Source: Halobacteriovorax sp. HLS
Lineage (GTDB): Bacteria; Bdellovibrionota; Bacteriovoracia; Bacteriovoracales; Bacteriovoracaceae
NCBI RefSeq assembly: GCF_004006665.1
Contig: NZ_QOCL01000009.1
Location: 62,001 to 126,000, forward strand
Direction of reading: 5' to 3'
DNA: 64,000 nucleotides
Under the pieces are notes generated by a model, which saw only the letters and a list, made by a program, of their open reading frames with translations, made no database searches and was not told where the DNA came from. Each line of letters begins with the position of its first letter. Position 1 is the stretch's first letter. A program made the translations under genes and the position numbers. This document shows, piece by piece, positions 1 through 64,000 of the stretch.

Positions 1-41
1 AATGAATTTTCAATACGTTAGGCTTTTTATAGCTCGTTTGG

Positions 42-61
42 TTATACCCAATTGGATATAA
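42..61. promoter_or_regulatory. Operator-like palindrome 1 upstream of mntA-hepT
   Basis: TTATACCCAATTGGATATAA is an almost perfect 20-bp palindrome, with one C/T mismatch pair in the arms. A second copy of the same design lies 39 bp downstream. The site precedes a gene whose product starts with an XRE-type HTH, so autoregulation is the simplest reading. That role is inferred. Confidence 0.6.
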
Positions 62-80
62 TTGTTAAAGTGTGATATGA

Positions 81-101
81 TTATATCCGATAGGGTATAA
101 T
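81..101. promoter_or_regulatory. Operator-like palindrome 2 overlapping a TATAAT -10 box
   Basis: TTATATCCGATAGGGTATAA repeats the TTATAYCC...GGRTATAA arms of the site at 42-61. Its right arm runs into TATAAT at 96-101, a consensus -10 box 17 bases before the ATG at 118. A repressor bound here would cover the promoter. No good -35 box is visible. Confidence 0.6.
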
Positions 102-117
102 GTAAGAGGGTGTTATT

Positions 118-633
118 ATGAAGAACTATCTAGCTACTACTATTCAGAATGAAAGGTTAAAGACAGGGCTAAATCAGGAGCAAATGGCGAAGGCCACTGG
201 CCTTGGGCTAAAAACAATTCGAAAGATTGAACAAGGCGATATGTCAGTTAAGATGAAAAATATCAATAAGTGTTTAAATTTTCTTGGTATGGAACTTGGC
301 CCAGCTAAGCTTGTGGCCTCTCCGGAAATCAAGTTGAAGAAACAACTTTCTAAAGAGGAAGTTCTAAAGACACTATCAGGAGCTATGAGCATATTTAAGA
401 AAAGGTATAATCTAAAAGAACTTGGATTATTTGGCTCATTCTCTAGAGATGAACAAGCAGAGGATTCAGATATAGACATTCTTTTTTGCGGAGATACCAC
501 CTTTAAAGAAGAAGGTGAAATGACATTAATTTTAGAACATATCTTGGATGGCCATAAAGTTGACTTTACTAATAAGGCCCATCTTAATGAAAGTTTGAAG
601 GAGTCTATTCTAGAGGACGTTATTTATGTCTAA
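118..633 (+). CDS. mntA: XRE HTH fused to MntA-type nucleotidyltransferase antitoxin (type VII TA)
   Basis: Residues 10-60 form an XRE/HipB-like helix-turn-helix. Residues 80-170 form a minimal nucleotidyltransferase with the exact GS-x10-DxD signature: G106, S107, D118 and D120. In characterised MntA-HepT systems the MNT antitoxin transfers AMP to a tyrosine of the HEPN toxin and so silences it. Here the antitoxin also carries its own DNA-binding domain, which fits the two palindromes just upstream. The ATG at 118 is preceded by GAGGG. The gene overlaps the downstream hepT by 8 bases, so the two are almost certainly co-translated. Typical MntA proteins lack the HTH, making this a fusion variant. 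Family assignment is strong; neutralisation of the neighbour is inferred from context. Confidence 0.88.
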   Translation: MKNYLATTIQNERLKTGLNQEQMAKATGLGLKTIRKIEQGDMSVKMKNINKCLNFLGMELGPAKLVASPEIKLKKQLSKEEVLKTLSGAMSIFKKRYNLKELGLFGSFSRDEQAEDSDIDILFCGDTTFKEEGEMTLILEHILDGHKVDFTNKAHLNESLKESILEDVIYV

Positions 634-988
634 AAAATATAAGTCTGATAAGATTTATCTAGAGATGGTAATAGAGCATTGTGAGCGAATAAAAGAGTAT
701 TCAATTGACCTCACTCTAGATGAGTTGCAAAAGAAGGGACTTGTTTTTGATGGTATTTTAATGCGAGCGCAAGCTATCGGTGAAAATATTAGTAAAATTG
801 AAAATGGACAAGATAACCTGATTAGAAACTTTAGAGATACAATTGATTGGAGTGGATTGAAAAGATTTAGAGATGTAATTTCTCATAGGTATGAACAAAT
901 CAGGCCAGATATTCTCTTTAATTTTATTCAAATAGAAATAGATAAAATAATTGAAGGGGCCCGACAGATTCTCAAGCAAAGATACTAA
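626..988 (+). CDS. hepT: HEPN-domain toxin HepT
   Basis: This 120-residue helical protein is of the HepT/DUF86 family. The HEPN active-site motif Rx4HxY is intact (R82, H87, Y89). HEPN toxins of this type are RNases, and the tyrosine of the motif is the site AMPylated by the cognate MntA enzyme. The start codon lies inside the 3' end of the mntA-like gene, 8 bases overlapping, with GAGG upstream of the ATG. Nothing looks truncated. The pair forms a complete type VII toxin-antitoxin module. Its cellular target cannot be read from sequence. Confidence 0.9.
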   Translation: MSKKYKSDKIYLEMVIEHCERIKEYSIDLTLDELQKKGLVFDGILMRAQAIGENISKIENGQDNLIRNFRDTIDWSGLKRFRDVISHRYEQIRPDILFNFIQIEIDKIIEGARQILKQRY

Positions 989-991
989 ATT

Positions 992-1678
992 TCAAAGACA
1001 GCAGTTATTAATCTCCAGATAGTGATCAACACACATAGTCTCACTTGTGACAAAATTTTCATCTAGCATTTTCATCTCTATAAATCGATCAAGACGAAAG
1101 TTTCTATAGTCATCTCTCAGCTCACAGTGGGCCAGTAGTGTCCAACTTGATCCCCAGTACATTAGACCTAATGGACAGAGTACTCTCTCACTTGTGTTGC
1201 CTTTTCCATCTTGGTAATGAACGGAGACTTTTGTTTTATTCATTGAGGCATCTCTAAGTTGAGTGTGCCATTTTGTTTCTTCACGATAATCTGAAAATTT
1301 TGGTACGTAGTATGGAAGTAGCTCTATGAGACTCTTAATTTTTTCAGGAACGACAGAGACAATTTTTTCAAGGGCCGTATTAGCTCCAATTGAAAGGACT
1401 TCGTCACTATGACCCTTTACCATTTTTAGGGCCAGTACCATCGCGGTCATTTCTTGTTCACTGAACATGATAGGAGGTATTTCAAAGTTATATCCCAGTC
1501 GATAGCCTACACCAGCTTCTCCTTCGATTGGAACTCCTGATAAAGATAGTGCCTGAATATCACGATAAATTGTGCGCACAGAGACACCGAGGTTTTCAGC
1601 AATAGACTCTGCTGTTAAAACCTTACGGCGCCCCCTTAGAAGAGATATAATTTGAAATAATCGCTCAGCTTTTCTCAT
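992..1678 (-). CDS. YafY-type HTH/WYL-domain transcriptional regulator
   Basis: Residues 1-60 are a DeoR-like winged HTH (SVRTIYRDIQAL) and the C-terminal half is a WYL domain, the arrangement of the YafY family (usually 220-240 residues; this one is 228). WYL domains sense ligands or nucleic acids and control the attached HTH. The gene lies 14 bases downstream of the VOC-domain gene on the same strand, so the two form an operon. A 24-bp inverted repeat at 2136-2159, upstream of that operon, is the best candidate operator. The 3' end nearly touches hepT, which converges on it. Ligand unknown. Confidence 0.88.
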   Translation of the reverse strand: MRKAERLFQIISLLRGRRKVLTAESIAENLGVSVRTIYRDIQALSLSGVPIEGEAGVGYRLGYNFEIPPIMFSEQEMTAMVLALKMVKGHSDEVLSIGANTALEKIVSVVPEKIKSLIELLPYYVPKFSDYREETKWHTQLRDASMNKTKVSVHYQDGKGNTSERVLCPLGLMYWGSSWTLLAHCELRDDYRNFRLDRFIEMKMLDENFVTSETMCVDHYLEINNCCL

Positions 1679-1692
1679 GCACTAAGCTTATA

Positions 1693-2082
1693 CTAATTTT
1701 TCTCTGTTGGCTCATAGTGAAATACACAAAGCTTATTTCCATCTAGATCTCGAAAATATGATGCATAGAAGGCATCCATTTCTCTAGGTCCTGGCTTTCC
1801 TTCACATGCAGCCCCAAGCTCGATGGCGAGAGCATAAATTTCATTAACTTCCTTTTGAGATTTAAGTTGAAGTGAGATCATTGTGCCATTACCGACAGTC
1901 GCCATGGCGTTATTGTATGGCTTCATAATACAAATTTGCCCTGGAGAATCAGGCGTCCCCCAAGCGATGAACTTCTCATTATCCATATGTCTGCTAGCGT
2001 CAAATGCCCTAGATAATAGCTTGTCATAGAAAACAGCAGATTCTTGAAGGTTATTAGTTCCTAGTGTGATGTAACCGATCAT
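1693..2082 (-). CDS. VOC-family (glyoxalase/bleomycin-resistance fold) protein
   Basis: The 129-residue protein starts YITLGTNNLQESAVFYDKLL, the typical first beta-alpha unit of a vicinal-oxygen-chelate domain, and ends with a second module containing FRDLDGNKLCVFHY. This fold serves lyases, dioxygenases and antibiotic-binding proteins; substrate cannot be assigned. It is the first gene of a two-gene unit with the WYL regulator, a common pairing in bacteria in which the regulator controls a small detoxification-like enzyme. The ATG has an AAGGAGT sequence upstream. Confidence 0.85.
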   Translation of the reverse strand: MIGYITLGTNNLQESAVFYDKLLSRAFDASRHMDNEKFIAWGTPDSPGQICIMKPYNNAMATVGNGTMISLQLKSQKEVNEIYALAIELGAACEGKPGPREMDAFYASYFRDLDGNKLCVFHYEPTEKN

Positions 2083-2135
2083 AGTGACTCCTTTTAGTGT
2101 TTTAATACATATTATTTAAAGACTATAGATCAGGC

Positions 2136-2159
2136 CTACTGACAACGTAGTGTCAGTAG
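2136..2159. promoter_or_regulatory. 24-bp inverted repeat, likely operator
   Basis: The perfect 9-base arms CTACTGACA and TGTCAGTAG flank a 6-base spacer. The site is 54 bases upstream of the VOC gene and faces the sugar dehydrogenase start on the other strand. No U-tract follows it, so it is not a terminator. Control by the WYL regulator encoded in the same operon is inferred. Confidence 0.6.
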
Positions 2160-2235
2160 AGAATTATTATTCATCTTATGTTAGATCATTTTAAATGAGC
2201 TAGATTAAGCTGATAATTATGTGTACCATTTTCTT

Positions 2236-3306
2236 ATGAAATCAATTATCTATATTCTTACAATTTTCATTTGTTTTAATACCTCTGCCATTAATGGAAG
2301 TGTGGAAGTAGCTAAGGTTCCACTTTCTAAATTAAAGCTAAAAGAGGTTTTAAATACTTCGGGAGTTGTATGGAGCTTTTCTTTTATAAACTCTCGTGAG
2401 CTTCTATACACTATTCGTGACGGAAAACTCTTTCATTTAAATATGGAAACAAACACGACAACTAGACTCTCTAATCCTAACGTCCACGCGAAGGGACAAG
2501 GTGGGCTTCTTGATGTTCAGTATTATAAAGTAAGAAATAAGTTCTACATCTATGTAACTTTTAGCGAAAAGAAAAGTGATGTTGTGACAACTAGTCTTGC
2601 ACGAGCTTCATTTGAAATCATAAAAGGTATTCCCACTACTGGAAAGTGGGAAGTACTCTTTAGTGCAAATGTAAAAAGCAGTACCTCTAAGCATTTTGGC
2701 TCTAGATTAGTTAGAAGTGGTGACTACCTCTTTATGGGAATAGGTGATCGTGGTCATAGAGAGTATGCACAAGATAAAAATCTCCATAATGGTAAGATTC
2801 TAAAATTGACGATGGAGGGGAAGGTCCAATTATGGAGTATTGGTCATCGAAATCCTCAAGGCATGGATATTGACCCAGTGTCAGGAGATCTCTATAGCTG
2901 TGAATTTGGACCAAGAGGCGGGGACGAACTAAATCTAGTTATTAAAGGAAAGAACTACGGGTGGCCTTTAACTACTTATGGTAGTGAATACTGGGGTCCA
3001 AGTATTGGAACAACTCAGATGAAGGGAATGGAGCGGCCAATAATGTACTGGACTCCAAGTATCTCTCCCTCAGGAATGGCCTTTTATACTGGAGATAAAG
3101 TTAAGCAGTGGAAAAATAATCTCTTTCTTGCAAACCTCTCAAGCAGGCACTTAAGAAGACTTGTTTTAAAAGATAAGAAAGTCATTGAACAAGAGATCTT
3201 ACTTTCTGATTTTAAACAGAGAATTCGCCATGTGAGAAGTGCTCCAGATGGTTATCTCTATATATCAACAGACTCTGGTAAAATAATTCGTATCTCTTAT
3301 GAATGA
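2236..3306 (+). CDS. PQQ-dependent soluble aldose sugar dehydrogenase family protein, secreted
   Basis: A signal peptide (MKSIIYILTIFICFNTSA) leads into a six-bladed beta-propeller of the glucose/sorbosone dehydrogenase family (GSDH). Hallmarks are GGLLDVQYY, GSRLVRSGDYLFMGIGDRG and GHRNPQG, where Arg-Asn-Pro-Gln matches the PQQ-contacting segment of soluble glucose dehydrogenase. Enzymes of this family oxidise sugars in the periplasm using PQQ. No PQQ biosynthesis genes lie in this window. I prefer the ATG at 2236 over an in-frame GTG at 2221 because the signal peptide starts there; neither has a clear ribosome site. Its stop region overlaps the convergent zinc permease gene by 10 bases. Confidence 0.85.
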   Translation: MKSIIYILTIFICFNTSAINGSVEVAKVPLSKLKLKEVLNTSGVVWSFSFINSRELLYTIRDGKLFHLNMETNTTTRLSNPNVHAKGQGGLLDVQYYKVRNKFYIYVTFSEKKSDVVTTSLARASFEIIKGIPTTGKWEVLFSANVKSSTSKHFGSRLVRSGDYLFMGIGDRGHREYAQDKNLHNGKILKLTMEGKVQLWSIGHRNPQGMDIDPVSGDLYSCEFGPRGGDELNLVIKGKNYGWPLTTYGSEYWGPSIGTTQMKGMERPIMYWTPSISPSGMAFYTGDKVKQWKNNLFLANLSSRHLRRLVLKDKKVIEQEILLSDFKQRIRHVRSAPDGYLYISTDSGKIIRISYE

Positions 3307-4097
3307 CTTTTAGAAAGCATTGTTTTTAAAATCAAACACATGATGAAAAGAAGAAGTATCTGTGCTGAAGAAGTACTAATATTTTCAAATACGATTGAAA
3401 GAAGCAATCCAACTACAGAAGCTGTCGCGGCCATTAGTGCGATAACTTTATTAGATGTTCTTTGACTTTTAAACGAAGTTCCAAGTATCAGATTAGGAAT
3501 CAAAAGAAAGCTTAATGTGTATAGAAACCCTAATCCATAGAGTGAGACAACTAGTGGAATTGAAAATAGAAGTAGATCAAAGGTACTCTTTGGCCTTACT
3601 TTGAATATATTAATATCTAGCGATCTTCTGGAGATTTCTTTGGAGTAGATCTGACTCAAAAGAAAAAAGACTAAGAACACCACGATCAAGACAATATTTT
3701 CCATAAATGAAGAAGTCACCATATTTCCAAAGAATCCAAGACTCATGTGACTATCAAGTTGAGGAAAGAAGCCTATTAGCAGGTATTGAACAGAAATAAT
3801 ACAAAGGTATATACCAACCATATAAGGACCATAGATATTTTTTTGAATATCTATCTTTGAAAGTAATACCTTTCCTAGACTAAAAGAGACATAGCTGACG
3901 ATGAGTGCTTGGGCGCCATTTTCTGAAGAGTGAAAAATGAGTTTTGCTAATAAATTACCAATTAGAGCAAATTGAGATAGCGCAAAAATCTCTAGCACTT
4001 TTCCTCTTACTAATTGATGATGACCTAGAATCGATAAGGATGAAGCTGAGCTAAATGCGACTAAGAATGAGAATTTATAAAAGAGTAGTAATTCCAT
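3297..4097 (-). CDS. znuB: Zinc ABC transporter permease, ZnuB family
   Basis: This 266-residue, highly hydrophobic protein has about eight predicted membrane segments and the layout of the ABC-3 (ZnuB/MntB) family, ending with a helical repeat rich in Ile and Leu. It follows the ATPase gene with no intergenic base and is the last gene of a six-gene zinc operon transcribed leftward. Sequence conservation is modest, so the call rests partly on position next to a clear ZnuA and an ABC ATPase. It would form the inner-membrane channel for zinc, possibly other divalent metals. It converges with the dehydrogenase gene, overlapping it by 10 bases. Confidence 0.85.
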   Translation of the reverse strand: MELLLFYKFSFLVAFSSASSLSILGHHQLVRGKVLEIFALSQFALIGNLLAKLIFHSSENGAQALIVSYVSFSLGKVLLSKIDIQKNIYGPYMVGIYLCIISVQYLLIGFFPQLDSHMSLGFFGNMVTSSFMENIVLIVVFLVFFLLSQIYSKEISRRSLDINIFKVRPKSTFDLLLFSIPLVVSLYGLGFLYTLSFLLIPNLILGTSFKSQRTSNKVIALMAATASVVGLLLSIVFENISTSSAQILLLFIMCLILKTMLSKSHS

Positions 4098-4670
4098 TTA
4101 AAGAATAATCTCCTTCGTCTGAATATTATCAATGCTAATTTTAAGATGACTTACTAATAATAGAGAAGAGACAATCTTCGTCTTTATTAAAGAACTTAAT
4201 AATTGTTTAATCATATCTACAGAGTCAGAATCGAGGTGGTTAAAAGGCTCATCTAGAATGAGTAGCTTTGAATTCTCTTTTACTTTTGTAAGGATCATTG
4301 TCTTTTGCTTCTCTCCACCGCTGGACTTTGTCCAACTTTGAGATAGTTGATCAGCTGTAAAGAAATCATAGTATTTTTTTGAAACACCGTATATTTCTAA
4401 AATTTCTCTTATCGTATATGAAAAGTGAGCTTCAGTATTAGTTAATTGTGGAAGATAAGAAACTTGCTCTTTTGTCACTGACCAATTGATCTGTCCATCA
4501 AGTTGTTTAACTTCACTTAGTATCGTCTTAATGAGTGTAGATTTTCCTGTGCCGTTTTTTCCTTGAAGAAAAGTCATTTCTCCTTCAAGGATATCAAATG
4601 AAAGATTAGACCTTAGGGGCGAGTTATAACCAATTGATAAATTTTGACAAGAAAGGATTTTATTTTTCAT
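4098..4670 (-). CDS. znuC: Zinc ABC transporter ATP-binding protein, ZnuC-like (short)
   Basis: Complete ABC ATPase motifs are visible: Walker A GKNGTGKST at residues 37-45, Q-loop in SYLPQLT, signature SSGGE, Walker B LLILDEP, and an H-loop histidine in LLVSHL. At 190 residues it is shorter than typical ZnuC (230-250), lacking the C-terminal extension. It overlaps the znuA-like gene by 11 bases and abuts the permease. The protein powers zinc import at the inner membrane. The signature has S-S-G-G-E rather than L-S-G-G-E, a tolerated change. Confidence 0.88.
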   Translation of the reverse strand: MKNKILSCQNLSIGYNSPLRSNLSFDILEGEMTFLQGKNGTGKSTLIKTILSEVKQLDGQINWSVTKEQVSYLPQLTNTEAHFSYTIREILEIYGVSKKYYDFFTADQLSQSWTKSSGGEKQKTMILTKVKENSKLLILDEPFNHLDSDSVDMIKQLLSSLIKTKIVSSLLLVSHLKISIDNIQTKEIIL

Positions 4671-5568
4671 CTATACTTGCTTGTAATATCTTTCTAGCGA
4701 TAAATTCTTGATGTTTGCCATAAGACGATAGGTCACTTTGATCAAGTATACTCAAAGGCAATTTAACGACAGGGATTTTACTCATCTCATTAAACTTCTT
4801 TAAGATTCCTGAAGGAGAAGTCGTTGTTGCTAAAACAGCATAGATATTTTGATTCTTTGCAGTTATAGAAACTCTTGCCAGTCGACCTGCAGAAGGCGGT
4901 ACGCCTGGAACCTTTTCTACTGCGCCAAGGTTATTTAGTTTGTACTCATTCATAAAGTAAGTGAATTCTCTATGATATTCTAGAAAATTTGATTTTTGTA
5001 CGGGTTCTAAAATTTGTGTAACCTTTTTCTTAATTGAGTTTAGTTCGGACTCTAAAGCTTCAAATTGCTTTAAGTAGTACTCAGCATTCTTGCTATCAAC
5101 TGTGATTAGAGTATCAAGGATCGTTTGTGCCCCTTGAAGAAATGCCGTTGGGCTTAAGTGATAGTGCGGGTTTCCTTGAGGATGAATATCTCCTTGGGAG
5201 CGGTCAATCTTTCCTGTTGGAACATTGAGTGCTTTGACGGATTTTCCAGTTTCGCAATAACCTCTTCCTCCAGGTTGCACATGCTTATTACCAGATCGAG
5301 ATAATATTTTCGGGGCCCAACCTATTTCTAATTCCATCCCAACTAAGCAAAATAGATCAGCATTTGCGACCTTCCCAATAAAGTGAGGCATGGCATCTAT
5401 ATAATGAGGATCTTCTGTACCATTTAAAAGAGATTCGACTTGAACTTTATCCCCTCCAATCTTTTGCGCAAGCCATTTGATATCAGTTGTCGTTGTTATA
5501 ACTGAGAGCTTGGCCTGTGCCATTAATGGAAGGAGAAAGAATAGTGTTAAAAGTATTTTAGAAGTCAT
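4660..5568 (-). CDS. znuA: Zinc ABC transporter substrate-binding protein, ZnuA family
   Basis: A signal peptide (residues 1-19, cleavage after AQA) is followed by a cluster A-I metal-binding fold. Likely zinc ligands are H55 in TEDPHYIDA, H135 or H137 in NPHYHLSP, and H199 in EYHREF, matching the three histidines of ZnuA proteins. It lacks the long His/Asp-rich loop found in E. coli ZnuA; such segments occur instead in separate upstream proteins of the same operon. It delivers periplasmic zinc to the ZnuB/ZnuC pair. The gene overlaps both neighbours (10 bases with the barrel gene, 11 with znuC), showing tight co-translation. Manganese as substrate is a less likely alternative. Confidence 0.92.
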   Translation of the reverse strand: MTSKILLTLFFLLPLMAQAKLSVITTTTDIKWLAQKIGGDKVQVESLLNGTEDPHYIDAMPHFIGKVANADLFCLVGMELEIGWAPKILSRSGNKHVQPGGRGYCETGKSVKALNVPTGKIDRSQGDIHPQGNPHYHLSPTAFLQGAQTILDTLITVDSKNAEYYLKQFEALESELNSIKKKVTQILEPVQKSNFLEYHREFTYFMNEYKLNNLGAVEKVPGVPPSAGRLARVSITAKNQNIYAVLATTTSPSGILKKFNEMSKIPVVKLPLSILDQSDLSSYGKHQEFIARKILQASIDEK

Positions 5569-6625
5569 GTGCTGGGTGGCTCCCGATAATTAGAATAAGT
5601 TGTAACTGTGCTCTAGTATCTTTTGCAATTGTATGACCTTCTTCTCTGTCAAATTCATGAGCGAGAGTGAATCGAATCTTTGCAAATTCACTCGATGTGT
5701 AAGTTAACTGAGTGAGAGCGCCATAGCTGATATTATTTATTTTCTTATTTGTTATTGAGTTTGTTTTAGATAAATCCTTAAAAGCATCTAATCTAAAACC
5801 AATATTTGTAAACTGACCTGTAGAAAAATCATTGAAGATATAGGTTCCAACTTGTTCGCTAACTTCTTTATTAGCGTTTTCAACTGACTTATACCAAATC
5901 TCAGATAGAAATAGATAGTCTACGATTCTTCCATGCTTTGATTTACCAGTAAAATCAAAACCAATTAGCTTCATATCATTTTTTTGAGCATCAGTACGTC
6001 CAAGGTAGTTAAGACCGAGGTCTAGTCCACTAGTTGAACTAAAAGGGGAGAAGCTCGATAGGCGAAAATAGTGTGTAGGAACCTTTGGCTTTGAGCCTGA
6101 AGTGTGTGAGTGGCCATAGCTGTGTCCACTTGTTAATCCAACAGTTAAATTCAGAGAATGAGTCGTAGGAAGAAGGTAGTTATATTCTAGACCCGAATCG
6201 TAAACACCTTCATCGTCAAAGAACGAACGGTGAATTTTTGGCGCTCTTGTAAATGGCCAATCATGTTGATGGAATCTATTTAAGCGACCAATTCCAAGAA
6301 AGAACTGTCCCACTTTAAAGTTTGAGCGTGGGATAATTTTTGAAGAAGATAGGTAGAGTTCGTGTAGCTCAAAAACTGTTTGTCCGTCTTCATAATGAGC
6401 AGCAGCACTTAGAACACCATTAAATTGATGGTCAACAGGGGAGAAGAACACGATCTCCGCTCCTCTCATCGTTAATAACTCATTTGCCTGACTGTCACTA
6501 TTAAGGCCTTGCTCGTAAAGCATATCACCAGAGACAGCAATTTCTAAACCTGTTCCTAAAAGACCTTGTGAAAAAGTCTTTGAACATAATAGAATTATAG
6601 TGAGAGTGAAGAATATTTTACGCAT
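5558..6625 (-). CDS. Putative outer-membrane beta-barrel protein of the zinc operon
   Basis: The product has a signal peptide (MRKIFFTLTIILLCSKTFSQ) and alternating hydrophobic/polar strands ending in a C-terminal phenylalanine, as in outer-membrane barrels. There is no TonB box or plug domain, so it differs from ZnuD receptors. A His-rich loop (GHSYGHSH) sits near the middle. I start it at the ATG at 6625; a GTG at 6637 is possible. It overlaps both the lipoprotein gene upstream and znuA downstream. Position and loop suggest a role in zinc binding or passage across the outer membrane, but this is inference. I do not recognise a named family. Confidence 0.7.
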   Translation of the reverse strand: MRKIFFTLTIILLCSKTFSQGLLGTGLEIAVSGDMLYEQGLNSDSQANELLTMRGAEIVFFSPVDHQFNGVLSAAAHYEDGQTVFELHELYLSSSKIIPRSNFKVGQFFLGIGRLNRFHQHDWPFTRAPKIHRSFFDDEGVYDSGLEYNYLLPTTHSLNLTVGLTSGHSYGHSHTSGSKPKVPTHYFRLSSFSPFSSTSGLDLGLNYLGRTDAQKNDMKLIGFDFTGKSKHGRIVDYLFLSEIWYKSVENANKEVSEQVGTYIFNDFSTGQFTNIGFRLDAFKDLSKTNSITNKKINNISYGALTQLTYTSSEFAKIRFTLAHEFDREEGHTIAKDTRAQLQLILIIGSHPAHDF

Positions 6626-7253
6626 CAGATAGTGCACCCAATGGACCTTCTAATAAGATAATCAATTCACTGTCACCACTGAAGCCCCAAAATGATCCGC
6701 CTGCTTTACCAACACCTAGCCAAGTGTCAAAAGCAAAGTCTTCTGTGTTATAAAGACAACCACCATCAAAAGTACAATCTTCATCATCACTATGTGTGCC
6801 AAGGTGATCCCAAGCAAGCATATGAACATCTGTATGATCATTGTGAATGTCGATATCTATATCTATAACTTCAGTATTATTTAAAGTGCTGATTTCGCGC
6901 AAATGTGATTTGCCATTAATTGATATTTCTAGACTTACTTTGCCTGCATTTTTTGAAAATTCAAAATCAGCTCCACCAGATAAGTCTCTTGAAGAGAAGA
7001 AGTGAAACTTAAGTTTTCTACCTTCAGGAAGTTTGAACTTTAAGTGGAAGCTATGGGCCGAATTACCACCATTGTCGGAAGTTCCTCTAAGTAAGAACTT
7101 ACCATCTGCAGTTGTGATTGCATCTAGTCCGCCAATGATTTTATTAATTGGATCATCTAATAAATTTGCTCCTGTATCAGCGCCAGTTAAGGCGCCACAT
7201 GAAGTCACAAGCAAATTAAGTAGTGTAAGTATTATAATTGTAAACTTATTCAT
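6618..7253 (-). CDS. Putative metal-binding lipoprotein of the zinc operon
   Basis: The N-terminus has a lipobox (LLVTSCG), so the mature protein is a lipoprotein anchored at Cys19. The body is a beta-rich domain with a His/Asp-rich stretch between about residues 130 and 160 (IHNDHTDVHMLAWDHLGTHSDDED) followed by two cysteines, plausible metal ligands. It is the second gene of the zinc operon, 21 bases after the His-rich gene, and overlaps the barrel gene. I know no named family for it. Zinc scavenging or storage in the periplasm or at the cell surface is inferred from composition and neighbours. Confidence 0.7.
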   Translation of the reverse strand: MNKFTIIILTLLNLLVTSCGALTGADTGANLLDDPINKIIGGLDAITTADGKFLLRGTSDNGGNSAHSFHLKFKLPEGRKLKFHFFSSRDLSGGADFEFSKNAGKVSLEISINGKSHLREISTLNNTEVIDIDIDIHNDHTDVHMLAWDHLGTHSDDEDCTFDGGCLYNTEDFAFDTWLGVGKAGGSFWGFSGDSELIILLEGPLGALSDA

Positions 7254-7274
7254 AGTTACCTCTTAAAGAGTTTT

Positions 7275-7913
7275 TTAATGAGCGTGATCGTGATCATCAT
7301 CTCCAAAATCTAGAGTAGGTTCACCTTCACCTTCACCTTCTTTGCTGTAGTGACAAGCAAAATCCAGTTCACTTCCATGAACATGACATAGAACAAAAAT
7401 TTCTTTAGCTTGTCCATTTAGAGAGTAATTGATTTTTGTCCAAACATCTGTTCCGGCACCATGACCGTCTGAGTGGTCATCCTTGTGAGTCCATACTTTA
7501 TATGAAGTAGCAACACTAAGGTCAGCACCATTTCTAACCATTGCTTTTTCAAATTTATTAAGAGCGACGAGGTGACCTTTTTTGATAAAGTCTAAAGTAA
7601 CTGATGGATCTTTTACTTGTCGATTATCTCCATGTCCGTGATGTTCTTCATGACATGCTAGTGAATCACCGTGTAAGTGACATCCGTATCCAAGTTGAAT
7701 AGCGTCAGTATTAATGATTTTTACGACAATTTCTTCTTGAGACTCTAGAACTGTCTCCCAGGCCGTAATAGAGTTTTCATCTATTTCTACTGATGCCTCT
7801 AAAAGCGAAGCATTGGTTGCAGGAAGTAGCTGGAGACCATTTATTGTTGAAGCAAAAGTATTCGCTTGTAAGAGTAGAGTAAGGGCAGTTATTGAAAATA
7901 ATGATTTAAACAT
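7275..7913 (-). CDS. Secreted His-rich protein with duplicated Cys-His motif, first gene of zinc operon
   Basis: The start is the ATG at 7913, which has GGAGGA upstream; a longer frame to 7943 is unlikely because the signal peptide (MFKSLFSITALTLLLQANTFA) begins here. The 212-residue product is rich in His and Asp. A motif CHxHG...ACH occurs twice, at residues 78-88 and 176-188, and the first copy continues into HEEHHGHG. Two further clusters are THKDDHSDGH near residue 145 and the C-terminal DDDHDHAH. No CxxCH haem motif is present, so zinc is the likeliest ligand. It is the promoter-proximal gene behind a Zur/Fur-like palindrome. Function as zinc trap or chaperone is inferred. Confidence 0.75.
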   Translation of the reverse strand: MFKSLFSITALTLLLQANTFASTINGLQLLPATNASLLEASVEIDENSITAWETVLESQEEIVVKIINTDAIQLGYGCHLHGDSLACHEEHHGHGDNRQVKDPSVTLDFIKKGHLVALNKFEKAMVRNGADLSVATSYKVWTHKDDHSDGHGAGTDVWTKINYSLNGQAKEIFVLCHVHGSELDFACHYSKEGEGEGEPTLDFGDDDHDHAH

Positions 7914-7952
7914 GTAATCCTCCGTTTCTAGTATTTCTAGCAATAGAATCTA

Positions 7953-7977
7953 ATAATTGCAAGTCACTTGCAATTAT
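7953..7977. promoter_or_regulatory. Perfect 25-bp palindrome, candidate Zur/Fur-family box
   Basis: The arms ATAATTGCAAGT and ACTTGCAATTAT are perfect inverted repeats around a single C at 7965. A long AT-rich palindrome with a TTGCAA core, placed 40 bases before the first zinc-operon gene, fits a Fur-family (Zur) operator. No poly-T follows, and the spacer is too short for a hairpin loop, so DNA binding is more likely than termination. The regulator gene itself is not in this window. Confidence 0.7.
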
Positions 7978-8089
7978 CTAGCAGGAAATAGGTCTTTGTC
8001 GCAATATTGTCTAGCTAAAATGTATTTATATCCACCTGGTTTCAAAGATCTGCAAATAGGTTAGACTTAATAAGTTTCAAGGAGAGGAT

Positions 8090-8539
8090 ATGGCAGTTTC
8101 AGCTAGTGAGACAATCAAAGCATCGATTGATCAGGTTTGGGCCTGTGTAATTGATATAGAAAGAGCAAAAGATAGAATTGAGTGTATTAAGGATATTGAA
8201 ATTCTTGAGAAACCACATTCTGGAGTAGTTGGACTTAAGTGGAGAGAAACTCGTGAGATGTTTGGCAAAGAAGCAGTAGAGACCATGTGGATTACTGAGG
8301 CCCGTGAAAATGAATATTATATTACTGAGGCCAATAATTGTGGTTGTCTCTATCATTCAACTATTTCATTAAAAGACCTAGGTGACTGCGTTGAACTTTC
8401 CATGAGTTTCAAGGCCACTGCGCAAAGCTTTAGTGCGAAGTTGATGTCTCCATTGATGTTTTTAATGGGTGGCATGATTAAAAAGGCCTTCAAAAAAGAC
8501 CTTCAAGATATTAAAAAAAGTTTAGAGGGCCAAGATTAG
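8090..8539 (+). CDS. SRPBCC-fold (polyketide cyclase/START-like) protein
   Basis: The 149-residue protein opens with ASETIKASIDQVWACVIDIERAKD, the classic first strand and helix of an SRPBCC domain, and ends with the long C-terminal helix. These proteins bind hydrophobic ligands; none can be assigned. A strong AAGGAGAGG ribosome site precedes the ATG. It stands alone, divergent from the zinc operon, and its stop overlaps the convergent small exported gene by 4 bases. Confidence 0.8.
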   Translation: MAVSASETIKASIDQVWACVIDIERAKDRIECIKDIEILEKPHSGVVGLKWRETREMFGKEAVETMWITEARENEYYITEANNCGCLYHSTISLKDLGDCVELSMSFKATAQSFSAKLMSPLMFLMGGMIKKAFKKDLQDIKKSLEGQD

Positions 8540-8883
8540 TAAAGCTTACACATTCCAGGGAAACTTGCCTTATCTAGTTTCTCTATGGCAAGTAAGCTTT
8601 TTTGAGGCTGATCTACGTATAGTCTCTTTGTCTTTATTGTAATAGTTTGTGCTTTATTTCTAAAACGACCATATTGATTTCTTCTTAGAAAAACGTAGGC
8701 AACTTCGTCCTTTATTAGAATATCATCATGATTTTTAACTACGAGTGAATACTTATTGGCCTTAATCTTCTTTAATTCAACAGAATCAAATGGAGCATTG
8801 GTTGTATCGGGAACACAGAGAATATCTTGGGAAAAAGTCTGTGTTGAAAATAAAATAAGGCCTAAGAGTGAGATCGTTTTCAT
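8536..8883 (-). CDS. Small exported protein, family unknown
   Basis: 115 residues with a clear signal peptide (MKTISLLGLILFSTQTFSQ). The mature part has two cysteines, one near each end (LCVPD and GMCKLY), that could form a disulfide, and is rich in beta-forming residues. I do not recognise it. Monocistronic, convergent with the SRPBCC gene. Confidence 0.6.
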   Translation of the reverse strand: MKTISLLGLILFSTQTFSQDILCVPDTTNAPFDSVELKKIKANKYSLVVKNHDDILIKDEVAYVFLRRNQYGRFRNKAQTITIKTKRLYVDQPQKSLLAIEKLDKASFPGMCKLY

Positions 8884-8987
8884 TATAAAATTCTAGGGAA
8901 AAATTCATTCATCGTCAATTTTCAAATAGATTGGCAAAACTTCATTATTCAAATACTCTTTTAAGATATCATTTATAGGAGAGTATT

Positions 8988-9344
8988 ATGAAAGTCTTGA
9001 GATTCATCATAGGACAGATATTATTAGCTTTGGACTTTTTAACGAGACCTTCACTAGGTAAACGTAGTGATGAGGAACAAACTAAAGTTAATGAGCAATT
9101 AAAAAACTATTCTCTCTATCAATTTAGTGCGTGTCCATTCTGTATCAAGGTTCGCAGAGTTATGAGAAAGCTTAATCTTCCTATTGAGTTAAGAAATGCA
9201 AATACTGATGACGAACTTAAAGCTGAACTTAAAACTCTTGGTGGAAGCTCTAAAGTACCTTGCCTTAGAATAGGGGATACGTGGATGTATGAATCAAACG
9301 ATATTATTAAATACCTAGAAGATAAGTTTCCAATTTCTAAATGA
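8988..9344 (+). CDS. Glutaredoxin-family protein with N-terminal extension
   Basis: Residues 38-118 form a thioredoxin-fold glutaredoxin. The redox motif CPFC lies in FSACPFCIKVRR, the cis-proline in SKVPCLRIG, and a GST-N-like end in YESNDIIKYLEDKFP. The first 35 residues form a hydrophobic stretch then a charged linker (FIIGQILLALDFLTRP), which may anchor it at the inner membrane. The role is thiol-disulfide exchange, perhaps glutathione-dependent. A strong AGGAGAG ribosome site precedes the ATG, and the gene overlaps the nuclease gene by 4 bases (ATGA). Confidence 0.88.
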   Translation: MKVLRFIIGQILLALDFLTRPSLGKRSDEEQTKVNEQLKNYSLYQFSACPFCIKVRRVMRKLNLPIELRNANTDDELKAELKTLGGSSKVPCLRIGDTWMYESNDIIKYLEDKFPISK

Positions 9345-9886
9345 AGACTCTATTTCTAGCTCTAAGCTTTCTTCTTATACATTCCACTTTGGCCCTAGCT
9401 AAGACCAATTATGATAGAAAGCATTTCAAGCACTGGGTTGATAATGATAAAGACTGTCGCGATAAAAGAGCTGAAGTACTTAAAGATAGAAGTCTTATCG
9501 ATGTCACATATAAAGTGAGAAAAAATGGTAAGAGATGTGTCGTGGCCAGCGGAAAGTGGAATGATTACTACTATCCTGAAATCCTAACCGATGCTTCAAA
9601 GATAGATATTGATCATATCGTACCTCTTAAGCATGCATGGGATTTGGGGGCAAATTTATGGTCTGCTAAGAAAAGAGAGATCTTTGCAAACGATCCACTA
9701 AACTTAGTCATCACCAATAGAAGCTATAACAGACAAAAGGGAGCGCAAACTCCTCTGAGCTGGTCTCCATCTAATAGAGAGTACTACTGTAAATATTTAA
9801 ACGATTGGATTAAGGTTAAAAGAAAGTATAAGTTCACTATCTCCACTGAAATACTGAAGTATCAAAAAGAAGCTCATTGTATATGA
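9341..9886 (+). CDS. Secreted HNH-family endonuclease (DUF1524/GmrSD-like)
   Basis: A signal peptide (MKTLFLALSFLLIHSTLALA) precedes an HNH nuclease of the secreted DUF1524-like group. The catalytic core is IDHIVPLKHAWDLGA (Asp-His) followed by FANDPLNLVITNRSYNRQKG (Asn) and a TPLSWSP segment. An N-terminal DCRDKRAEVL element and the cysteine pairs are typical of exported members. It would degrade DNA outside the cytoplasm, fitting a bacterium that feeds on other cells' nucleic acids, though simple scavenging is equally possible. It is translationally coupled to the glutaredoxin gene. Confidence 0.85.
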   Translation: MKTLFLALSFLLIHSTLALAKTNYDRKHFKHWVDNDKDCRDKRAEVLKDRSLIDVTYKVRKNGKRCVVASGKWNDYYYPEILTDASKIDIDHIVPLKHAWDLGANLWSAKKREIFANDPLNLVITNRSYNRQKGAQTPLSWSPSNREYYCKYLNDWIKVKRKYKFTISTEILKYQKEAHCI

Positions 9887-9893
9887 GCTTCTT
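9867..9893. terminator. Bidirectional terminator hairpin
   Basis: The 11-base arms AAGAAGCTCAT and ATGAGCTTCTT enclose a 5-base loop. Read leftward the stem is followed by TTTTT, so it is a good intrinsic terminator for the HPt-like gene. It also lies across the end of the nuclease gene, including its stop codon. Confidence 0.75.
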
Positions 9894-9906
9894 GTATCTA
9901 TTAAAT

Positions 9907-10335
9907 TTAGGTCAATATTGTTTTAGCTTCCTTGCTAAAAGAGAAAATTTCAGTATCAATCTTATTAATCTTCTTAGTTTCAAATTGTAGTTTCGCGCTT
10001 AACTCTTTTGCAGCATCGCTACTTATAAGGGAATTTTGCATTAATTCAAAGTTCTCGGTACAGGTTTTGGCTATCTTGAAAACTTCAAGCATACCTCTAG
10101 GGATGTTTGATGATGATGCTTTTCTAGACAGATTCCTCACATTACCTAAGTACGCACCAATTTCATCAAAACCCATTGTTGTCGCCGTTCCATAGATCCT
10201 ATCTATAATCTGGGCAAAGTTTTTGAATAGATCTTGTTGCTGACTATTGGTTTTTAAGCTCTCTAAAATTGGAGATATCTCCATCTTTAACTCGCCAATT
10301 TCATCATTAAAGATTTCAATTAGTTCTCTGTCCAT
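9907..10335 (-). CDS. Degenerate HPt-like helical protein
   Basis: The 142-residue all-helical protein resembles a histidine-phosphotransfer domain. Residues 38-66 align with the HPt signature (H-x-[IL]-K-G-[TS]-A...G), but D45 replaces the phospho-accepting histidine and Y48 replaces the usual lysine (DRIYGTATTMGF). It therefore probably cannot carry phosphate and may act as a docking or decoy partner for receivers or kinases. The start has GGGG upstream. It is a single gene ended by the shared hairpin at 9867-9893. Family placement is by motif only. Confidence 0.6.
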   Translation of the reverse strand: MDRELIEIFNDEIGELKMEISPILESLKTNSQQQDLFKNFAQIIDRIYGTATTMGFDEIGAYLGNVRNLSRKASSSNIPRGMLEVFKIAKTCTENFELMQNSLISSDAAKELSAKLQFETKKINKIDTEIFSFSKEAKTILT

Positions 10336-10589
10336 TTTGATACCCCGTTTTAAAAGACTTATTTAGGTAAATTATATTACTAATAGGAGAGCTGACGTTG
10401 TTTAAATAGGTTAAGAATTGCTTAATAGTCAGTATACGGCTTAAGTCTTGAGTTATTATGGTGACTTGTAGGAGAGTGGTGGAGATTCAAAAATTCTCTG
10501 TGTAAATAGTTTTTAGAGAGCTAGTTTTGTATAGATTTAGAAAAAATTGATGATATTTTGTGGCAGCTCTAAGTTTTCATTATTTGAAT
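10336..10589. other. Intergenic region with no recognised feature
   Basis: About 250 bases separate the HPt-like gene from the LysR gene 3' end. It must carry the leftward promoter of the HPt-like gene. I see no open frame with a ribosome site, no strong hairpin and no tRNA. Confidence 0.5.
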
Positions 10590-11453
10590 CTATAGATTTA
10601 ACATCAGGTCTTTATTCTTTTCCATCCAGTGAATCGCTCTTTCATAGAATATCTCAGTACCTTTTCTTTCTCTAAGATACCAAACTCCGAACTTTTCATA
10701 CGAGTATGTTAAATCTCCAATGACTTTTAATTTCTTTGATTTAAGTTCGTTCTTAATTGTGTAAATTGGTAGTAAGGCCCAGCCATGAGATCCTAGGCAA
10801 AGTTCTTTACTGACAGCAATATCATTTGTATGAGCGACAATCTGTCTAGCACTAAAAGCTTTTCGAGAAACACTTTCTGGGGCCAGTCTTTCACACAGAA
10901 TATGAGGGTAGTCTTCTAGTTCCTTAAAATTTGTTATCTTCTGGTATTGTTTAAAGTTTTTACTTGAGATTACTGGAGAGATTGGCTCTTTAAAAATTCT
11001 TTTAAATCTTATATCGGGAGAATAAGGTTTTTCACAATCAAATGCTAGGTCTATGTGGGCCGACAGAAGGGCACTTTCAATTGAACCATCTAGAGCGATA
11101 ATCGAAATGGACTTCACACCTAGCTCTTTTACAAGAGTCTTATAATTACTCGCCAATATGCGCGAACAAAACTCTCGGGTCGAGCCAATCTTTAAATGTA
11201 TCTCATTGTGAACGATTTTATTTTGACTTAGTAGATAGTCTTTGGTCGCCTGATTAAACTTTACACCTGTCTCAGTGATTTTCCATCTTCCCGAGACTTT
11301 CACTAAGAAGTCACTCTTTTCGCTAATTCTTTTAAGTTGTCTAGAAATTGCAGTAGGGTCTCTATGTAGTGTCTTTGCAAGAAGCTCCAGGCTTGGATTT
11401 AACTCAAATTGAATGAGCAGTTGGGCCTCTGTCGTTGATAGTATAAATTCCAT
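10590..11453 (-). CDS. LysR-type transcriptional regulator
   Basis: Residues 1-60 form a winged HTH (LELLAKTLHRDPTAISRQLKRI) and the rest a LysR substrate-binding fold, with LKIGSTREFCSRILA and IDLAFDCE as typical elements. I place the start at the ATG at 11453, which has GGAG six bases upstream; the upstream in-frame ATG at 11495 has no ribosome site. The HTH is somewhat divergent from standard LysR. It is divergently arranged with a small secreted protein gene at 11580, its possible target. Effector unknown. Confidence 0.8.
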   Translation of the reverse strand: MEFILSTTEAQLLIQFELNPSLELLAKTLHRDPTAISRQLKRISEKSDFLVKVSGRWKITETGVKFNQATKDYLLSQNKIVHNEIHLKIGSTREFCSRILASNYKTLVKELGVKSISIIALDGSIESALLSAHIDLAFDCEKPYSPDIRFKRIFKEPISPVISSKNFKQYQKITNFKELEDYPHILCERLAPESVSRKAFSARQIVAHTNDIAVSKELCLGSHGWALLPIYTIKNELKSKKLKVIGDLTYSYEKFGVWYLRERKGTEIFYERAIHWMEKNKDLMLNL

Positions 11454-11579
11454 AGGTCGCTCCACAGTTGACTCTTGGGTCAAGTCTATATGCATAAGTA
11501 TCAGTTTGTAAATATCATTTCTATGTTATAAACGCTATAGCTCAAAAGGCTTACGGGTTAAGAATTTTTAGGAGATTAT

Positions 11580-11945
11580 ATGAAAGCAGCATTACTTTTA
11601 CTTTTTAGTTTTATTTCTCTTGCTACTCAAGCTGGAGATATTCATGAGATTTTGAGGTGTTCTAACTCAAGTAATACAGAAGAAGTCGTATTTATAGGCT
11701 ACATAGATGATACTGCTTCTCGAGGGTGGTGTTCTTCTGGAAGTGGTTCACTTTATCACAACGGAGAATTTGTTGGAGATGCAGATTTTAATAATTGCTC
11801 CATGCGAGGAACAAATGTCTTTGTAAGAGAGGGAAGTACAACCTATTGGTTAGGGGCACTTACTGGCGTAATTAAAGAGGACCAATCTAATGATGATAGA
11901 ATTAAGCTCACTTGTGATCTTGTTTCCGATCAACTAAGACACTAG
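11580..11945 (+). CDS. Small secreted cysteine-containing protein, family unknown
   Basis: 121 residues with a signal peptide (MKAALLLLFSFISLATQA). The mature part contains four cysteines (RCSNS, GWCSS, NNCSM, LTCDL), likely two disulfides, and is Gly/Ser-rich. AGGAGA precedes the ATG. It is divergent from the LysR gene, the classic position of a LysR target. I do not recognise the family. Confidence 0.6.
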   Translation: MKAALLLLFSFISLATQAGDIHEILRCSNSSNTEEVVFIGYIDDTASRGWCSSGSGSLYHNGEFVGDADFNNCSMRGTNVFVREGSTTYWLGALTGVIKEDQSNDDRIKLTCDLVSDQLRH

Positions 11946-11951
11946 TTCTTA

Positions 11952-12944
11952 TTATAGCTTAACTTGATTGCTTAATTTGCCATGGCCGATATAGTTTACA
12001 ATATTGTCTATGGTAGTTTGAGCAATCTGAAATAGGGCCTCTTTGGTTAAAAATGCCTGATGAGAAGTTGTCAGTACATTTGGAAATGAAAGAAGCCTCG
12101 CGAGTACATCATCTTGAAGAATTTGATCAGATAAATCTTGAAAGAAAATAGAGTCCTCTTCTTCATAGACATCAAGTCCGGCTCCACCAATATGTGAAGA
12201 CTTCAAACCCTCAATAAGTGCTTTCGTATCAATTAGGGCACCTCTACTTGTATTAAGTAAGATCACACCTTTTTTAGTTTTCTCAAGCATGTCATGATCG
12301 AGTAGGTGATGAGTATCCTTACTTAAAGGGATGTGAAGAGAGATGATATCAGAGCTCTTGACTAACTCTTCTAGCTCAACGTACTGGCAATAGTTCTCAA
12401 GCTCTTTAGATTTGTTTAAATCAAAGGCCAAAACTTTACATCCAAACCCATTCATAATTTTTACAAACTTTGTTCCAATTGCGCCTGTACCAATAACTCC
12501 TACAGTTTTACCTTCTAGGTCAAAACCAACTAGGCCATCTAAGGAGAAGTTTAATGATTGCACTCTCATGTGGGCCTTATGAACTTTTCTATTTAGTGAA
12601 AGAAGTAGGCATGCAGTATGTTCTGCAATGGCACTTGGAGAATAGTAGGGAACTCTCACTATTGGAATATTTAAACTACTGGCATACTCAATATCTACAT
12701 GATTAAAGCCTGCAGATCTTAGTGCTATGAGTTTTATATTGATTGAGTTTAAGATATCGAGAGTTTCTTTATCAATTTTATCATTCACAAAAGAGCAAAC
12801 TGCATCGTGGTCTTTTGCTAATATTGCTGTTTGAGAGTTGAGCCTCGGTTCTAAGAAAGTTATTTCGATATTATTCTTCTTAGCAAGTTCATAGAAGTAA
12901 TCTTTTTCATACTTATGTGTTTGAAACAATGCAACTCTTATCAT
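11952..12944 (-). CDS. ldhA: D-lactate dehydrogenase (2-hydroxyacid dehydrogenase family)
   Basis: 330 residues with the full D-2-hydroxyacid dehydrogenase layout. The NAD-binding motif is GVIGTGAIG near residue 150. Catalytic Arg lies in NTSRGALID, Glu in GLDVYEEE and His in TTSHQAFLT. The RSAGFNHVD segment and overall length match LdhA, which reduces pyruvate to D-lactate with NADH during fermentation. It stands alone with GGTGA upstream of the ATG and converges with the small secreted gene. Other hydroxyacid substrates cannot be excluded. Confidence 0.9.
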   Translation of the reverse strand: MIRVALFQTHKYEKDYFYELAKKNNIEITFLEPRLNSQTAILAKDHDAVCSFVNDKIDKETLDILNSINIKLIALRSAGFNHVDIEYASSLNIPIVRVPYYSPSAIAEHTACLLLSLNRKVHKAHMRVQSLNFSLDGLVGFDLEGKTVGVIGTGAIGTKFVKIMNGFGCKVLAFDLNKSKELENYCQYVELEELVKSSDIISLHIPLSKDTHHLLDHDMLEKTKKGVILLNTSRGALIDTKALIEGLKSSHIGGAGLDVYEEEDSIFFQDLSDQILQDDVLARLLSFPNVLTTSHQAFLTKEALFQIAQTTIDNIVNYIGHGKLSNQVKL

Positions 12945-13049
12945 AATTCACCAGAGAATACGGATTAATAATAGGGTTCAATCTTCGGTAAAATTAATTT
13001 ATTAATGTTTTATTGTAAAGAGAAAGCTGTACTTAGTGACTTATGTCAT

Positions 13050-13074
13050 GACTTACTCCCTACTGGAGTAAGTC
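13050..13074. terminator. Hairpin at the end of the secreted HExxH gene
   Basis: Perfect 10-base arms GACTTACTCC and GGAGTAAGTC enclose a 5-base loop that spans the TAG stop of the leftward gene. No T-run follows in either direction, so it may protect the 3' end rather than terminate by itself. Confidence 0.5.
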
Positions 13075-13848
13075 TCTTTGTTTTTGCATAAGTATGTTAA
13101 ATTCTTCAAGGACTTGACCTTCTTTTGATTGGTGTAGAGTCGTAAGATCAATCTTGATACTTCCATCCTCATTAAATTGAGAGGCAAATGTCCCCATATC
13201 TATCATGTCTTCTGCTGGTCCATAGAGTTTAAAGATAATATAATTTGCAAAGAGAAATGCCTCATATTCATTATTCAAAGTTAGAAAATCGCTAAAGGAG
13301 AGTTTTCCTGAAAGTTGTGCTTGCGCTTTAAATGCCTGGTATAAATTCTGGTTGTTATCAAACTTTGCCTTATAGAGTTGAGCTGCATGACGTGTTTCAT
13401 GTATAAGTAGAGATAAACTCATGAGAGGATTAGAGTCATAGGTTTTCTTAGGGTTTATAAATACTTCACCATTTGTCCCATCTTCTAAATTATATTTGAA
13501 ATATGCCGCTCGAGGGTACTGGGTATCAATTGAAACTTCTGGTGCTGTTATACCGAGAGCTTGAACTTCAACATCAAAAACTTTCTTTAGCACAACTATT
13601 TGTTCTTCAAGAGGTAGCTGTTTATAGTTCAAAACTTGAGTGAGTAAGGGCTGATTCTTTCTTAAAAGTTCCAAGAAGTAATCGGCCTCAAGAAATACTT
13701 TACGTGCACTTTCTTTTACAAAATCCTTTGACTCAGCTTGAAGAGCAAAGGCCTGTTTATTTTGTACCTGGATATACTTATTGGCAAAGAAGTTGTCGTG
13801 AGCGTAGATATTTATTGATAAAATCAACATGATTAAGGTCTTAGTCAT
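13060..13848 (-). CDS. Secreted protein with HExxH zinc-protease-like motif
   Basis: A short signal peptide (MTKTLIMLILSINIYA) leads into a 245-residue helical protein. The segment LSLLIHETRHAAQLYK near residues 147-162 contains HETRH, an HExxH zinc-binding and catalytic motif in a hydrophobic helix. A third ligand is not obvious; acidic residues in NNEYEAFLFANYI are candidates. The motif suggests a secreted metallopeptidase, but no named family is recognised. GGAG precedes the ATG. It is divergent from the XRE-like regulator gene. Confidence 0.6.
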   Translation of the reverse strand: MTKTLIMLILSINIYAHDNFFANKYIQVQNKQAFALQAESKDFVKESARKVFLEADYFLELLRKNQPLLTQVLNYKQLPLEEQIVVLKKVFDVEVQALGITAPEVSIDTQYPRAAYFKYNLEDGTNGEVFINPKKTYDSNPLMSLSLLIHETRHAAQLYKAKFDNNQNLYQAFKAQAQLSGKLSFSDFLTLNNEYEAFLFANYIIFKLYGPAEDMIDMGTFASQFNEDGSIKIDLTTLHQSKEGQVLEEFNILMQKQRDLLQ

Positions 13849-13901
13849 TTTCTTTCTCCACTGGAAGGCCCATTTAGATGGGGAGTATTTCTTTTATACA
13901 T

Positions 13902-13957
13902 AGTATTTAGATACTTCTTTCGCTAGTTTAAATTAGATAGTATCTTCACGTGATACT
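13902..13957. promoter_or_regulatory. Two related inverted repeats, possible operators
   Basis: AGTAT-ttag-ATACT lies at 13902-13915 and AGTATC-n7-GATACT at 13939-13957. Both share the AGTAT/ATACT arms and lie in the gap between the secreted HExxH gene and the HTH regulator gene. They could be binding sites of the regulator encoded just downstream; this is inferred. Confidence 0.4.
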
Positions 13958-13977
13958 TTTTCTCGTTTGAGGTATAT

Positions 13978-14730
13978 ATGGCCGATTTTGATACTATTCA
14001 ACTAATTGATACTCTAAAGAAGGTTTTAAAGAGAAATAACCTTACCTATAAGAATATAAGTGAGCATTTAGGGTTATCTGAAGTTTCAGTAAAGAGAATA
14101 TTTTCTAAGTATGATTGTTCTCTCTCTCGATTAGCAATGATCTGTTCACTGGCCAATATTTCGATAATTGAATTGGGAGAACTTTCAAAAAAAGAAAACC
14201 AAAACTTAAACTACTTTCTAACTCAAAAACAAGAGACATTGTTCACAAAAGAACTATACCTCTTTCACTTCTTCACTCGCATTTATAGGGGAGAGGAACT
14301 TGAAGTTGTTCTTTTGGAAATGGGGCTAACAAAGGCCACTGGCTTTAAGTATTTAAGGCAGTTAGAAAAGATTGAGCTTTTAGAGTTACTTCCCCATGAT
14401 ACTTATAAATTTTTAATCACTGGTAGATTAAGATTAAACCTCGATGGGCCTCTATTTAAAAAGGTTATCAAGTCTCATAATATTCAATTCTTAAATAAGG
14501 TCTATGATGAAATAAAAAGAGAAGATTGTTGTTTTCAAAGCTCCGAGATTAAGCTCACTAAAAAATCTCTTAAGCTTATGGTTCATGATATTAATGAGCT
14601 AGGAAGAAAGTATAGTGAGATTTCCTATCAAGAAGAGAGGCTTAGTTCTGAAAAAGACCTTGTTGATGTCAGCTGGCTATTTGCTTTTCTGCCTTATAAG
14701 ACTGATTGGTCTCAATATAAACCGTGTTAG
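13978..14730 (+). CDS. XRE-family helix-turn-helix regulator
   Basis: Residues 8-65 form a Cro/CI-type HTH (LTYKNISEHLGLSEVSVKRIFSKYD), followed by about 185 residues containing a second winged-helix-like segment (LLEMGLTKATGFKYLRQLEKIELLEL) and a helical tail. Two-HTH regulators of this size occur in Bdellovibrio relatives. No enzyme domain is seen. GAGG precedes the ATG at 13978. It is divergent from the secreted HExxH gene, with short inverted repeats in between. Confidence 0.75.
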   Translation: MADFDTIQLIDTLKKVLKRNNLTYKNISEHLGLSEVSVKRIFSKYDCSLSRLAMICSLANISIIELGELSKKENQNLNYFLTQKQETLFTKELYLFHFFTRIYRGEELEVVLLEMGLTKATGFKYLRQLEKIELLELLPHDTYKFLITGRLRLNLDGPLFKKVIKSHNIQFLNKVYDEIKREDCCFQSSEIKLTKKSLKLMVHDINELGRKYSEISYQEERLSSEKDLVDVSWLFAFLPYKTDWSQYKPC

Positions 14731-14820
14731 AGAAGGTAATTAATATAAGCTTTTAAAGATATCGTGCATGGTTGAGCTCTTATTGCTAAAAGGTTCTAAG
14801 TACTAAAAGAAAGAGGAATT

Positions 14821-15222
14821 ATGTCAGAATTTAAAGTTGACCATGTCAGATACGATACAGAGAAGACTAAGAAGAGAAAGAGAATAAACTTATTGGTTTC
14901 AGCGAAGACTGAAGATGCTGTTAAGGAAAAACTCGAAAAAATTCATAAAGGTGACAAGGTTATCTCTATTTCAGAAATAAAATGGGGTGAAGTTAAACAA
15001 AAGAAAAGCGCTCCCAAAGAAGTACTAACAGGAAGAGTTAAGTTCTATGAAGAAGTTAAAGGCTTTGGCTTTATAGAGCCTGATAGTGATATGGACGATC
15101 TATTCTTTCATTCAACAGCACTTAGCGGTGTCAGACTTTATGAAGGTGATATTGTAGAATTTGAAGTTAGTGAAGGACCTAAAGGTCTAATAGCTATTCG
15201 AATTAAGTTATTAAAGAACTAG
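14821..15222 (+). CDS. Cold-shock-domain protein with extra N-terminal domain
   Basis: The C-terminal 65 residues are a cold-shock domain, with RNP1-like KGFGFIEP and RNP2-like LFFHSTA, which binds single-stranded RNA or DNA. The N-terminal 60 residues (HVRYDTEKTKKRKRINLLVSAKTEDAVKEKLEKIHKGD) form a compact basic alpha/beta unit I do not recognise. At 133 residues it is about twice a standard CspA. It is a single gene with AGAGGA before the ATG. A post-transcriptional role is likely; its RNA targets are unknown. Confidence 0.82.
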   Translation: MSEFKVDHVRYDTEKTKKRKRINLLVSAKTEDAVKEKLEKIHKGDKVISISEIKWGEVKQKKSAPKEVLTGRVKFYEEVKGFGFIEPDSDMDDLFFHSTALSGVRLYEGDIVEFEVSEGPKGLIAIRIKLLKN

Positions 15223-15252
15223 AGCTCTGAGGAATGTATAATTTTTTAAAAA

Positions 15253-16518
15253 TTATGCGGCCTTCTTTGCAACCTCATCTTCCTCTGGTGCTAAGTCATC
15301 CTTCTTTAGTTGAATAACATTAGACTCTTCTAAATGCTCCTCAGTTTGAGCTAACTTACTTGCATTTGCATTATTAATAAATTTAGTCATTCTTGCCAAA
15401 AATGGTGCAAGAGTCATTGTTATGAGAATAGATGTAACAATCAACTTATTAATCTCAGCGCTAACAACATCAAACTTCAGTGCACTCGCGAGTACGACAA
15501 CTCCAAACTCACCACCTTGAGAGATAATAAGTCCTACTTTTAATCCACTCTTGAAGCTTCCGTGTGAGAACTTTCCTATTATAGAGAGAATAATTGTTTT
15601 AAGAGTTATAATTGAAAATGATAGAAGTGCAATCTTTGCTAAGTTATTCATTAAAAAGTTAAGCTCTAAATTCATTCCCAGTGTCATGAAGAACAGTCCC
15701 ATGAGTACACCTTTAAAAGGAACTGTTAATGTTTTGATTTGAATCTTTACTTCTGAGTTTGCTAAGAATGCTCCTGCGATAAATGCTCCCATTGGCATTG
15801 ATAGACCAAGCTTTTCCATTCCTAGTGCCATTCCTATAATTAAAAATAAGAAAGCGGCTAGGGAGATCTCTTGATCTTGTGACTTCTTAATAAAACTGAC
15901 TGCCGGTTTTAAGACATAGAAGCACAACATAATAAGTCCACAGAAAAGACCAAACTTAATTGCCATCTCTGTCATATTAATGATCTGATGCGAGCTACTA
16001 TTAATACTTAATAGAGGTATAAGAGCTAAAAGTGGAACGATAATTAAATCTTGAAATAACAAAATACTTAATGATGATTGACCATGACTAAGTGTTAGTT
16101 GAGAGGTTTCGTTCATATAAGAAAGAGCGAAGGCCGTAGAAGAAAGTGATAACGAAACACCGATAACTAAAGCACTATAAGTACTAAGTCCAACAGCGAT
16201 ACCAATTGCAGTAAAGACTAATGTACTTAGTCCCATTTGCAGTCCACCTTCAAATATAATACTACTTCTTAATTGTTTGAGTCTTGCTGGACTAAGTTCT
16301 AGGCCAACAATGAAAAGAAGAAGCGTTATTCCAACTTCTGCGAGTTGAACAATATTATCTGAGCTATCAATGAGTCCAAGAGACATTGGACCTACAATGA
16401 CTCCAGCTACTATATAACCAAGCATCGATCCTAGATTTAACTTTTTGAATAGCGGCACAAGCGCTAGCGTTGCGATGAGAAAGTAAAATGTTTCGATTAG
16501 AAATTCATGTAGTGCCAA
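15253..16518 (-). CDS. CPA2-family cation:proton antiporter (KefB-like membrane domain)
   Basis: The 421-residue protein has about 12 membrane segments. Family marks are LGYIVAGVIVGP, LLLFIVGLELSP, LSLSSTAFALSYM, GAFIAGAFLANS and QGGEFGVVV, all of the monovalent cation:proton antiporter-2 group. It lacks the cytoplasmic TrkA-N domain of KefB/KefC, ending instead in a short acidic tail, as in KefB-like homologues of Na+/H+ or K+/H+ exchangers. The start is a TTG at 16518 with AAGGTGA upstream. Substrate ion is undetermined. Confidence 0.85.
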   Translation of the reverse strand: MALHEFLIETFYFLIATLALVPLFKKLNLGSMLGYIVAGVIVGPMSLGLIDSSDNIVQLAEVGITLLLFIVGLELSPARLKQLRSSIIFEGGLQMGLSTLVFTAIGIAVGLSTYSALVIGVSLSLSSTAFALSYMNETSQLTLSHGQSSLSILLFQDLIIVPLLALIPLLSINSSSHQIINMTEMAIKFGLFCGLIMLCFYVLKPAVSFIKKSQDQEISLAAFLFLIIGMALGMEKLGLSMPMGAFIAGAFLANSEVKIQIKTLTVPFKGVLMGLFFMTLGMNLELNFLMNNLAKIALLSFSIITLKTIILSIIGKFSHGSFKSGLKVGLIISQGGEFGVVVLASALKFDVVSAEINKLIVTSILITMTLAPFLARMTKFINNANASKLAQTEEHLEESNVIQLKKDDLAPEEDEVAKKAA

Positions 16519-16722
16519 GCTTCACCTTAAAGTTAAAAAGAACTATCCTGACTTAACTTGTCGGTTATTATCGCTAAAACTTTAGTAATTTAAGGGCCTT
16601 AACAATAAAAAATATAAGGTACTAGAATTATGTACGTACTTTGCTGATTGTGAGTGCATGGCGTCTAATTGATTTGTACTTGAAACACGACATCTTATTG
16701 AAACTACTGTAGGATTGCCGTC

Positions 16723-17817
16723 ATGGAAAAGAAATTTTGGCGAGACACACTGAAACCTTACACTCAAAAATCAGATGCATTTGCGCTTTGGCAAATTGCA
16801 TCTACAATTATTCCTTTTATGGGGATCTGGTTTCTTTATAGTAAACTGCTACCTCTATCAATTTGGGTCGTAATACCTCTGGCGTTCGCAACATCTTTCT
16901 TTATATTAAGATTTTTCGTCCTTCTTCATGATTGTGGACATGATTCACTATTTAAATCTCGTAAAGCAAATAAGTTCTTTGGCTATTTAATGGGTGTCAT
17001 AACTGGGATGCCTCAGTATGTTTGGTCTAAACATCACTCATATCATCACAAGACAAATGGAAATTGGGAAAAGTACCATGGGCCATTTAATATTATTTCC
17101 ACTGAAGAGTACTCAAAGTTAAGTCCAAGTAAACAAAAGAGTTACTGGTATTGGCGTCACCCTTTGATTTTAATACCAGGTGGTTTTGTCTACGTACTTT
17201 TTAATCCTCGTGTTAATTGGATGTTAGGCTGTATTCAACTTTCATTTAATATTTTGCGTACCCTGGTCGCTAAACCGTCAAATACTTTGGATACTATAAA
17301 AAAGTGTGAGTCAAAATATTGGAAGACTCCTAAAGAGTTTAGACATATGACTTATAATAACTTAACTCTACTGCCAATTTGGGCGTTGATGTGTAGTGCA
17401 ATTGGTACTTATAACTTCTTTATTTTCTACGCTTTGACTTTAACTTTCTCGGGAGGGTTAGGAATACTCTTCTTTACAGTTCAGCATAACTTTGAAGGTT
17501 CTTATGGTTCAGATACAGAAAGAGTGGATTACTTTAAAGCAGGTTTAGAAGGAACAAGCTTTCTCGTTCTCCCTAAAATCTTAAACTGGTTTACTGCTGA
17601 TATTGGCTATCACCATATTCATCATCTCTCGACATCTGTTCCTAATTATAATCTTGTTCGTTGTCACAATGATTTGGAACATTTATTTAAGAATGTAAAA
17701 AGAATCGAGTTCTCAGATATTCGTCATTCTCTTAATTATCAATTATGGGATAAAGACAAGGAGCTAATTGTCTCAATGGCCGAGTATAAAGAATCAATGA
17801 AGTCTGCGGCACACTAG
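16723..17817 (+). CDS. Membrane fatty acid desaturase
   Basis: The three histidine boxes of di-iron membrane desaturases are present: HDCGH at residues 69-73, a second cluster HHSYHH at 104-109, and YHHIHH near residue 295. Four or more membrane helices surround them. The enzyme introduces a double bond into an acyl chain, adjusting membrane fluidity; regiospecificity cannot be read. It is monocistronic with a GC-rich hairpin just after the stop. Length (364) fits the family. Confidence 0.9.
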   Translation: MEKKFWRDTLKPYTQKSDAFALWQIASTIIPFMGIWFLYSKLLPLSIWVVIPLAFATSFFILRFFVLLHDCGHDSLFKSRKANKFFGYLMGVITGMPQYVWSKHHSYHHKTNGNWEKYHGPFNIISTEEYSKLSPSKQKSYWYWRHPLILIPGGFVYVLFNPRVNWMLGCIQLSFNILRTLVAKPSNTLDTIKKCESKYWKTPKEFRHMTYNNLTLLPIWALMCSAIGTYNFFIFYALTLTFSGGLGILFFTVQHNFEGSYGSDTERVDYFKAGLEGTSFLVLPKILNWFTADIGYHHIHHLSTSVPNYNLVRCHNDLEHLFKNVKRIEFSDIRHSLNYQLWDKDKELIVSMAEYKESMKSAAH

Positions 17818-17825
17818 AGCTAAAG

Positions 17826-17848
17826 GCCCGTCTCTAACAGCTACGGGC
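17826..17848 (+). terminator. Hairpin after the desaturase gene
   Basis: GCCCGT and ACGGGC arms with an 11-base loop lie nine bases after the stop codon. Only a weak T-rich sequence follows, so termination is likely but not certain. Confidence 0.5.
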
Positions 17849-17913
17849 AGTGTTAAATATCTACAAATCTAAACTCATGCATAGCAACCATGATTATTAA
17901 AATCAGGTTTCTT

Positions 17914-19008
17914 ATGAATGTATCTCAAAAAACTTTTTTAAAACTTTTAAAGCAAAAGAATAATTCTTCTGAGACATCAGATTTATATAAACTAGAGAAG
18001 TGCGAAAGTGAGTATCTATCCCCACTAGAAATGGCCAATCTCTATATTGACTCTGCCTTACTCGTTACTATCGCTGATTTTCTAAAAGAACAGCTGTGGT
18101 TAACTAATAAGCAAGACAAGCTCTCTGGAAAAAGTAGGAGTTATGAAGAATTTCTTAGACCTTTCTTTACCAATGAGCTTTTATCTATTTTCTTTCTTGA
18201 GGAATTTTTAATTTCAAATGGAGCAGATGAGTTAAAGAATATTAGAAAAGAAACTCAACTTATTGAGCATCAAGTTCTTAAGCTTATTTCCTCGAGATCC
18301 TCCCTCGCTCAAAAGGAGTTTGTGACACATTCTCTTAAAGAGATGACGAAGAAATTTATTTTAGAAGAAAATAACCAGCTTGGAGTTGACCAAAGCTTAG
18401 GTCATCAAGGTCCAGACTTATATAGAACATTTGATAATCTCGATGATATTTTTGAACTTAATTATCAATTAGATAGAGACATGACTATCGATTTTGATGC
18501 AAAGGAGAGGCTATATGAAGGTGCTGGAGTAGGCGTACAGTCTGGTTACTCTACAATCTTATTGGCCTTAGAGGGAATCAATGCAAAGAGGGGAAGTAAG
18601 ATAGTTGATCTAGGTTCTGGTTATGGACGAGTGGGATTAGTGTGTGCACTGCTAAGACCTGATTTAGACTTCACTGGCTATGAATATGTTCCTCATCGTG
18701 TAGTTGTTTCTAATAAAGCATGCGACTTCCTTGATCTAGGAGATAGTCTAAACTTTGAAGTCCAAGATCTCTCTTTAGCTAGTTTCAAAATTCCCATTGC
18801 AGACATCTACTACCTATATGATCCCTTCACAAAAGAAACCTACCGCTATGTACTTGAACAAATTGTAGAAATTAGTAAAACTCAGCAAGTTACGATAGTT
18901 ACAAAAGGCAATGGTAGAGCTTGGCTTCTAGATATTTGCAGGCAGAACTCTTGGCCTACACCTATTTTTATTGACGAAGGTAACTTGTGTATCTTTAAAT
19001 CTTGTTAA
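17914..19008 (+). CDS. Class I SAM-dependent methyltransferase-like protein
   Basis: The first 180 residues are helical and unrecognised. From about residue 225 a Rossmann methyltransferase core appears, with motif I VDLGSGYGRVGLV, an acidic residue in TGYEYVP, and a motif IV-like YYLYDPFTKETYR. It resembles DOT1-like or small-molecule methyltransferases that read a YDPF catalytic segment, but the substrate is unknown. I choose the ATG at 17914 with AGG upstream over an ATG at 17890, which lacks a ribosome site. Single gene. Confidence 0.75.
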   Translation: MNVSQKTFLKLLKQKNNSSETSDLYKLEKCESEYLSPLEMANLYIDSALLVTIADFLKEQLWLTNKQDKLSGKSRSYEEFLRPFFTNELLSIFFLEEFLISNGADELKNIRKETQLIEHQVLKLISSRSSLAQKEFVTHSLKEMTKKFILEENNQLGVDQSLGHQGPDLYRTFDNLDDIFELNYQLDRDMTIDFDAKERLYEGAGVGVQSGYSTILLALEGINAKRGSKIVDLGSGYGRVGLVCALLRPDLDFTGYEYVPHRVVVSNKACDFLDLGDSLNFEVQDLSLASFKIPIADIYYLYDPFTKETYRYVLEQIVEISKTQQVTIVTKGNGRAWLLDICRQNSWPTPIFIDEGNLCIFKSC

Positions 19009-19104
19009 GACCAATATTTTTGAATCATTTTCATCATTTCAAACTATCTAAGACTTAATATCTAATCTGTGGCATTGTATTGAAAATTTTTACATGGATA
19101 AATA

Positions 19105-20604
19105 ATGATTCAATTGAATGATATTTCTAAGCATTTTGGTCTCCAAGTTCTCTTTGAGGAGCTAAATCTACTAGTAGGCAAGCGAGAACGAATTGGCTTC
19201 GTTGGTCGAAATGGTGCGGGAAAATCGACATTATTTAAAATTATCTTAGGAGAGATTGAGCTTGATTCAGGTGAAGTGATTATTCCTAAGGGTTATAAAA
19301 TAGGAGCACTTGATCAGCATATTCATTTTACAAAGCCAACAGTTCTAGAGGAGTGTTGCCAAGTTCTATCCGAAGAAGAGCAATATGACTGGTGGAAGGC
19401 CGAGAGAATATTATTTGGTTTAGGCTTTAGTGAAGAAGATCTTGAAAAGGATCCTGCTAGTTTCTCTGGGGGTTACCAAGTAAGAATTAACCTAACAAAG
19501 GCACTTGTACAAAATCCAAATCTCTTACTACTAGATGAGCCGACTAACTACTTAGATATAGTCTCTTTAAGGTGGCTAAGAGGCTTTCTTACATCTTTCA
19601 AAGGTGAGGTTCTTCTCATTACACATGATAGAGACTTTATGGACTCTGTAACAACTCATACAGCAGGGCTTAGCAGAAAGAGACTGAGTAAGTACAAAGG
19701 AAATACCACTAAATTTTATGAGCAATTATCTATCGCTGACGAAATGTATGAGCAGACTAGACTCAACCAAGAGAAGAAGAAAAAGGAGCTGCAAGGTTTT
19801 GTAGATAGGTTTGGTGCAAAAGCTTCTAAAGCAACACAGGCGCAATCAAGAGCGAAACAAATTGAGAAAATGGGAACCATTGAAAAGCTCGATTCAGAAA
19901 ATAATTTGGGCTTTACTTTTCACTATAAGGAATGCCCTGGAAAAGTTGTTCTTGAAGCGGACAATTTAAGTTTTTCATATTCTTCGAAGCAAGAAGACTG
20001 CCTCTTTGAAAATCTCTCTCTTAATATTGGACGTCATGACCGTATAGGGATTATAGGTAAAAACGGAAAGGGTAAGTCTACTCTTTTAAATGTAATAGCA
20101 GGAGAGTTAACTCCTAATACTGGAGCTATTAAAAGTCATCCTTCACTTTCAATGGGACACTTTGGTCAAACTAATATCGAACGCTTAGATGAAGGTAATA
20201 CTATCATAACTGAGATCTCGCAGAGTAATCATGATCTAAGTATTGGTCAGGTGAGAAAGATTTGTGGAACTATGATGTTTACCGATGATCTTGCAAAGAA
20301 GAAAGTCTCAGTCCTGTCTGGTGGTGAAAAAAGTAGAGTCATGTTAGGAAAGATTCTCGCAAGAAAATCTAATCTTCTCCTATTGGATGAACCGACGAAT
20401 CATCTCGATATGGAGTCAATTGAAACCCTAAGTGAAGAGATCGTTAATTTTCCTGGAGCTGTTGTATTAGTGACTCACTCGGAATTATTACTGCGATCTT
20501 CTGTTAATAAATTGATTATCTTTCATAAGAATCGCGCCGAATTCTTTGATGGGACTTATGATGAGTTTCTTGAAAAAATTGGTTGGGAAAATGAAGAAGG
20601 ATAA
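19105..20604 (+). CDS. ABC-F family ATPase (ribosome-associated)
   Basis: Two ABC domains lie in tandem without membrane segments. Walker A motifs are GRNGAGKST and GKNGKGKST; signatures FSGGY and LSGGE; Walker B motifs both end LLLLDEPTN. The interdomain linker is charged and contains FVDRFGAKASKATQAQSR, typical of ABC-F proteins. Members act on the ribosome in translation or antibiotic protection. At 499 residues it is shorter than EttA or Uup, lacking a long C-terminal extension; both ATP sites look intact. Which ABC-F subgroup is uncertain. Confidence 0.88.
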   Translation: MIQLNDISKHFGLQVLFEELNLLVGKRERIGFVGRNGAGKSTLFKIILGEIELDSGEVIIPKGYKIGALDQHIHFTKPTVLEECCQVLSEEEQYDWWKAERILFGLGFSEEDLEKDPASFSGGYQVRINLTKALVQNPNLLLLDEPTNYLDIVSLRWLRGFLTSFKGEVLLITHDRDFMDSVTTHTAGLSRKRLSKYKGNTTKFYEQLSIADEMYEQTRLNQEKKKKELQGFVDRFGAKASKATQAQSRAKQIEKMGTIEKLDSENNLGFTFHYKECPGKVVLEADNLSFSYSSKQEDCLFENLSLNIGRHDRIGIIGKNGKGKSTLLNVIAGELTPNTGAIKSHPSLSMGHFGQTNIERLDEGNTIITEISQSNHDLSIGQVRKICGTMMFTDDLAKKKVSVLSGGEKSRVMLGKILARKSNLLLLDEPTNHLDMESIETLSEEIVNFPGAVVLVTHSELLLRSSVNKLIIFHKNRAEFFDGTYDEFLEKIGWENEEG

Positions 20605-20639
20605 TCTTGAATTTTCTTTTTTGCAGATCCAATATAGGC

Positions 20640-20676
20640 CCTTTTAGATATAATACTTTCGATAATTTCTAAAAGG
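20640..20676. terminator. Hairpin downstream of the ABC-F gene
   Basis: Arms CCTTTTAGA and TCTAAAAGG, 19 bases apart, lie 35 bases after the ABC-F stop codon. The loop is long and there is no clean T-run, so this is only a possible terminator. The surrounding gap (20605-20970) otherwise holds only the short leftward frame at 20720-20881. Confidence 0.35.
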
Positions 20677-20719
20677 ACCATAAACCTTCAGGAGGATTTA
20701 GTCTTTCTTTGGTCTTAAG

Positions 20720-20881
20720 CTATAGAACTGATAGGCACTCTTCAGAGTTTTGAAGACTTTTTCTAACAAAAGTAGTTGGTTTGTCGTAGTTACCATAACT
20801 GTCGACTTTCTTTTTGAATAAAAGTTTAATGTCGTTAAAGCTTAAGCAAATTTTATAAAATTTTCTGATGGGATTCTCCAT
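20720..20881 (-). CDS. Possible small protein (53 residues), unknown
   Basis: A leftward ATG at 20881 opens a 53-codon frame ending in TAG, giving MENPIRKFYKICLSFNDIKL at the N-terminus. Codon choice resembles neighbouring genes and it fills an otherwise empty gap. It has no convincing ribosome site and no recognisable domain. It lies just downstream of the leftward LysR gene and might be part of that transcript. Reality is uncertain. Confidence 0.3.
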   Translation of the reverse strand: MENPIRKFYKICLSFNDIKLLFKKKVDSYGNYDKPTTFVRKSLQNSEECLSVL

Positions 20882-20970
20882 AGTTACGTTATCGTTAAAT
20901 AAATACTAACAGAGTTTTTACAGAATTCGGTGATTGATTTCTCTTATTAGGTAAAACCGAATATATGCCC

Positions 20971-21930
20971 CTATGTTAAGAGATCGTCATCAATATTTGA
21001 AATCTCTATTTGTAACTCTACGTCCTCATATCTCTCTGGAAGCTGAGAAAGTTTTGACTGAATAAGCTCTTGTAGCTTCTTTATTGAGATGAGGTTTTCA
21101 TCACGTTTTTTCCAAATTGCATAAAGAGAAATTGTTAAAGGTATGTCTAGATCAAAAGTTTTTAGGCCGGGATATTTTTTTAGAGGATTCTTTGCAAGAA
21201 ACATTGCACAGCGACCTCTAAGACATAAGTTCTTTATAAAGTCAGGGTGATCACTATAGATTCTCTCTTTTGGAATAATATCGTTCTTTCTTAAGTGTTG
21301 ATAAATAGCCTTATTTAAACTCTTGTCCCAAGAACTCTCAGCAAAAGGAATATTAATGAGTAGATCTTTTTTATTCTTAAATTTCTTATAGAGCTTAGTT
21401 GAACAACAGAATACTACTTCAAAAGACCCAACCTCAGCATAGTTCAAAGATTTCCTCTTAGGCTTTCTGTGGGATATTCCCCAGTCAATATTGTCTTGTA
21501 GTAAATTATCAATTAGAACATCGTGCTCAGCTTGCCTTAGTGTATTTACAGTTCCAAAAGGGGCGTAGTTATCCCAATACTGAGAAGCGAGTTCAATTGA
21601 GAGGTCATATGAAATGGTTTCTTCAATTCCAATATTAACAGAATATCCTCCAATATCATCATCAGAAAATTTTTCAAGAACTCGACTTCCTTCTTCGAAA
21701 ATAATCTTGGAGTGTTCAAAAAGTGCTTGTCCTTCAGTAGTAAGAGTAAGCCCTTTTGAACTACGGTTGAAGAGCTTCTTTGCAAACCTTGCTTCTAATT
21801 TCTTTAACTGCTCACTCAGAGTTGAAGGTGCAAGCTTTAGTGAAATTGCTGCTTGTTTAAGTGATTGGGCCTTGGCCACTTCATGAAAACCGTAGAGATG
21901 ATTCCAGTTAATATCTTTTAATCTATTCAA
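20971..21930 (-). CDS. LysR-family regulator, NhaR-like
   Basis: The N-terminal WNHLYGFHEVAKAQSLKQAAISLKLAPSTLSEQLKKLE matches the NhaR subgroup of LysR regulators (NWNHLYYF type). A LysR effector domain follows. NhaR proteins activate Na+/H+ antiporter genes in response to sodium, but no antiporter gene adjoins this one; the CPA2 antiporter is 4.5 kb away. The start is TTG at 21930 with AAGGA six bases upstream; no ATG is close. Length 319 is normal. Targets unknown. Confidence 0.85.
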   Translation of the reverse strand: MNRLKDINWNHLYGFHEVAKAQSLKQAAISLKLAPSTLSEQLKKLEARFAKKLFNRSSKGLTLTTEGQALFEHSKIIFEEGSRVLEKFSDDDIGGYSVNIGIEETISYDLSIELASQYWDNYAPFGTVNTLRQAEHDVLIDNLLQDNIDWGISHRKPKRKSLNYAEVGSFEVVFCCSTKLYKKFKNKKDLLINIPFAESSWDKSLNKAIYQHLRKNDIIPKERIYSDHPDFIKNLCLRGRCAMFLAKNPLKKYPGLKTFDLDIPLTISLYAIWKKRDENLISIKKLQELIQSKLSQLPERYEDVELQIEISNIDDDLLT

Positions 21931-22135
21931 AACTAATCCTTTTTATGGACTATATCAAAAGAGTAGGCAAAACCGAAGTTGTGAGTGAGCTTGTTTCGCT
22001 TATACCAAATTTATATAGGAGTTTTAATGTAAGCTCCTGTATTTATTACCATTCGGGGCGAGTGTAAATTATTCAAGTGGAATTTTTAAAATAGTTAATG
22101 AATAAAGTCCTTGGTAGTTTGGAGGCATACCATCA

Positions 22136-22201
22136 ATGCTCATATATGAATACTATTTCAAATTAGGTGCAGAGCAAAGCCATAGGACTGAATTAAAATG
22201 A
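22136..22201 (+). CDS. Possible 21-residue upstream ORF coupled to the next gene
   Basis: An ATG at 22136 is preceded by GGAGG with a 10-base spacing and encodes 21 residues (MLIYEYYFKLGAEQSHRTEL then Lys) before a TGA that overlaps the next start codon as ATGA. The downstream gene lacks its own good ribosome site, so translational coupling is possible. Could be chance. Confidence 0.3.
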   Translation: MLIYEYYFKLGAEQSHRTELK

Positions 22202-22995
22202 AAGTACTTGTTTTAATATTATTCTTTTTTCAAAGCTATGTACTTGCTGATACAAAGGCCTTTCAGCAACTTAAAGAAAAACAACGAAATAGTTGGGCCA
22301 TCGAAGTAGATGAAAACTTAGGTTCGACAATTACTGAAAAATCCTTCTACGAAATAATTAATAAAATTTATGTTTTGTATATACGCAATGACTTTGATCG
22401 AAATCTTCAATTAGGTGTTGTTGACTGGAAGGTTCCCTATATGTCAGCTTGGGCATTTGAAACTGATGAAGCTTTCACTATAAATTTTTGGGGTGGATTT
22501 GCTCGAATTCCTTTTATGACAGAAAGAGCTTTGGCACTGACCGTGTGTCACGAAGTAGGGCATGTCCTTGGAGGAAGTCCATACCATTCTATTGCTGAGA
22601 GTAGGAATATGAGTGCTGAGGGTCAGTCAGACTTCTTTGCAGCTTCAAATTGTATGAAGAAATATTTAGACACATATTCCATAGATAATGAAGTTGATGG
22701 ACTTCATCCAACTGCTGCGCAAAAATGTTTTGATGGTCTTGTACGAGAAAAGCAGAGGAGAATGTGTTACGAGATTGCCAAGGCAGCACAAGAACTAGCT
22801 GCTGTTTTTACATTTCTACACCAAGACCAAGTATTCTCTTATGATACACCCTCCTTGGATGTTGTATCTGAGACATTATACAATGGTTATCCTTCAATAC
22901 AGTGTCGATTAGATACTTTTCTAGCCGGTGCCCTAGCGCCTTATCCTCTTGAGGAGAATATTGACCTTAGACCATCTTGTTGGTTTAAGAAGTAA
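22198..22995 (+). CDS. Secreted protein with HEVGH zinc-peptidase-like motif
   Basis: A signal peptide (MKVLVLILFFFQSYVLA) is followed by a domain with TVCHEVGHVLGGSPYH around residues 115-130. This HExxH motif with Gly and a downstream His is like those in zinc metallopeptidases. NMSAEGQSDFFAASNCMKK follows, where Glu or Asp could be the third ligand as in M48-like enzymes (ExxxD type). Six or more cysteines suggest disulfides. It looks like an exported metallopeptidase of a group common in Bdellovibrio relatives; no named family recognised. A hairpin covers its stop codon. Confidence 0.65.
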   Translation: MKVLVLILFFFQSYVLADTKAFQQLKEKQRNSWAIEVDENLGSTITEKSFYEIINKIYVLYIRNDFDRNLQLGVVDWKVPYMSAWAFETDEAFTINFWGGFARIPFMTERALALTVCHEVGHVLGGSPYHSIAESRNMSAEGQSDFFAASNCMKKYLDTYSIDNEVDGLHPTAAQKCFDGLVREKQRRMCYEIAKAAQELAAVFTFLHQDQVFSYDTPSLDVVSETLYNGYPSIQCRLDTFLAGALAPYPLEENIDLRPSCWFKK

Positions 22996-23010
22996 CCTTC
23001 GGGAAGGTTA
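22993..23010 (+). terminator. Hairpin overlapping the stop codon of the HEVGH protein gene
   Basis: TAACCTT and AAGGTTA form a 7-base stem with the stable tetraloop-like CGGG. The TAA stop is the first arm. The following sequence is TATATAG rather than a T-run, so terminator activity is moderate at best. Confidence 0.5.
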
Positions 23011-23088
23011 TATATAGATTGTACAAATAATTAATTATATAAATGGAAAGCTTCTTTAGTGCTAAAATAGTTCTATCGGAGACATAAT

Positions 23089-23610
23089 ATGAAGCAAATT
23101 ATACTTTCTGTCTTATGTATTTGCAGTTTTAGCTGTTCTACTAAAGGTAATTATACAAAGACTGTAGAACACATAGATTTAGATAGATTTTTGACTAAGT
23201 GGTATGTGATTGCTGGTAGATTAACAATGTTTGAAGATGGTGCTCATAATGCAGTTGAGTCATACGTTTGGAATGAGTTAGAAAATAGAGTTGATATTAA
23301 TTTTTCCATGAGAAAAGGGGCTTTTGATGGTGAAATAAAATCCATTCCCCAAAAAGGATGGATAGAAAATAATAAAACTAACGCTTACTGGAAAGTAAGT
23401 CCCTTTTGGCCATTAAAATTTGATTACTTAGTTATAGATTTAGCTTTTGATTACTCATGGACAGTGGTTGGTGTTCCTAGTCAAAAATGGGTGTGGATTA
23501 TGTTTAAGGATTGGAATATTAGTGACACACAATTGCAACAAGTAGTAGCTCGGGTGGAAAAGTTAGGGTATTCGGTTAAAAATATCAAGAGAGTTCCTCA
23601 AAAATGGTAG
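23089..23610 (+). CDS. blc: Lipocalin family lipoprotein (Blc-like)
   Basis: The N-terminus carries a lipobox-like end (CSFSCS), so it is probably an outer-membrane lipoprotein. The lipocalin start motif is LTKWYVIAGR, and later strands follow the bacterial Blc pattern, including AYWKVSPFWPLKFDYLVIDL and YSWTVVGVPSQKWVWIM. Blc proteins bind lysophospholipids or fatty acids at the outer membrane. 173 residues is the usual length. GGAGA lies before the ATG and a strong terminator follows. Confidence 0.88.
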   Translation: MKQIILSVLCICSFSCSTKGNYTKTVEHIDLDRFLTKWYVIAGRLTMFEDGAHNAVESYVWNELENRVDINFSMRKGAFDGEIKSIPQKGWIENNKTNAYWKVSPFWPLKFDYLVIDLAFDYSWTVVGVPSQKWVWIMFKDWNISDTQLQQVVARVEKLGYSVKNIKRVPQKW

Positions 23611-23642
23611 AAGTACAGGAGAGTTTTTGAGGAACTCTTTTG
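23590..23642. terminator. Strong intrinsic terminator after blc
   Basis: AGAGTTCCTCAAAAA and TTTTTGAGGAACTCT are perfect 15-base arms separated by 19 bases and followed by a short T-run. The left arm begins inside the blc coding end. Read leftward it also carries an A-T rich tail, so it may serve the convergent inositol-phosphatase gene. Confidence 0.75.
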
Positions 23643-23668
23643 AACTGCTATACTTAGTGTTTGATTTA

Positions 23669-24526
23669 TTAAGGAATTATTAGAAGAAGCTCTTTAGTAC
23701 TACAATAAATAACTCCTTCATGATTCATAAAGGTCGAATCCTTTCTGTTGAGATCTAGCGCTTCTTTATGATAATTACTATTAAAGCCACCTGCCTCTGA
23801 TTGAATGATTGAGCTGGCAGCAAAGTCCCAAAGGCTACCACCGCCTAAACTCTCTTTAGGGAATTTGAAGTAAATGGCCGGGGCGAGATCAATGGTACTT
23901 ATACCATTCATGACAGCACCTCCGAGGTGGAATATTTTTAATTCATTAAGTCCTAGTTTTTGAAGCTCTTTTTTTAATGACTCTATTTGTTGATTGAAGT
24001 CTGGATGCTTCAAGTAACTTTGATCGTAGAGTAATGTTAAAGTTTGTGAATTTCTTTCTACAGATAGGGGGAGATCATTTTTGAAAGCTCCTTCTCCTTT
24101 TATTGCATGATAGAGAGTGTTTGATCGAGGGTTGTACACTACTCCAATTACAGGTGAGCCTTCTCTTGATATTAGAGCAATAGAAACACTATAGCCGTCC
24201 TCTCCTTTTGAGTAGCAAAGGGTTCCATCTAGTGGATCGATACACCAGAAGTAGTCATGTGAAAATCTTGAGTTATCATCAACTGACTCTTCTGTTAGAA
24301 GACCTAGCTCAAATGGTTTTAATGTTGGAGTTAAGATATTTAAAATAGCTCTTTGTGCTCTTAAGTCAATTTCAGTAACGACACAAGATGCTATATTTTC
24401 TCCGCCTTCTTTGTTATTTACTTCAACTTCTTGCCCATGATTGCTCGCAATAATTTTCCCTGCTTCTAGGGCGGCGCTCTTTGCAATATTACATAATTCT
24501 CTCAACTTTAGGGACTCTAGATACAT
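23669..24526 (-). CDS. Inositol monophosphatase family phosphatase
   Basis: The family motifs are clear: metal-binding Glu in LTEES, the DPLDGT motif in WCIDPLDGTLCYSKG, and the C-terminal WDFAASSIIQSEAGG. The family includes inositol monophosphatase, CysQ (3'-phosphoadenosine 5'-phosphate phosphatase) and histidinol phosphatase; I cannot choose, although the length (285) and sequence suit CysQ-like enzymes. It overlaps the kinase-like gene by 10 bases, so the two are one operon and may act on the same phosphorylated metabolite. Confidence 0.85.
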   Translation of the reverse strand: MYLESLKLRELCNIAKSAALEAGKIIASNHGQEVEVNNKEGGENIASCVVTEIDLRAQRAILNILTPTLKPFELGLLTEESVDDNSRFSHDYFWCIDPLDGTLCYSKGEDGYSVSIALISREGSPVIGVVYNPRSNTLYHAIKGEGAFKNDLPLSVERNSQTLTLLYDQSYLKHPDFNQQIESLKKELQKLGLNELKIFHLGGAVMNGISTIDLAPAIYFKFPKESLGGGSLWDFAASSIIQSEAGGFNSNYHKEALDLNRKDSTFMNHEGVIYCSTKELLLIIP

Positions 24527-25470
24527 GATAAAACCTTCTTCGTAATATTTTCTGTGTAAGTGTTAATTTTGTAATGACCTGGAGACCAGCCTTTTAGAAA
24601 ACGTATGAAATCACACCAGGCAACTGGATATAAATCTCGCCATTGTTTTTCTAATACTTTGAAATCGATATTCTTTTCTGTTTTTTCTAAAGCACTTTGT
24701 AGATAAAAGAAATAGTAGTCTAGGCACCACTTCTCTTGTTCGATCAGTTGCTCTTCTGAATATATACTACTTAAAAAATAGGCCAGATCTTTCATGCCAA
24801 TGCCTCGACCAACATATTGGAAGTCTACAGCGGCACAGCTTTCTGTGTCTTTGAAAAGAAAGTTTGCGAGCTTAGCGTCTCCATGTACGAAGGTTTGAAA
24901 TTGAGCATTATTAAGCAGATGATCAATCTTTCTTGCAGCTTCTTTTAGCTCTTTATCTTCAAGTGCCTCTAGTTCCTCAGGGCGTGTTTCAAGGTGCCAG
25001 TAAGTTCCAACTTTCCATAAGTTCTTTGGAGCTACATCAAGATAGGTTGCATGAAAAGATGCCAACCAATTTATGCAGAGTTTGATTTGATCTTCATTGA
25101 TAAATGGCAGTGAAAGATAATCTCTCATTCCTAAGTCTTCAAGAATTAGATATTGTGAATCATCCATTTCTCCTGCAGCGATTAGCCTTGGGGAATAAGC
25201 ATTGACGATATTCTTGTTATAATTCTTATACCAATAAATTTCAACTTCATAAGAATTAAGTTTTCTTTTATGGGAGAGATTAGAGTTCCAACCTCTGGGA
25301 TGATCGTGAAGTTTAGGAGGCGTGACTAGCTTAAGGATTACTGAATAATTATCCGTAGTAACTCTTGTAAGAGTTCCATACCCACTCCATAGAGACTGTA
25401 TTTCTTCTTCTTTGACGATACTCTTGGCATCACAGCTTTTTAGTATAGTATTCTTTAAAAATTCATTCAT
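24517..25470 (-). CDS. Aminoglycoside-phosphotransferase-fold kinase (EcKinase/choline-kinase-like)
   Basis: 317 residues with an APH-type kinase core: ATP-binding lysine in SVILKLV, the catalytic loop FVHGDAKLANFLF and metal-binding Asp in AAVDFQYVGRG. The FQYVGRG segment and DLAYFLSS match ecdysteroid-kinase-like/DUF1679 proteins, which phosphorylate small molecules. The downstream, overlapping gene encodes a phosphatase of the inositol monophosphatase family, hinting at a phosphorylation cycle. Substrate unknown. Confidence 0.82.
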   Translation of the reverse strand: MNEFLKNTILKSCDAKSIVKEEEIQSLWSGYGTLTRVTTDNYSVILKLVTPPKLHDHPRGWNSNLSHKRKLNSYEVEIYWYKNYNKNIVNAYSPRLIAAGEMDDSQYLILEDLGMRDYLSLPFINEDQIKLCINWLASFHATYLDVAPKNLWKVGTYWHLETRPEELEALEDKELKEAARKIDHLLNNAQFQTFVHGDAKLANFLFKDTESCAAVDFQYVGRGIGMKDLAYFLSSIYSEEQLIEQEKWCLDYYFFYLQSALEKTEKNIDFKVLEKQWRDLYPVAWCDFIRFLKGWSPGHYKINTYTENITKKVLSCI

Positions 25471-25588
25471 AAGTATATAGTACCAAGTTTAATAACCCTC
25501 TTTCAAATACAGATTATAGTTGACTCTTACTCTTTATAAAGCAGTTAAGTTAAATTTGATATAAACTGGGACAAAAATAGGCTAGAAT

Positions 25589-26308
25589 ATGAATATGTCA
25601 AAATTGGTCTTTATATTTTTACTTTCTAGTTCGATAAACGCGCTCACATTAAATTTTGCTGCGACTGAATGGTGTCCTTATACCTGTTCTAAAATGCCAT
25701 CTCAAGGTATTGCTGTAGAGTATTTAAAGGTGGTCTTTAAAGAAGTTGGAGTAGATATTGCGGTTCGAATCTTACCCTGGAAAAGAGCAATCAATTTAGT
25801 CAATCGCGGCGAACTTGATGGACTGTTAACAGCTGTCGAGTCTGAAGCCCCGTCACTTGTATTTACTAATCAACCAACAATGACCTATAGATCTTGTGCG
25901 TTTACTGACGATCCAAATGTTAAGAAAATTCAATTTAAAGATATTCCTAATCATGTAGTAGGGGTTCTTGCTGGCTATTCTTATGGAGTAGAGTTTGATG
26001 ATTTCTTTTTGAACAATAAAAATAAAACCGACTCAGCTTTAGTAATTAAAGGCAATGATGGTCTAGATCGCTTGTATAGGCTATTAAAGAAAAAGAGAAT
26101 TAACTTCTTTCTAGAAGAAGAAAAGGTTGCAAGATATTCCATTAAACAAACTCTCTACCCAGTACTATGTGGAAAAGAGAATCCTTTTTATATTGGATTG
26201 AGTCCAAAAGTAATTGATGTTACAGATCTTATTAGTAGACTTGATGCTCAGTTAAAGAAATCTGGCAACAAGCTAAATTCTATTTTGAAAAAGCATGGAT
26301 TGAACTAA
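25589..26308 (+). CDS. Periplasmic substrate-binding protein (SBP type 3-like)
   Basis: A signal peptide (MSKLVFIFLLSSSINA) precedes a 220-residue domain with LNFAATEWCPYTC, a two-lobe solute-binding fold including ILPWKRAINLVNRGELDGLL. Stand-alone proteins like this are common in proteobacteria and often act without an ABC transporter. Ligands are usually amino acids but cannot be assigned here. A short hairpin (CTAAAAT/ATTTTAG) covers the stop. Monocistronic. Confidence 0.8.
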   Translation: MNMSKLVFIFLLSSSINALTLNFAATEWCPYTCSKMPSQGIAVEYLKVVFKEVGVDIAVRILPWKRAINLVNRGELDGLLTAVESEAPSLVFTNQPTMTYRSCAFTDDPNVKKIQFKDIPNHVVGVLAGYSYGVEFDDFFLNNKNKTDSALVIKGNDGLDRLYRLLKKKRINFFLEEEKVARYSIKQTLYPVLCGKENPFYIGLSPKVIDVTDLISRLDAQLKKSGNKLNSILKKHGLN

Positions 26309-26323
26309 AATCCGTAATTTTAG
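26305..26323 (+). terminator. Short hairpin after the solute-binding gene
   Basis: CTAAAAT and ATTTTAG form a 7-base AT-rich stem with a 5-base loop overlapping the TAA stop. There is no following T-run. Weak evidence. Confidence 0.35.
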
Positions 26324-26423
26324 AGACTTATGTTAACTTGTACTGACTGTCTAAAAAATAGTCACTAGTAGTAACTCTTTCTATAGAGCTTCTGTTTATT
26401 GCAAATTCTGCTAGATTAAATTC

Positions 26424-26960
26424 ATGAAAAAATTAATCTTTATGCTTAGTGCATACCTATTTGTTGGCCAGTTCGCGTGTGCAACTGAATTAGAAACCAT
26501 TTTAAAAGTTTCAAAAACTATTAATGAAAAAAATATTCTTCATTATAAAGTTAGCTTTGAGCCTTCTCGATGCGAACTCTCTGGTGAGCTTGTTGCAGAG
26601 TGGAAAATGGATGAAGATGAAGGCCAGTGGAAGTCTTTAAATGAATCAATGAAAATGATAAGAAAGCCACTTACGGCAGAAATAATTTCTAGCAGTAGTG
26701 ATGAAATCGTTTTTAGTACACCTTCGATGGAAGATTTAAAATCAAGAGGTGTTCTTGATGAAAGTAGAGTATCAATTCGTATCTCTCCTGGAGCTAACCA
26801 AACTTGTGATATACAGACTTTGGCCATGGTAGAAGGAGAGCTTGTTGAAGTTTCAAGACTTCATTCAAAAGTATCTATGTTTGGATCAGTTAAATGGGTT
26901 GAAGTGCATGGTCTAACACTCGATGGAGAAAAGATTCGCAAGAGATTTTCTAATAAGTAA
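26424..26960 (+). CDS. Exported protein, possibly DUF4833 family
   Basis: 178 residues with a signal peptide (MKKLIFMLSAYLFVGQFACA). The mature start ILHYKVSFEPSRCELSGELVAEWKMDEDEGQWKSL resembles DUF4833 proteins, secreted beta-rich domains of unknown role; this match is from memory of the pattern and is tentative. Two cysteines could pair. Single gene. Confidence 0.55.
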   Translation: MKKLIFMLSAYLFVGQFACATELETILKVSKTINEKNILHYKVSFEPSRCELSGELVAEWKMDEDEGQWKSLNESMKMIRKPLTAEIISSSSDEIVFSTPSMEDLKSRGVLDESRVSIRISPGANQTCDIQTLAMVEGELVEVSRLHSKVSMFGSVKWVEVHGLTLDGEKIRKRFSNK

Positions 26961-27027
26961 CATATAGTGACGAAGCTTTTTATTAAGTGTAAAATTCTCC
27001 TAACTTAGGAACTAAGAAGGAGAATTT

Positions 27028-27270
27028 ATGACTTATGATCTTTTAGTTGAGCTATTTAAATGGGCCTCAATTATTGCGATGACCATTTATATATGGACAG
27101 CGGTAATGTGTATATTTGCGAACTCTTTTATTTTTAATATTCAAAAGAAAATGTTCAATATCTCTAAAGATACCTTTGATATAATTATCTATTCCTACTT
27201 AGGTTTATTTAAAATATTCCTAATTCTATTCTTTATTGTCCCATATATTTCTTTGTTGGTGGTTAAGTAA
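27028..27270 (+). CDS. Small inner-membrane protein, unknown
   Basis: 80 residues with two predicted transmembrane helices (roughly 12-32 and 58-78) and a basic segment between them. AAGGAGA precedes the ATG. Its stop shares a base with the start of the methyltransferase gene (TAATG), so the pair is co-translated. No family recognised. Confidence 0.6.
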   Translation: MTYDLLVELFKWASIIAMTIYIWTAVMCIFANSFIFNIQKKMFNISKDTFDIIIYSYLGLFKIFLILFFIVPYISLLVVK

Positions 27271-27860
27271 TGTCTCACTTTAATCAAGCTGCCAATAATT
27301 GGGACTCACAAGAAAAAAAAGATTTAATGAAAACTCTAGCAAAATCTACTATTGAAAAGCTCTCGCTTTCTAAGAAGATTGACTTACTGGATGTGGGTTG
27401 TGGAACAGGTCTTTTTTGTCTCGAATTTTTAGACTACGCTAGCAGTATTACTGGTGTAGATACCTCTAGGGGAATGCTAGAAGTATTTGATTCAAAAACT
27501 AAAGAGCTTCCATTTGTTAAATCGTTAGAGCTAGATTTAGAGACGAAAAACTTAGAGGAAAAATTTGATCTTATTATAAGCTCGATGACCTTTCATCACT
27601 TAGATGAACCTGGGAAAATGCTCGTAAAACTAGCGGCAATGTTAAAAGCGGGTGGAAAAATAGCGATTGTTGATTTAGAAGAAGAGGATGGTTCCTTTCA
27701 CCCTAGGCCTAAAGAGATGGGGGTAAAACATTTTGGATTTTCTAATGAGACACTTAAGTCTTGGGCGCAAGACATAAATTTGAATTTTTCGGTCTGTACG
27801 ATAAATACTAAAGAGAAGAATGGGAAAGAGTATAATCAGTTCTTAGCTATTTATGAATAA
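27270..27860 (+). CDS. Class I SAM-dependent methyltransferase
   Basis: 196 residues covering a full Rossmann methyltransferase. Motif I is LLDVGCGTGLFCLEF, the acidic residue of motif II sits in TGVDTSRGML, and post-I segments SSMTFHHLDEPGKML and GGKIAIVDLEEEDG follow. It belongs to the UbiE-like small-molecule group. Substrate unknown. Coupled to the small membrane protein gene upstream and followed by a strong hairpin. Confidence 0.85.
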   Translation: MSHFNQAANNWDSQEKKDLMKTLAKSTIEKLSLSKKIDLLDVGCGTGLFCLEFLDYASSITGVDTSRGMLEVFDSKTKELPFVKSLELDLETKNLEEKFDLIISSMTFHHLDEPGKMLVKLAAMLKAGGKIAIVDLEEEDGSFHPRPKEMGVKHFGFSNETLKSWAQDINLNFSVCTINTKEKNGKEYNQFLAIYE

Positions 27861-27863
27861 TTA

Positions 27864-27892
27864 CTTCAGTGCTTTGAGATAAAGCACTGAAG
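27864..27892. terminator. Bidirectional terminator hairpin
   Basis: CTTCAGTGCTTT and AAAGCACTGAAG make a perfect 12-base stem with a 5-base loop. It lies between the convergent methyltransferase and nitroreductase genes and can serve both. Confidence 0.7.
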
Positions 27893-27901
27893 ATCTTTAG
27901 C

Positions 27902-28531
27902 TTAAATATGTTCTATAATTTTTTCTAATGGAAAGCGTACTTTTGCGGCAGTCGCATACTTATCACTGTCAGCCCTATAGCCAATTGGGCAAGCAACAAT
28001 CGCTGTGAGTCCCTTTTCTTTAAGACCTAGGACTTCATCATATTTTTCTTTAATGATTCCTTCCATTGGACAAGCATCAATTTTTAAAAGAGCACATGTT
28101 GTAAGTAGGTTTCCAAGTGCTATATAAACTTGATCTTTCATCCATTGTTGCTTCTGCTCTAGGTTTTTATACGAGAGAAAGTTCTTAACAACTTTTGAAT
28201 AACCTTCTAGGTCTGAAACAGATTGAGATCTTGCTTGAGCAGTGGATTCAATGAAAGCATCAACATCTTGATCAACATAGTCTAGGGGAGTACACATAAC
28301 AATATGATGAGAGCAGTCAACAACTTGCTTTTGACCCCAGCTATGCTCTAGTAGAGAATTCTTTACTTCCTGATTGCTTATCACAAGAAATTTCCACGGT
28401 TGTACACCAAAAGAGCTCGCCGTTAATCGTAGGCTTTCATTTATAGTGTCCAGATCCTTTTGAGATACCTTCTTCGTTGAATCAAATTCTTTTGTTGCAT
28501 AACGCCAGTTAAGTGCTTCAATAATATTCAT
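27902..28531 (-). CDS. NAD(P)H-dependent nitroreductase family protein
   Basis: The 209-residue protein begins ALNWRYATKEFDSTKKVS, the FMN-binding start of the NfsB/YdgI nitroreductases, and contains SFGVQPWKFLVIS and an ACPIGYRAD end segment. Such enzymes reduce nitro groups, quinones or flavins using NAD(P)H and FMN. It is divergent from an old-yellow-enzyme gene 100 bases away, another FMN oxidoreductase, so the two may be co-controlled. AAGGG precedes the ATG. Confidence 0.88.
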   Translation of the reverse strand: MNIIEALNWRYATKEFDSTKKVSQKDLDTINESLRLTASSFGVQPWKFLVISNQEVKNSLLEHSWGQKQVVDCSHHIVMCTPLDYVDQDVDAFIESTAQARSQSVSDLEGYSKVVKNFLSYKNLEQKQQWMKDQVYIALGNLLTTCALLKIDACPMEGIIKEKYDEVLGLKEKGLTAIVACPIGYRADSDKYATAAKVRFPLEKIIEHI

Positions 28532-28633
28532 TTTTTTCCCTTGAAATGTTTTTTAAACTATAATCTAAAGTCATAAGAAATAGCAAAGACCAAAAATGAA
28601 TTAAGTTATACAAAATATAGAAATGGGATATGT

Positions 28634-29857
28634 ATGAAAATTAGCAGTGAGTTAGCTCTACCTTGTGGAGTAATACTACCAAATAGAATGGCAAAGTCAG
28701 CGATGAGTGAGAATATGGCAAACCCAAAACTCTTTGCCTCTGAGCGCTTCTATAATGCATATAGAACATGGGCCAAAGGTGGAACTGGTCTATGTATCAC
28801 TGGGAATGTTATGATTGATTCTAATCATCTTGGTGAGGCCAATAATATTGCTATAGAAAAAGGGCTCGATAACTTTGATAGTCTAAGAAAATGGTCAAGC
28901 TCTGCTGATGGAACGGCCTCACAAATTTGGGTTCAATTAAATCATCCAGGGAAGCAGTCTCCAAAGTTCTTAAATAAGACACCTGTTGCTCCATCTGCCA
29001 TAGCACTTCCTGCTCCTTTAGATAATATGTTTAATACACCTAAAGCGTTAGATGAGAATGAGATTTTAGATATTATAGAAAGGTTTGGATTCGCTGCAAA
29101 GGCGGTTAAAGATTGTGGCTTTCATGGAGTTCAAATTCATGGGGCCCATGGATATCTTGTGAGCCAATTTCTATCCCCCGCACATAATCAAAGAAGTGAT
29201 AAGTGGGGAGGTCCGTTAGAAAATAGAATGCTATTTGTAAAAGAAGTCTATAAATCTATAAGAAAGAGCGTAGGAGATGACTTTCCAATTGGGATAAAAT
29301 TAAACTCGGCCGACTTCTCTAAGGGAGGCTTTACTCATGCTGAATCAGTACTGGTTGCCCAAGAATTATCTGAATTAGGAATAGATCTAATCGAAATTTC
29401 TGGAGGTTCTTATGAAGCACCCGTTATGACTGGAAAGTCCGTTAAAGAAAGCACAAAGAAACGAGAGGCGTACTTTTTGGACTATGCGAGTGATATTAAG
29501 AAAGTGATAAAGTGTCCATTAATGGTTACGGGGGGATTTAGAACAGCTCGCTTTATAAGAGAGGCGATTAATGAAGGTCACCTTGATATTGTAGGAATAG
29601 GTAGAGCATTGTGCTTAAATCCAGAGTTTAGTAAGCAAGTAATTGATGGAGAGGATGTTGTAAGCGAGGTAAAACCGCTTAGAAGTGCTTCTAAAATTTT
29701 AGATAGTATTTTTCCTCTTGAAATCATTTGGTATACCATGCAGATTCATAGAATGGGGCAAAATAAACGCCCAGACTCTGGTATAAGCGTTTATTGGGCC
29801 ATCCTTCACTCGATTAAGGAAATAGGTGTAGAGAGCCTTAAGCGAGTACGTTCATAG
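28634..29857 (+). CDS. NADH:flavin oxidoreductase, old yellow enzyme family
   Basis: 407 residues forming a TIM barrel with FMN-binding marks: LPNRMAKSAMSE at the start, GFHGVQIHGAHGYLVSQFLSP and the phosphate-binding VTGGFRT with VGIGRALCLNPEF near the end. The HGAHGYL motif contains the substrate-binding His pair of this family. Members reduce activated double bonds such as alpha,beta-unsaturated carbonyls. It stands alone, divergent from the nitroreductase. Confidence 0.88.
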   Translation: MKISSELALPCGVILPNRMAKSAMSENMANPKLFASERFYNAYRTWAKGGTGLCITGNVMIDSNHLGEANNIAIEKGLDNFDSLRKWSSSADGTASQIWVQLNHPGKQSPKFLNKTPVAPSAIALPAPLDNMFNTPKALDENEILDIIERFGFAAKAVKDCGFHGVQIHGAHGYLVSQFLSPAHNQRSDKWGGPLENRMLFVKEVYKSIRKSVGDDFPIGIKLNSADFSKGGFTHAESVLVAQELSELGIDLIEISGGSYEAPVMTGKSVKESTKKREAYFLDYASDIKKVIKCPLMVTGGFRTARFIREAINEGHLDIVGIGRALCLNPEFSKQVIDGEDVVSEVKPLRSASKILDSIFPLEIIWYTMQIHRMGQNKRPDSGISVYWAILHSIKEIGVESLKRVRS

Positions 29858-29867
29858 ATACGTATTA

Positions 29868-31499
29868 TTACTTATCATTAAGAATATCTTGTAATTTGGA
29901 GTCTTTATTTATTTTTTTGCGCTCTCTTTTTAAAAACTCAGTAGTATTAAGATTTATAAAAATAGCTCTTTCTTTTGACTCTTCTGCATTGCATGGAACT
30001 CTTAAAAGATTATTTACTTCCATTCTAAGTTTTGATTTTCCGCTTTCTTTTATACCCATCACTATGCCTGTATAAATATTCTTCTCAGACAGATTAGATA
30101 ATACTAGAACGTAGTAAGTAACTGGGCTATTTATTTTTATTATAGTTCTGTCTGAGATTTCCATAGGGGAGTAGAAGCTAATTGAATACTCAGATAAGGT
30201 ATGTATGATTATTGGAATTTCTAATGTCAGTTGGTCAGGTATTTTTAGAATAGTTAAATCTTCTGGGGCTAATAGAAATCCTTCTTTTGGGGTTCTTTTT
30301 ACAATGTTTTTTTTATTGAATATTTTGACGATACTGTCTAAGAAGTCAGGAGTCATATTAAATGGAACATTTAGTTGATTCTTGCAGATATTAGGAACGT
30401 TTTGATTGTTTAACCCAAATAGAATAATGATTGTTTCTTTCTGAATATTCTTAGAAATATAAAACTGCAAGAGTTCCAACATTTCAGAGTTTGAAACTTT
30501 CATAATATTATTATCTTCATCAAGAACTTTTAATCTGTCCCATTGGATTGCTATGATATGAGGAGAGATTTCTTTCGCGTTTTGGGCAGATTTCATTAGA
30601 TATGGATAGCTATAAATATCGTAATGACTGCCTTCTTTCTGATGATCTTTTTGCATCAATTGAACTTCTTCGTCAAAAACTAATACTCTAGTCTTAGAAG
30701 AGTCTATTTTTTTATATTCTTCTTTAAAATTATCTTTAACAATTTTTCTTTCAAGGACATAGCTTCTGTCTTCTACCTTTGTAACATTAAAGTAATCACT
30801 ATTTATAAATCTCTTGTCACGATAAGAATATCTTAATGTATTTATATCATCGAGCCATCTGAATTTCTTCTCATCACTTTGACTATTAGTAATAGCATAG
30901 CTTGTAGTAGTTAAGTCCGGCACAAAAGCTTTAATCCACTCTTTTGATGGATCTAATTTATCTAGGCCCATTTCAGCTTTTATGGACTCATGCGATATAT
31001 ATTTAATTTTACCAATAAAGTTAGCCCAAAGAACGTGGCCTTCTCCATTAGAAGTCGCATACTTTGGAAGATTTGTGTATTCGGGTGATTTTAAGAGTTG
31101 TATTGTATTTATGAGATCTTCCATATCTGGCTTTTTGTATTCTACAATTTGGCATCCATATGAAATGATTTCTTGTATTTCGAATGGATCATGACTTTCC
31201 GAAAAAATAGCTAATTTAATAATTGCTTGGGAGGCTCTATACTTATCTAATATCTTTAGAATGTCTTTCATTAAGTTAGCGCTAGTTTCAAAGTCTATTA
31301 AAAGTACAATTTTCTCTTTATTTGCTTTGATAATGAAATGAAAGAGTTTATTGATACTGAAATCAGCATCATCACTTATATTTGAAAATACTAGTGTTCT
31401 CCAGTCTTTTGAGATCGAGTTATTTTTAACGATTTGCCTAAATCGCCTTGTAAACTTAGAGTCGTCGCTTATAAATATAAAATAAGTCTTATCTTTCAT
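29868..31499 (-). CDS. Pseudo-receiver protein with C-terminal PilZ-like domain
   Basis: The first 125 residues fold like a response-regulator receiver (YFIFISDDSKFTRRFRQIV, IVLLIDFETS, VEYKKPDMEDLI), but the acidic pair and the usual phospho-Asp context are not intact. A second receiver-like segment follows around residues 260-390 (TRVLVFDEEVQLM, IIAIQWDRL, TIIILFGLNN). The last 130 residues look like a PilZ-type beta barrel without the c-di-GMP RxxxR motif. It is divergent from a GAF histidine kinase gene. Probably a scaffolding or signalling protein; the domain calls are tentative. Confidence 0.5.
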   Translation of the reverse strand: MKDKTYFIFISDDSKFTRRFRQIVKNNSISKDWRTLVFSNISDDADFSINKLFHFIIKANKEKIVLLIDFETSANLMKDILKILDKYRASQAIIKLAIFSESHDPFEIQEIISYGCQIVEYKKPDMEDLINTIQLLKSPEYTNLPKYATSNGEGHVLWANFIGKIKYISHESIKAEMGLDKLDPSKEWIKAFVPDLTTTSYAITNSQSDEKKFRWLDDINTLRYSYRDKRFINSDYFNVTKVEDRSYVLERKIVKDNFKEEYKKIDSSKTRVLVFDEEVQLMQKDHQKEGSHYDIYSYPYLMKSAQNAKEISPHIIAIQWDRLKVLDEDNNIMKVSNSEMLELLQFYISKNIQKETIIILFGLNNQNVPNICKNQLNVPFNMTPDFLDSIVKIFNKKNIVKRTPKEGFLLAPEDLTILKIPDQLTLEIPIIIHTLSEYSISFYSPMEISDRTIIKINSPVTYYVLVLSNLSEKNIYTGIVMGIKESGKSKLRMEVNNLLRVPCNAEESKERAIFINLNTTEFLKRERKKINKDSKLQDILNDK

Positions 31500-31531
31500 A
31501 AAAATATTTTATAGAGATTTCAGATAGTAAA

Positions 31532-31560
31532 TATGAATAGAATGTTAATTTCTATTCATA
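31532..31560. promoter_or_regulatory. Inverted repeat between pseudo-receiver and histidine kinase genes
   Basis: TATGAATAGAA and TTCTATTCATA are perfect 11-base arms with a 7-base spacer. The site lies 33 bases upstream of the leftward gene and 111 upstream of the rightward one. It could be a regulator binding site or a hairpin in the leftward leader. Confidence 0.5.
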
Positions 31561-31670
31561 GATGTATAATATCAGAGATTTGAAGATCTATATCCTCATC
31601 CTCATTCAATATTATTTTTAAATTCAATAATACTTCTTGTTATTTTTAAGATGTCTTATAAAATAATGGA

Positions 31671-32894
31671 ATGAAATATCCTAAGTTTATAAATGAAGAA
31701 GAATACTTGTCTTTACATGAAGGTCAGTCAGAGCTTGAACTATTAAAGAAGTTTAGCTCGAATCTTAAATTGATTCATAGACTTACAACTAAGAATTACA
31801 CAGATCTAAATCTACTTATTAAGGAATATTTGGAAGTAGGAGTGAAGATATTCTCAATGGAAATTGGTATTGTTTCTAAAATTGATGGTGAAGAGTATAC
31901 TATTTGTGATGTTATTTCACCAGGAGACACTTTAATTAGTGGTGATAAATTTGAACTTCAGGGGACTTATTGTAGAGAAGTCATTAGGTCAAATTCTATT
32001 CTTGGTTTTCCACATGTCGGAAAAATGGATGAAATGAAAAGTCATCCTGTCTATCAAAATATGAAACTAGAGTCTTACCTGTCTGCTCCTATTTATAAAA
32101 ATAATATCATCTTTGGAACTCTTAATTTTTCATCAACATCAATTAGAGAAAATGGTTTTTCTGAATACGAAAAAGAGTTGATATCTATGCTGGCGTCTTC
32201 AATAGGAAGTTTTCTTGTCTTAAAAGATAAAGAGGAGAAGCTCGAAAATGCTTATAAGAGAATTCGTAAGTTAACGGGATATGTTGCACATGATTTAAGA
32301 ACACCACTGGGAAGTATTATTTCCATTGTCGATATATTTCCTGATTTAGATGAAGATGAAAAGTTTGAAATGTTGGAAGAATTAAAGAAAGCCGCGTCTT
32401 CTGGGCTTGAAATCGTCCATTCAATACTTGAGGTTTCCATCGTTGGCGATGGAAAAGTTAGTCTAGATCGCGATAGTTTTATTCTTTCTGATATTGTAAA
32501 TGAAAGTATAAAAGAGAATGAAAGACGTTTCAAAGCTGCTTCATTGAGCTTTGTTAAAAGTTTTGATTCTAGTTTAGTACTAGTAGATAAAGAGAGAATT
32601 ATGCAAGTTTTTGCAAACTTAATCTCTAACTCTCTGAAATACTCTAAAGAAAACTCTGTGGTGACTATTTCTATAAAGAATGATAAGGGACTTACTACCT
32701 TTGAAATTCAGAATCAAGTTGATGAGAAAAAAGTAAGTTTTAGTCCAAGAGGTGTTACTGAATCTAGCTCCATTGGTTTTGGTATCGAAATAATTTCAGA
32801 AATTCTTTCTCTTCATTCTAGTGAGCTTAAAATTCGTAAAAATGAAGATATTTATATCGCAAGCTTTAGTCTTCCCATACATCATAATAAGTAA
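31671..32894 (+). CDS. GAF-domain sensor histidine kinase (soluble)
   Basis: Residues 40-185 form a GAF domain (EVGVKIFSMEIGIVSKIDG...SYLSAPIYKNNIIFGTLNFSS). The H-box is GYVAHDLRTPLGS with H207, followed by the N-box FANLISNSLKYSKENS and a G2-like GFGIEI. The G1 Asp-x-Gly motif is replaced by a non-standard segment (FEIQNQVDEKKV), so kinase activity may be weakened. There is no membrane segment, hence a cytoplasmic sensor. No response regulator with an intact phospho site is adjacent; the divergent pseudo-receiver may be a partner. Confidence 0.85.
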   Translation: MKYPKFINEEEYLSLHEGQSELELLKKFSSNLKLIHRLTTKNYTDLNLLIKEYLEVGVKIFSMEIGIVSKIDGEEYTICDVISPGDTLISGDKFELQGTYCREVIRSNSILGFPHVGKMDEMKSHPVYQNMKLESYLSAPIYKNNIIFGTLNFSSTSIRENGFSEYEKELISMLASSIGSFLVLKDKEEKLENAYKRIRKLTGYVAHDLRTPLGSIISIVDIFPDLDEDEKFEMLEELKKAASSGLEIVHSILEVSIVGDGKVSLDRDSFILSDIVNESIKENERRFKAASLSFVKSFDSSLVLVDKERIMQVFANLISNSLKYSKENSVVTISIKNDKGLTTFEIQNQVDEKKVSFSPRGVTESSSIGFGIEIISEILSLHSSELKIRKNEDIYIASFSLPIHHNK

Positions 32895-32922
32895 ATCTAT
32901 ATTTTTTTTGAGAATAGAGTAA

Positions 32923-33804
32923 TTACGATTTTTTAGCATCTTTTTTGTAATTAGTTAGAACGGGGACGAGAGCAACGCTTAATAAAACAAGAAAACATCC
33001 ACTCATCGCGAGTGGTGTAAGAATCTCGTTAAAGAATATGTATCCAAATATGGAAGCAAATATTGATTCGGCCAAAAAGATTAGACTAACAATATGTGGT
33101 GGAATCCCTTGTTGAGCATAAACTTGTAAAGAGAAAGCTATTAACGAAGAGAAAATAGACAGAACGAAAAAGCCGCTTAGCGAGCTATCTATTTTCAGGG
33201 CATTCGTAGAATATAGGGGAGCTAGAGAAACGCTTCCTTCATACAGAAGGGCAAAGAGTGTACAAAAAACTCCAATATACACACACTGTGCAAAATTAAA
33301 GTGAAAAGCATTTCTATTTTGTCCATACCTATCGACTGCAAGTATGTGTAGTGAAAATAAAAGGGCAGAGCATAGAATATAAATATCGCCCAAATTAATA
33401 TTTGTTACTTCCAGTTCACACAGCATTGCAATACCTACAAATGCCATTAAGACAAGACCCCAATAGGCCAGACGCAACTTTGTCTTAAGTAAGATCGCCG
33501 TAAGTATGGGGGTGAAAATGGCATAGAAAACAGTAAGAAAACCGCTTTTGGCAAGAGTAGTATGAGCAATGCCTATCGTCTGTAATTGCAGACCCGCTCC
33601 TAATAGAATTGAAGAAAATATAACTCCTCTTTCTTTGAGAATATTGTAGTTCTTATATAGAAGAATCAAAGAAATAGAACCGGCGAATAAAAACCTTAAT
33701 GAGTTTGACCAAATAGGGGAAAAGTCAGTGAGAGTCCAGCGTGTACCGACAAAACCCAAACCCCATATAAATGTAGCAGTAATTAATAAAAATATTTTTG
33801 TCAT
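32923..33804 (-). CDS. EamA/DMT-superfamily transporter
   Basis: 293 residues with ten membrane helices in two five-helix EamA repeats. The opening IFLLITATFIWGLGFVGTRW and the second repeat start (DIYILCSALLFSLHILAVDRYG) are typical of drug/metabolite exporters such as RhaT- or YdcZ-like proteins. The last helices show the SLIFLAESIFASIFGYIFFNE pattern of EamA C-termini. Substrate unknown; probably an exporter of small metabolites. AGGAAG lies before the ATG. Confidence 0.88.
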   Translation of the reverse strand: MTKIFLLITATFIWGLGFVGTRWTLTDFSPIWSNSLRFLFAGSISLILLYKNYNILKERGVIFSSILLGAGLQLQTIGIAHTTLAKSGFLTVFYAIFTPILTAILLKTKLRLAYWGLVLMAFVGIAMLCELEVTNINLGDIYILCSALLFSLHILAVDRYGQNRNAFHFNFAQCVYIGVFCTLFALLYEGSVSLAPLYSTNALKIDSSLSGFFVLSIFSSLIAFSLQVYAQQGIPPHIVSLIFLAESIFASIFGYIFFNEILTPLAMSGCFLVLLSVALVPVLTNYKKDAKKS

Positions 33805-33865
33805 AGAGCTTCCTATATTTTGTGAGAATATAGTTTAATGAATCTTGTATGACCATATAATTTTG

Positions 33866-34501
33866 TTAAGAGCTAGGAACTTTTGCGTATGGAAGTCTTT
33901 GTAGGAGACTAATTGAGTGATATGTCTCGAGGCCACTTGTGCAAATGGTATCTGCTTTTTCAAGATTTGCGTATTTATCTTCTCCTAAATAATCTTCTTT
34001 CATATAAACAGATTCAATTTCTGCGATGATTAAATGGGTTGCATTTTCTGTGATAGAAATTTCTCTAACGAAATTCATTGCAAGTTGAATATTAGACTCG
34101 CTGACAAATGGGGCGATGAAGTCTTCATGATACATTTCTGTAAGACCTGTTGCTTCGAACTCCGATGTGTCAGCACTATAGCGTGCACTGGTTTGGTGGG
34201 CCTTTTGATAAATATCGCTATTAACATGATTAATTGTAAATTTCTTAATATCCCTTATATTCTCAAGGGTATGCCTAGGGGATATATCCGGTCGTATTAT
34301 GAGTCCAACTAATGATGGATTGGCACCCAGATGGAAGGTTGAGTTTACAATAGATAGATTAGTCTTTTTGGTGCTGTTTATGGTTCCAATAAGGCTGCAT
34401 GGCTTAATTCCAAGTATAGAATTAATAAAATTTATTCTCTGTCTTTGACTAAATAGTTGAAATTGTATGGACTTTTTTGCAACGTTACACTTTTTTTCCA
34501 C
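33866..34501 (-). CDS. Flavin reductase-like FMN-binding protein
   Basis: 211 residues of the flavin reductase/FMN-binding split-barrel family, with KPCSLIGTINSTKKTNLSIVNSTFHLGANPSLVGLIIRP, the FMN-binding core. It starts at a GTG at 34501 with AAGG upstream. It is divergent from the MerR-B12 regulator gene and shares its control region, so it may belong to that regulon. Reaction partner unknown. Confidence 0.8.
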   Translation of the reverse strand: MEKKCNVAKKSIQFQLFSQRQRINFINSILGIKPCSLIGTINSTKKTNLSIVNSTFHLGANPSLVGLIIRPDISPRHTLENIRDIKKFTINHVNSDIYQKAHQTSARYSADTSEFEATGLTEMYHEDFIAPFVSESNIQLAMNFVREISITENATHLIIAEIESVYMKEDYLGEDKYANLEKADTICTSGLETYHSISLLQRLPYAKVPSS

Positions 34502-34517
34502 TTAAGTTTACCTTGTG

Positions 34518-34562
34518 TTGATTACTTTCTGTTTAAGTGATATCTTAATCAAGAGTTAATCA
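34518..34562. promoter_or_regulatory. TTAATCA repeats in the MerR-B12 control region
   Basis: TTAATCA occurs at 34545-34551 and 34556-34562, exactly 11 bases apart, with a related TTAAGTGA at 34533 and an inverted TTGATTA at 34518-34524. Repeats of 11-base period are what CarH-type tetramers bind. The region lies between the flavin-reductase and MerR genes. Confidence 0.5.
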
Positions 34563-34581
34563 TTTGTCCATAGGTTAAGGT

Positions 34582-35496
34582 ATGAAGAAAAATATAGGTA
34601 TTAAGGTTTTGTCGAATGCTTGTGGCGTTCAGCCACATTCTATTAGAACTTGGGAGGCCCGTTACAATATATTTAAACCTGAGAGAACTGATGGCGGACA
34701 GAGATTATATAGTGAAGAGGACCTGCAAAAAGGAAAACTAATCTCTACTTTACTTAATGACGGTCATGCTATTTCTAAAATAGCGAACCTCAGTATCAGT
34801 GATCTTAATAAGCTTGTTAAGACAGAACCATCGAATAAAGTTAGAGAAAATCTGCACACTAACATAAGTATCGCTCAGCTTTTTAAATATTTATCTAGTT
34901 ATAATATAGATGATGTTGCTAAAGAAATTCAGTATTTGAGAATGAACTCTAGTGCGAAAGAGTTTGTTTTTAGTGTTGTTCTACCAGTTATGCAAGAGAT
35001 TGGTACAAAGGTCGCTTTAGGCAATTATTCTGTGACGCAAGAACATATTATCTCAACGATTGTCAGAGACCAGCTTGGACAACTTACAATACCAAATATT
35101 GGAGATATGAATAGAAAGATTGCACTTGCTACACCTGATGGAAATTTACATGAATTGTCTATCTTGATCGCAGACATTGTATGTCGATCTAATCGAATAT
35201 CTACAAGCTACCTTGGTGCTTCTCACCCGGCCGAGTGTTTGGGAGAAGCATTAAATGCACTTAAGGTTTCAACCGTTGTAATGGGAGTCGTGTCTTCAGA
35301 TAAGTGGAATTATGACAAGAATATTGTGAAGTATTTAAAAGACCTAGATAAGCATTTAAAAAGTAAGGTTGAAGTTGTGTTAGGTGGTGGTCATGAGAAA
35401 GACTTTCCTAATTTTAAAAATATAACAAACGTAAGGGTTGTTCCCGACTTTGAAACCTTTGATGAACTATTAGCTAATTACAAAATTGGTAACTAA
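34582..35496 (+). CDS. MerR-type regulator with B12-binding-like domain (CarH/LitR family)
   Basis: Residues 1-72 are a MerR winged HTH (GVQPHSIRTWEARYNIFKPERTDGGQRLYSEEDL). Residues 95-165 form the helical cap, and residues 178-304 a B12-binding Rossmann domain with probable lower-ligand H190 (GNLHELS). In CarH the cap has a W-x9-EH motif; here E154-H155 remain but the Trp position is V144, and the usual E-x-H is N-x-H. The family uses adenosylcobalamin to sense light. The gene heads an operon of seven or more genes for lipid modification. Photosensing here is uncertain. Confidence 0.85.
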   Translation: MKKNIGIKVLSNACGVQPHSIRTWEARYNIFKPERTDGGQRLYSEEDLQKGKLISTLLNDGHAISKIANLSISDLNKLVKTEPSNKVRENLHTNISIAQLFKYLSSYNIDDVAKEIQYLRMNSSAKEFVFSVVLPVMQEIGTKVALGNYSVTQEHIISTIVRDQLGQLTIPNIGDMNRKIALATPDGNLHELSILIADIVCRSNRISTSYLGASHPAECLGEALNALKVSTVVMGVVSSDKWNYDKNIVKYLKDLDKHLKSKVEVVLGGGHEKDFPNFKNITNVRVVPDFETFDELLANYKIGN

Positions 35497-35514
35497 TCTG
35501 CTCTTGGAGTTCTT

Positions 35515-36798
35515 ATGAAAAAGATAGCAGTTATAGGCGCAGGCATTACAGGTATATCTTCTTGCTATTATTTAATTAAGAAGGGATACGATGTAACACT
35601 TCTAGAGTCGAGTAATTACTTTGGAGGTCACACAAATACTATAGATATAAGCTTTGAGAATAAAACTATTCCAATTGATACAGGATTTCTAGTACATAAT
35701 GATAGAACATATCCTAACTTAATTGATTTCTTTAATGAGCTAAATATTAATGTCCACCCAAGTGACATGACCTTCTCTGTAAAGAGGGTTTCTGAAAATA
35801 TTGTTTGGGCGGGGACAAATTTGCTAACAGTATTTGCCCAGCTCAAAAATCTTTTTAGCTATAGGTTCTATAAGTTCTTATTTGAGGTATTGAGATTTAA
35901 TAAAAACTCAAAGCGCTATCTGGATTATTGTACAGATGACTTAGATATCACTCTTGGAGATCTTCTCTCTAGGGAAAGCTACAGCGATGATTTTAAAAGA
36001 TGGTATTTACTACCGATGGGAGGTTGTATTTGGTCAACTCCGACAGATGAAATGCTCAAGTTCCCTGCTAAAACATTTTTAGTTTTTTGCATGAATCATG
36101 GTCTCTTGCAAATATTTAATCGTCCTCAATGGAAGACTGTCCTTGGTGGTTGTCGCAATTATGTAGCTAAGGCACTCGAGAGATTGGATAAGAAATATTT
36201 AAACGTAGAGATAAAGTCAATTGAGTCTATTAATGGAAAAGTTCGAATAGTATCGAATAGAAAAATAGAGCATTTTGATTACTGTATCGTTTGTACACAT
36301 CCTCCTCAGGCACTAGAAATAGTAAAGTTCGCTAATGATGAAATTAAGAAGAATTTAGAGAGTTTTAAGTACCAGCCAAATAAAGCTGTAGTTCATTATG
36401 ATTCGTCAATATTGCCTAAAAATAAAAGAGCTTGGGCAGCATGGAATTACTCTTCAGTTTTAGATAAGGATGGAGCAGATAATGTTTCTGTAAGTTATTT
36501 GATTAATAAATTGCAGCCCCTTCCTACTTTACAACCAATTATCGTGTCTCTTAATCCTGTTGATGTAATAGATCCTAAAAAAGTTTTTAAAGAAATTCAA
36601 TATGAACACCCGCTTTTTGATACTCATGCAGTTAGTTCACAAAAAAGGATAGATGAGCTAAATGGCGAGGGTGGAATTTATTTTGCTGGTGCCTGGATGA
36701 GGTACGGGTTTCACGAAGATGGTATTTTAAGTGCCAAGAAAGTGGTTAGACAGATTTTAAAATCTGACAATATTTCCGAGACTATCGAGATCTTATGA
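35515..36798 (+). CDS. FAD-dependent oxidoreductase of the DUF1365-CFA cluster
   Basis: 427 residues with an N-terminal dinucleotide motif IAVIGAGITGISSCYYL and the FGGHTNTID segment typical of amine-oxidase/phytoene-desaturase-like flavoproteins in DUF1365-linked clusters; a C-terminal FAD segment is GGIYFAGAWMRYGFHEDGILS. It probably oxidises an acyl chain of a membrane lipid. It starts 18 bases after the MerR gene and overlaps the DUF1365 gene by 4 bases. The exact reaction is inferred from cluster context. Confidence 0.85.
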   Translation: MKKIAVIGAGITGISSCYYLIKKGYDVTLLESSNYFGGHTNTIDISFENKTIPIDTGFLVHNDRTYPNLIDFFNELNINVHPSDMTFSVKRVSENIVWAGTNLLTVFAQLKNLFSYRFYKFLFEVLRFNKNSKRYLDYCTDDLDITLGDLLSRESYSDDFKRWYLLPMGGCIWSTPTDEMLKFPAKTFLVFCMNHGLLQIFNRPQWKTVLGGCRNYVAKALERLDKKYLNVEIKSIESINGKVRIVSNRKIEHFDYCIVCTHPPQALEIVKFANDEIKKNLESFKYQPNKAVVHYDSSILPKNKRAWAAWNYSSVLDKDGADNVSVSYLINKLQPLPTLQPIIVSLNPVDVIDPKKVFKEIQYEHPLFDTHAVSSQKRIDELNGEGGIYFAGAWMRYGFHEDGILSAKKVVRQILKSDNISETIEIL

Positions 36799-37523
36799 GG
36801 AAGTTATTTGTAGCCGATATTTATCATAAGAGATTCTTACCAAAGGTAAATGAATTTCACTATGGCGGATTCTACATTAAATTTGACTTAGATCAAGTGG
36901 ACTCATTAAGAAATACAATTTTTAGCTTAAATAAGTTTAATTTTTTTTCTTTCTACAGTAAGGATCATGGATCAGGAGATGATGAATCATTACGAGATTG
37001 GGCCTTAGGGATTTTGTCCAAATCAGGAATTCGTAGCTTTAAAGGTAAAATCGTTTTACAAACTTTCCCTCGCGTTCTTGGTCATGTATTTAATCCCGTT
37101 AGTTTTTGGTTTTGTTATCAGCAAGATCAGGTCGTTGCAGTTATTTGTGAAGTTAATAATACTTTTGGACAGAGACATTGCTATGTTGTTAAACATGGGA
37201 AAAAGGGAGTACTTCCAAAAGAGTTTCATGTCTCACCATTTTATGATGTCTGTGGTAATTACGAATTTACCTTTGAGGAAGATTCTGTTGTTATCAAATT
37301 ATTTGATAATAAAGTAGAGCAAATTGTGACATCAATAAAGGGGCGAGAATTAGAGTGGACGGTAGGTAATTTTCTTTCTTTATGGATAAAGTACCCTGTC
37401 TATTCAATTATGATTTTATATAGAATTCATTATCAAGCACTAAAATTATTTCTAAAAAAAATAAAGTATTTTACTAAGCCTAAGCAAAAAGACAAAGAGG
37501 TTACTTATGAATTCGAAAGTTGA
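36795..37523 (+). CDS. DUF1365 protein
   Basis: The 242-residue protein has the DUF1365 pattern: HKRFLPKVNEFHYGGFYI at the start, LPRVLGHVFNPVSF-like FPRVLGHVFNPVSFWFCY, and EVNNTFGQRHCYV in the middle. It always travels with the FAD oxidoreductase and a CFA-type methyltransferase, but its biochemical role is not settled. Gene overlaps are ATGA with the upstream gene and 17 bases with the CFA-family gene, so translation is coupled. Confidence 0.9.
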   Translation: MRKLFVADIYHKRFLPKVNEFHYGGFYIKFDLDQVDSLRNTIFSLNKFNFFSFYSKDHGSGDDESLRDWALGILSKSGIRSFKGKIVLQTFPRVLGHVFNPVSFWFCYQQDQVVAVICEVNNTFGQRHCYVVKHGKKGVLPKEFHVSPFYDVCGNYEFTFEEDSVVIKLFDNKVEQIVTSIKGRELEWTVGNFLSLWIKYPVYSIMILYRIHYQALKLFLKKIKYFTKPKQKDKEVTYEFES

Positions 37524-38715
37524 GATAAACGCAGATTCTGAACATATACCGTACTGGGGAAAGCTTTTTTTAAGAGCGATTTCACGAATTGATTATGGCG
37601 TTGCAAGTGTCACTCTTCCCAATGGAAGTGCTATGGACTTTAGAGGAAGCAAGGGAGATGGGACTCATGCTCATATTGAAATATACGACTGGAAGTTTTG
37701 CGAGTTTCTTTTTACTAAAGGTGATATCGGTTTAGGTGAAGCATATATAGAAGGATTATGGGCATCTAGAGATATTTCTAAACTTATTGAATTTGGAATT
37801 GAGAATGGGCACGCCCTTGAAAGGGTAATAAAGGGTTCAATATTTAAGATTTTTTTCTACAGAATTAAGCATTTACTAAATAGAAATACTCTTGAAGGGA
37901 GTCGGAAGAATATTTATGCTCATTACGATTTAGGTAATGATTTTTACTCAAGATGGTTGGATCGTTCAATGACTTACTCTAGTGCTCTTTTTCGTGAAAA
38001 TGAGGACCTCTATACTGCACAGCAGAATAAATATGAAAATATTTTTAATAACCTAAATGTCAAAAGAGGTGATCATATACTTGAGATTGGTTGTGGATGG
38101 GGTGGCTTTGCAGAATTTGCTTGCTCAAGAGGAGTTAAGGTTACGGGGGTGACGATTTCTAAGGCACAGTATGATTATGCTTGTGAAAGACTTGTTTCGT
38201 ACGGGGAAATGGCAAATATTGAGCTTGTCGATTATAGAAAACTAGAAGGGAAGTTCGATCATATCGTATCGATTGAAATGTTTGAGGCCTTAGGGCAGGA
38301 GTATTGGAAAACATACTTTAAAAAACTTGATGATCTTTTAAGCCCTAATGGGACTGCAATAATACAAAGTATAACAATTAATAATGCTGACTTTAATTCA
38401 TATAGAAAGGGAACTGATTTTATTCAACAATATATATTCCCTGGAGGTATGTTACCATCAGTTGAAGTTTTTGAAAAAACAGCTTCAAAGAGAAATCTTA
38501 TTGTGACTGATCGTCTAGACTTTGGCGAAAGTTACGCTAGAACACTTAATGAATGGGAAAAAGAGTTTACGAAGCTTTATCCAGATATTCATTCTTTAGG
38601 TTTTGATCATTCTTTCTATAGAACTTGGGAGTTTTACTTAAAATATTGTGAAGGTGGGTTTAGAGCTGGAAAGATAGGCGTGTCTCAATTTACGTTGTCA
38701 AAGGCCTCGCTATGA
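37507..38715 (+). CDS. cfa: Cyclopropane-fatty-acyl-phospholipid synthase family methyltransferase
   Basis: 402 residues with the CFA synthase core: the SAM motif ILEIGCGWGGFAEFA, the active-site region YDLGNDFYSRWLDRSMTYSSALF, and VSIEMFEALGQEYW. Family members add a methylene or methyl group from SAM across acyl-chain double bonds; in such clusters the product may instead be a methylated or furan-type acyl chain. N-terminal DUF-like region included. Operon position between DUF1365 and a chalcone-isomerase-like gene supports membrane lipid modification. Confidence 0.9.
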   Translation: MNSKVEINADSEHIPYWGKLFLRAISRIDYGVASVTLPNGSAMDFRGSKGDGTHAHIEIYDWKFCEFLFTKGDIGLGEAYIEGLWASRDISKLIEFGIENGHALERVIKGSIFKIFFYRIKHLLNRNTLEGSRKNIYAHYDLGNDFYSRWLDRSMTYSSALFRENEDLYTAQQNKYENIFNNLNVKRGDHILEIGCGWGGFAEFACSRGVKVTGVTISKAQYDYACERLVSYGEMANIELVDYRKLEGKFDHIVSIEMFEALGQEYWKTYFKKLDDLLSPNGTAIIQSITINNADFNSYRKGTDFIQQYIFPGGMLPSVEVFEKTASKRNLIVTDRLDFGESYARTLNEWEKEFTKLYPDIHSLGFDHSFYRTWEFYLKYCEGGFRAGKIGVSQFTLSKASL

Positions 38716-39212
38716 AAGAGATATTACTTGGACTTTCACTATTTCTAGTTAGTATTAATTCTCTTTCTTTTGAACCGAAATATATACTTAGTGGACAAGC
38801 TAAATATAGTTGGTTTTTTATAGATGTTTATGAGGCTAAACTGTGGAGAATAGAGGGAGGATCGCTATTCTCAAAGCCTCTTAAGCTTGAGTTGAAGTAT
38901 CTGAGAGACTTCAAGGGACGAGACATAGCACAACAAAGTGTTAAAGAGCTGAGTTCTATGGGAATGAGTGAGGAAGAACTCAAGATATGGTTCCCCAAAT
39001 TAGATATGATCTTCCCTAATGTAAAAGAGGGAGATACGATAACTGCTTACTTTTCGCCTGCTAGTGGAATAACCTTCTTTTTAAACTCAACCGAAGAAAT
39101 TGGTAGAATAGATAGTTTAGATTTCTCAAGACAATTTCTTAATATATGGCTTGGAGAAAAGACAAGTGCGCAGGGGTTAAGGAATAAGTTATTGGGGAGT
39201 TTAAATGAATAA
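38712..39212 (+). CDS. Chalcone-isomerase-like secreted protein
   Basis: 166 residues with a signal peptide (MKEILLGLSLFLVSINSLS) and the bacterial chalcone-isomerase-like pattern: GQAKYSWFFIDVYEAKLW, LKYLRDFKGRDIAQQSVKEL and FLNIWLGEKT. Bacterial members lack the plant catalytic role and may bind fatty acids. Overlaps the CFA gene by 4 bases and the next gene by 8 bases. Typical member of this operon type. Confidence 0.82.
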   Translation: MKEILLGLSLFLVSINSLSFEPKYILSGQAKYSWFFIDVYEAKLWRIEGGSLFSKPLKLELKYLRDFKGRDIAQQSVKELSSMGMSEEELKIWFPKLDMIFPNVKEGDTITAYFSPASGITFFLNSTEEIGRIDSLDFSRQFLNIWLGEKTSAQGLRNKLLGSLNE

Positions 39213-39615
39213 TTCTAAAGAATTGATGAGCTGGTATGAAGGATTAAGCTTAAATACGCTTGTCGATATTTCAAAATTTTATCATAAAGATTGTTTTTTT
39301 AAAGATCCATTTAATGAACTAAATGGTATCGAAAATGTAAGGAAAATCTTTGTACATATGTTCGAGGAACTTCATGACCCGAAGTTTATATTTATAGACA
39401 TGATAGCTGAAGACAAACAAACGTTCGTTACATGGGATTTTAAATTTCAATTGAAGGGAGAAGTTCATACTATTCATGGAAGTAGCCATTTGAAATGGAA
39501 GAATGGGTTGATAAATTATCATAGAGATTATTGGGATGTTGGTGAAGAAATGTTGTTAAAAATACCTCTTGTAAGATCTTTCTATAAAATACTAGTAAAG
39601 AAAATGTCTATCTAA
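39205..39615 (+). CDS. NTF2/SnoaL-like protein
   Basis: 136 residues of the cone-shaped NTF2-like fold: ELMSWYEGLSLNTLVDISKFYHKDCFFKDPFNELNGIENVRKIF, with later WDFKFQLKGEVHTIHGSSHLKWKNGLINYHRDYWD. Such small proteins act as isomerases, cyclases or binding subunits; a lipid-related role is suggested by the operon. The start lies in the end of the previous gene. Confidence 0.8.
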   Translation: MNNSKELMSWYEGLSLNTLVDISKFYHKDCFFKDPFNELNGIENVRKIFVHMFEELHDPKFIFIDMIAEDKQTFVTWDFKFQLKGEVHTIHGSSHLKWKNGLINYHRDYWDVGEEMLLKIPLVRSFYKILVKKMSI

Positions 39616-39620
39616 GGAAT

Positions 39621-41012
39621 ATGATGGTTTTAAAACTTTTAGGTCTACAGCTATTTTGGTTTGTCATTGTTAAATACATGTCGCAAATGAATGGTATTGT
39701 TAGTGTTCTTTTTTCTGTGATAATAGTTTTAATCCTTTCAAAGATTTCTAAAAATATTAGACATAAAGAAAAGTTTTTTCTATTTGTTGTTTTTACAACT
39801 CTTTGGGGAACTATTCAGGAATTAGTATTGTTTAAATTCAATATTATTTCTACTTCAAGCTTTCCAATATGGATGGTCTCTCTTTGGATTTTGATATGTG
39901 GTTACTATATTGATTTCTTCTCTAAGTTTAAGAGCACTCACTGGGGAGTCCTATCTGTTCTTGGATCACTTTGTGCTTTAGCATCTTATCATTTTGGTAT
40001 CGAGCTTAGTCAGTTAACTTTAAATCCGGATAGAGAGAAAACTTTTTATTTAATCGTTTTAATTAGTTGGTCCTTATATTTTCCAATCAGTATAAAGGCA
40101 CTCTATTCTTATTCATTTCTTGATCATCTTTTGGATAGGTTGATTGTTTTTTCTTTTGATAAAAGTGGATATTATAGGCATGCGGAATTCTTTGATAAAG
40201 ATACACTAGTCGATCTTTCTGGAAAGAATGTTTTAGTTACAGGTGGAACTTCAGGTATTGGTCTATCAGTGGCAAAGAGACTTCACTCTTTTGGGGCCAC
40301 TGTTTATATAACTGGGAGAAGTATTGAAAAGGGGAAGATGCTTGAAGTGGACGGACTACACTTTATTCAAATGGACATGTCAGACTGGAAGGAACTTAAG
40401 CAGTTTTCGCTAGAGTGCGTTGAGTTTGATCATCTCATCTTTAATGCTGGTGGTATGCCAGAAAAAATGAAACACAATGAATACGAAGTAGAGCATCAGG
40501 CTGCGTCACAGTTATTTGGACATTACTATCTTCTTAAATATTTAAATTTTTCTAAAAAGATCGTTAATAAAGCTCGTATTATTTGGGTTAGCTCCGGAGG
40601 AATGTATTTGAAAAAACTCTCTCTTGATGAGCTAGTAAATAAAACGACTTATGATAAGGTTGATACCTATGCAAATGTAAAGCGTGCGCAGGTGAGTTTA
40701 GTTGAAGAACTATCAAAAATGAGCGAATGGGATGGTTTTTCTTTTTACTCTATGCATCCCGGGTGGGTTGATACTACAGGTATTCAGGGGGCGCTTCCTA
40801 AATTTCATAAGTTTACCTCCAAAAGACTGAGAACTTGTGAGCAGGGGGGCGATACGATTGTCTGGCTCATTGTGAAAACAGTTGAGCCAGAGCGAGGAAA
40901 GTTCTACTTTGATCGTAGATCGGTTTCACCGTATATTTCAAACAGCTTTATACCAAGCTCAAAAGATAGAGAGCGACTGATGGAGTTGTTGGAAAGATAT
41001 GATATCTTCTAA
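39621..41012 (+). CDS. DUF2878 membrane domain fused to short-chain dehydrogenase
   Basis: Residues 1-175 contain six or so hydrophobic helices in the DUF2878 pattern (LLGLQLFWFVIVKY, LWGTIQELVLFKF, FPIWMVSLWILICGY). Residues 195-463 are an SDR: cofactor motif TGGTSGIG at 207-214, NAGG near 277, catalytic serine at 324-325 and Y350-x3-K354. In other genomes DUF2878 and SDR are usually separate neighbouring genes of this cluster. The fusion tethers a probable NAD(P)-dependent reductase to the inner membrane. Start at ATG 39621 after AAGGA, 5 bases after the previous gene. Confidence 0.8.
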   Translation: MMVLKLLGLQLFWFVIVKYMSQMNGIVSVLFSVIIVLILSKISKNIRHKEKFFLFVVFTTLWGTIQELVLFKFNIISTSSFPIWMVSLWILICGYYIDFFSKFKSTHWGVLSVLGSLCALASYHFGIELSQLTLNPDREKTFYLIVLISWSLYFPISIKALYSYSFLDHLLDRLIVFSFDKSGYYRHAEFFDKDTLVDLSGKNVLVTGGTSGIGLSVAKRLHSFGATVYITGRSIEKGKMLEVDGLHFIQMDMSDWKELKQFSLECVEFDHLIFNAGGMPEKMKHNEYEVEHQAASQLFGHYYLLKYLNFSKKIVNKARIIWVSSGGMYLKKLSLDELVNKTTYDKVDTYANVKRAQVSLVEELSKMSEWDGFSFYSMHPGWVDTTGIQGALPKFHKFTSKRLRTCEQGGDTIVWLIVKTVEPERGKFYFDRRSVSPYISNSFIPSSKDRERLMELLERYDIF

Positions 41013-41057
41013 AATATAATATTTATCTTGTATTTTTTTACAGGTATTATAGAAGTA

Positions 41058-41762
41058 ATGAATACAAAAGAAAAAATCTCTATCTTAAGTCTAAATATAT
41101 ATTTTGATGATAAATCTGGTGAAGTTCGTTATCCACAGATCATTAGTTTTTTAAAGAATCATCATTTTGATATTATTTGTTTACAGGAAGTTACTGATTC
41201 ATTTTTAACGCTTCTAAATAGCTGTCCACGTTTAAGTTCTGAGTATGGGCAAAGAATTTATGGGGAAGGTCGTTACAGAAATATCATTATCTCTAAGCTT
41301 TCAAGTTTAAACAAAGGGATTATCAATTTGCCATCTCAGTTGTCGAGGCAAGCTCCTTTTATTGATATTAAAGTATCTAAACAATTACTGAGGATTTACT
41401 CGGTTCATCTTGAAAGCTGCCTTGATGATGAACAGATACGGCTTGCGCAATTAGATCATCTTTATCAAAAGTATTTTGAAGACGGAATCAATTTTATTCT
41501 TTGTGGTGATATGAATTTTGGTGATGAGGATTCGGAGTCTACAACATCAGCTAATCTTTACCATGATCACAGTAATGGAGATAAGACCTATACATTCGAT
41601 GTTGAAAATAATGCTCTGGCCTCAAGTACGAGATTTCCTGATGAACCCAGTCGTCGCTTAGATAGATTTCTATCAAATTTAGAGATCGAGTCTAAGAACT
41701 ATAATGTCCATAGAAGTAATTTTTCAGATCATTATGCCATATCTATAGATCTATTTCTGTAG
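41058..41762 (+). CDS. Endonuclease/exonuclease/phosphatase family hydrolase
   Basis: A metal-dependent phosphoesterase of the EEP superfamily: ISILSLNIYF at the start, the catalytic Glu in CLQEVTDSF, the DMNFGDEDS motif and the C-terminal SDHYAISIDL. The exact substrate (nucleic acid, sphingomyelin or inositol phosphate type) is not clear. The ATG at 41058 is chosen; a TTG upstream at 41028 has no support. It follows the SDR gene closely and may be the last gene of the operon, converging with an aminotransferase gene. Confidence 0.82.
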   Translation: MNTKEKISILSLNIYFDDKSGEVRYPQIISFLKNHHFDIICLQEVTDSFLTLLNSCPRLSSEYGQRIYGEGRYRNIIISKLSSLNKGIINLPSQLSRQAPFIDIKVSKQLLRIYSVHLESCLDDEQIRLAQLDHLYQKYFEDGINFILCGDMNFGDEDSESTTSANLYHDHSNGDKTYTFDVENNALASSTRFPDEPSRRLDRFLSNLEIESKNYNVHRSNFSDHYAISIDLFL

Positions 41763-42890
41763 ACTTTTTAAAGCAGATTTTAAAGTATTATCATCTTTTG
41801 CAAAACAGAATCTAATGAGTCTCTGCTTAGGAGGTTGTTTGTAAAAAGGACTAAGAGGTATTGTTGCAATTTTATACTTCTCAATCAGCTGCGTGCAAAA
41901 TACTGTGTCTTCTTCCGTGCTTATCTTTGAGTAATCAACAAGTTGGAAGAAGCTTCCTTCACATGGCAAAATTGTAAAGTCAGTTTGCTCGAGTTCTTTT
42001 TGGAAAAGGTCTCTTTTGTACTGGTAAAATTGAGAAAGCACTAGAATTTCAGCTTCTTTATTATCGAGCATGTCACTGATTGCCATTTGCATATTTGCTG
42101 GAGTTGAGAAAGTTACATATTGATGTATTTTTCTAAATTCTGTTGAGAGCTCTTTTGGGGCAACACAATATCCGACCTTCCATCCTGTCGCGTGAAGACT
42201 TTTTCCAAATGAGGAAATGGCAAACGTTCTACTTCTAAATCTTTGATCATTAAAAGGGGATAGGTGTTCTTTGGCATCAAATATTATGTGTTGGTAAACT
42301 TCATCACTAATTATAAATATATTCTTATCTTCAACAAGTTCCCATAAAGAGTTTAAATCTTCATTTGTGAGACACTTTCCTGAAGGATTGTGGGGAGAGT
42401 TCAGTATAATGGCCTTAGTTTTTGAAGTAATATTCTTAGCAACGAGCTCCCAGTTAATGGAGAAGTCCCCATTGAGGTTAACTCTCACTGGTACACCTCC
42501 ATTTAATTCTATATTTGGAGCATAACTATCATAGCTTGGATCAAAGAATATCACTTCATCGTCCTGTCTTGTTATGGCCGATATCGCGCAGAAAATTGCT
42601 TCTGTAGCACCACTTGTCACTGTGATCTCATCATCACCATTTATTTCTTGAGAGTATACTTTGGAATGTAACTTAACTATGCTCTGTCTTAGCTTTTCTA
42701 GTCCAGTCATAGGGGCGTATTGATTTAGTCCAGCATTTGTGTGGAAGGCCAATCTTTCGAGAAGATATTCAGACGCAGAGAAGTTAGGAAATCCTTGTCC
42801 GAGATTTACAGCATTATGTTTATTTGCTAATTGAGATATTTGAGTAAAAATAGTCGTTTTCATATGTGGAAATTTACTTTGTATTTTCAT
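41751..42890 (-). CDS. Pyridoxal-phosphate aminotransferase, YbdL-like
   Basis: Class I/II aminotransferase with the PLP-lysine motif SSFGKSLHATGWKVGY, the NSPHNPSGK segment and RFCFAK near the end. It resembles YbdL-type methionine aminotransferases (SSFGKTYHVTGWKVGY), which use aromatic or methionine-derived amino donors. The first in-frame ATG is at 42908, but I prefer the ATG at 42890, which has AGGG upstream. The 3' end overlaps the EEP hydrolase by 12 bases, convergent. Confidence 0.88.
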   Translation of the reverse strand: MKIQSKFPHMKTTIFTQISQLANKHNAVNLGQGFPNFSASEYLLERLAFHTNAGLNQYAPMTGLEKLRQSIVKLHSKVYSQEINGDDEITVTSGATEAIFCAISAITRQDDEVIFFDPSYDSYAPNIELNGGVPVRVNLNGDFSINWELVAKNITSKTKAIILNSPHNPSGKCLTNEDLNSLWELVEDKNIFIISDEVYQHIIFDAKEHLSPFNDQRFRSRTFAISSFGKSLHATGWKVGYCVAPKELSTEFRKIHQYVTFSTPANMQMAISDMLDNKEAEILVLSQFYQYKRDLFQKELEQTDFTILPCEGSFFQLVDYSKISTEEDTVFCTQLIEKYKIATIPLSPFYKQPPKQRLIRFCFAKDDNTLKSALKSLQK

Positions 42891-42979
42891 GGAGTACCCT
42901 AGTGTCATTTATTTTTATGCTTCTTTTGTTACTTAATTTTGCTACTATCTAAGCTTATAACAAAATTAAGGAATATGTT

Positions 42980-44137
42980 ATGGATAATGCTATCTCAATT
43001 ATTACAAATAATCTAAATTCTGAGAATTTTGAAAAGTGTACATTTTCTTCTCCTCGTTCAAAGAGTGATGAGCTAAAGAGTCTTGTTGTATATAAAGTTC
43101 AATCTTCGCAGGAGTTAAAAGTTGAATATCGTTACAAGAAGCATAATGATATTAAAACAGTAAAAAAAATAGATTTCATAAATAATGAACTTCCTAATTT
43201 TCTTGCGGGCTTTAAGCAGTGTCATTTAAAAAGTAGTAATGAGGATATTCAAATTCTTATCAATAGTAAGTTAAAGTCTAAAGTCGTATTTAGTACTGGT
43301 AGTACTAAGGTATCTAAGAAACATAATAAAACTAAGAAATATTTGATCCCTGATGGAGTTGTATGCCCTTTTCTTATTGAGATTGGAGTAATGGATAAGT
43401 ATGGCAAAGTTAAAACAAATTACTATAAGAAATTCAGGCAGATTAATCGTTTTCTTGAAATGGTTGATGACCTCTATAAGAATGAAGAAGTGGATAGCTT
43501 GCATGCAGTAGACTTTGGTTGTGGCAAATCATATTTAACTTTCGCTCTCTACCATTACTTTGAAAATATTAAGAAGATAAGAATACAAATAACTGGTATA
43601 GATTTAAAAGAAGAGGTTATTTCTCATTGCAATGAAATTTCTAGAAAATTACATTTTAGTGGATTGAAGTTTGTTCATGGTTTTATTCACGACTTTACCA
43701 CTGATGATGATGTTGACTTTGTTGTTACTTTACATGCCTGTGATACGGCTACAGATGATGCGATTCTCTTTTCACTTAGAAATAAAGCACAGAAGATGAT
43801 GTTCGTCCCTTGCTGTCAGCATGAGCTAAATAAGCAGTTGAGCTCTAGGGAGTCGGAAGTCCTACTAAAGCATGGTATCTTTCGTGAAAGGATGACCTCT
43901 TTAGTAACTGATACAATGAGGGCCCAATTATTAGAGGCCTGTGGATACAAAGTTCAAAGCATGGAGTTTATAGATCTTGAACATACTGCTAAGAATATTC
44001 TTTTGAGGTGTAACTTTATAGATCGCTCAGGGTCTCAAAGAGAAGAGAAACTGCAACAGTATCTTGAGTTCAAAAAAGAGTGGTCTATAAGTCCTTATCT
44101 TGAAAAGTGCTTATACGAAGAGAAGTTTATTCGCTAG
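42980..44137 (+). CDS. Methyltransferase-domain protein (Methyltransf_32-like)
   Basis: 385 residues. The C-terminal half has a methyltransferase motif I VDFGCGKSYLTFALYHYF and then VVTLHACDTATDDAI and MMFVPCCQHELNKQ, the pattern of the Methyltransf_32 group (METTL25/Trm13-like), often RNA- or protein-modifying. The N-terminal 150 residues are unassigned. AAGGA is upstream. It converges with an exported lipoprotein gene with one base between the stops. Confidence 0.82.
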   Translation: MDNAISIITNNLNSENFEKCTFSSPRSKSDELKSLVVYKVQSSQELKVEYRYKKHNDIKTVKKIDFINNELPNFLAGFKQCHLKSSNEDIQILINSKLKSKVVFSTGSTKVSKKHNKTKKYLIPDGVVCPFLIEIGVMDKYGKVKTNYYKKFRQINRFLEMVDDLYKNEEVDSLHAVDFGCGKSYLTFALYHYFENIKKIRIQITGIDLKEEVISHCNEISRKLHFSGLKFVHGFIHDFTTDDDVDFVVTLHACDTATDDAILFSLRNKAQKMMFVPCCQHELNKQLSSRESEVLLKHGIFRERMTSLVTDTMRAQLLEACGYKVQSMEFIDLEHTAKNILLRCNFIDRSGSQREEKLQQYLEFKKEWSISPYLEKCLYEEKFIR

Positions 44138-44138
44138 A

Positions 44139-45041
44139 TTAGTGATCATTTGCCAATGCTATTACATGATTGATTCTTTCAAAGAACAAACTCGCATCCG
44201 CGTGTCCTAGATAAGAGATAACTTCTTCTTCAAATTCTATCGTGAGTGATTTCTTTAGATTGAGTAGAATTTTCTGACCTTCTTTAGTGTTTAAAAAATC
44301 CTTTATTTTATTCTCGCTTGTCTTTAGACTAACTTTCTTATAACCATGCCCAGTGAAACTACTCGCATTGTCGATAGAAATTATTCTACTTTCACTATCG
44401 AAGAGGTAGTTATTGACGTTTCTATCATTGTTTAGAAGTAAGTAATCAAATAGAGTCTGTTTTTTTAAGTCTAGTTCTAGACGAGTTGGATTCTTTAATA
44501 GTTCATTATCTCTATGGTATTTAAGAAGTACGCCAGCGGTACCTTCTTTAAATAATTGTAGGGATCCGATATCTCCATCTATAGTACGCACTACGGTTGG
44601 GGGAACAAGGCCAAAGCCAAATTTTACATCAAGTTCATAGGCCAAAACCTCGGCCCGGTAATTTGAAAGTTTTATTCGCTTGTGTGGCTTCCATACGGCC
44701 TTTGTACCATCGGAAAGAATGACAAGAGTAGGTTTGGTTGAGCCTGAGTTGCCAAGAGCAGTTAGATCAATTTCTTTTATAGCAGCTGTTTCAAGAACTT
44801 CCTCTATAGCTGATACTTTTCTTCCTTGTAGTTTAAAGATTTCTGTATCAATAATTTGTGAGGTGTGAAGTTTTCCTACAAACCTATCGTAGAGATCTCG
44901 TTTGCTTTGACTAAAGAAGAATTGAACAGCTTCTTTACAAGAAAGAGGTTTATTTAATTGAGCTGGGGATCGAAGATTATGTGAAGAGCACGACGACAAA
45001 AGTAGTGTAGTAAATAGTAGCGTTATCATCGTAGATTTCAT
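44139..45041 (-). CDS. Exported lipoprotein with atypical kinase-like domain
   Basis: Lipobox LLLSSCSS follows the signal peptide, so the protein is exported and lipidated. The body carries an unusual kinase-like core: a lysine in TKAVWKPHKRI, YRAEVLAYELDVKFGFGLVPPTVVR, a catalytic-loop-like NNDRNVNNYLF and metal-binding-like ISIDNASSF. This is the layout of PI3/4-kinase-like or FAM20C-type families. Kinases outside the cytoplasm are uncommon in bacteria, since ATP is scarce there. Substrate unknown; activity unproven. Confidence 0.65.
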   Translation of the reverse strand: MKSTMITLLFTTLLLSSCSSHNLRSPAQLNKPLSCKEAVQFFFSQSKRDLYDRFVGKLHTSQIIDTEIFKLQGRKVSAIEEVLETAAIKEIDLTALGNSGSTKPTLVILSDGTKAVWKPHKRIKLSNYRAEVLAYELDVKFGFGLVPPTVVRTIDGDIGSLQLFKEGTAGVLLKYHRDNELLKNPTRLELDLKKQTLFDYLLLNNDRNVNNYLFDSESRIISIDNASSFTGHGYKKVSLKTSENKIKDFLNTKEGQKILLNLKKSLTIEFEEEVISYLGHADASLFFERINHVIALANDH

Positions 45042-45081
45042 TACTATTTATCGGATTAGATTGGTTTTATTTTAGGCAAAT

Positions 45082-45375
45082 TTACACAAGCTCTTTTAGC
45101 TTTTCTCGCTCGATCATGCAGTCATAGTCACCTGCCTGATACTCTCGACATAGAAAGGGTCTTTGTTCATAGATAGTACAAAGCATTGTCTCAGTATTTA
45201 AAGCAATACAGTAGCCATTTTTAGCCTGTTTCATGGCCGTATACATGCCATTCACTTTAGTAGTGTATTCTTCGGGGACTTGATCATCAGAATCATCGAT
45301 TAATTGAACTTCTAATCTGCAGCAAAGAGCACGGCAACTAGAGCAATTAATTTCAATTTCTTGGGCTTTTTTCAT
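45082..45375 (-). CDS. YkgJ-type cysteine cluster protein
   Basis: Eight or so cysteines in the CxxCxxxCC arrangement (CSSCRALCC), later YCIAL, LCTIYEQRPFLCREYQAGDYDC. This is the zinc- or iron-chelating YkgJ family. The ATG at 45375 has GGAAGA upstream; a frame to 45396 is possible but less likely. Single gene of unknown role. Confidence 0.85.
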   Translation of the reverse strand: MKKAQEIEINCSSCRALCCRLEVQLIDDSDDQVPEEYTTKVNGMYTAMKQAKNGYCIALNTETMLCTIYEQRPFLCREYQAGDYDCMIEREKLKELV

Positions 45376-45555
45376 TATCTTCCATTTTTTAGACAATTCT
45401 TACATATCTAATATTTGAATATTTTACTTTAGTTTTACGTAATTCAAGTGGTTTACATCATTTTATGCATCTTTTTTGCATCGTGTGCTAAATGTCATGA
45501 AACTCATATTTCCATTAAGGGAATAAATAATGTATATATATTAAAAATAGTAAAA

Positions 45556-45575
45556 TTAAGTAATTCACTACTTAA
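45556..45575 (+). promoter_or_regulatory. Hairpin in the cold-shock gene leader
   Basis: TTAAGTA and TACTTAA pair around ATTCAC, 17 bases before the start at 45593. It sits just upstream of AAAGGA. Cold-shock genes often have long structured leaders that tune translation; this is consistent, not proof. Confidence 0.4.
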
Positions 45576-45592
45576 TAATGAAAGGATTAGCA

Positions 45593-45787
45593 ATGAGTAC
45601 AGGTACAGTAAAGTTTTTTAATGATGAGAAAGGTTTTGGATTTATAACTCCGGATGACGGTGGTAAAGATCTATTCGTACACATCTCTTCAATTGATGAT
45701 GGAACTTTACATGAAAATGATAAAGTAGATTACGAAATCGGTGAAGGTCAAAAAGGACCTTGTGCAGTTCAAGTAAGAAAGCTTTAG
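45593..45787 (+). CDS. Cold-shock protein, CspA family
   Basis: The 64-residue protein (from the ATG at 45593 with AAAGGA upstream; a 5-residue longer frame at 45578 is less likely) has [15 protein letters not shown] and [11 protein letters not shown], the RNP1 and RNP2 motifs of CspA proteins. It binds single-stranded nucleic acid, acting as an RNA chaperone. A long AT-rich leader and a strong terminator bracket it, as usual for csp genes. Confidence 0.95.
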
Positions 45788-45801
45788 TAGTTTTATAACG
45801 T

Positions 45802-45833
45802 TGAGGAAAGATCTTCTTTCCTCATGTTTTTTC
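45802..45833 (+). terminator. Intrinsic terminator after the csp gene
   Basis: TGAGGAAAGA and TCTTTCCTCA form a 10-base stem with a 3-base loop, followed by a T-run. Good intrinsic terminator. Confidence 0.85.
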
Positions 45834-45939
45834 TTTTTTCAAATCTTCATTTCTTAATATTTCTACTCCCCTAAAAAATAAAACACGTGCTACAATACAA
45901 AAATATATTTGTTCATAGATTTATGTTGTGAGGATTGCT

Positions 45940-46371
45940 TTGAAGAAAATAATTGGATGGAGAGAGTGGGTAGAGTTACCTGAGATAGGTGTTAAGTCAG
46001 TTAAAGCTAAGGTTGACTCTGGAGCTAGAACTTCTTCGCTTCATGTTTTTGATATGACATTCTATCATCGTGCAGGAAAAGAGTATGCAAAGTTTAGTGT
46101 GCACCCTTATCAAAAGGACGATAAGACTTCAATTGTTTGTAGAGAAGAAGTCATTGAATATCGTAAGATAAGAAGCTCTAACGGTCAGGTTGAAAAGAGA
46201 CCTGTTATCTTAACAAATGTGAAGCTTTTAGATGAAACATGGCCAGTTGAGATCACTCTGACAAATCGTGACGAAATGGGCTTTAGAATGCTCTTAGGTA
46301 GAACGGCCTTTAGAAAGAAATTCTTAGTTGATTGTGATAAGTCTTTCTATAGTAAGAAAAGAGTTAAATAG
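45940..46371 (+). CDS. RimK-associated ATP-dependent zinc protease family (PF05618-like)
   Basis: 143 residues from a TTG start at 45940 preceded by TGAGG (a GTG at 45928 is the alternative). WREWVELPEIGVKSVKAKVDSGARTSSLHV matches the aspartic-protease-like family often named ATP-dependent zinc protease, whose DSGA core resembles retropepsin. In other genomes this gene neighbours rimK. Here rimK follows 680 bases later on the same strand, with only a small leftward gene between. The reaction in vivo is not established for this protein. Confidence 0.8.
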   Translation: MKKIIGWREWVELPEIGVKSVKAKVDSGARTSSLHVFDMTFYHRAGKEYAKFSVHPYQKDDKTSIVCREEVIEYRKIRSSNGQVEKRPVILTNVKLLDETWPVEITLTNRDEMGFRMLLGRTAFRKKFLVDCDKSFYSKKRVK

Positions 46372-46381
46372 TTTTATCGAA

Positions 46382-46412
46382 CATGAAGCTGAATATCGGC
46401 ATCAGCTTCATG
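46382..46412. terminator. Hairpin between the protease and small exported gene
   Basis: CATGAAGCTGA and TCAGCTTCATG are perfect 11-base arms with a 9-base loop. It lies between convergent genes and may terminate both; the T-run is weak. Confidence 0.6.
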
Positions 46413-46429
46413 ATAATAAATAAGGGGGC

Positions 46430-46888
46430 TTAGTTTAAATCTAGGTCTCTTACGTCGAGTAAGCAATTATATAATTTGGGATTTCTTCCCATATTAAATT
46501 TACACTTCTTATCTACTGACTGAATGCTTGTCTTAAGAGCTTCGTGTAGTTTGTCGACGTTATTGAATCCTGCCATCGGGAAAGAGAACTTTTGTAAGTT
46601 AACTCTATTTACGTAAACATCTTGCTCAAAACCTGGGTTGCATTCCTCAGAAAATGTACCCATATCTTTATATTCTTCAACAATACTGTTTTTAATAACT
46701 TTAAGATCAGCGTTGGACACACAAGTCGTTTCAGACTTATATAGAAAGGTAAATTGAACCAGTTCTGTTGCCGTCGTTGCTCCGTACTTTCCCTCGTTCG
46801 CTTGGCAAACGAATGATCCAGAGTAGAAACAGGTCGCTAGTACTTGAGTATTAAGTGCCAAAAGGGCAAGTGTAATGAGTGCTTTCAT
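46430..46888 (-). CDS. Small secreted protein, unknown family
   Basis: 152 residues with a signal peptide (MKALITLALLALNTQVLA). The mature part contains six or more cysteines (TCFYSG, VCQANE, TTCVSN, ECNPGF, KCKFN, NCLLDV), so it is likely disulfide-stabilised. It is encoded between the protease and rimK genes on the opposite strand. AAGGA precedes the ATG. No family recognised. Confidence 0.6.
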   Translation of the reverse strand: MKALITLALLALNTQVLATCFYSGSFVCQANEGKYGATTATELVQFTFLYKSETTCVSNADLKVIKNSIVEEYKDMGTFSEECNPGFEQDVYVNRVNLQKFSFPMAGFNNVDKLHEALKTSIQSVDKKCKFNMGRNPKLYNCLLDVRDLDLN

Positions 46889-47051
46889 AGATGATTCCTT
46901 TTTTTAATTTTTGAGCTTTTTACTTCTTTTGATGGAATATGAAAAGTGAAGAATTTCAATATGTATTATTTATTATTATTACAGAATAGTTCTAGATTAA
47001 TCTTAATGAAAATGAGAATATATAGCTTTATTACTTGAAAAGGGTTCATCC

Positions 47052-48251
47052 ATGAAGTTAGCGATTCTATCTAGAGAGAAACATAATTATAGTACGAAGA
47101 GACTTGTAGAGGCATGCAAGTTGCGCGGACACGAAGTTAAGGTACTTAATACTTTGAAATTTGCAATTGATCTAGAAGAAGGTGATCCTGATTTATATTA
47201 TAACTCTAAAAGAATTGGTCACTTTGATGCTGTTCTTCCACGTATTGGAACTTCGGTTACGTACTTTGGAACAGCTGTTGTTAGGCAGTTTCAACAAATG
47301 GATGTTTACTGTGCTAACTCTGCTGATGGAATTTTAAACTCAAGAGATAAGTTAAGAAGTTTTCAAATTCTTAGTAAGCTTCATGTTGGTCTTCCTTATA
47401 CAACTTTTGTAAAGAATAAGGCCGATGTTATTCCTGCGATTGAGAGAATCGGCGGAGCTCCTATAGTGATTAAGTTACTTGAGGGGACACAAGGTATTGG
47501 AGTTCTTCTTGCTCATACTATGGAGTCGGCGACATCAATTATTGAACTATTGCAAAGTCAAAAACAGAATATTCTCATCCAAAAATTTGTAGCAGAAAGT
47601 AAAGGTAAAGACATACGTGCCATCGTTATTGGTGATCAAGTAGTTGCTGCTATGAGAAGAGTTGCACAAGGACAAGAATTTAGAAGTAATGTGCACAGAG
47701 GTGGTAAGACTGAACTTGTTGAGCTATCTGATGAATATAAAGAAACAGCAATTAGAGCAGCCAAGATTTTAGGCCTTGGGATCGCTGGTGTTGATATGCT
47801 TGAAGGTCACGATGGCCCACAAATTATGGAGATTAACTCTTCTCCAGGACTTGAAGGAATTGAAGGTTGTACGAAGAAAGATATCGCAGGTGCGATGATT
47901 GACTATATTGCAGCTCAAGTAGACTTCCCTGAAATTGATATCAGACAAAAGCTTTCTCTTAGTAAAGGTTTTGGTGTTTCTGAAGTCTATATTCCGGCTG
48001 AATCAGAATACGTAGGGAAAACTATTGTTGCTTCAGGATTAAAAGAAAAAGATGTAAATGTTCTTACTCTTCACAGAGAGGGAAAAGTTATTCCAAATCC
48101 AAGAGGTGAGAGAGAACTTCTTGCTGGTGATAAACTTGTTTGCTTTGGAAGACTTGATTCTTTAAGAGATCTTATTCCTGATAAAACTCAAAAAAGAAGA
48201 AGACCTAAGCTTAAAAAACTTAAGAAAGCACCGGCTCCATCAGTGGATTAG
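47052..48251 (+). CDS. rimK: RimK family ligase with C-terminal TrkA_C-like domain
   Basis: Residues 1-300 are a RimK-type ATP-grasp ligase (MKLAILSREKHNYSTKRLVEA; DGILNSRDKLRSFQIL; MEINSSPGLEGIE), which adds glutamate residues to the C-terminus of ribosomal protein S6 in E. coli. Residues 300-385 are extra: FGVSEVYIPAESEYVGKTIVASG...LLAGDKLVCFGRLDSL, the pattern of a TrkA_C/RCK_C regulatory domain that binds small ligands. A Lys/Pro-rich tail ends the protein. The extension is not part of E. coli RimK (300 residues). It may tune activity by a cytoplasmic ligand. Confidence 0.82.
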   Translation: MKLAILSREKHNYSTKRLVEACKLRGHEVKVLNTLKFAIDLEEGDPDLYYNSKRIGHFDAVLPRIGTSVTYFGTAVVRQFQQMDVYCANSADGILNSRDKLRSFQILSKLHVGLPYTTFVKNKADVIPAIERIGGAPIVIKLLEGTQGIGVLLAHTMESATSIIELLQSQKQNILIQKFVAESKGKDIRAIVIGDQVVAAMRRVAQGQEFRSNVHRGGKTELVELSDEYKETAIRAAKILGLGIAGVDMLEGHDGPQIMEINSSPGLEGIEGCTKKDIAGAMIDYIAAQVDFPEIDIRQKLSLSKGFGVSEVYIPAESEYVGKTIVASGLKEKDVNVLTLHREGKVIPNPRGERELLAGDKLVCFGRLDSLRDLIPDKTQKRRRPKLKKLKKAPAPSVD

Positions 48252-48252
48252 C

Positions 48253-49632
48253 CTAGGCTAATCCTACTCGGAACTTCTTGTTCTTTATCTTTCCATTTTG
48301 TAGCTTTTGAATTGTGGAATCTATGAGTTCACTTTTGATTGCTACAAAACTTACGACATTTAGAATCGAAATATTTCCAACATCTGTAGCCGCAATACCG
48401 GCCTCGCCAACGAGAGCTCCCAGAATATCTCCAGGTCTAAGCTTACTCTTCTTTCCTCCAGCAATAAACATTGTCTTCATTGGTGGTGACAGATCGTAAG
48501 TTTTCTCATCGCTTAAGTCATCAATATTTTCAATATTGCATTTAAGATTTGTTAGCTCTTCAATATCATCTAGAATATAGAGATCTTTTCGAGTAAATAA
48601 GCTAAATGCCTGTCCATTTTTTCCTGCTCGTGCTGTTCTACCTATTCTGTGAACATAAGATTCAGCATTATTAGGTAGATCAAAATTGATAACAGCTTCT
48701 AAGTCTTTTATATCGAGTCCTCTTGCAGCTACGTCTGTAGCAACTAAAACAGAAAGACTTCTATTTGAGAACTTTGTAAGCACTGATGTTCTCTCATTTT
48801 GTTCGAGGTCTCCATGTATTGCACAGGCCAGGATACCTTCTTTGTTTAATAGTTTTGCTACATTGTCAGTGATGACTTTTGTCTTACAAAATACAATTAA
48901 TCTTTCAGGCTTATAGTTAGCTAGAATCTTAATTAGAGCTTGGTTTTTTTGTTGATGATCATTCATTTCGAAAAAGGCTTGATCAATAGAAGATGAATCA
49001 TGCTCGACATCGATAGTTACTTCTATTGCATCTTCTTGTAAGTCTTTACTAAGAGACTTAATTTCATCAGGAAAGGTTGCTGAAAATAAGAGTGTTTGGA
49101 TATCTTCTACGAGCTCTTCTCTAATTGTTAAAATATCATCGTAAAAACCCATATCAAGCATCTTGTCAGCTTCATCTAGAACAAGAGTTTCAACTCTATG
49201 GAGTTGTAATGCCTTACATTTAATAAGTCTTAAAACTCTACCTGGAGTTCCTACAATTATATGTGCACCGTGCGCGAGTGAATTTTCTTGATGAATCTGG
49301 GCCATTCCACCACAAATTGTTAGGACCTTTACATTCTTTTGCATTCTCGCAAGGGTTCTTAGTTCTTTTGCAACTTGCTCGGCTAGTTCTCTTGTAGGGC
49401 AAAGAACGAGAGACTGAATACTCATTCTTGAAAGATCAAGTTGATTTAAGATACCTAGTCCAAATGCTGCTGTCTTTCCACTTCCTGTTTTTGCTTGTGC
49501 AAGAACATCTTTGCCGTCTAGGACGTGAGGAAGACTCATTTCTTGAACAGGAGTCATTGATTTGAAATTTAGCTCTTCTAGATTTATTAGAAGGGATTCG
49601 TTTAATTTGAAGTCTTTAAAGTTTTTTGTCAT
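48253..49632 (-). CDS. dbpA: DEAD-box RNA helicase DbpA-like
   Basis: 459 residues with all helicase motifs: AKTGSGKT, PTRELAEQ, LVLDEADKML, SATFP, and HRIGRTARAG. The C-terminal FIAGGKKSKLRPGDILGALVGEAGI is the DbpA RNA-binding domain, which recognises hairpin 92 of 23S rRNA during 50S assembly. The gene converges on rimK with one base between their ends. A perfect 8-base hairpin lies in its leader region, upstream of the start. Confidence 0.88.
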   Translation of the reverse strand: MTKNFKDFKLNESLLINLEELNFKSMTPVQEMSLPHVLDGKDVLAQAKTGSGKTAAFGLGILNQLDLSRMSIQSLVLCPTRELAEQVAKELRTLARMQKNVKVLTICGGMAQIHQENSLAHGAHIIVGTPGRVLRLIKCKALQLHRVETLVLDEADKMLDMGFYDDILTIREELVEDIQTLLFSATFPDEIKSLSKDLQEDAIEVTIDVEHDSSSIDQAFFEMNDHQQKNQALIKILANYKPERLIVFCKTKVITDNVAKLLNKEGILACAIHGDLEQNERTSVLTKFSNRSLSVLVATDVAARGLDIKDLEAVINFDLPNNAESYVHRIGRTARAGKNGQAFSLFTRKDLYILDDIEELTNLKCNIENIDDLSDEKTYDLSPPMKTMFIAGGKKSKLRPGDILGALVGEAGIAATDVGNISILNVVSFVAIKSELIDSTIQKLQNGKIKNKKFRVGLA

Positions 49633-49671
49633 GTGCTTATATACACATATCTAGACACTTAAGCGAATTTA

Positions 49672-49691
49672 CGTAGCTACTTCTAGCTACG
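49672..49691. promoter_or_regulatory. Hairpin in the region between dbpA and the zinc-ribbon-like gene
   Basis: CGTAGCTA and TAGCTACG pair perfectly around CTTC, 40 bases before the dbpA start on the leftward strand. It could be a leader hairpin or a binding site. Confidence 0.4.
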
Positions 49692-49774
49692 GTCTCGTAG
49701 TTTATGAATTTATTACAATAAATTGCGTAAATATCTCAACAAGCATATATAGAAAGACTAATTAAGAGGAATAA

Positions 49775-50020
49775 ATGGACAATAATACTGACGATTGCTT
49801 TGATGAACTTGTAAACAGCGAAAAATTAAACTCATTCTATGTAATAGAGAAATTTTGTGAACAATGTGGTGATATGTCTCCCCATCATATTGAAGAAGAA
49901 CCAGTAAACAATTTTAAGAAGTTAGCTTCAGATGTTAATGAGGTTGCACCTATGTCATTAATTGAATGTGTTTACTGTAGAGAAGAGCAAGAGCAGTGTC
50001 TTGACGCCCATGGATATTAA
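49775..50020 (+). CDS. Small Cys-rich protein, unknown
   Basis: 81 residues with two CxxC pairs (FCEQCGDMSPHH and VYCREEQEQC), suggestive of a zinc-binding fold. Single gene with AGAGGA before the ATG, divergent from dbpA. No family recognised. Confidence 0.6.
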   Translation: MDNNTDDCFDELVNSEKLNSFYVIEKFCEQCGDMSPHHIEEEPVNNFKKLASDVNEVAPMSLIECVYCREEQEQCLDAHGY

Positions 50021-50090
50021 TTAAGTGCGACATTTCTGAACTCTAGTATTTATAATTATTGATGATGTTGCTAGACGGTGTGTAATTATT

Positions 50091-50120
50091 TTGACTTAAA
50101 ATGATTTGTTGCCGTAATCT
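50091..50120 (+). promoter_or_regulatory. Candidate promoter for the copper genes
   Basis: TTGACT at 50091 and TAATCT at 50115 are separated by 18 bases and lie upstream of the copZ-like start. The match to consensus is partial, so this is tentative. Confidence 0.45.
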
Positions 50121-50146
50121 TTCCAAAAGAACTAAGGAAATTAATA

Positions 50147-50374
50147 ATGAAGAAAATAGAATTTAATGTAGACGGTATAAACTGTAATAGTTGTGTAAAT
50201 AAGATTAAAAATCATTTTGCTGATAATAATATGATCAGTTGTGTAGATGTCTCAATTGAGAATAAGTCTGTGCTTATTGAGTTAGACGATAGCATTTCTA
50301 ACATGGCAACGAAGAAAGAGCTAGAAGATCTTGGCTTTAGTATTTTAAGTATGAAGAAGATTTCTAATGTCTAA
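50147..50374 (+). CDS. copZ: Copper chaperone CopZ-like heavy-metal-associated domain protein
   Basis: 75 residues with an HMA domain and the metal-binding motif GINCNSCVNKIK (CxxC). Such chaperones deliver Cu(I) to the CopA ATPase, whose gene follows with an 8-base overlap. The pair is therefore almost certainly co-translated. AAGGA precedes the ATG. Confidence 0.9.
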   Translation: MKKIEFNVDGINCNSCVNKIKNHFADNNMISCVDVSIENKSVLIELDDSISNMATKKELEDLGFSILSMKKISNV

Positions 50375-52538
50375 AGTAACTCTTGCTATAGGTGGAATGA
50401 GTTGCGCCAGTTGTGCTCTTTCTATAGAAGCTGAAGTTAAGAAAATTGATGGAGTATTAGAAAGCAGTGTAAATTATGCTACTGAAACTGCCTACTTTGA
50501 AATTTCTGATGATAAATTACTAGATGTTATCAAGTCTAAAGTTCAAAGTTTAGGTTTCTCGACTAGTGATGAACTTCATACGCCTACTGAGAAAACAAGT
50601 GGTGAGAATTATTTAGTAAAGTTCTATATTTCTATTGCTTTGTCTTTACTTCTTTTTTCCCTTGCGATGTGGCCACTCATGGGATGGCCCAATAGGGAGG
50701 TAAATTGGTTTATTCAGCTTGTGCTATGTCTACCAATTTGGGCATGGATTGGACTTAAGTTTCAAAAGTCTTTAGTTCGATTTTTCTTAACTGGTAAGTC
50801 TAATATGAATACGCTTATCGGGCTAGGGACAACTGCTGCATTTGTCTATAGTGCAATAATAACAGTATTTAATGACGCTTCAGTTTCTTTTGGACTTACT
50901 CAAAAGGTCTATTTTGAAGCCGTAGGTTTTATTATTTCTTTTGTTTACCTTGGGAATTATTTTGAAGAAAGGGCAAAGAGGAAGACTAAAGAGGCCCTAA
51001 ATTCATTGTTTAAATTATCCTCTAAGAAAGCTCTAGTAGAAATAGATTCAAAATTTGTTGAAGTGGATATTGATGAGGTTCAAAAAGGTTCTGTCTTGCG
51101 AGTGAAGCCTGGGGAGAAATTTCCTGTTGATGGAAAGATCTTGAGAGGCTCTAGCTTGATAGATGAATCTATGATTACTGGTGAGCCAGTACCATTGTTA
51201 AAAAGTAGCGATGATCTTGTTTATTCTGGAACAATTAATGGAGATAGTGTCATTGAGTATATAGCAACAAAAGTTGGGAAGGATACATTTTTGTCACAAA
51301 TTATTGCTTTTGTTGAACAGGCGCAAGGATCAAGGCCAAAGATTCAACAATTTGCGGATAGGATAAGCTCTATCTTTACACCTGTTGTTATTGCAATATC
51401 AGTATTGACCTTTATTTGCTGGTTTTTCTTAGGTCCTGAACCTTTTTGGGGAAATGCTATTTCAAATATGATTGCTGTACTTGTTATCGCTTGTCCATGT
51501 GCTCTTGGCTTGGCCACTCCTACAGCTGTTGTTGTTGCGACTGGACGAGCTTCCTTAAAAGGAATTCTAATTGGAGGTGGGGAGATCATCGAAAGGTCTG
51601 AAAAAATTGATACTATCATCTTTGACAAAACAGGAACTATAACAGAAGGAAGGCCTTCCGTTGTTGAGGCCCTTTTTAATAATGATGAAGAGACGACATT
51701 GATGGATATTGCCTCTATAGAACAGTTTTCCGAGCATCCTTTATCTAATGCGATTGTAAAGTATTCACAAGATCGAAAGATACCGTTATCTGAGCCAGAT
51801 TCTTTTGAAATAGTTAAAGGAAAAGGGATTATTGCAAGCATTGATGAGCGCGAGTATGTAATTGGTAATAAGTTGCTTCTAGAAGAATCATCTATTGAGT
51901 TTCAGCAAAATTTGACTCCAAATGAAATTGGTAGCTACGTATTTGTTGCTTGTAATGGTGTCCATTGTGCAACTCTTGTTGTCGGAGATAAAATTAAATC
52001 AACTTCTAAGTCGGTTATAGATGAGCTTAAATTTTTAGGTATTGAAACGTGGATGATTACAGGTGATAACGAAATTGTTGCCGAGTATGTAGCAAAAGAG
52101 CTTGGTATAGAACACTTTGTCGCCAATGCACTTCCTCTTGAGAAGTCTTCCTATGTAGAATCTTTGCAAGCAAAGGGAAAGAATGTTGCTATGATAGGTG
52201 ATGGGGTAAACGATGCTCCTGCCTTAGCAAAAGCTAATGTTTCGATGGCAATGGGAACAGGTGCGGATGTTGCGATGAATGCTTCTGATGTAACACTAGT
52301 TAAGGGTGACTTATCTAAAGCAATAGATTTTTTGAAGCTTTCACACGGAACAATGAAAATAATTAAGCAGAACCTTTTTCTTTCTATGGTCTACAACTCA
52401 CTTCTTATTCCAATTGCGGCAGGGGTATTGGTCATATTTGACGGGCCTATGATGCCTCCTGTTCTTGCTAGTATTGCAATGGGATTGAGTAGTATCTCGG
52501 TTGTGAGTAATAGCTTAAGGATTAAAACTATAATTTAG
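50367..52538 (+). CDS. copA: Cu(I)-translocating P-type ATPase CopA
   Basis: 723 residues. An N-terminal HMA domain carries GGMSCASCALSIE. The membrane helices hold the CPC metal motif (ACPCALGLATP), then phospho-acceptor DKTGTITEG, the SEHPLSNAI histidine segment, and GDGVNDAPALAKA. The sequence MGTGADVAMNASDVTLVKGDL is typical of the CopA/CtrA class. It exports Cu(I), perhaps Ag(I), from the cytoplasm. The gene is followed by a leftward small membrane gene. Confidence 0.95.
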   Translation: MSKVTLAIGGMSCASCALSIEAEVKKIDGVLESSVNYATETAYFEISDDKLLDVIKSKVQSLGFSTSDELHTPTEKTSGENYLVKFYISIALSLLLFSLAMWPLMGWPNREVNWFIQLVLCLPIWAWIGLKFQKSLVRFFLTGKSNMNTLIGLGTTAAFVYSAIITVFNDASVSFGLTQKVYFEAVGFIISFVYLGNYFEERAKRKTKEALNSLFKLSSKKALVEIDSKFVEVDIDEVQKGSVLRVKPGEKFPVDGKILRGSSLIDESMITGEPVPLLKSSDDLVYSGTINGDSVIEYIATKVGKDTFLSQIIAFVEQAQGSRPKIQQFADRISSIFTPVVIAISVLTFICWFFLGPEPFWGNAISNMIAVLVIACPCALGLATPTAVVVATGRASLKGILIGGGEIIERSEKIDTIIFDKTGTITEGRPSVVEALFNNDEETTLMDIASIEQFSEHPLSNAIVKYSQDRKIPLSEPDSFEIVKGKGIIASIDEREYVIGNKLLLEESSIEFQQNLTPNEIGSYVFVACNGVHCATLVVGDKIKSTSKSVIDELKFLGIETWMITGDNEIVAEYVAKELGIEHFVANALPLEKSSYVESLQAKGKNVAMIGDGVNDAPALAKANVSMAMGTGADVAMNASDVTLVKGDLSKAIDFLKLSHGTMKIIKQNLFLSMVYNSLLIPIAAGVLVIFDGPMMPPVLASIAMGLSSISVVSNSLRIKTII

Positions 52539-52544
52539 AATTTA

Positions 52545-53069
52545 TCAGTGCACCTCTCTTAGAGAATCTCTAAGAGTTATTGCACTTTTAAATATGACGA
52601 TAGCACTCACTATAGAACCAATCGCCCATAGTGAAGCCATTTTCAAATAAATCTCGACTCCATAGACAAAGAATAAACTAATAAAGATACCTGTTAATGA
52701 AGTGAAGTAGAGAAACCTCGATTGGTATATTTTTTTTATCTCAGTTATGGATAGCAAGAGGCTAGAAAGTATGGCCCCGGCTCCCATGAAAACTGCCCCA
52801 CATAAAATCATACAAATATGAGCACCAAAGGTTCTGTGAAAGTAGTGAAATAGATCATAGTTATTCGTTAAGCTCAATTCAAATTGTGGACAGAAAGTAA
52901 GTGATATAACTCCAAAGAATAATTGTGAAGTGAGGAGTTTAGAATAGATAAGGGCATGAGAAGGATTGAGTTTGGTCGTGATCTGTGTACAAACGTCTTC
53001 TTTTAACTCTCTAGGAGTCTTATCCTTTTCATGGGTAACAAATTTTTTGAAATCGTTATTCGTCTTCAC
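52545..53069 (-). CDS. Small inner-membrane protein, unknown
   Basis: 174 residues with four hydrophobic segments and a hydrophilic N-terminus. It starts at GTG with GGAGA upstream and lies between copA and the cytochrome gene, transcribed opposite to both. It may be linked to copper handling by position only. No family recognised. Confidence 0.55.
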   Translation of the reverse strand: MKTNNDFKKFVTHEKDKTPRELKEDVCTQITTKLNPSHALIYSKLLTSQLFFGVISLTFCPQFELSLTNNYDLFHYFHRTFGAHICMILCGAVFMGAGAILSSLLLSITEIKKIYQSRFLYFTSLTGIFISLFFVYGVEIYLKMASLWAIGSIVSAIVIFKSAITLRDSLREVH

Positions 53070-53114
53070 AGAGTCTCCAATCCGATTATATAATCTTTAC
53101 GATAGAAACCTTTT

Positions 53115-53187
53115 ATTTGTGACATTTAAATATAACTGTTAGTTATTTCAGTAGGTTAGGTTGCTGGACTGTTTTTTTGTCACAAAT
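53115..53187. promoter_or_regulatory. Pair of inverted ATTTGTGAC sites in a divergent promoter
   Basis: ATTTGTGACA occurs at 53115-53124 and its complement TGTCACAAAT at 53178-53187. The 9-base arms share an extended ATTTGTGACAnnnAAA match. They lie between the small membrane gene and the cytochrome gene, one copy near each start. Regulatory sites are a plausible reading. Confidence 0.4.
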
Positions 53188-53227
53188 GATGACTTTCTTT
53201 CGTAATGCAAATATATGAGGAGTTCGT

Positions 53228-53695
53228 GTGAAAGTTATTGGTTTGTTATTCATGTATATTTGCAGTTTCTATCTCTATGCTCATGGTGGCGTAGAGCATG
53301 ACCTTTCAGATATTAAAACTAGCGAGTCTAAAGAGAAGAATAAGCTTATTAATGAGCTCTATGTCAAAAATGTAAAAGCAATTTTTAAAAAAGCGTGTTT
53401 TGATTGTCACTCTTCTCAAACAGTTTATCCAAGTTACTATAATCTTCCCTTAATTAAAGAGTTAATTGATAAGGATATTAAAGATGCTAAGTGGCATTTG
53501 GTTCTAGATGGGGATTATCCATTTCGTGGACATGGAAGTAAGTTAGATGACTTATCGGCCATTGAGCGAAACCTTGATTCTTCAGAAATGCCTCCTCTGA
53601 GGTATCGTATTTTTAACTCTAGCTCCACCCTAAGCAAGTCTGAAGTAGAGACGGTAAGAAAGTGGATTAATCAAGCAAGAGAGATTTTAAAATGA
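53228..53695 (+). CDS. Haem-binding (mono-haem c-type) exported protein
   Basis: A signal peptide (MKVIGLLFMYICSFYLYA) precedes a c-type haem motif CFDCH and a likely distal Met in SSEMPPLRY, the Haem_bd domain pattern. It starts at GTG after GAGGAG. It heads the cus-like operon, overlapping the TolC gene by 4 bases. In copper operons of related bacteria such proteins may accept electrons from copper or sense redox; function here is inferred. Confidence 0.85.
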   Translation: MKVIGLLFMYICSFYLYAHGGVEHDLSDIKTSESKEKNKLINELYVKNVKAIFKKACFDCHSSQTVYPSYYNLPLIKELIDKDIKDAKWHLVLDGDYPFRGHGSKLDDLSAIERNLDSSEMPPLRYRIFNSSSTLSKSEVETVRKWINQAREILK

Positions 53696-54897
53696 AGTTT
53701 TTCCTAGTAGTTACATTCTTATTAATACAGTCAAAGTCCTTTGGACTTAGTTTTGAACAGGCCATTAAAAATATTCAAGAGCATGAAGTAGTCAAAGGGC
53801 TCGAACATCTCTCCGATTCTCTAAACTCTGAATCACGAATGAAGAGCTCTTGGGGGGATCCTATGCTAAAAGTTGCTGCCAAGAACTTTCCTATTGATAC
53901 GCTTAAAAATGATCAGACACCTATGACAGGAGTTGAATTCGGATTTAGTCAAAAAATTGCTATGTCTAATAAATATGGAAATATTAGAGACTCTATAGAA
54001 AATCTGGCGCGGTCTACAAAATTTGATGCAAAAGATAAAGTTCAAGAGTTGTCACGGATGTTTTGGGAAACTCTAATAAATGAAAGAAAAGTAAAAGAGG
54101 AACTCTTCATTTTGAATGAGAATCTTGCATGGAATGGAAAAATCCTTAGTATCAGTAAAAAGCTCTATGTAAATGGAAAAGTTTCACAACAGTCACTACT
54201 TGATATTCAAATTAGAAAGTCTGAAATTGAAAGACAGATCAGTAATAAGAATTTTGAATTAGAACAGATCTCCGAAAGAATAAGCTATCTGATAAATGAT
54301 GATCCCAAAGAGTTAGATAGAAAGAGTATTCCTTGGAGTGTTCTAAGTAGATCGGGGAAAAAAAGAAAGGATTATAAAGAACTTTCTTTACTTGGAAAAG
54401 TTAAGGCCAAGGACTTAGGAGTGAAGATTGCTAAGCAAAACTTCATTCCTGATCTAACATTCTCTGTGGGTTATACGAAGAGGGCCAATATTGATAATAA
54501 TGGAGACTTTATTGGCGCCGCTATTACTTTTCCAATACCATTCTCTGATCAGAAATACGCAAATAGAAATAAAGAAGTCTTTGAAAAATATGCAGTTGAA
54601 AGAAAGTACAATAACTATAAACGTTTAAAAGTTAGAGAGAGTAACCTATTACAAAAAGAGATATCTAAGATTGAAAAAGAGCTTTCTATTTTAAATACAA
54701 AGACTATCGTCTTCGCCACTAACTCTAGGGCCATAACCTCTAAATCATATGGTCATGGGAATGCGACCTATGTTGAGCTCTTGCAAAGTGAGCTACAATT
54801 ACAAAATATCTTGCTCTATAAAGTGATGCTAGAAGCAAAGAAAGATATAGAGAAAACAAATCTGATGTACATTCAAGGGGAAGCACTTAATGAATAA
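53692..54897 (+). CDS. TolC-family outer-membrane efflux protein
   Basis: 401 residues with a signal peptide (FFLVVTFLLIQSKSFG) and coiled-coil helical repeats of TolC/CusC proteins (ISKKLYVNGKVSQQSLLDIQI, KSYGHGNATYVELLQSELQLQNI). It forms the outer channel of the efflux pump with the adaptor and RND genes downstream. Overlaps the cytochrome gene by 4 bases and the adaptor gene by 8. Confidence 0.9.
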   Translation: MKFFLVVTFLLIQSKSFGLSFEQAIKNIQEHEVVKGLEHLSDSLNSESRMKSSWGDPMLKVAAKNFPIDTLKNDQTPMTGVEFGFSQKIAMSNKYGNIRDSIENLARSTKFDAKDKVQELSRMFWETLINERKVKEELFILNENLAWNGKILSISKKLYVNGKVSQQSLLDIQIRKSEIERQISNKNFELEQISERISYLINDDPKELDRKSIPWSVLSRSGKKRKDYKELSLLGKVKAKDLGVKIAKQNFIPDLTFSVGYTKRANIDNNGDFIGAAITFPIPFSDQKYANRNKEVFEKYAVERKYNNYKRLKVRESNLLQKEISKIEKELSILNTKTIVFATNSRAITSKSYGHGNATYVELLQSELQLQNILLYKVMLEAKKDIEKTNLMYIQGEALNE

Positions 54898-56263
54898 ATA
54901 TATTCATCTAACTATTTTACTTCTATCTTTAATTTCCTTTTCTTGCTCTAAAGACTCGTCAACTTCTGTTGAAATAGACAAAAGCGCTAAGAGTGAAATC
55001 TATTACACTTGCTCTATGCATCCTCAAGTCAAAGAGAAAGGACCGGGGAAATGTCCTATATGTCATATGAATCTAACTAAAGTTGAAGTAGAGCAGGGTG
55101 AGCATGATCATCAAAAGGAAGTCGTTCTTAAGAAATTATATCGCTGTGCTAATTTTCCTGATGTCACTAGTGAAGTGGCAGGAGTTTGTCCAATCGATGG
55201 AACAGAGATGATCGCAGAAGATATGGCCCCTATGGTTGAGGATATCATTGCTAAAGTGAAGTTACGTAAGGCCCAAATGAATCACTTCTTTCCAGACTTC
55301 TTTCCTGTTACTCCAATGAAGATGAATAAAAAGATTAGAGTTTTAGGATCAGTCTTACAGTCTGAGGAAAAGGAAAGTAGTATTCCTGCACGAGTAGGCG
55401 GGAGAGTTGAAGAGGTCTTTGTTAAATCAACAGGAAGTCTTGTCCGAAAAGGAGACCCCGTTCTTGTTCTTTACAGTCCTAAACTTATAACTGCGGGTGA
55501 AGAATACTTACTAGCAAAAAAGAGCTTTAAAAAGAATAAGAGTAAAGATTTTAAAGAAATGCTTAAGCAATCTGAGGAAAGACTCCTTCAGTGGGGACTG
55601 AAATCCTCACAATTTGAGAAATGGGCGCAAACAAATACTGTTCCAAGGGAGATTACTATCTATTCTAATGCAACAGGAATAGTAAGAAAGAGAAATGCTT
55701 TTGTAGGAAAGTATTTTAAAGAAGGTCAGAACTTTTTTGAACTCTCTGATTTAGCCGATGTATGGGTTGAGATGGATGTCTATGAACAAGATTCGGCACT
55801 AGTCCATAATGGTCAGAAAGTTGATCTCAGCTTTAATGCGCTACCTGGTGAAACTGTCTCAGGGGTGATTGATTTTGTCAGTCCTGTCTTAGATGATAAA
55901 TCAAGAACTCTAAAAATTAGATCCACCATTAAGAATGAAGCTGGGAATTTAAAACCCGGGATGATTGCTGATGCAGTTTTAAATATTGAAGTCAAAGGAC
56001 TTCCTTTGGTTATTCCTCGCACAGCAGTTATAGATACTGGAAAAAGAAAGGTGGTTTGGGTGAAAACTTCGAAGTCAAGTTTTGTAGCGAAAGTGATAAG
56101 AACTGGCTATGAGTCTGAAGGTTACGTTGAAGTTAAGCATGGACTTATGGAAGGTGAAGAAGTTGTCATTGAGGGAAACTTTCTTCTTGATGCACAAGCA
56201 CAACTCTTTGGTGGATACGAAGATCCAATTAGAGATAGCGGGACTTCTCCCAAAAGCAATTAG
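54890..56263 (+). CDS. cusB: CusB-type periplasmic adaptor with two heavy-metal-binding domains
   Basis: A lipobox-like SFSCSK at the N-terminus suggests a lipoprotein. Residues 35-65 form the first heavy-metal-binding motif (YYTCSMHPQVKEKGPGKCPICHMNLT); a second, degenerate one follows (YRCANFPDVTSEVAGVCPIDGTEM). The remainder is a lipoyl/barrel adaptor. It connects the RND pump with TolC and can deliver Cu(I) or Ag(I). Two such domains in tandem are less common than one. Confidence 0.9.
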   Translation: MNKYIHLTILLLSLISFSCSKDSSTSVEIDKSAKSEIYYTCSMHPQVKEKGPGKCPICHMNLTKVEVEQGEHDHQKEVVLKKLYRCANFPDVTSEVAGVCPIDGTEMIAEDMAPMVEDIIAKVKLRKAQMNHFFPDFFPVTPMKMNKKIRVLGSVLQSEEKESSIPARVGGRVEEVFVKSTGSLVRKGDPVLVLYSPKLITAGEEYLLAKKSFKKNKSKDFKEMLKQSEERLLQWGLKSSQFEKWAQTNTVPREITIYSNATGIVRKRNAFVGKYFKEGQNFFELSDLADVWVEMDVYEQDSALVHNGQKVDLSFNALPGETVSGVIDFVSPVLDDKSRTLKIRSTIKNEAGNLKPGMIADAVLNIEVKGLPLVIPRTAVIDTGKRKVVWVKTSKSSFVAKVIRTGYESEGYVEVKHGLMEGEEVVIEGNFLLDAQAQLFGGYEDPIRDSGTSPKSN

Positions 56264-56271
56264 GATTTAGA

Positions 56272-59200
56272 ATGATTCAAAAACTAATAGAATTATCCAT
56301 TCGAAATAGAGCCATTGTTGTATTTTCTTTCATACTCATTGCTCTATTTTCAGTATTCAGTCTTAAGACTGCTCGTATAGATGCCATTCCTGATATTGGA
56401 GAAAATCAGCAAATCATTTTCACTGATTGGCCAGGTAGATCTCCTAAAGATATTGAAGAGCAGGTTACATATCCTCTTAGTGTCCTTATGCAAGGAGTTC
56501 CCGGTGTAAAGAATATAAGAGGAACTTCTGCTTTTGGATTTTCGATTATTTACGTTATTTTTAAAGATGATATTGATTTTTATTGGAGTAGATCTAGAGT
56601 TCTTGAAAAACTCACTACTGCAAAAGCTTCTTTACCTGAAGGAGTTGTTCCCAATATGGGACCAGACGCAACAGGGCTGGGACAAATTTACTGGTATACA
56701 TTGGAAAATGATCCAGAGTCTAAAAATCCTAAATCTCTATCCGAGCTTAGAACAATTCAAGACTTCTATGTAAAGTACTTGCTTCAAAGTGTTGAAGGTG
56801 TAAGTGAGGTGGCCGGAATTGGTGGCTTCATTAAAGAATACCAAATTGATGTTGATCCAAAGCGATTATTTGCCTATGACATTCACTTCTCAAAGTTAAT
56901 TAGCTCTATTCAAAATAGTAATATTGATGTTGGGGCAGAGGTAGTTGAAGAAGGTGATAGAGAGTATATAGTTCGTGGGAAGGGATTTTTTAAGAGCTTA
57001 GAGGATATAGAAAATGTCGTAATTGCAGTAAAGAATAAGTCTGCCATTCGTGTCAAAGATGTTGCAACAGTTGGGTTAGGACCAAGTTTTAGAAGAGGTG
57101 CCCTAGATAAGAATGGTGTAGAGTCTGTTGGCGGCGTTGTTACTATGCGCTTTGGAGAGAATCCAAAGGAAGTTATTGATAAGGTAAAGAAACAATTAGA
57201 AGTTGTCAGACAGGGTTTACCTAGTGGGGTCAAGCTCGTTTCTTTTTACGATAGAACTGAAGTCATAGAGAGAACTATTGGTACTGTCTATAAAGCACTT
57301 TCTGAAGAAATTATTATTACAATTATTGTGATCCTTCTTTTTCTTCTTCATTTTAAGTCTTCAATTCTTGTCTCTTTGACTCTTCCTTTTGGTGTTGGAA
57401 TAAGCTTTATCTTAATGAAGATTCTTGGGATTGATTCAAATGTAATGAGTTTGTCAGGTCTTGTTATTGCTATTGGATCAATGGTTGATATGGGTATTAT
57501 CATGACTGAGAATGTCTATTCTAACCTAGCTCAAAAAAGCAATCTAAGTAAATCACAGAGAATTAATATAATTATTCATTCAGCAAGGGAGGTAGGCCCA
57601 GCTATCCTTACTGCCGTTGCCACTACAATAGTAACCTTCTTACCAGTCTTTGCCCTAGAGGGAAGTGAAGGTAAGCTCTTCGGTCCTCTGGCATGGGCCA
57701 AGACTTTAGCGATGTTTGGCTCTGTTATCGTTGCAATTATTCTTGTTCCTGCACTTTCTGTGTTCTTTTTAAATGGTAATCTCAAGCCGATTGAGAAAAA
57801 TACAGTTAGTAGAGTGATTGTTAGTAGGTATAAGATTGCTCTGAATTTCTTATTAGATCATAAGAGATTATTCTTCATCTTTCCTACCATTATTCTCTCT
57901 TTAGGAATCTTTTCTTATACACAGTTGGGAAAGGAGTTTATGCCGTCTCTAAATGAGGGGGAAATACTTTATATGCCTGTGACAACTCCTGATGTAAGTA
58001 TGACTAAAGCGCGAGAGTTACTTGCCTATACGGATAAAGAGTTAAAGAAACATCCGTTAGTGAAAGATGCAATTGGCAAGCTCGGTAGGGCCGATTCAGC
58101 AATTGACCCAGCACCTATTGCAATGTTTGAAACAGTCGTAAAGTTAATTCCTGAAGATGAGTGGCCAAGTGGAACTTCCATTAATGACATTATGGAAGAG
58201 TTAGACCAAAAACTTCAAGTTCCGGGACTTGTAAATGCATGGCTCTTTCCAATTGAAAATAGAATTTCAATGATCTCAACTGGCATAAAAACTCAGATCG
58301 GAATAAAGATCTTTGGTAAAGATTTAAAGATACTAGAGAAGCTGGCCGCTGAAGTAGGTAGAGAAGTTGAGTCTGTAGATGGTGCCTATGGAGTATTCGC
58401 AGAGCAAATAACAGGAAAGCCATATATTGAATTCGATATTGATCGCGTATCTGCTAGTCGTTATGCAATTAATACAGGGACAATAAATAAGATACTTCAA
58501 ACCGCTGTGGGTGGAATGACTATTGGACAATTTTATGAAGGTCGCGAAAGATATCCTATTCGAGTTCGTTATAAAAAAGAGCTTCGAGATAGAGTAGATG
58601 AACTTAAAAAAGTTCTTGTCCCTAGTCCATTGGGTCAGCATATACCACTAGAGCAATTAGCAAAAGTTAAAATTGTTACAGGGCCAGCCGCTATTGCATC
58701 TGAAAATGGGATGCTTAGGTCTTTAGTTCTTTTAAATGTAAAAGGAAGAGACTTAATAGGGTTTGTTGAAGAAGCGAAGCAGGTTATTAATAAGAAAATT
58801 GAACTTCCGCCAGGTTACTCGATTGTTTGGGCCGGACAATATGAAAATCAAGTTCGCTCAAATAATCGCTTGATGGTCCTTGTACCAATTGCGCTATTAA
58901 TTAACTTATTTTTAATATTCTTAGGTATTAAGAATCTTAGAAACTCTGCAATCATCTTTAGTGCCGTCCCAATTGCTTTTTCAGGGGGACTAATACTTCT
59001 TTGGGTTGGAGGATTTAATACTTCGGTTGCTGTTTGGGTAGGCTTTATCGCTCTGTTTGGTATCGCTGTAGATGACGGCGTTGTAATGATGACCTATTTG
59101 CAACAGGCCGTTAAATCTAATACTCCTACAAACTGGAGCGAGCTTAAGGAATGTATTATAGAAGCAGGGTCTAGGAGAATTCGTCCTCTAGTTATGACTA

Positions 59201-59397
59201 CAACAACTACTATTGTCGCCCTTTTGCCAATAATGTGGTCAACTAGTACTGGAAGTGAGGTCATGAAACCGATGGCCATACCTACTTTAGGGGGAATGCT
59301 TGTAGAATTAGTAACTTTGTTTATAGTACCAATAGTCTTTTCATATTTTGAATTAAAGAAAATACAATCAATTAAAGGAGAACAATATGCAAATTAA
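56272..59397 (+). CDS. cusA: CusA/CzcA-type heavy-metal efflux RND pump
   Basis: 1041 residues with 12 membrane helices and two large periplasmic loops. Family marks include RIDAIPDIGENQQIIFTDW, a DMGIIMTEN charged motif in TM4 (D and E of the proton relay) and FGIAVDDGVVMMTYL. It exports monovalent or divalent metals from the periplasm using the proton gradient. It follows the adaptor gene by 8 bases and overlaps the DUF3347 gene by 11. The adaptor's metal domains favour Cu/Ag. Confidence 0.95.
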   Translation: MIQKLIELSIRNRAIVVFSFILIALFSVFSLKTARIDAIPDIGENQQIIFTDWPGRSPKDIEEQVTYPLSVLMQGVPGVKNIRGTSAFGFSIIYVIFKDDIDFYWSRSRVLEKLTTAKASLPEGVVPNMGPDATGLGQIYWYTLENDPESKNPKSLSELRTIQDFYVKYLLQSVEGVSEVAGIGGFIKEYQIDVDPKRLFAYDIHFSKLISSIQNSNIDVGAEVVEEGDREYIVRGKGFFKSLEDIENVVIAVKNKSAIRVKDVATVGLGPSFRRGALDKNGVESVGGVVTMRFGENPKEVIDKVKKQLEVVRQGLPSGVKLVSFYDRTEVIERTIGTVYKALSEEIIITIIVILLFLLHFKSSILVSLTLPFGVGISFILMKILGIDSNVMSLSGLVIAIGSMVDMGIIMTENVYSNLAQKSNLSKSQRINIIIHSAREVGPAILTAVATTIVTFLPVFALEGSEGKLFGPLAWAKTLAMFGSVIVAIILVPALSVFFLNGNLKPIEKNTVSRVIVSRYKIALNFLLDHKRLFFIFPTIILSLGIFSYTQLGKEFMPSLNEGEILYMPVTTPDVSMTKARELLAYTDKELKKHPLVKDAIGKLGRADSAIDPAPIAMFETVVKLIPEDEWPSGTSINDIMEELDQKLQVPGLVNAWLFPIENRISMISTGIKTQIGIKIFGKDLKILEKLAAEVGREVESVDGAYGVFAEQITGKPYIEFDIDRVSASRYAINTGTINKILQTAVGGMTIGQFYEGRERYPIRVRYKKELRDRVDELKKVLVPSPLGQHIPLEQLAKVKIVTGPAAIASENGMLRSLVLLNVKGRDLIGFVEEAKQVINKKIELPPGYSIVWAGQYENQVRSNNRLMVLVPIALLINLFLIFLGIKNLRNSAIIFSAVPIAFSGGLILLWVGGFNTSVAVWVGFIALFGIAVDDGVVMMTYLQQAVKSNTPTNWSELKECIIEAGSRRIRPLVMTTTTTIVALLPIMWSTSTGSEVMKPMAIPTLGGMLVELVTLFIVPIVFSYFELKKIQSIKGEQYAN

Positions 59398-59923
59398 ACC
59401 ACTTTCTATCCTCGCAATCCTAGTTGGGTTGAACTTTTCATTATTGGCAATGGAAGATCACGATCATTCTAAAATGAAAGAATCAAAGACTAAGATCACT
59501 AGAAAGGCCTTAGATGAAAGTACAAAAAAGAGTGTCATCAAAGTCTTAGAAATTAATGAAAATTTACATGCCTCATTTTTTAAATATAATCCATCCGAGA
59601 TTGATAAGAATGCTAAGGCATTAAAGATGGCCATTGTTGAAATTAAGAATGACGAGATATCAAAAATATTAAAATTTGCTACAACAAAGATAGATATGAT
59701 TACGGCCGATGCAAAAAGAAAAGACAATAATGATAATTACCATCTTGTTTCGATGGCCCTAATCCATGTGGTTAATTCTTATGATATTGGAGGTAAGTAC
59801 AATGCCTACTCTTGCCCAATGGTTAAAAAGAAGTGGATCCAAGACTCTGATAAGAACGCTAAGGTGAATAATCCTTATGCACCATATATGCCTCATTGCG
59901 GATCGAAAGACTCTAGCTACTAA
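59387..59923 (+). CDS. DUF3347-family exported protein
   Basis: 178 residues with a signal peptide and a His-rich N-terminal part (MEDHDHSKMKES), then the DUF3347 pattern YNAYSCPMVKKKWIQDSDKNAKVNNPYAP and MPHCGS. Members occur beside metal efflux genes and bind copper in the periplasm by a Cys-Met-His motif. Translationally coupled to the cusA gene (11-base overlap). Function inferred. Confidence 0.85.
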   Translation: MQIKPLSILAILVGLNFSLLAMEDHDHSKMKESKTKITRKALDESTKKSVIKVLEINENLHASFFKYNPSEIDKNAKALKMAIVEIKNDEISKILKFATTKIDMITADAKRKDNNDNYHLVSMALIHVVNSYDIGGKYNAYSCPMVKKKWIQDSDKNAKVNNPYAPYMPHCGSKDSSY

Positions 59924-59962
59924 GCTCAAGCGCCTAGGCTGAAATCAGGAAAGCTCCTATTC

Positions 59963-59991
59963 GATGGTCTAGGCCCATCTATTTTTATTTT
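59963..59991 (+). terminator. Terminator after the copper operon
   Basis: GATGG and CCATC form a short stem with a 7-base loop, followed by TATTTTTATTTT, a good U-tract. It closes the operon that starts at 53228. Confidence 0.6.
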
Positions 59992-60072
59992 AACTTCATT
60001 CTCTTTTTTTGTTGGAGTACCACTCTAATAGATATATTCTAGCTTTCAGCATAGTTTTTTCAGGAGGGGTTA

Positions 60073-60807
60073 ATGGTTTCTAAAATTGAGAGTTTTTCGT
60101 TAGAAAAAGGAAGAGTTTTAGCTAATCGTTATACGGTTTTAGAGCTACTTGGGGCAGGGGTTGAAGGTGAAGTCTATAAGGTTTCTGAACTTTTAACAAA
60201 TAAAGTCAGGGCCCTTAAAATATTCTTTCCTCATAGAAATAAGAATTTCAAGATAAGTACTCGAAATGCTAATAAACTTGATAAGTTAAGAGAGAGTCCT
60301 ATTGTAATGGATTACTTCTCTCATGATGTGATTAGAATGAAGGGGCAGAAAGTTGCTTGTCTTGCTTGCGAATTTATTGAAGGGGAGCTTCTAGGTACCT
60401 TTATCGAGAAGCAGAAATTAAAGAAGCTAGGGATTTTTCCATCAATTCACTTATTGTATTCAATAGTTCTTGGGGTTGAGTCTATTCACTTAGAAGGGGA
60501 GTATCATGGTGACCTTCATGTGGATAATATCATTATTAAAAGGTTTGGCCTTGAGTTTGATCTAAAAATTATCGACCTGCATCATTGGGGAGACTCAAAG
60601 AAGGATAATAGAGATGAGGATATAGTTAAAATAATTCGAATCTTCTACGATATTCTCGGAGGGGCGAAGTACTATAAGAACTTATCACCTTCATTGAAGT
60701 ATATAATCTGTGGCCTTAAAAGAAGTATCATTCTAAATAGATTTAAAACAATATCAGATCTAAGGTATCACTTAGAGCTAATGGATTGGTCAGATGCAGT
60801 TAGATAG
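60073..60807 (+). CDS. Ser/Thr protein kinase-like (Hanks-type, short)
   Basis: 244 residues. Glycine loop GAGVEGEVY at 27-35, ATP-binding K49 in RALKIFF, catalytic loop HGDLHVDNII with D147 and N152, and Mg-binding D168 in IDLHH (DLH in place of DFG). It is shorter than usual kinases and lacks membrane or sensor segments, so it is a cytoplasmic kinase core. Its gene overlaps the PP2C phosphatase by 14 bases, an intimate antagonistic pair. AGGAGG precedes the ATG. Confidence 0.85.
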   Translation: MVSKIESFSLEKGRVLANRYTVLELLGAGVEGEVYKVSELLTNKVRALKIFFPHRNKNFKISTRNANKLDKLRESPIVMDYFSHDVIRMKGQKVACLACEFIEGELLGTFIEKQKLKKLGIFPSIHLLYSIVLGVESIHLEGEYHGDLHVDNIIIKRFGLEFDLKIIDLHHWGDSKKDNRDEDIVKIIRIFYDILGGAKYYKNLSPSLKYIICGLKRSIILNRFKTISDLRYHLELMDWSDAVR

Positions 60808-61573
60808 TAAGCAACAAATATTCTTACATGATGAACATGAGTATCATTATTCATTCCAAGATATTGATGGTTATAGAATTGGTTTCTTTATTTCTAGAAA
60901 TAAAGAAAAAACTTTTCAAGAAAATGAAGATACCCTCTTTATCCAAAAGAATGAGCAAGAACTTATTTTTGGTGTTGCTGATGGAGCGGGTGGACACCCA
61001 AGAGGGAGAGATGCCGCATTTTTGATTGGTAATGAATTAATTTCTACTGATAGAACAGATCATGTTTATCATATTGATGACCTTAATAAGAAAATTATTG
61101 ATTTAAAGGTAGGGGCGAAATCAACTTTGGCCTTTGCTGCTATAAAAGAAGACTTAATTAGATTCTATACAGTTGGAGATTCAGAGATCATATATTGGAA
61201 TGGTCATGGGAATGAAATTTTTACTTCAACTCCACATTCTAATTCAGGGTTAAAAGTTAGGGCAGGAATAACTTCACAGACTGACTCTTTAGATGATCCT
61301 GATCGATACCTTGTTAATAATTTGATGGGAGATGAATTTATAAGAATTGAAAGTACTTCCGGCGTGCCTATTAAAAAAGGGCATACGATACTTATCGGTT
61401 CAGATGGTCTCTTTGATAATATAAGTCATGAAGATCTCACTGAGATAGTTGGAAGAGGTTCTTTTGATAAGTCTTTTCAAGGATTGGTTGATCTTTGTAT
61501 TGAGCAAGATCCAGAACGTTGGCTAAAAAATGATGATATTACATTTATTTTTCTTAGAAAAATAAAGGCGTAA
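60794..61573 (+). CDS. PP2C-family protein phosphatase
   Basis: 259 residues with PP2C metal-binding motifs: GVADGAGGHPRGRDAA, SDGLFDNIS and DDITFIF. STP-type bacterial PP2C enzymes remove phosphate from Ser/Thr. Pairing with the overlapping kinase gene suggests a reversible phosphorylation switch; substrates are unknown. No membrane segment. Confidence 0.9.
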   Translation: MQLDSKQQIFLHDEHEYHYSFQDIDGYRIGFFISRNKEKTFQENEDTLFIQKNEQELIFGVADGAGGHPRGRDAAFLIGNELISTDRTDHVYHIDDLNKKIIDLKVGAKSTLAFAAIKEDLIRFYTVGDSEIIYWNGHGNEIFTSTPHSNSGLKVRAGITSQTDSLDDPDRYLVNNLMGDEFIRIESTSGVPIKKGHTILIGSDGLFDNISHEDLTEIVGRGSFDKSFQGLVDLCIEQDPERWLKNDDITFIFLRKIKA

Positions 61574-61608
61574 TTGTGTTTCACAAACAAAGAAACTGAG
61601 GAAAAGAA

Positions 61609-62619
61609 ATGAAAGAAAATATTTTAAATATAGACTTAGATAATTATGAAATTGGGAAAACTTCTGTTGATCAAGTAGACTTTCCATCATTTTACGGATT
61701 ACAAAAAGTAACGGCTCCACTCTATGTTCATCGAGCAACTAAAGAAATTTCTCCGTGTGTTGTTGTTACTGCGTGTGTGCATGGTGATGAAATTAATGGG
61801 CTTCGTATTGCTCAATCTTTAATTAAAGGTAAGTTGAAAATTCAAAAAGGAACTCTAATTATAATCCCTGTGGTTAATATTTATGGATTCTTAAATAAAC
61901 TAAGATACCTTCCAGATAGAAAAGATTTAAATAGGTGCTTTCCGGGGCTTCCAAAAGGAAGTTTTGGTTCAAGATTTGCTCACTTTATTTTCCAGAATAT
62001 CACAAAGTATGGCGATGTTTTTATTGATCTTCACTCAGGTCCTCCTGGGCGTTTTAATATCCCTCAAATACGCTGTGATTTAAGTAATAAAATTGTACAA
62101 GACCTGGTGGACAATATCAGCGTTCCTCTCGTGGTGAATAGCTCTCTTAAGGACGGATCACTGAGAGAGGCCATTGAAAGTACTGGAAAGGCCTGTATTG
62201 TTTTTGAAGGTGGAGAAGGCTTAAGGTTTGATGAAACTATTACGAAGTATGGTGTTAATTTAGTTAAGAGTACTCTTGCTCATCTTCAAATGATCAAGAC
62301 GAAGAAAGAATTCAATAAAGATAAAGTGATTATCAATAAGACAAAATGGCTAAGGGCCAAAGAGGGTGGTCTTTTAATTAATAAGGCACATCATGGAAAA
62401 GTTGCCAAAAAAGGTGATATCATTGGTGAACTTAGAAAAATCACGGGAGAGTTAATTACTTATATTAGAATGGATAATGATGGTGTTATTCTTGGTACTA
62501 GTAAATCATCCCTGATTATGTCAGGTGATGCACTCTATAATATTGGATTTCTAAATAATGAATACCAAGAAGACGATGAAGAGTTTATGGACTACTTTGA
62601 TTTTGACTCAGAAGAATAG
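61609..62619 (+). CDS. Succinylglutamate desuccinylase/aspartoacylase family protein
   Basis: 336 residues of the zinc-dependent AstE/AspA family: zinc ligands in CVHGDEING and DLHSGPPG, and DLNRCFPG. In several bacteria members adjoin rimK and the RimK-type protease, but here those are 13 kb away. A C-terminal domain (LRAKEGGLLIN...) completes it. It would hydrolyse an acyl-amino acid or peptide bond; substrate unknown. GAGGAAAAG precedes the ATG. Confidence 0.85.
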   Translation: MKENILNIDLDNYEIGKTSVDQVDFPSFYGLQKVTAPLYVHRATKEISPCVVVTACVHGDEINGLRIAQSLIKGKLKIQKGTLIIIPVVNIYGFLNKLRYLPDRKDLNRCFPGLPKGSFGSRFAHFIFQNITKYGDVFIDLHSGPPGRFNIPQIRCDLSNKIVQDLVDNISVPLVVNSSLKDGSLREAIESTGKACIVFEGGEGLRFDETITKYGVNLVKSTLAHLQMIKTKKEFNKDKVIINKTKWLRAKEGGLLINKAHHGKVAKKGDIIGELRKITGELITYIRMDNDGVILGTSKSSLIMSGDALYNIGFLNNEYQEDDEEFMDYFDFDSEE

Positions 62620-62685
62620 AGGATTCTTTGTCAGTGTAAAAGTTATCTGTAAAATGAAAAGAGAATCTCTCGCTTTGGTCTGTAA

Positions 62686-63306
62686 ATGATTGCTCTAGTG
62701 ACAGGAATCATAATAGGTTTTCTTATGTGCATTCCTATTGGTCCTATAAATGTATGGGTAATTAACACTCATTTAAAGCATAGTGCCGCTAGGGCCTTGT
62801 CTATTGCTGTGGGTGGTTCTCTTATGGACTTTCTCTACTTCTTTTTTATCTTGTCTGGGCTCTCTTTTATCACCTTTGGTGAACAATTAGTATTTTGGCT
62901 AAAGGTTTTTGGAATTATTTTAATATTCTGTCTAGGAATTAAAGAACTCACATCGAAGGTAACCCAAATAGAAAGAAAGACTGAAAAAGAAAGTCCCAAT
63001 GGTCTTGCCGCAGGTTTTCTTTTGGGAGTCGTTATTTACACTTCTAATCCCACTCTGGTCGTGACAATGACGGCCCTTGGAGCAACTGTAAAAAGCTTTG
63101 AACTCTTTGAAATGGGACGATTAAATATTTTCTTAGTTTCTCTTGGATTGGCAATAGGTTCAGTTCTTTGGTTCGTTTTTCTGATCAAGCTCATTGATAG
63201 ATTTCAGGAAGTAATTAGAAATAAATATTTAAATTATTTCACAAAGGTGAGTGGCGCACTAATGATTGCTTTAAGTTTATTTATGGCAAGTCAGCTTTAT
63301 ATTTAA
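62686..63306 (+). CDS. LysE-family translocator
   Basis: 206 residues with six hydrophobic segments and the LysE start MIALVTGIIIGFLMCIPIGPINVWVI. Members export amino acids or related compounds. It converges with the TauE/SafE-family gene. Substrate unknown. Confidence 0.85.
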   Translation: MIALVTGIIIGFLMCIPIGPINVWVINTHLKHSAARALSIAVGGSLMDFLYFFFILSGLSFITFGEQLVFWLKVFGIILIFCLGIKELTSKVTQIERKTEKESPNGLAAGFLLGVVIYTSNPTLVVTMTALGATVKSFELFEMGRLNIFLVSLGLAIGSVLWFVFLIKLIDRFQEVIRNKYLNYFTKVSGALMIALSLFMASQLYI

Positions 63307-63320
63307 TGAGTTGTACTTAC

Positions 63321-64000
63321 TTAAGTTGTATATAGAGTGTGAATACACTTTATAAATAGGATGAGTAGTACAAAGTTGAAAACGGGTTTTATTACGTCTT
63401 TACTTCTAGTTAAAATAAGACCGCTACCTATCCAGTTTCCTAATATACTACCAATCGCACCGATCAGTGTTACTTTCCAAGCAATACTTCCTGCGGAGGC
63501 AAAGTAAATAAATGAAGCTATATTGGATGTGAAATTCAATACTCTCGCAGTTGCGTTGGCATTTAGTGCATTCATTCTTAAGAAAAGAAAAAGGGCAATA
63601 ATTAAAAAAGTACCTGTCCCTGGACCAAAGAATCCATCATAGAATCCTATACATAAACCTGTTAAGGCTGATCTAAAAAATAATTGAAAGTTATTCAGTT
63701 TCTCACTGACTTCGTCTCTATTAAAGTTGATCTTCTTACCTAGAAATAAAAGTAGAGGAAGAACTACGATGAGGATATAGATCATATACTCACTAGAGAG
63801 AACTTTACTCGCTCTTGCACCAATAAATGCACCTGTTAAAGAGAACACTATGGCAATTGAGCCCTCTTTCCACTTTATCGCTTTATTTCGTATGAATCGT
63901 GTGATGGAGCTGAATGTGCCAATAGATGAAACACTCTTGTTGGTTCCTAGGATTAACGATTCTGGTAGACCTACTGAAATATAGAGTGGAATGGTTATAA
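63321..64000 (-). CDS. TauE/SafE (TSUP) family permease, 5' part beyond the window
   Basis: The leftward frame continues to the right edge without a stop, so the gene begins outside the window. The visible part includes VGLPESLILGTNKSVSSIGT and LTGAFIGARAS, then DGFFGPGTGTFLIIALF, the two conserved repeats of the TSUP family. An internal GTG at 63848 might be mistaken for its start. Such permeases move sulfur- or carbon-containing anions. Converges with the LysE gene. Confidence 0.85.
   Translation of the reverse strand, partial: ITIPLYISVGLPESLILGTNKSVSSIGTFSSITRFIRNKAIKWKEGSIAIVFSLTGAFIGARASKVLSSEYMIYILIVVLPLLLFLGKKINFNRDEVSEKLNNFQLFFRSALTGLCIGFYDGFFGPGTGTFLIIALFLFLRMNALNANATARVLNFTSNIASFIYFASAGSIAWKVTLIGAIGSILGNWIGSGLILTRSKDVIKPVFNFVLLILFIKCIHTLYTT

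Follow-up and report, generated by a model that had tools for sequence, protein, structure and literature searches.

A candidate Zur-controlled zinc uptake operon with its own predicted porin and exported partners in Halobacteriovorax sp. HLS

How zinc crosses the outer membrane without a TonB-dependent receptor is poorly understood; a Caulobacter Zur study describes outer-membrane transport of zinc as a subject about which little is known (PMC4176598). The question is raised by a locus of Halobacteriovorax sp. HLS, a marine member of the Bdellovibrio group. In the window (the whole stretch of DNA analysed, 64,000 nt), six ORFs run on the minus strand from 7913 to 3297 in the order H, L, O, ZnuA-like binding protein, ATPase and permease, so that genes for a zinc-type ABC transporter stand behind genes for a barrel protein and two further exported proteins. 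Could these six genes form a route for zinc from the outer membrane to the cytoplasm?

The initial annotation had described six overlapping or closely spaced genes at 3297-7977, and all of the ORFs were indeed present, each on the minus strand and with gaps of 21 bp or less (Table 1). The widest gap, of 21 bp, separates H from L. L and O overlap by 8 bp if O is read from its ATG and by 20 bp if it is read from the GTG, O overlaps the ZnuA-like gene by 11 bp, the ZnuA-like and ATPase genes also overlap by 11 bp, and the ATPase and permease genes abut. This spacing suggests that the six genes are co-transcribed. The ATG at 7913 was taken as the start of H, and an upstream TTG at 7943 was set aside as too early. 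Export of H, L and the barrel O, also claimed at the outset, is predicted from features read in the sequence: signal peptides, the lipobox LVTSC of L (with Cys19) and the terminal Phe of O. The 3' flank of the operon is occupied by a convergent PQQ-type sugar dehydrogenase gene (2221-3306) and the other flank by a divergent SRPBCC-type gene (8090-8539); neither neighbour is zinc-related by appearance.

Table 1. Features of the predicted zinc uptake operon (positions in the 64,000-nt window)
Feature	Position	Strand	Description
Gene H	7275..7913	-	Exported 212-aa protein; tandem alpha-beta4 fold (model); two CHxH...CH hairpins; predicted zinc-binding relay or buffer of the periplasm
H hairpin 1, C78-H79-x-H81...C87-H88	7650..7682	-	C78 and C87 invariant; model strands 72-81/84-94
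H hairpin 2, C176-H177-x-H179...C187-H188	7350..7388	-	C176, H177 and H188 invariant, C187 nearly so; model strands 168-179/185-190
Gene L	6618..7253	-	211-aa lipoprotein (Cys19)
L motif, D135-x-HN...H144...W148	6810..6851	-	H137 invariant; D135, N138, H144 and W148 conserved in at least 90%
Gene O	5558..6625	-	Predicted 16-stranded outer-membrane porin, OprP-like fold; alternative GTG start at 6637
L3-like segment of O, residues 110-141	6203..6298	-	32 residues; invariant H119-x-H121
ZnuA-like gene	4660..5568	-	Substrate-binding protein; PF01297; without His-rich loop
ZnuC-like gene	4098..4670	-	ATPase, 190 aa; Walker A, Q-loop, SSGGEKQ, Walker B, H-loop
ZnuB-like gene	3297..4097	-	Permease, divergent in sequence; weak matches to PF00950 and AztB
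Palindrome	7953..7977		Perfect, 25 bp; predicted Zur box, TGCAA-N5-TTGCA

The ABC core was compared with profile libraries. The binding protein matched PF01297 at 5.6e-42 (144.5 bits, cut-off 29) and the ATPase matched PF00005 at 8.8e-20 (72.1 bits, cut-off 25). The permease gave a weak score with PF00950 (11.4 bits, cut-off 20.1) and a match to the NCBIfam model AztB at 1.9e-4, and its position is conserved in 49 loci. In the ZnuA-like protein the canonical ligand positions H55, H135 and H199 and an extra histidine, H129, are invariant among 54 relatives, which have no conserved acidic fourth ligand. The E. coli-type His-rich loop is absent from the protein, as had been noted from the first, and the single invariant H129 is present. 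With PF01297 above its cut-off, three histidine ligands and a cognate ABC ATPase, the core has three features of a ZnuABC-type importer. Neither a ZIP protein nor a further ZnuA-family protein was found in this genome, and the operon is therefore the only zinc importer recognised here.

The regulation of the operon was approached through the palindrome ATAATTGCAAGTCACTTGCAATTAT, which sits in the intergenic gap between 7913 and 8090. Shuffled windows contained a mean of 0.05 perfect 23-mer palindromes; the real window holds one other perfect palindrome, at 61544, which is unrelated. No second copy of the palindrome's 21-bp core exists in the genome, even when 3 mismatches are allowed. The pattern WTGCAA-N5-TTGCAW occurs at 3 sites in the 3.84-Mb genome, and a reversed control at 0. 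The second of these boxes precedes a MerC-domain gene at a distance of ~47 bp. This gene adjoins the sole Fur-family gene of the genome, with which a COG0523 GTPase gene forms a divergent pair; Zur is known to target COG0523 genes (PMC2770081). The third (C14:387664) has no obvious zinc target, and its overlap with the start of a SpoIID-like ORF makes a chance occurrence probable.

The same box was followed into related genomes. Four other species of the genus contained 2-6 boxes each, against 0 in the reversed control, with a box before the barrel operon in three of the four and before the same MerC gene in all four. Elsewhere among the relatives the box precedes zur and COG0523 genes, and in a genome that has no operon of the six-gene type (locus L237) it precedes zrgA. 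A match of at least 11/12 to the box was found at 27/41 operon promoters vs 8/594 other genes of the same loci (Fisher 3e-30, a value that is only indicative because the promoters compared are mutually related); several of the matches outside operons belong to divergent Fur-family or MerC genes. In four loci (L062, L066, L069 and L102) a Fur-family gene is the immediate divergent neighbour of the operon. A Zur site of Desulfovibrio, ATGCAACNNNGTTGCAT, has the same half-site and spacing as the palindrome (PMC545781, Table 5). The promoter box thus recurs at further genes of zinc homeostasis, both in this genome and in related ones, and this regulon evidence very probably identifies the palindrome as a Zur box. 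The Fur-family-like palindrome of the initial annotation could be confirmed as a perfect 25-mer and, through the boxes at zur, COG0523, MerC and zrgA genes, narrowed to a predicted Zur box; the same shared box supports zinc as the metal. A Fur/iron reading was rejected: the genome has a single Fur-family gene, and the box targets inspected included no iron genes. Zur-controlled import of zinc can be predicted here with high confidence.

The AlphaFold2 model of O (pLDDT 94, pTM 0.87) has 16 strands and no plug. Among solved structures, OprP comes closest in fold (Z 28.1, with an rmsd of 3.5 over 312 residues), followed by OprO (Z 27.8) and DcaP (Z 24.8); sequence identity is 11%. The segment carrying the invariant HxH lies between strands 5 and 6 and is, by that placement, a candidate for porin loop L3. 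Other invariant residues (ATG numbering) include E57, D65, E89, H350 and H353. A TonB-dependent receptor of the ZnuD kind was considered and rejected: PF07715 and PF00593 gave no match, there is no plug, and the strands number 16 and not 22. The Porin_O_P profile (PF07396), although its fold is similar, did not match the O of the window and matched 1/45 relatives (E 0.0056); PF07642 (BBP2, OmpL-like porin) detected 17/45 relatives at E up to 0.01 (best 5.7e-6), the O of the window again giving no match, and a sequence-profile search of the PDB with O found nothing. From the modelled fold and the conserved residues, O would appear to be a zinc entry pore, a role judged somewhat more likely than not. 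L has no Pfam family, and its sequence-profile search of the PDB returned chance-level matches only; it is predicted to be an outer-membrane partner of O.

H had been called His-rich. The term fits, but the conserved feature of the protein is its pair of CHxH...CH motifs, not poly-His. The model (pLDDT 87.7, pTM 0.83) consists of an alpha-beta4 unit twice. In it, C78/C87 and C176/C187 face each other across the two hairpins, and strand alternation would place H79/H81/H88 and H177/H179/H188 on the other face, each trio forming a plausible three-His zinc site. Distant relatives of H have a hairpin 1 without histidines in which the Cys pair is kept, and this retention suits a disulfide. H matched no family in Pfam or NCBIfam, nothing was found for it in the PDB by sequence profile, and Foldseek alone gave no significant match; re-alignment gave 4exr, the CD1622 lipoprotein of C. 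difficile, as the best fold match (Z 10.0, rmsd 3.3 over 130). CD1622 has 9% identity to H, and the CH motifs are, as far as seen, specific to H. Identity of H or L with ZrgA was rejected, as neither the window proteins nor their relatives matched PF10986 in a library that detects ZrgA in loci L237 and L249. Single-repeat relatives of H adjoin copper genes.

The best case for H as a partner of zinc entry in the periplasm comes from two settings outside the window. In locus L249, H-L-O is divergent from znuC-znuB-znuA-zur-zrgA with the box between them. In locus L240 the box is followed by a lipoprotein gene, a TonB-dependent receptor gene and H, so that this receptor replaces O beside H. These settings imply that H accompanies zinc import and an outer-membrane step, whatever the channel. 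Taken with the modelled hairpins, they make H a likely, though not a secure, periplasmic zinc binder.

Conservation of the gene set across Bdellovibrionota had been proposed as a check; the full six genes are conserved only in part of the phylum. Among 291 genomes, O was found in 101, the ZnuA-like protein in 112 and the barrel-ZnuA pair in 93, and for 95/107 barrel copies a ZnuA match was located no more than 2.5 kb away, whereas full-length H occurs in 26 genomes (24 of them also with the barrel) and L in 49, about 34 of these at the operon. Neighbourhood maps revealed two forms: one comprises H-L-O-A-C-B (A, C and B being the binding protein, ATPase and permease) and its reductions, and the other lacks H and L and consists of a small exported protein together with O, A and B. 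H and L are absent from many related genomes and so are not essential to O-ZnuA function. The six-gene form was placed in Bacteriovoracales, Halobacteriovorax and Oligoflexales, and a strain of Bdellovibrio bacteriovorus (locus L146) carries H-L-O followed by ATPase and permease genes, and has a ZnuA match too. Beyond the phylum, L-O-A-C-B was found in a Chromatiales symbiont, Candidatus Manganitrophus and a betaproteobacterial MAG, L-O-A-B in a zetaproteobacterial MAG, O-A-C-B in Leptospiraceae, Rokubacteria and Lentisphaerales MAGs, and O-A-B in Vibrio campbellii and Sulfurovum. H was found in 0/398 genomes of the phylum of the Chromatiales locus, in 0/12 outside genomes or records and in no plasmids, searches that had no positive control there and so are weak evidence of absence.

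The reading favoured for these observations, with a probability of roughly 0.6 (0.62), is a Zur-repressed high-affinity zinc uptake operon with its own porin and a periplasmic relay. When zinc is scarce, Zur would leave the palindrome and the six genes would be transcribed together. O would act as a TonB-independent 16-stranded pore, in which the conserved histidine and acidic residues and the HxH of the L3-like constriction loop may favour Zn2+. L would be placed next to O at the outer membrane. H would occupy the periplasm, where the beta-hairpin of each repeat, held by its Cys pair and bearing three histidines on one face, would capture zinc and deliver it to the ZnuA-like protein; the ABC pump would then drive import into the cytoplasm. 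Because zinc would be bound tightly in the periplasm and free zinc would be low there, net flow through a passive pore would be inward. The outer-membrane-to-cytoplasm set proposed in the initial annotation is thereby retained as a predicted route, for which no earlier description was found, with the barrel recast as a predicted OprP-like porin and not a TonB receptor.

The same operon and regulation would also accommodate an O that passes a small zinc complex (with histidine, citrate, a peptide or a zincophore), for which L, as a surface lipoprotein, captures zinc or zinc-loaded ligands. O does fold like the substrate-specific porins OprP, OprO and DcaP; L lies directly upstream of O in an overlapping frame, with other lipoprotein-barrel pairs as a model; and predatory relatives would be expected to meet zinc complexes from their prey. 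However, the operon contains no metallophore biosynthesis genes, and O conserves histidine and acidic residues with no obvious organic-ligand site, so this arrangement is possible but rather unlikely.

It is improbable that the ABC transporter alone takes up zinc, with H and L as periplasmic buffers or protectants and O as an ordinary porin with another purpose. ZnuABC functions without a dedicated porin in many bacteria, and O and ZnuA occur without H and L in many genomes, but no partner is linked to ZnuA more tightly than the barrel, H precedes or follows an outer-membrane channel gene under a Zur box, and Zur control would mean expression at low zinc, when protection is unneeded. As to the metal, manganese, nickel, cobalt or copper would be very surprising: the box is common to zur, COG0523, MerC and zrgA genes, locus L249 unites it with znuABC-zur-zrgA, and the binding protein has its three invariant histidines and no conserved acidic fourth ligand. 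Such a cargo could still draw on the Mn and Fe binders among cluster A-I binding proteins, on a NicO-type gene with the box in locus L235 and another beside H in locus L241, and on the copper genes next to single-repeat relatives of H.

For the zinc uptake operon with its own porin, a search of the open-access literature (subscription papers being outside its scope) found no description of a porin-znuABC arrangement. The ABC core is of a known kind; O, H and L appear to be without family entries over cut-off and without description in that literature. In several phyla gene order links O to ZnuA, and in Bdellovibrionota O is also linked to the Zur box; its family is a concrete candidate for the passage of zinc across the outer membrane. 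The chances are about even that O is the founding member of a widespread family of zinc-selective porins that work without TonB and are tied to ZnuA-like proteins in several phyla, joined in Bdellovibrionota by the zinc proteins H and L as a surface-to-cytoplasm relay. H and L represent two protein families without Pfam entries and with clear motifs for mutation, and Bdellovibrio bacteriovorus, one strain of which has the H-L-O genes, is a culturable predator.

The operon resembles ZnuABC (cluster A-I, e.g. of E. coli) in its binding protein, ATPase and putative permease, its PF01297 and PF00005 domains, its three histidines and its predicted Zur control, but differs in the missing His-rich loop, the short 190-aa ATPase, the very divergent permease and the three exported partners. 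Of the NCBIfam models, those for the AztABCD system of Paracoccus come nearest to the binding protein and the permease, and one comes near to the ATPase; AztABCD likewise has an accessory periplasmic zinc protein within its operon. Here, by contrast, there are an outer-membrane porin and a lipoprotein, and no AztD-like gene was recognised. Membership of AztABCD was rejected on the equivalog cut-offs (AztC 83.6/350, AztA 79/220 and AztB 21.2/280 bits). ZrgABCDE (V. cholerae; P. aeruginosa PA4063-4066) also combines a Zur-linked exported zinc protein, containing a His-rich stretch, with an adjacent ABC transporter (PMC9820375), and in two relatives (G024 and G133) ZrgA occurs with the same box or close to it, but H and L are not ZrgA, and the permease appears to belong with the ABC-3/AztB kind and is not MacB-like. 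With the TonB-dependent zinc receptors ZnuD and PA2911, O would share a Zur-controlled outer-membrane step of zinc uptake; it differs in having no plug domain and 16 strands, and is predicted to be passive and TonB-independent. The modelled O shares with OprP, OprO and DcaP the 16-stranded fold of substrate-specific porins, and is set apart from them by its other conserved residues (His/Glu/Asp) and by its link to zinc genes.

In the second form of the operon (loci L103-L119), in which H and the lipoprotein L are absent, the gene upstream of the barrel encodes an exported protein of about 100 aa that ends in a C-terminal RAPP/RGPP motif and often contains Cys and His; the ATPase call is often missing from these operons. 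Divergent from the barrel operon in two genomes of the family is a regulator of the ArsR family in place of the Fur-family one. In three congeners (L070, L071 and L073) the barrel-znuABC operon is preceded by a gene predicted from its sequence to be carbonic anhydrase-like, carbonic anhydrases being a zinc enzyme family, and in two of the three H-L-O is found at a separate locus (L063, L067).

In Halobacteriovorax-like genomes the operon is adjoined by an exported, very His-rich protein of about 630-700 aa. Pfam returned no family for the L064 copy. This protein is possibly an additional member of the zinc system.

Features recorded in the window and at loci of relatives
Feature	Position	Note
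ArsR-family regulator	L096:5951-6241	divergent from barrel operon
ArsR-family regulator	L100:6193-6483	divergent from barrel operon
Very His-rich exported protein	L064:9247-11130	divergent from operon
Very His-rich exported protein	L132:2590-4698	operon's own strand
L paralogue	L246:3544-4209	
L paralogue	L247:3478-4116	
HepT-like (PF01934) gene, preceded by nucleotidyltransferase with fused XRE-type helix-turn-helix domain	window 118-988	HEPN/MNT toxin-antitoxin pair, regulator fused
Single-unit H-type exported protein	L244:3955-4227	example

Paralogues of L occur in family f6, in genomes of the genus to which the B. bacteriovorus strain belongs (g79), where they are distant from the zinc operon and adjoin a dcd-like gene. 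A single H-type alpha-beta4 unit (CHRH...ECH) makes up the whole of exported proteins of about 94 aa at L242-L245 (genomes G268, G114, G050 and G036). These are adjoined by a CMSCHS lipoprotein, and copper-type genes, encoding a heavy-metal P-ATPase and a CsoR-like repressor, lie close by. The single-unit proteins may represent a copper-linked relative of H.
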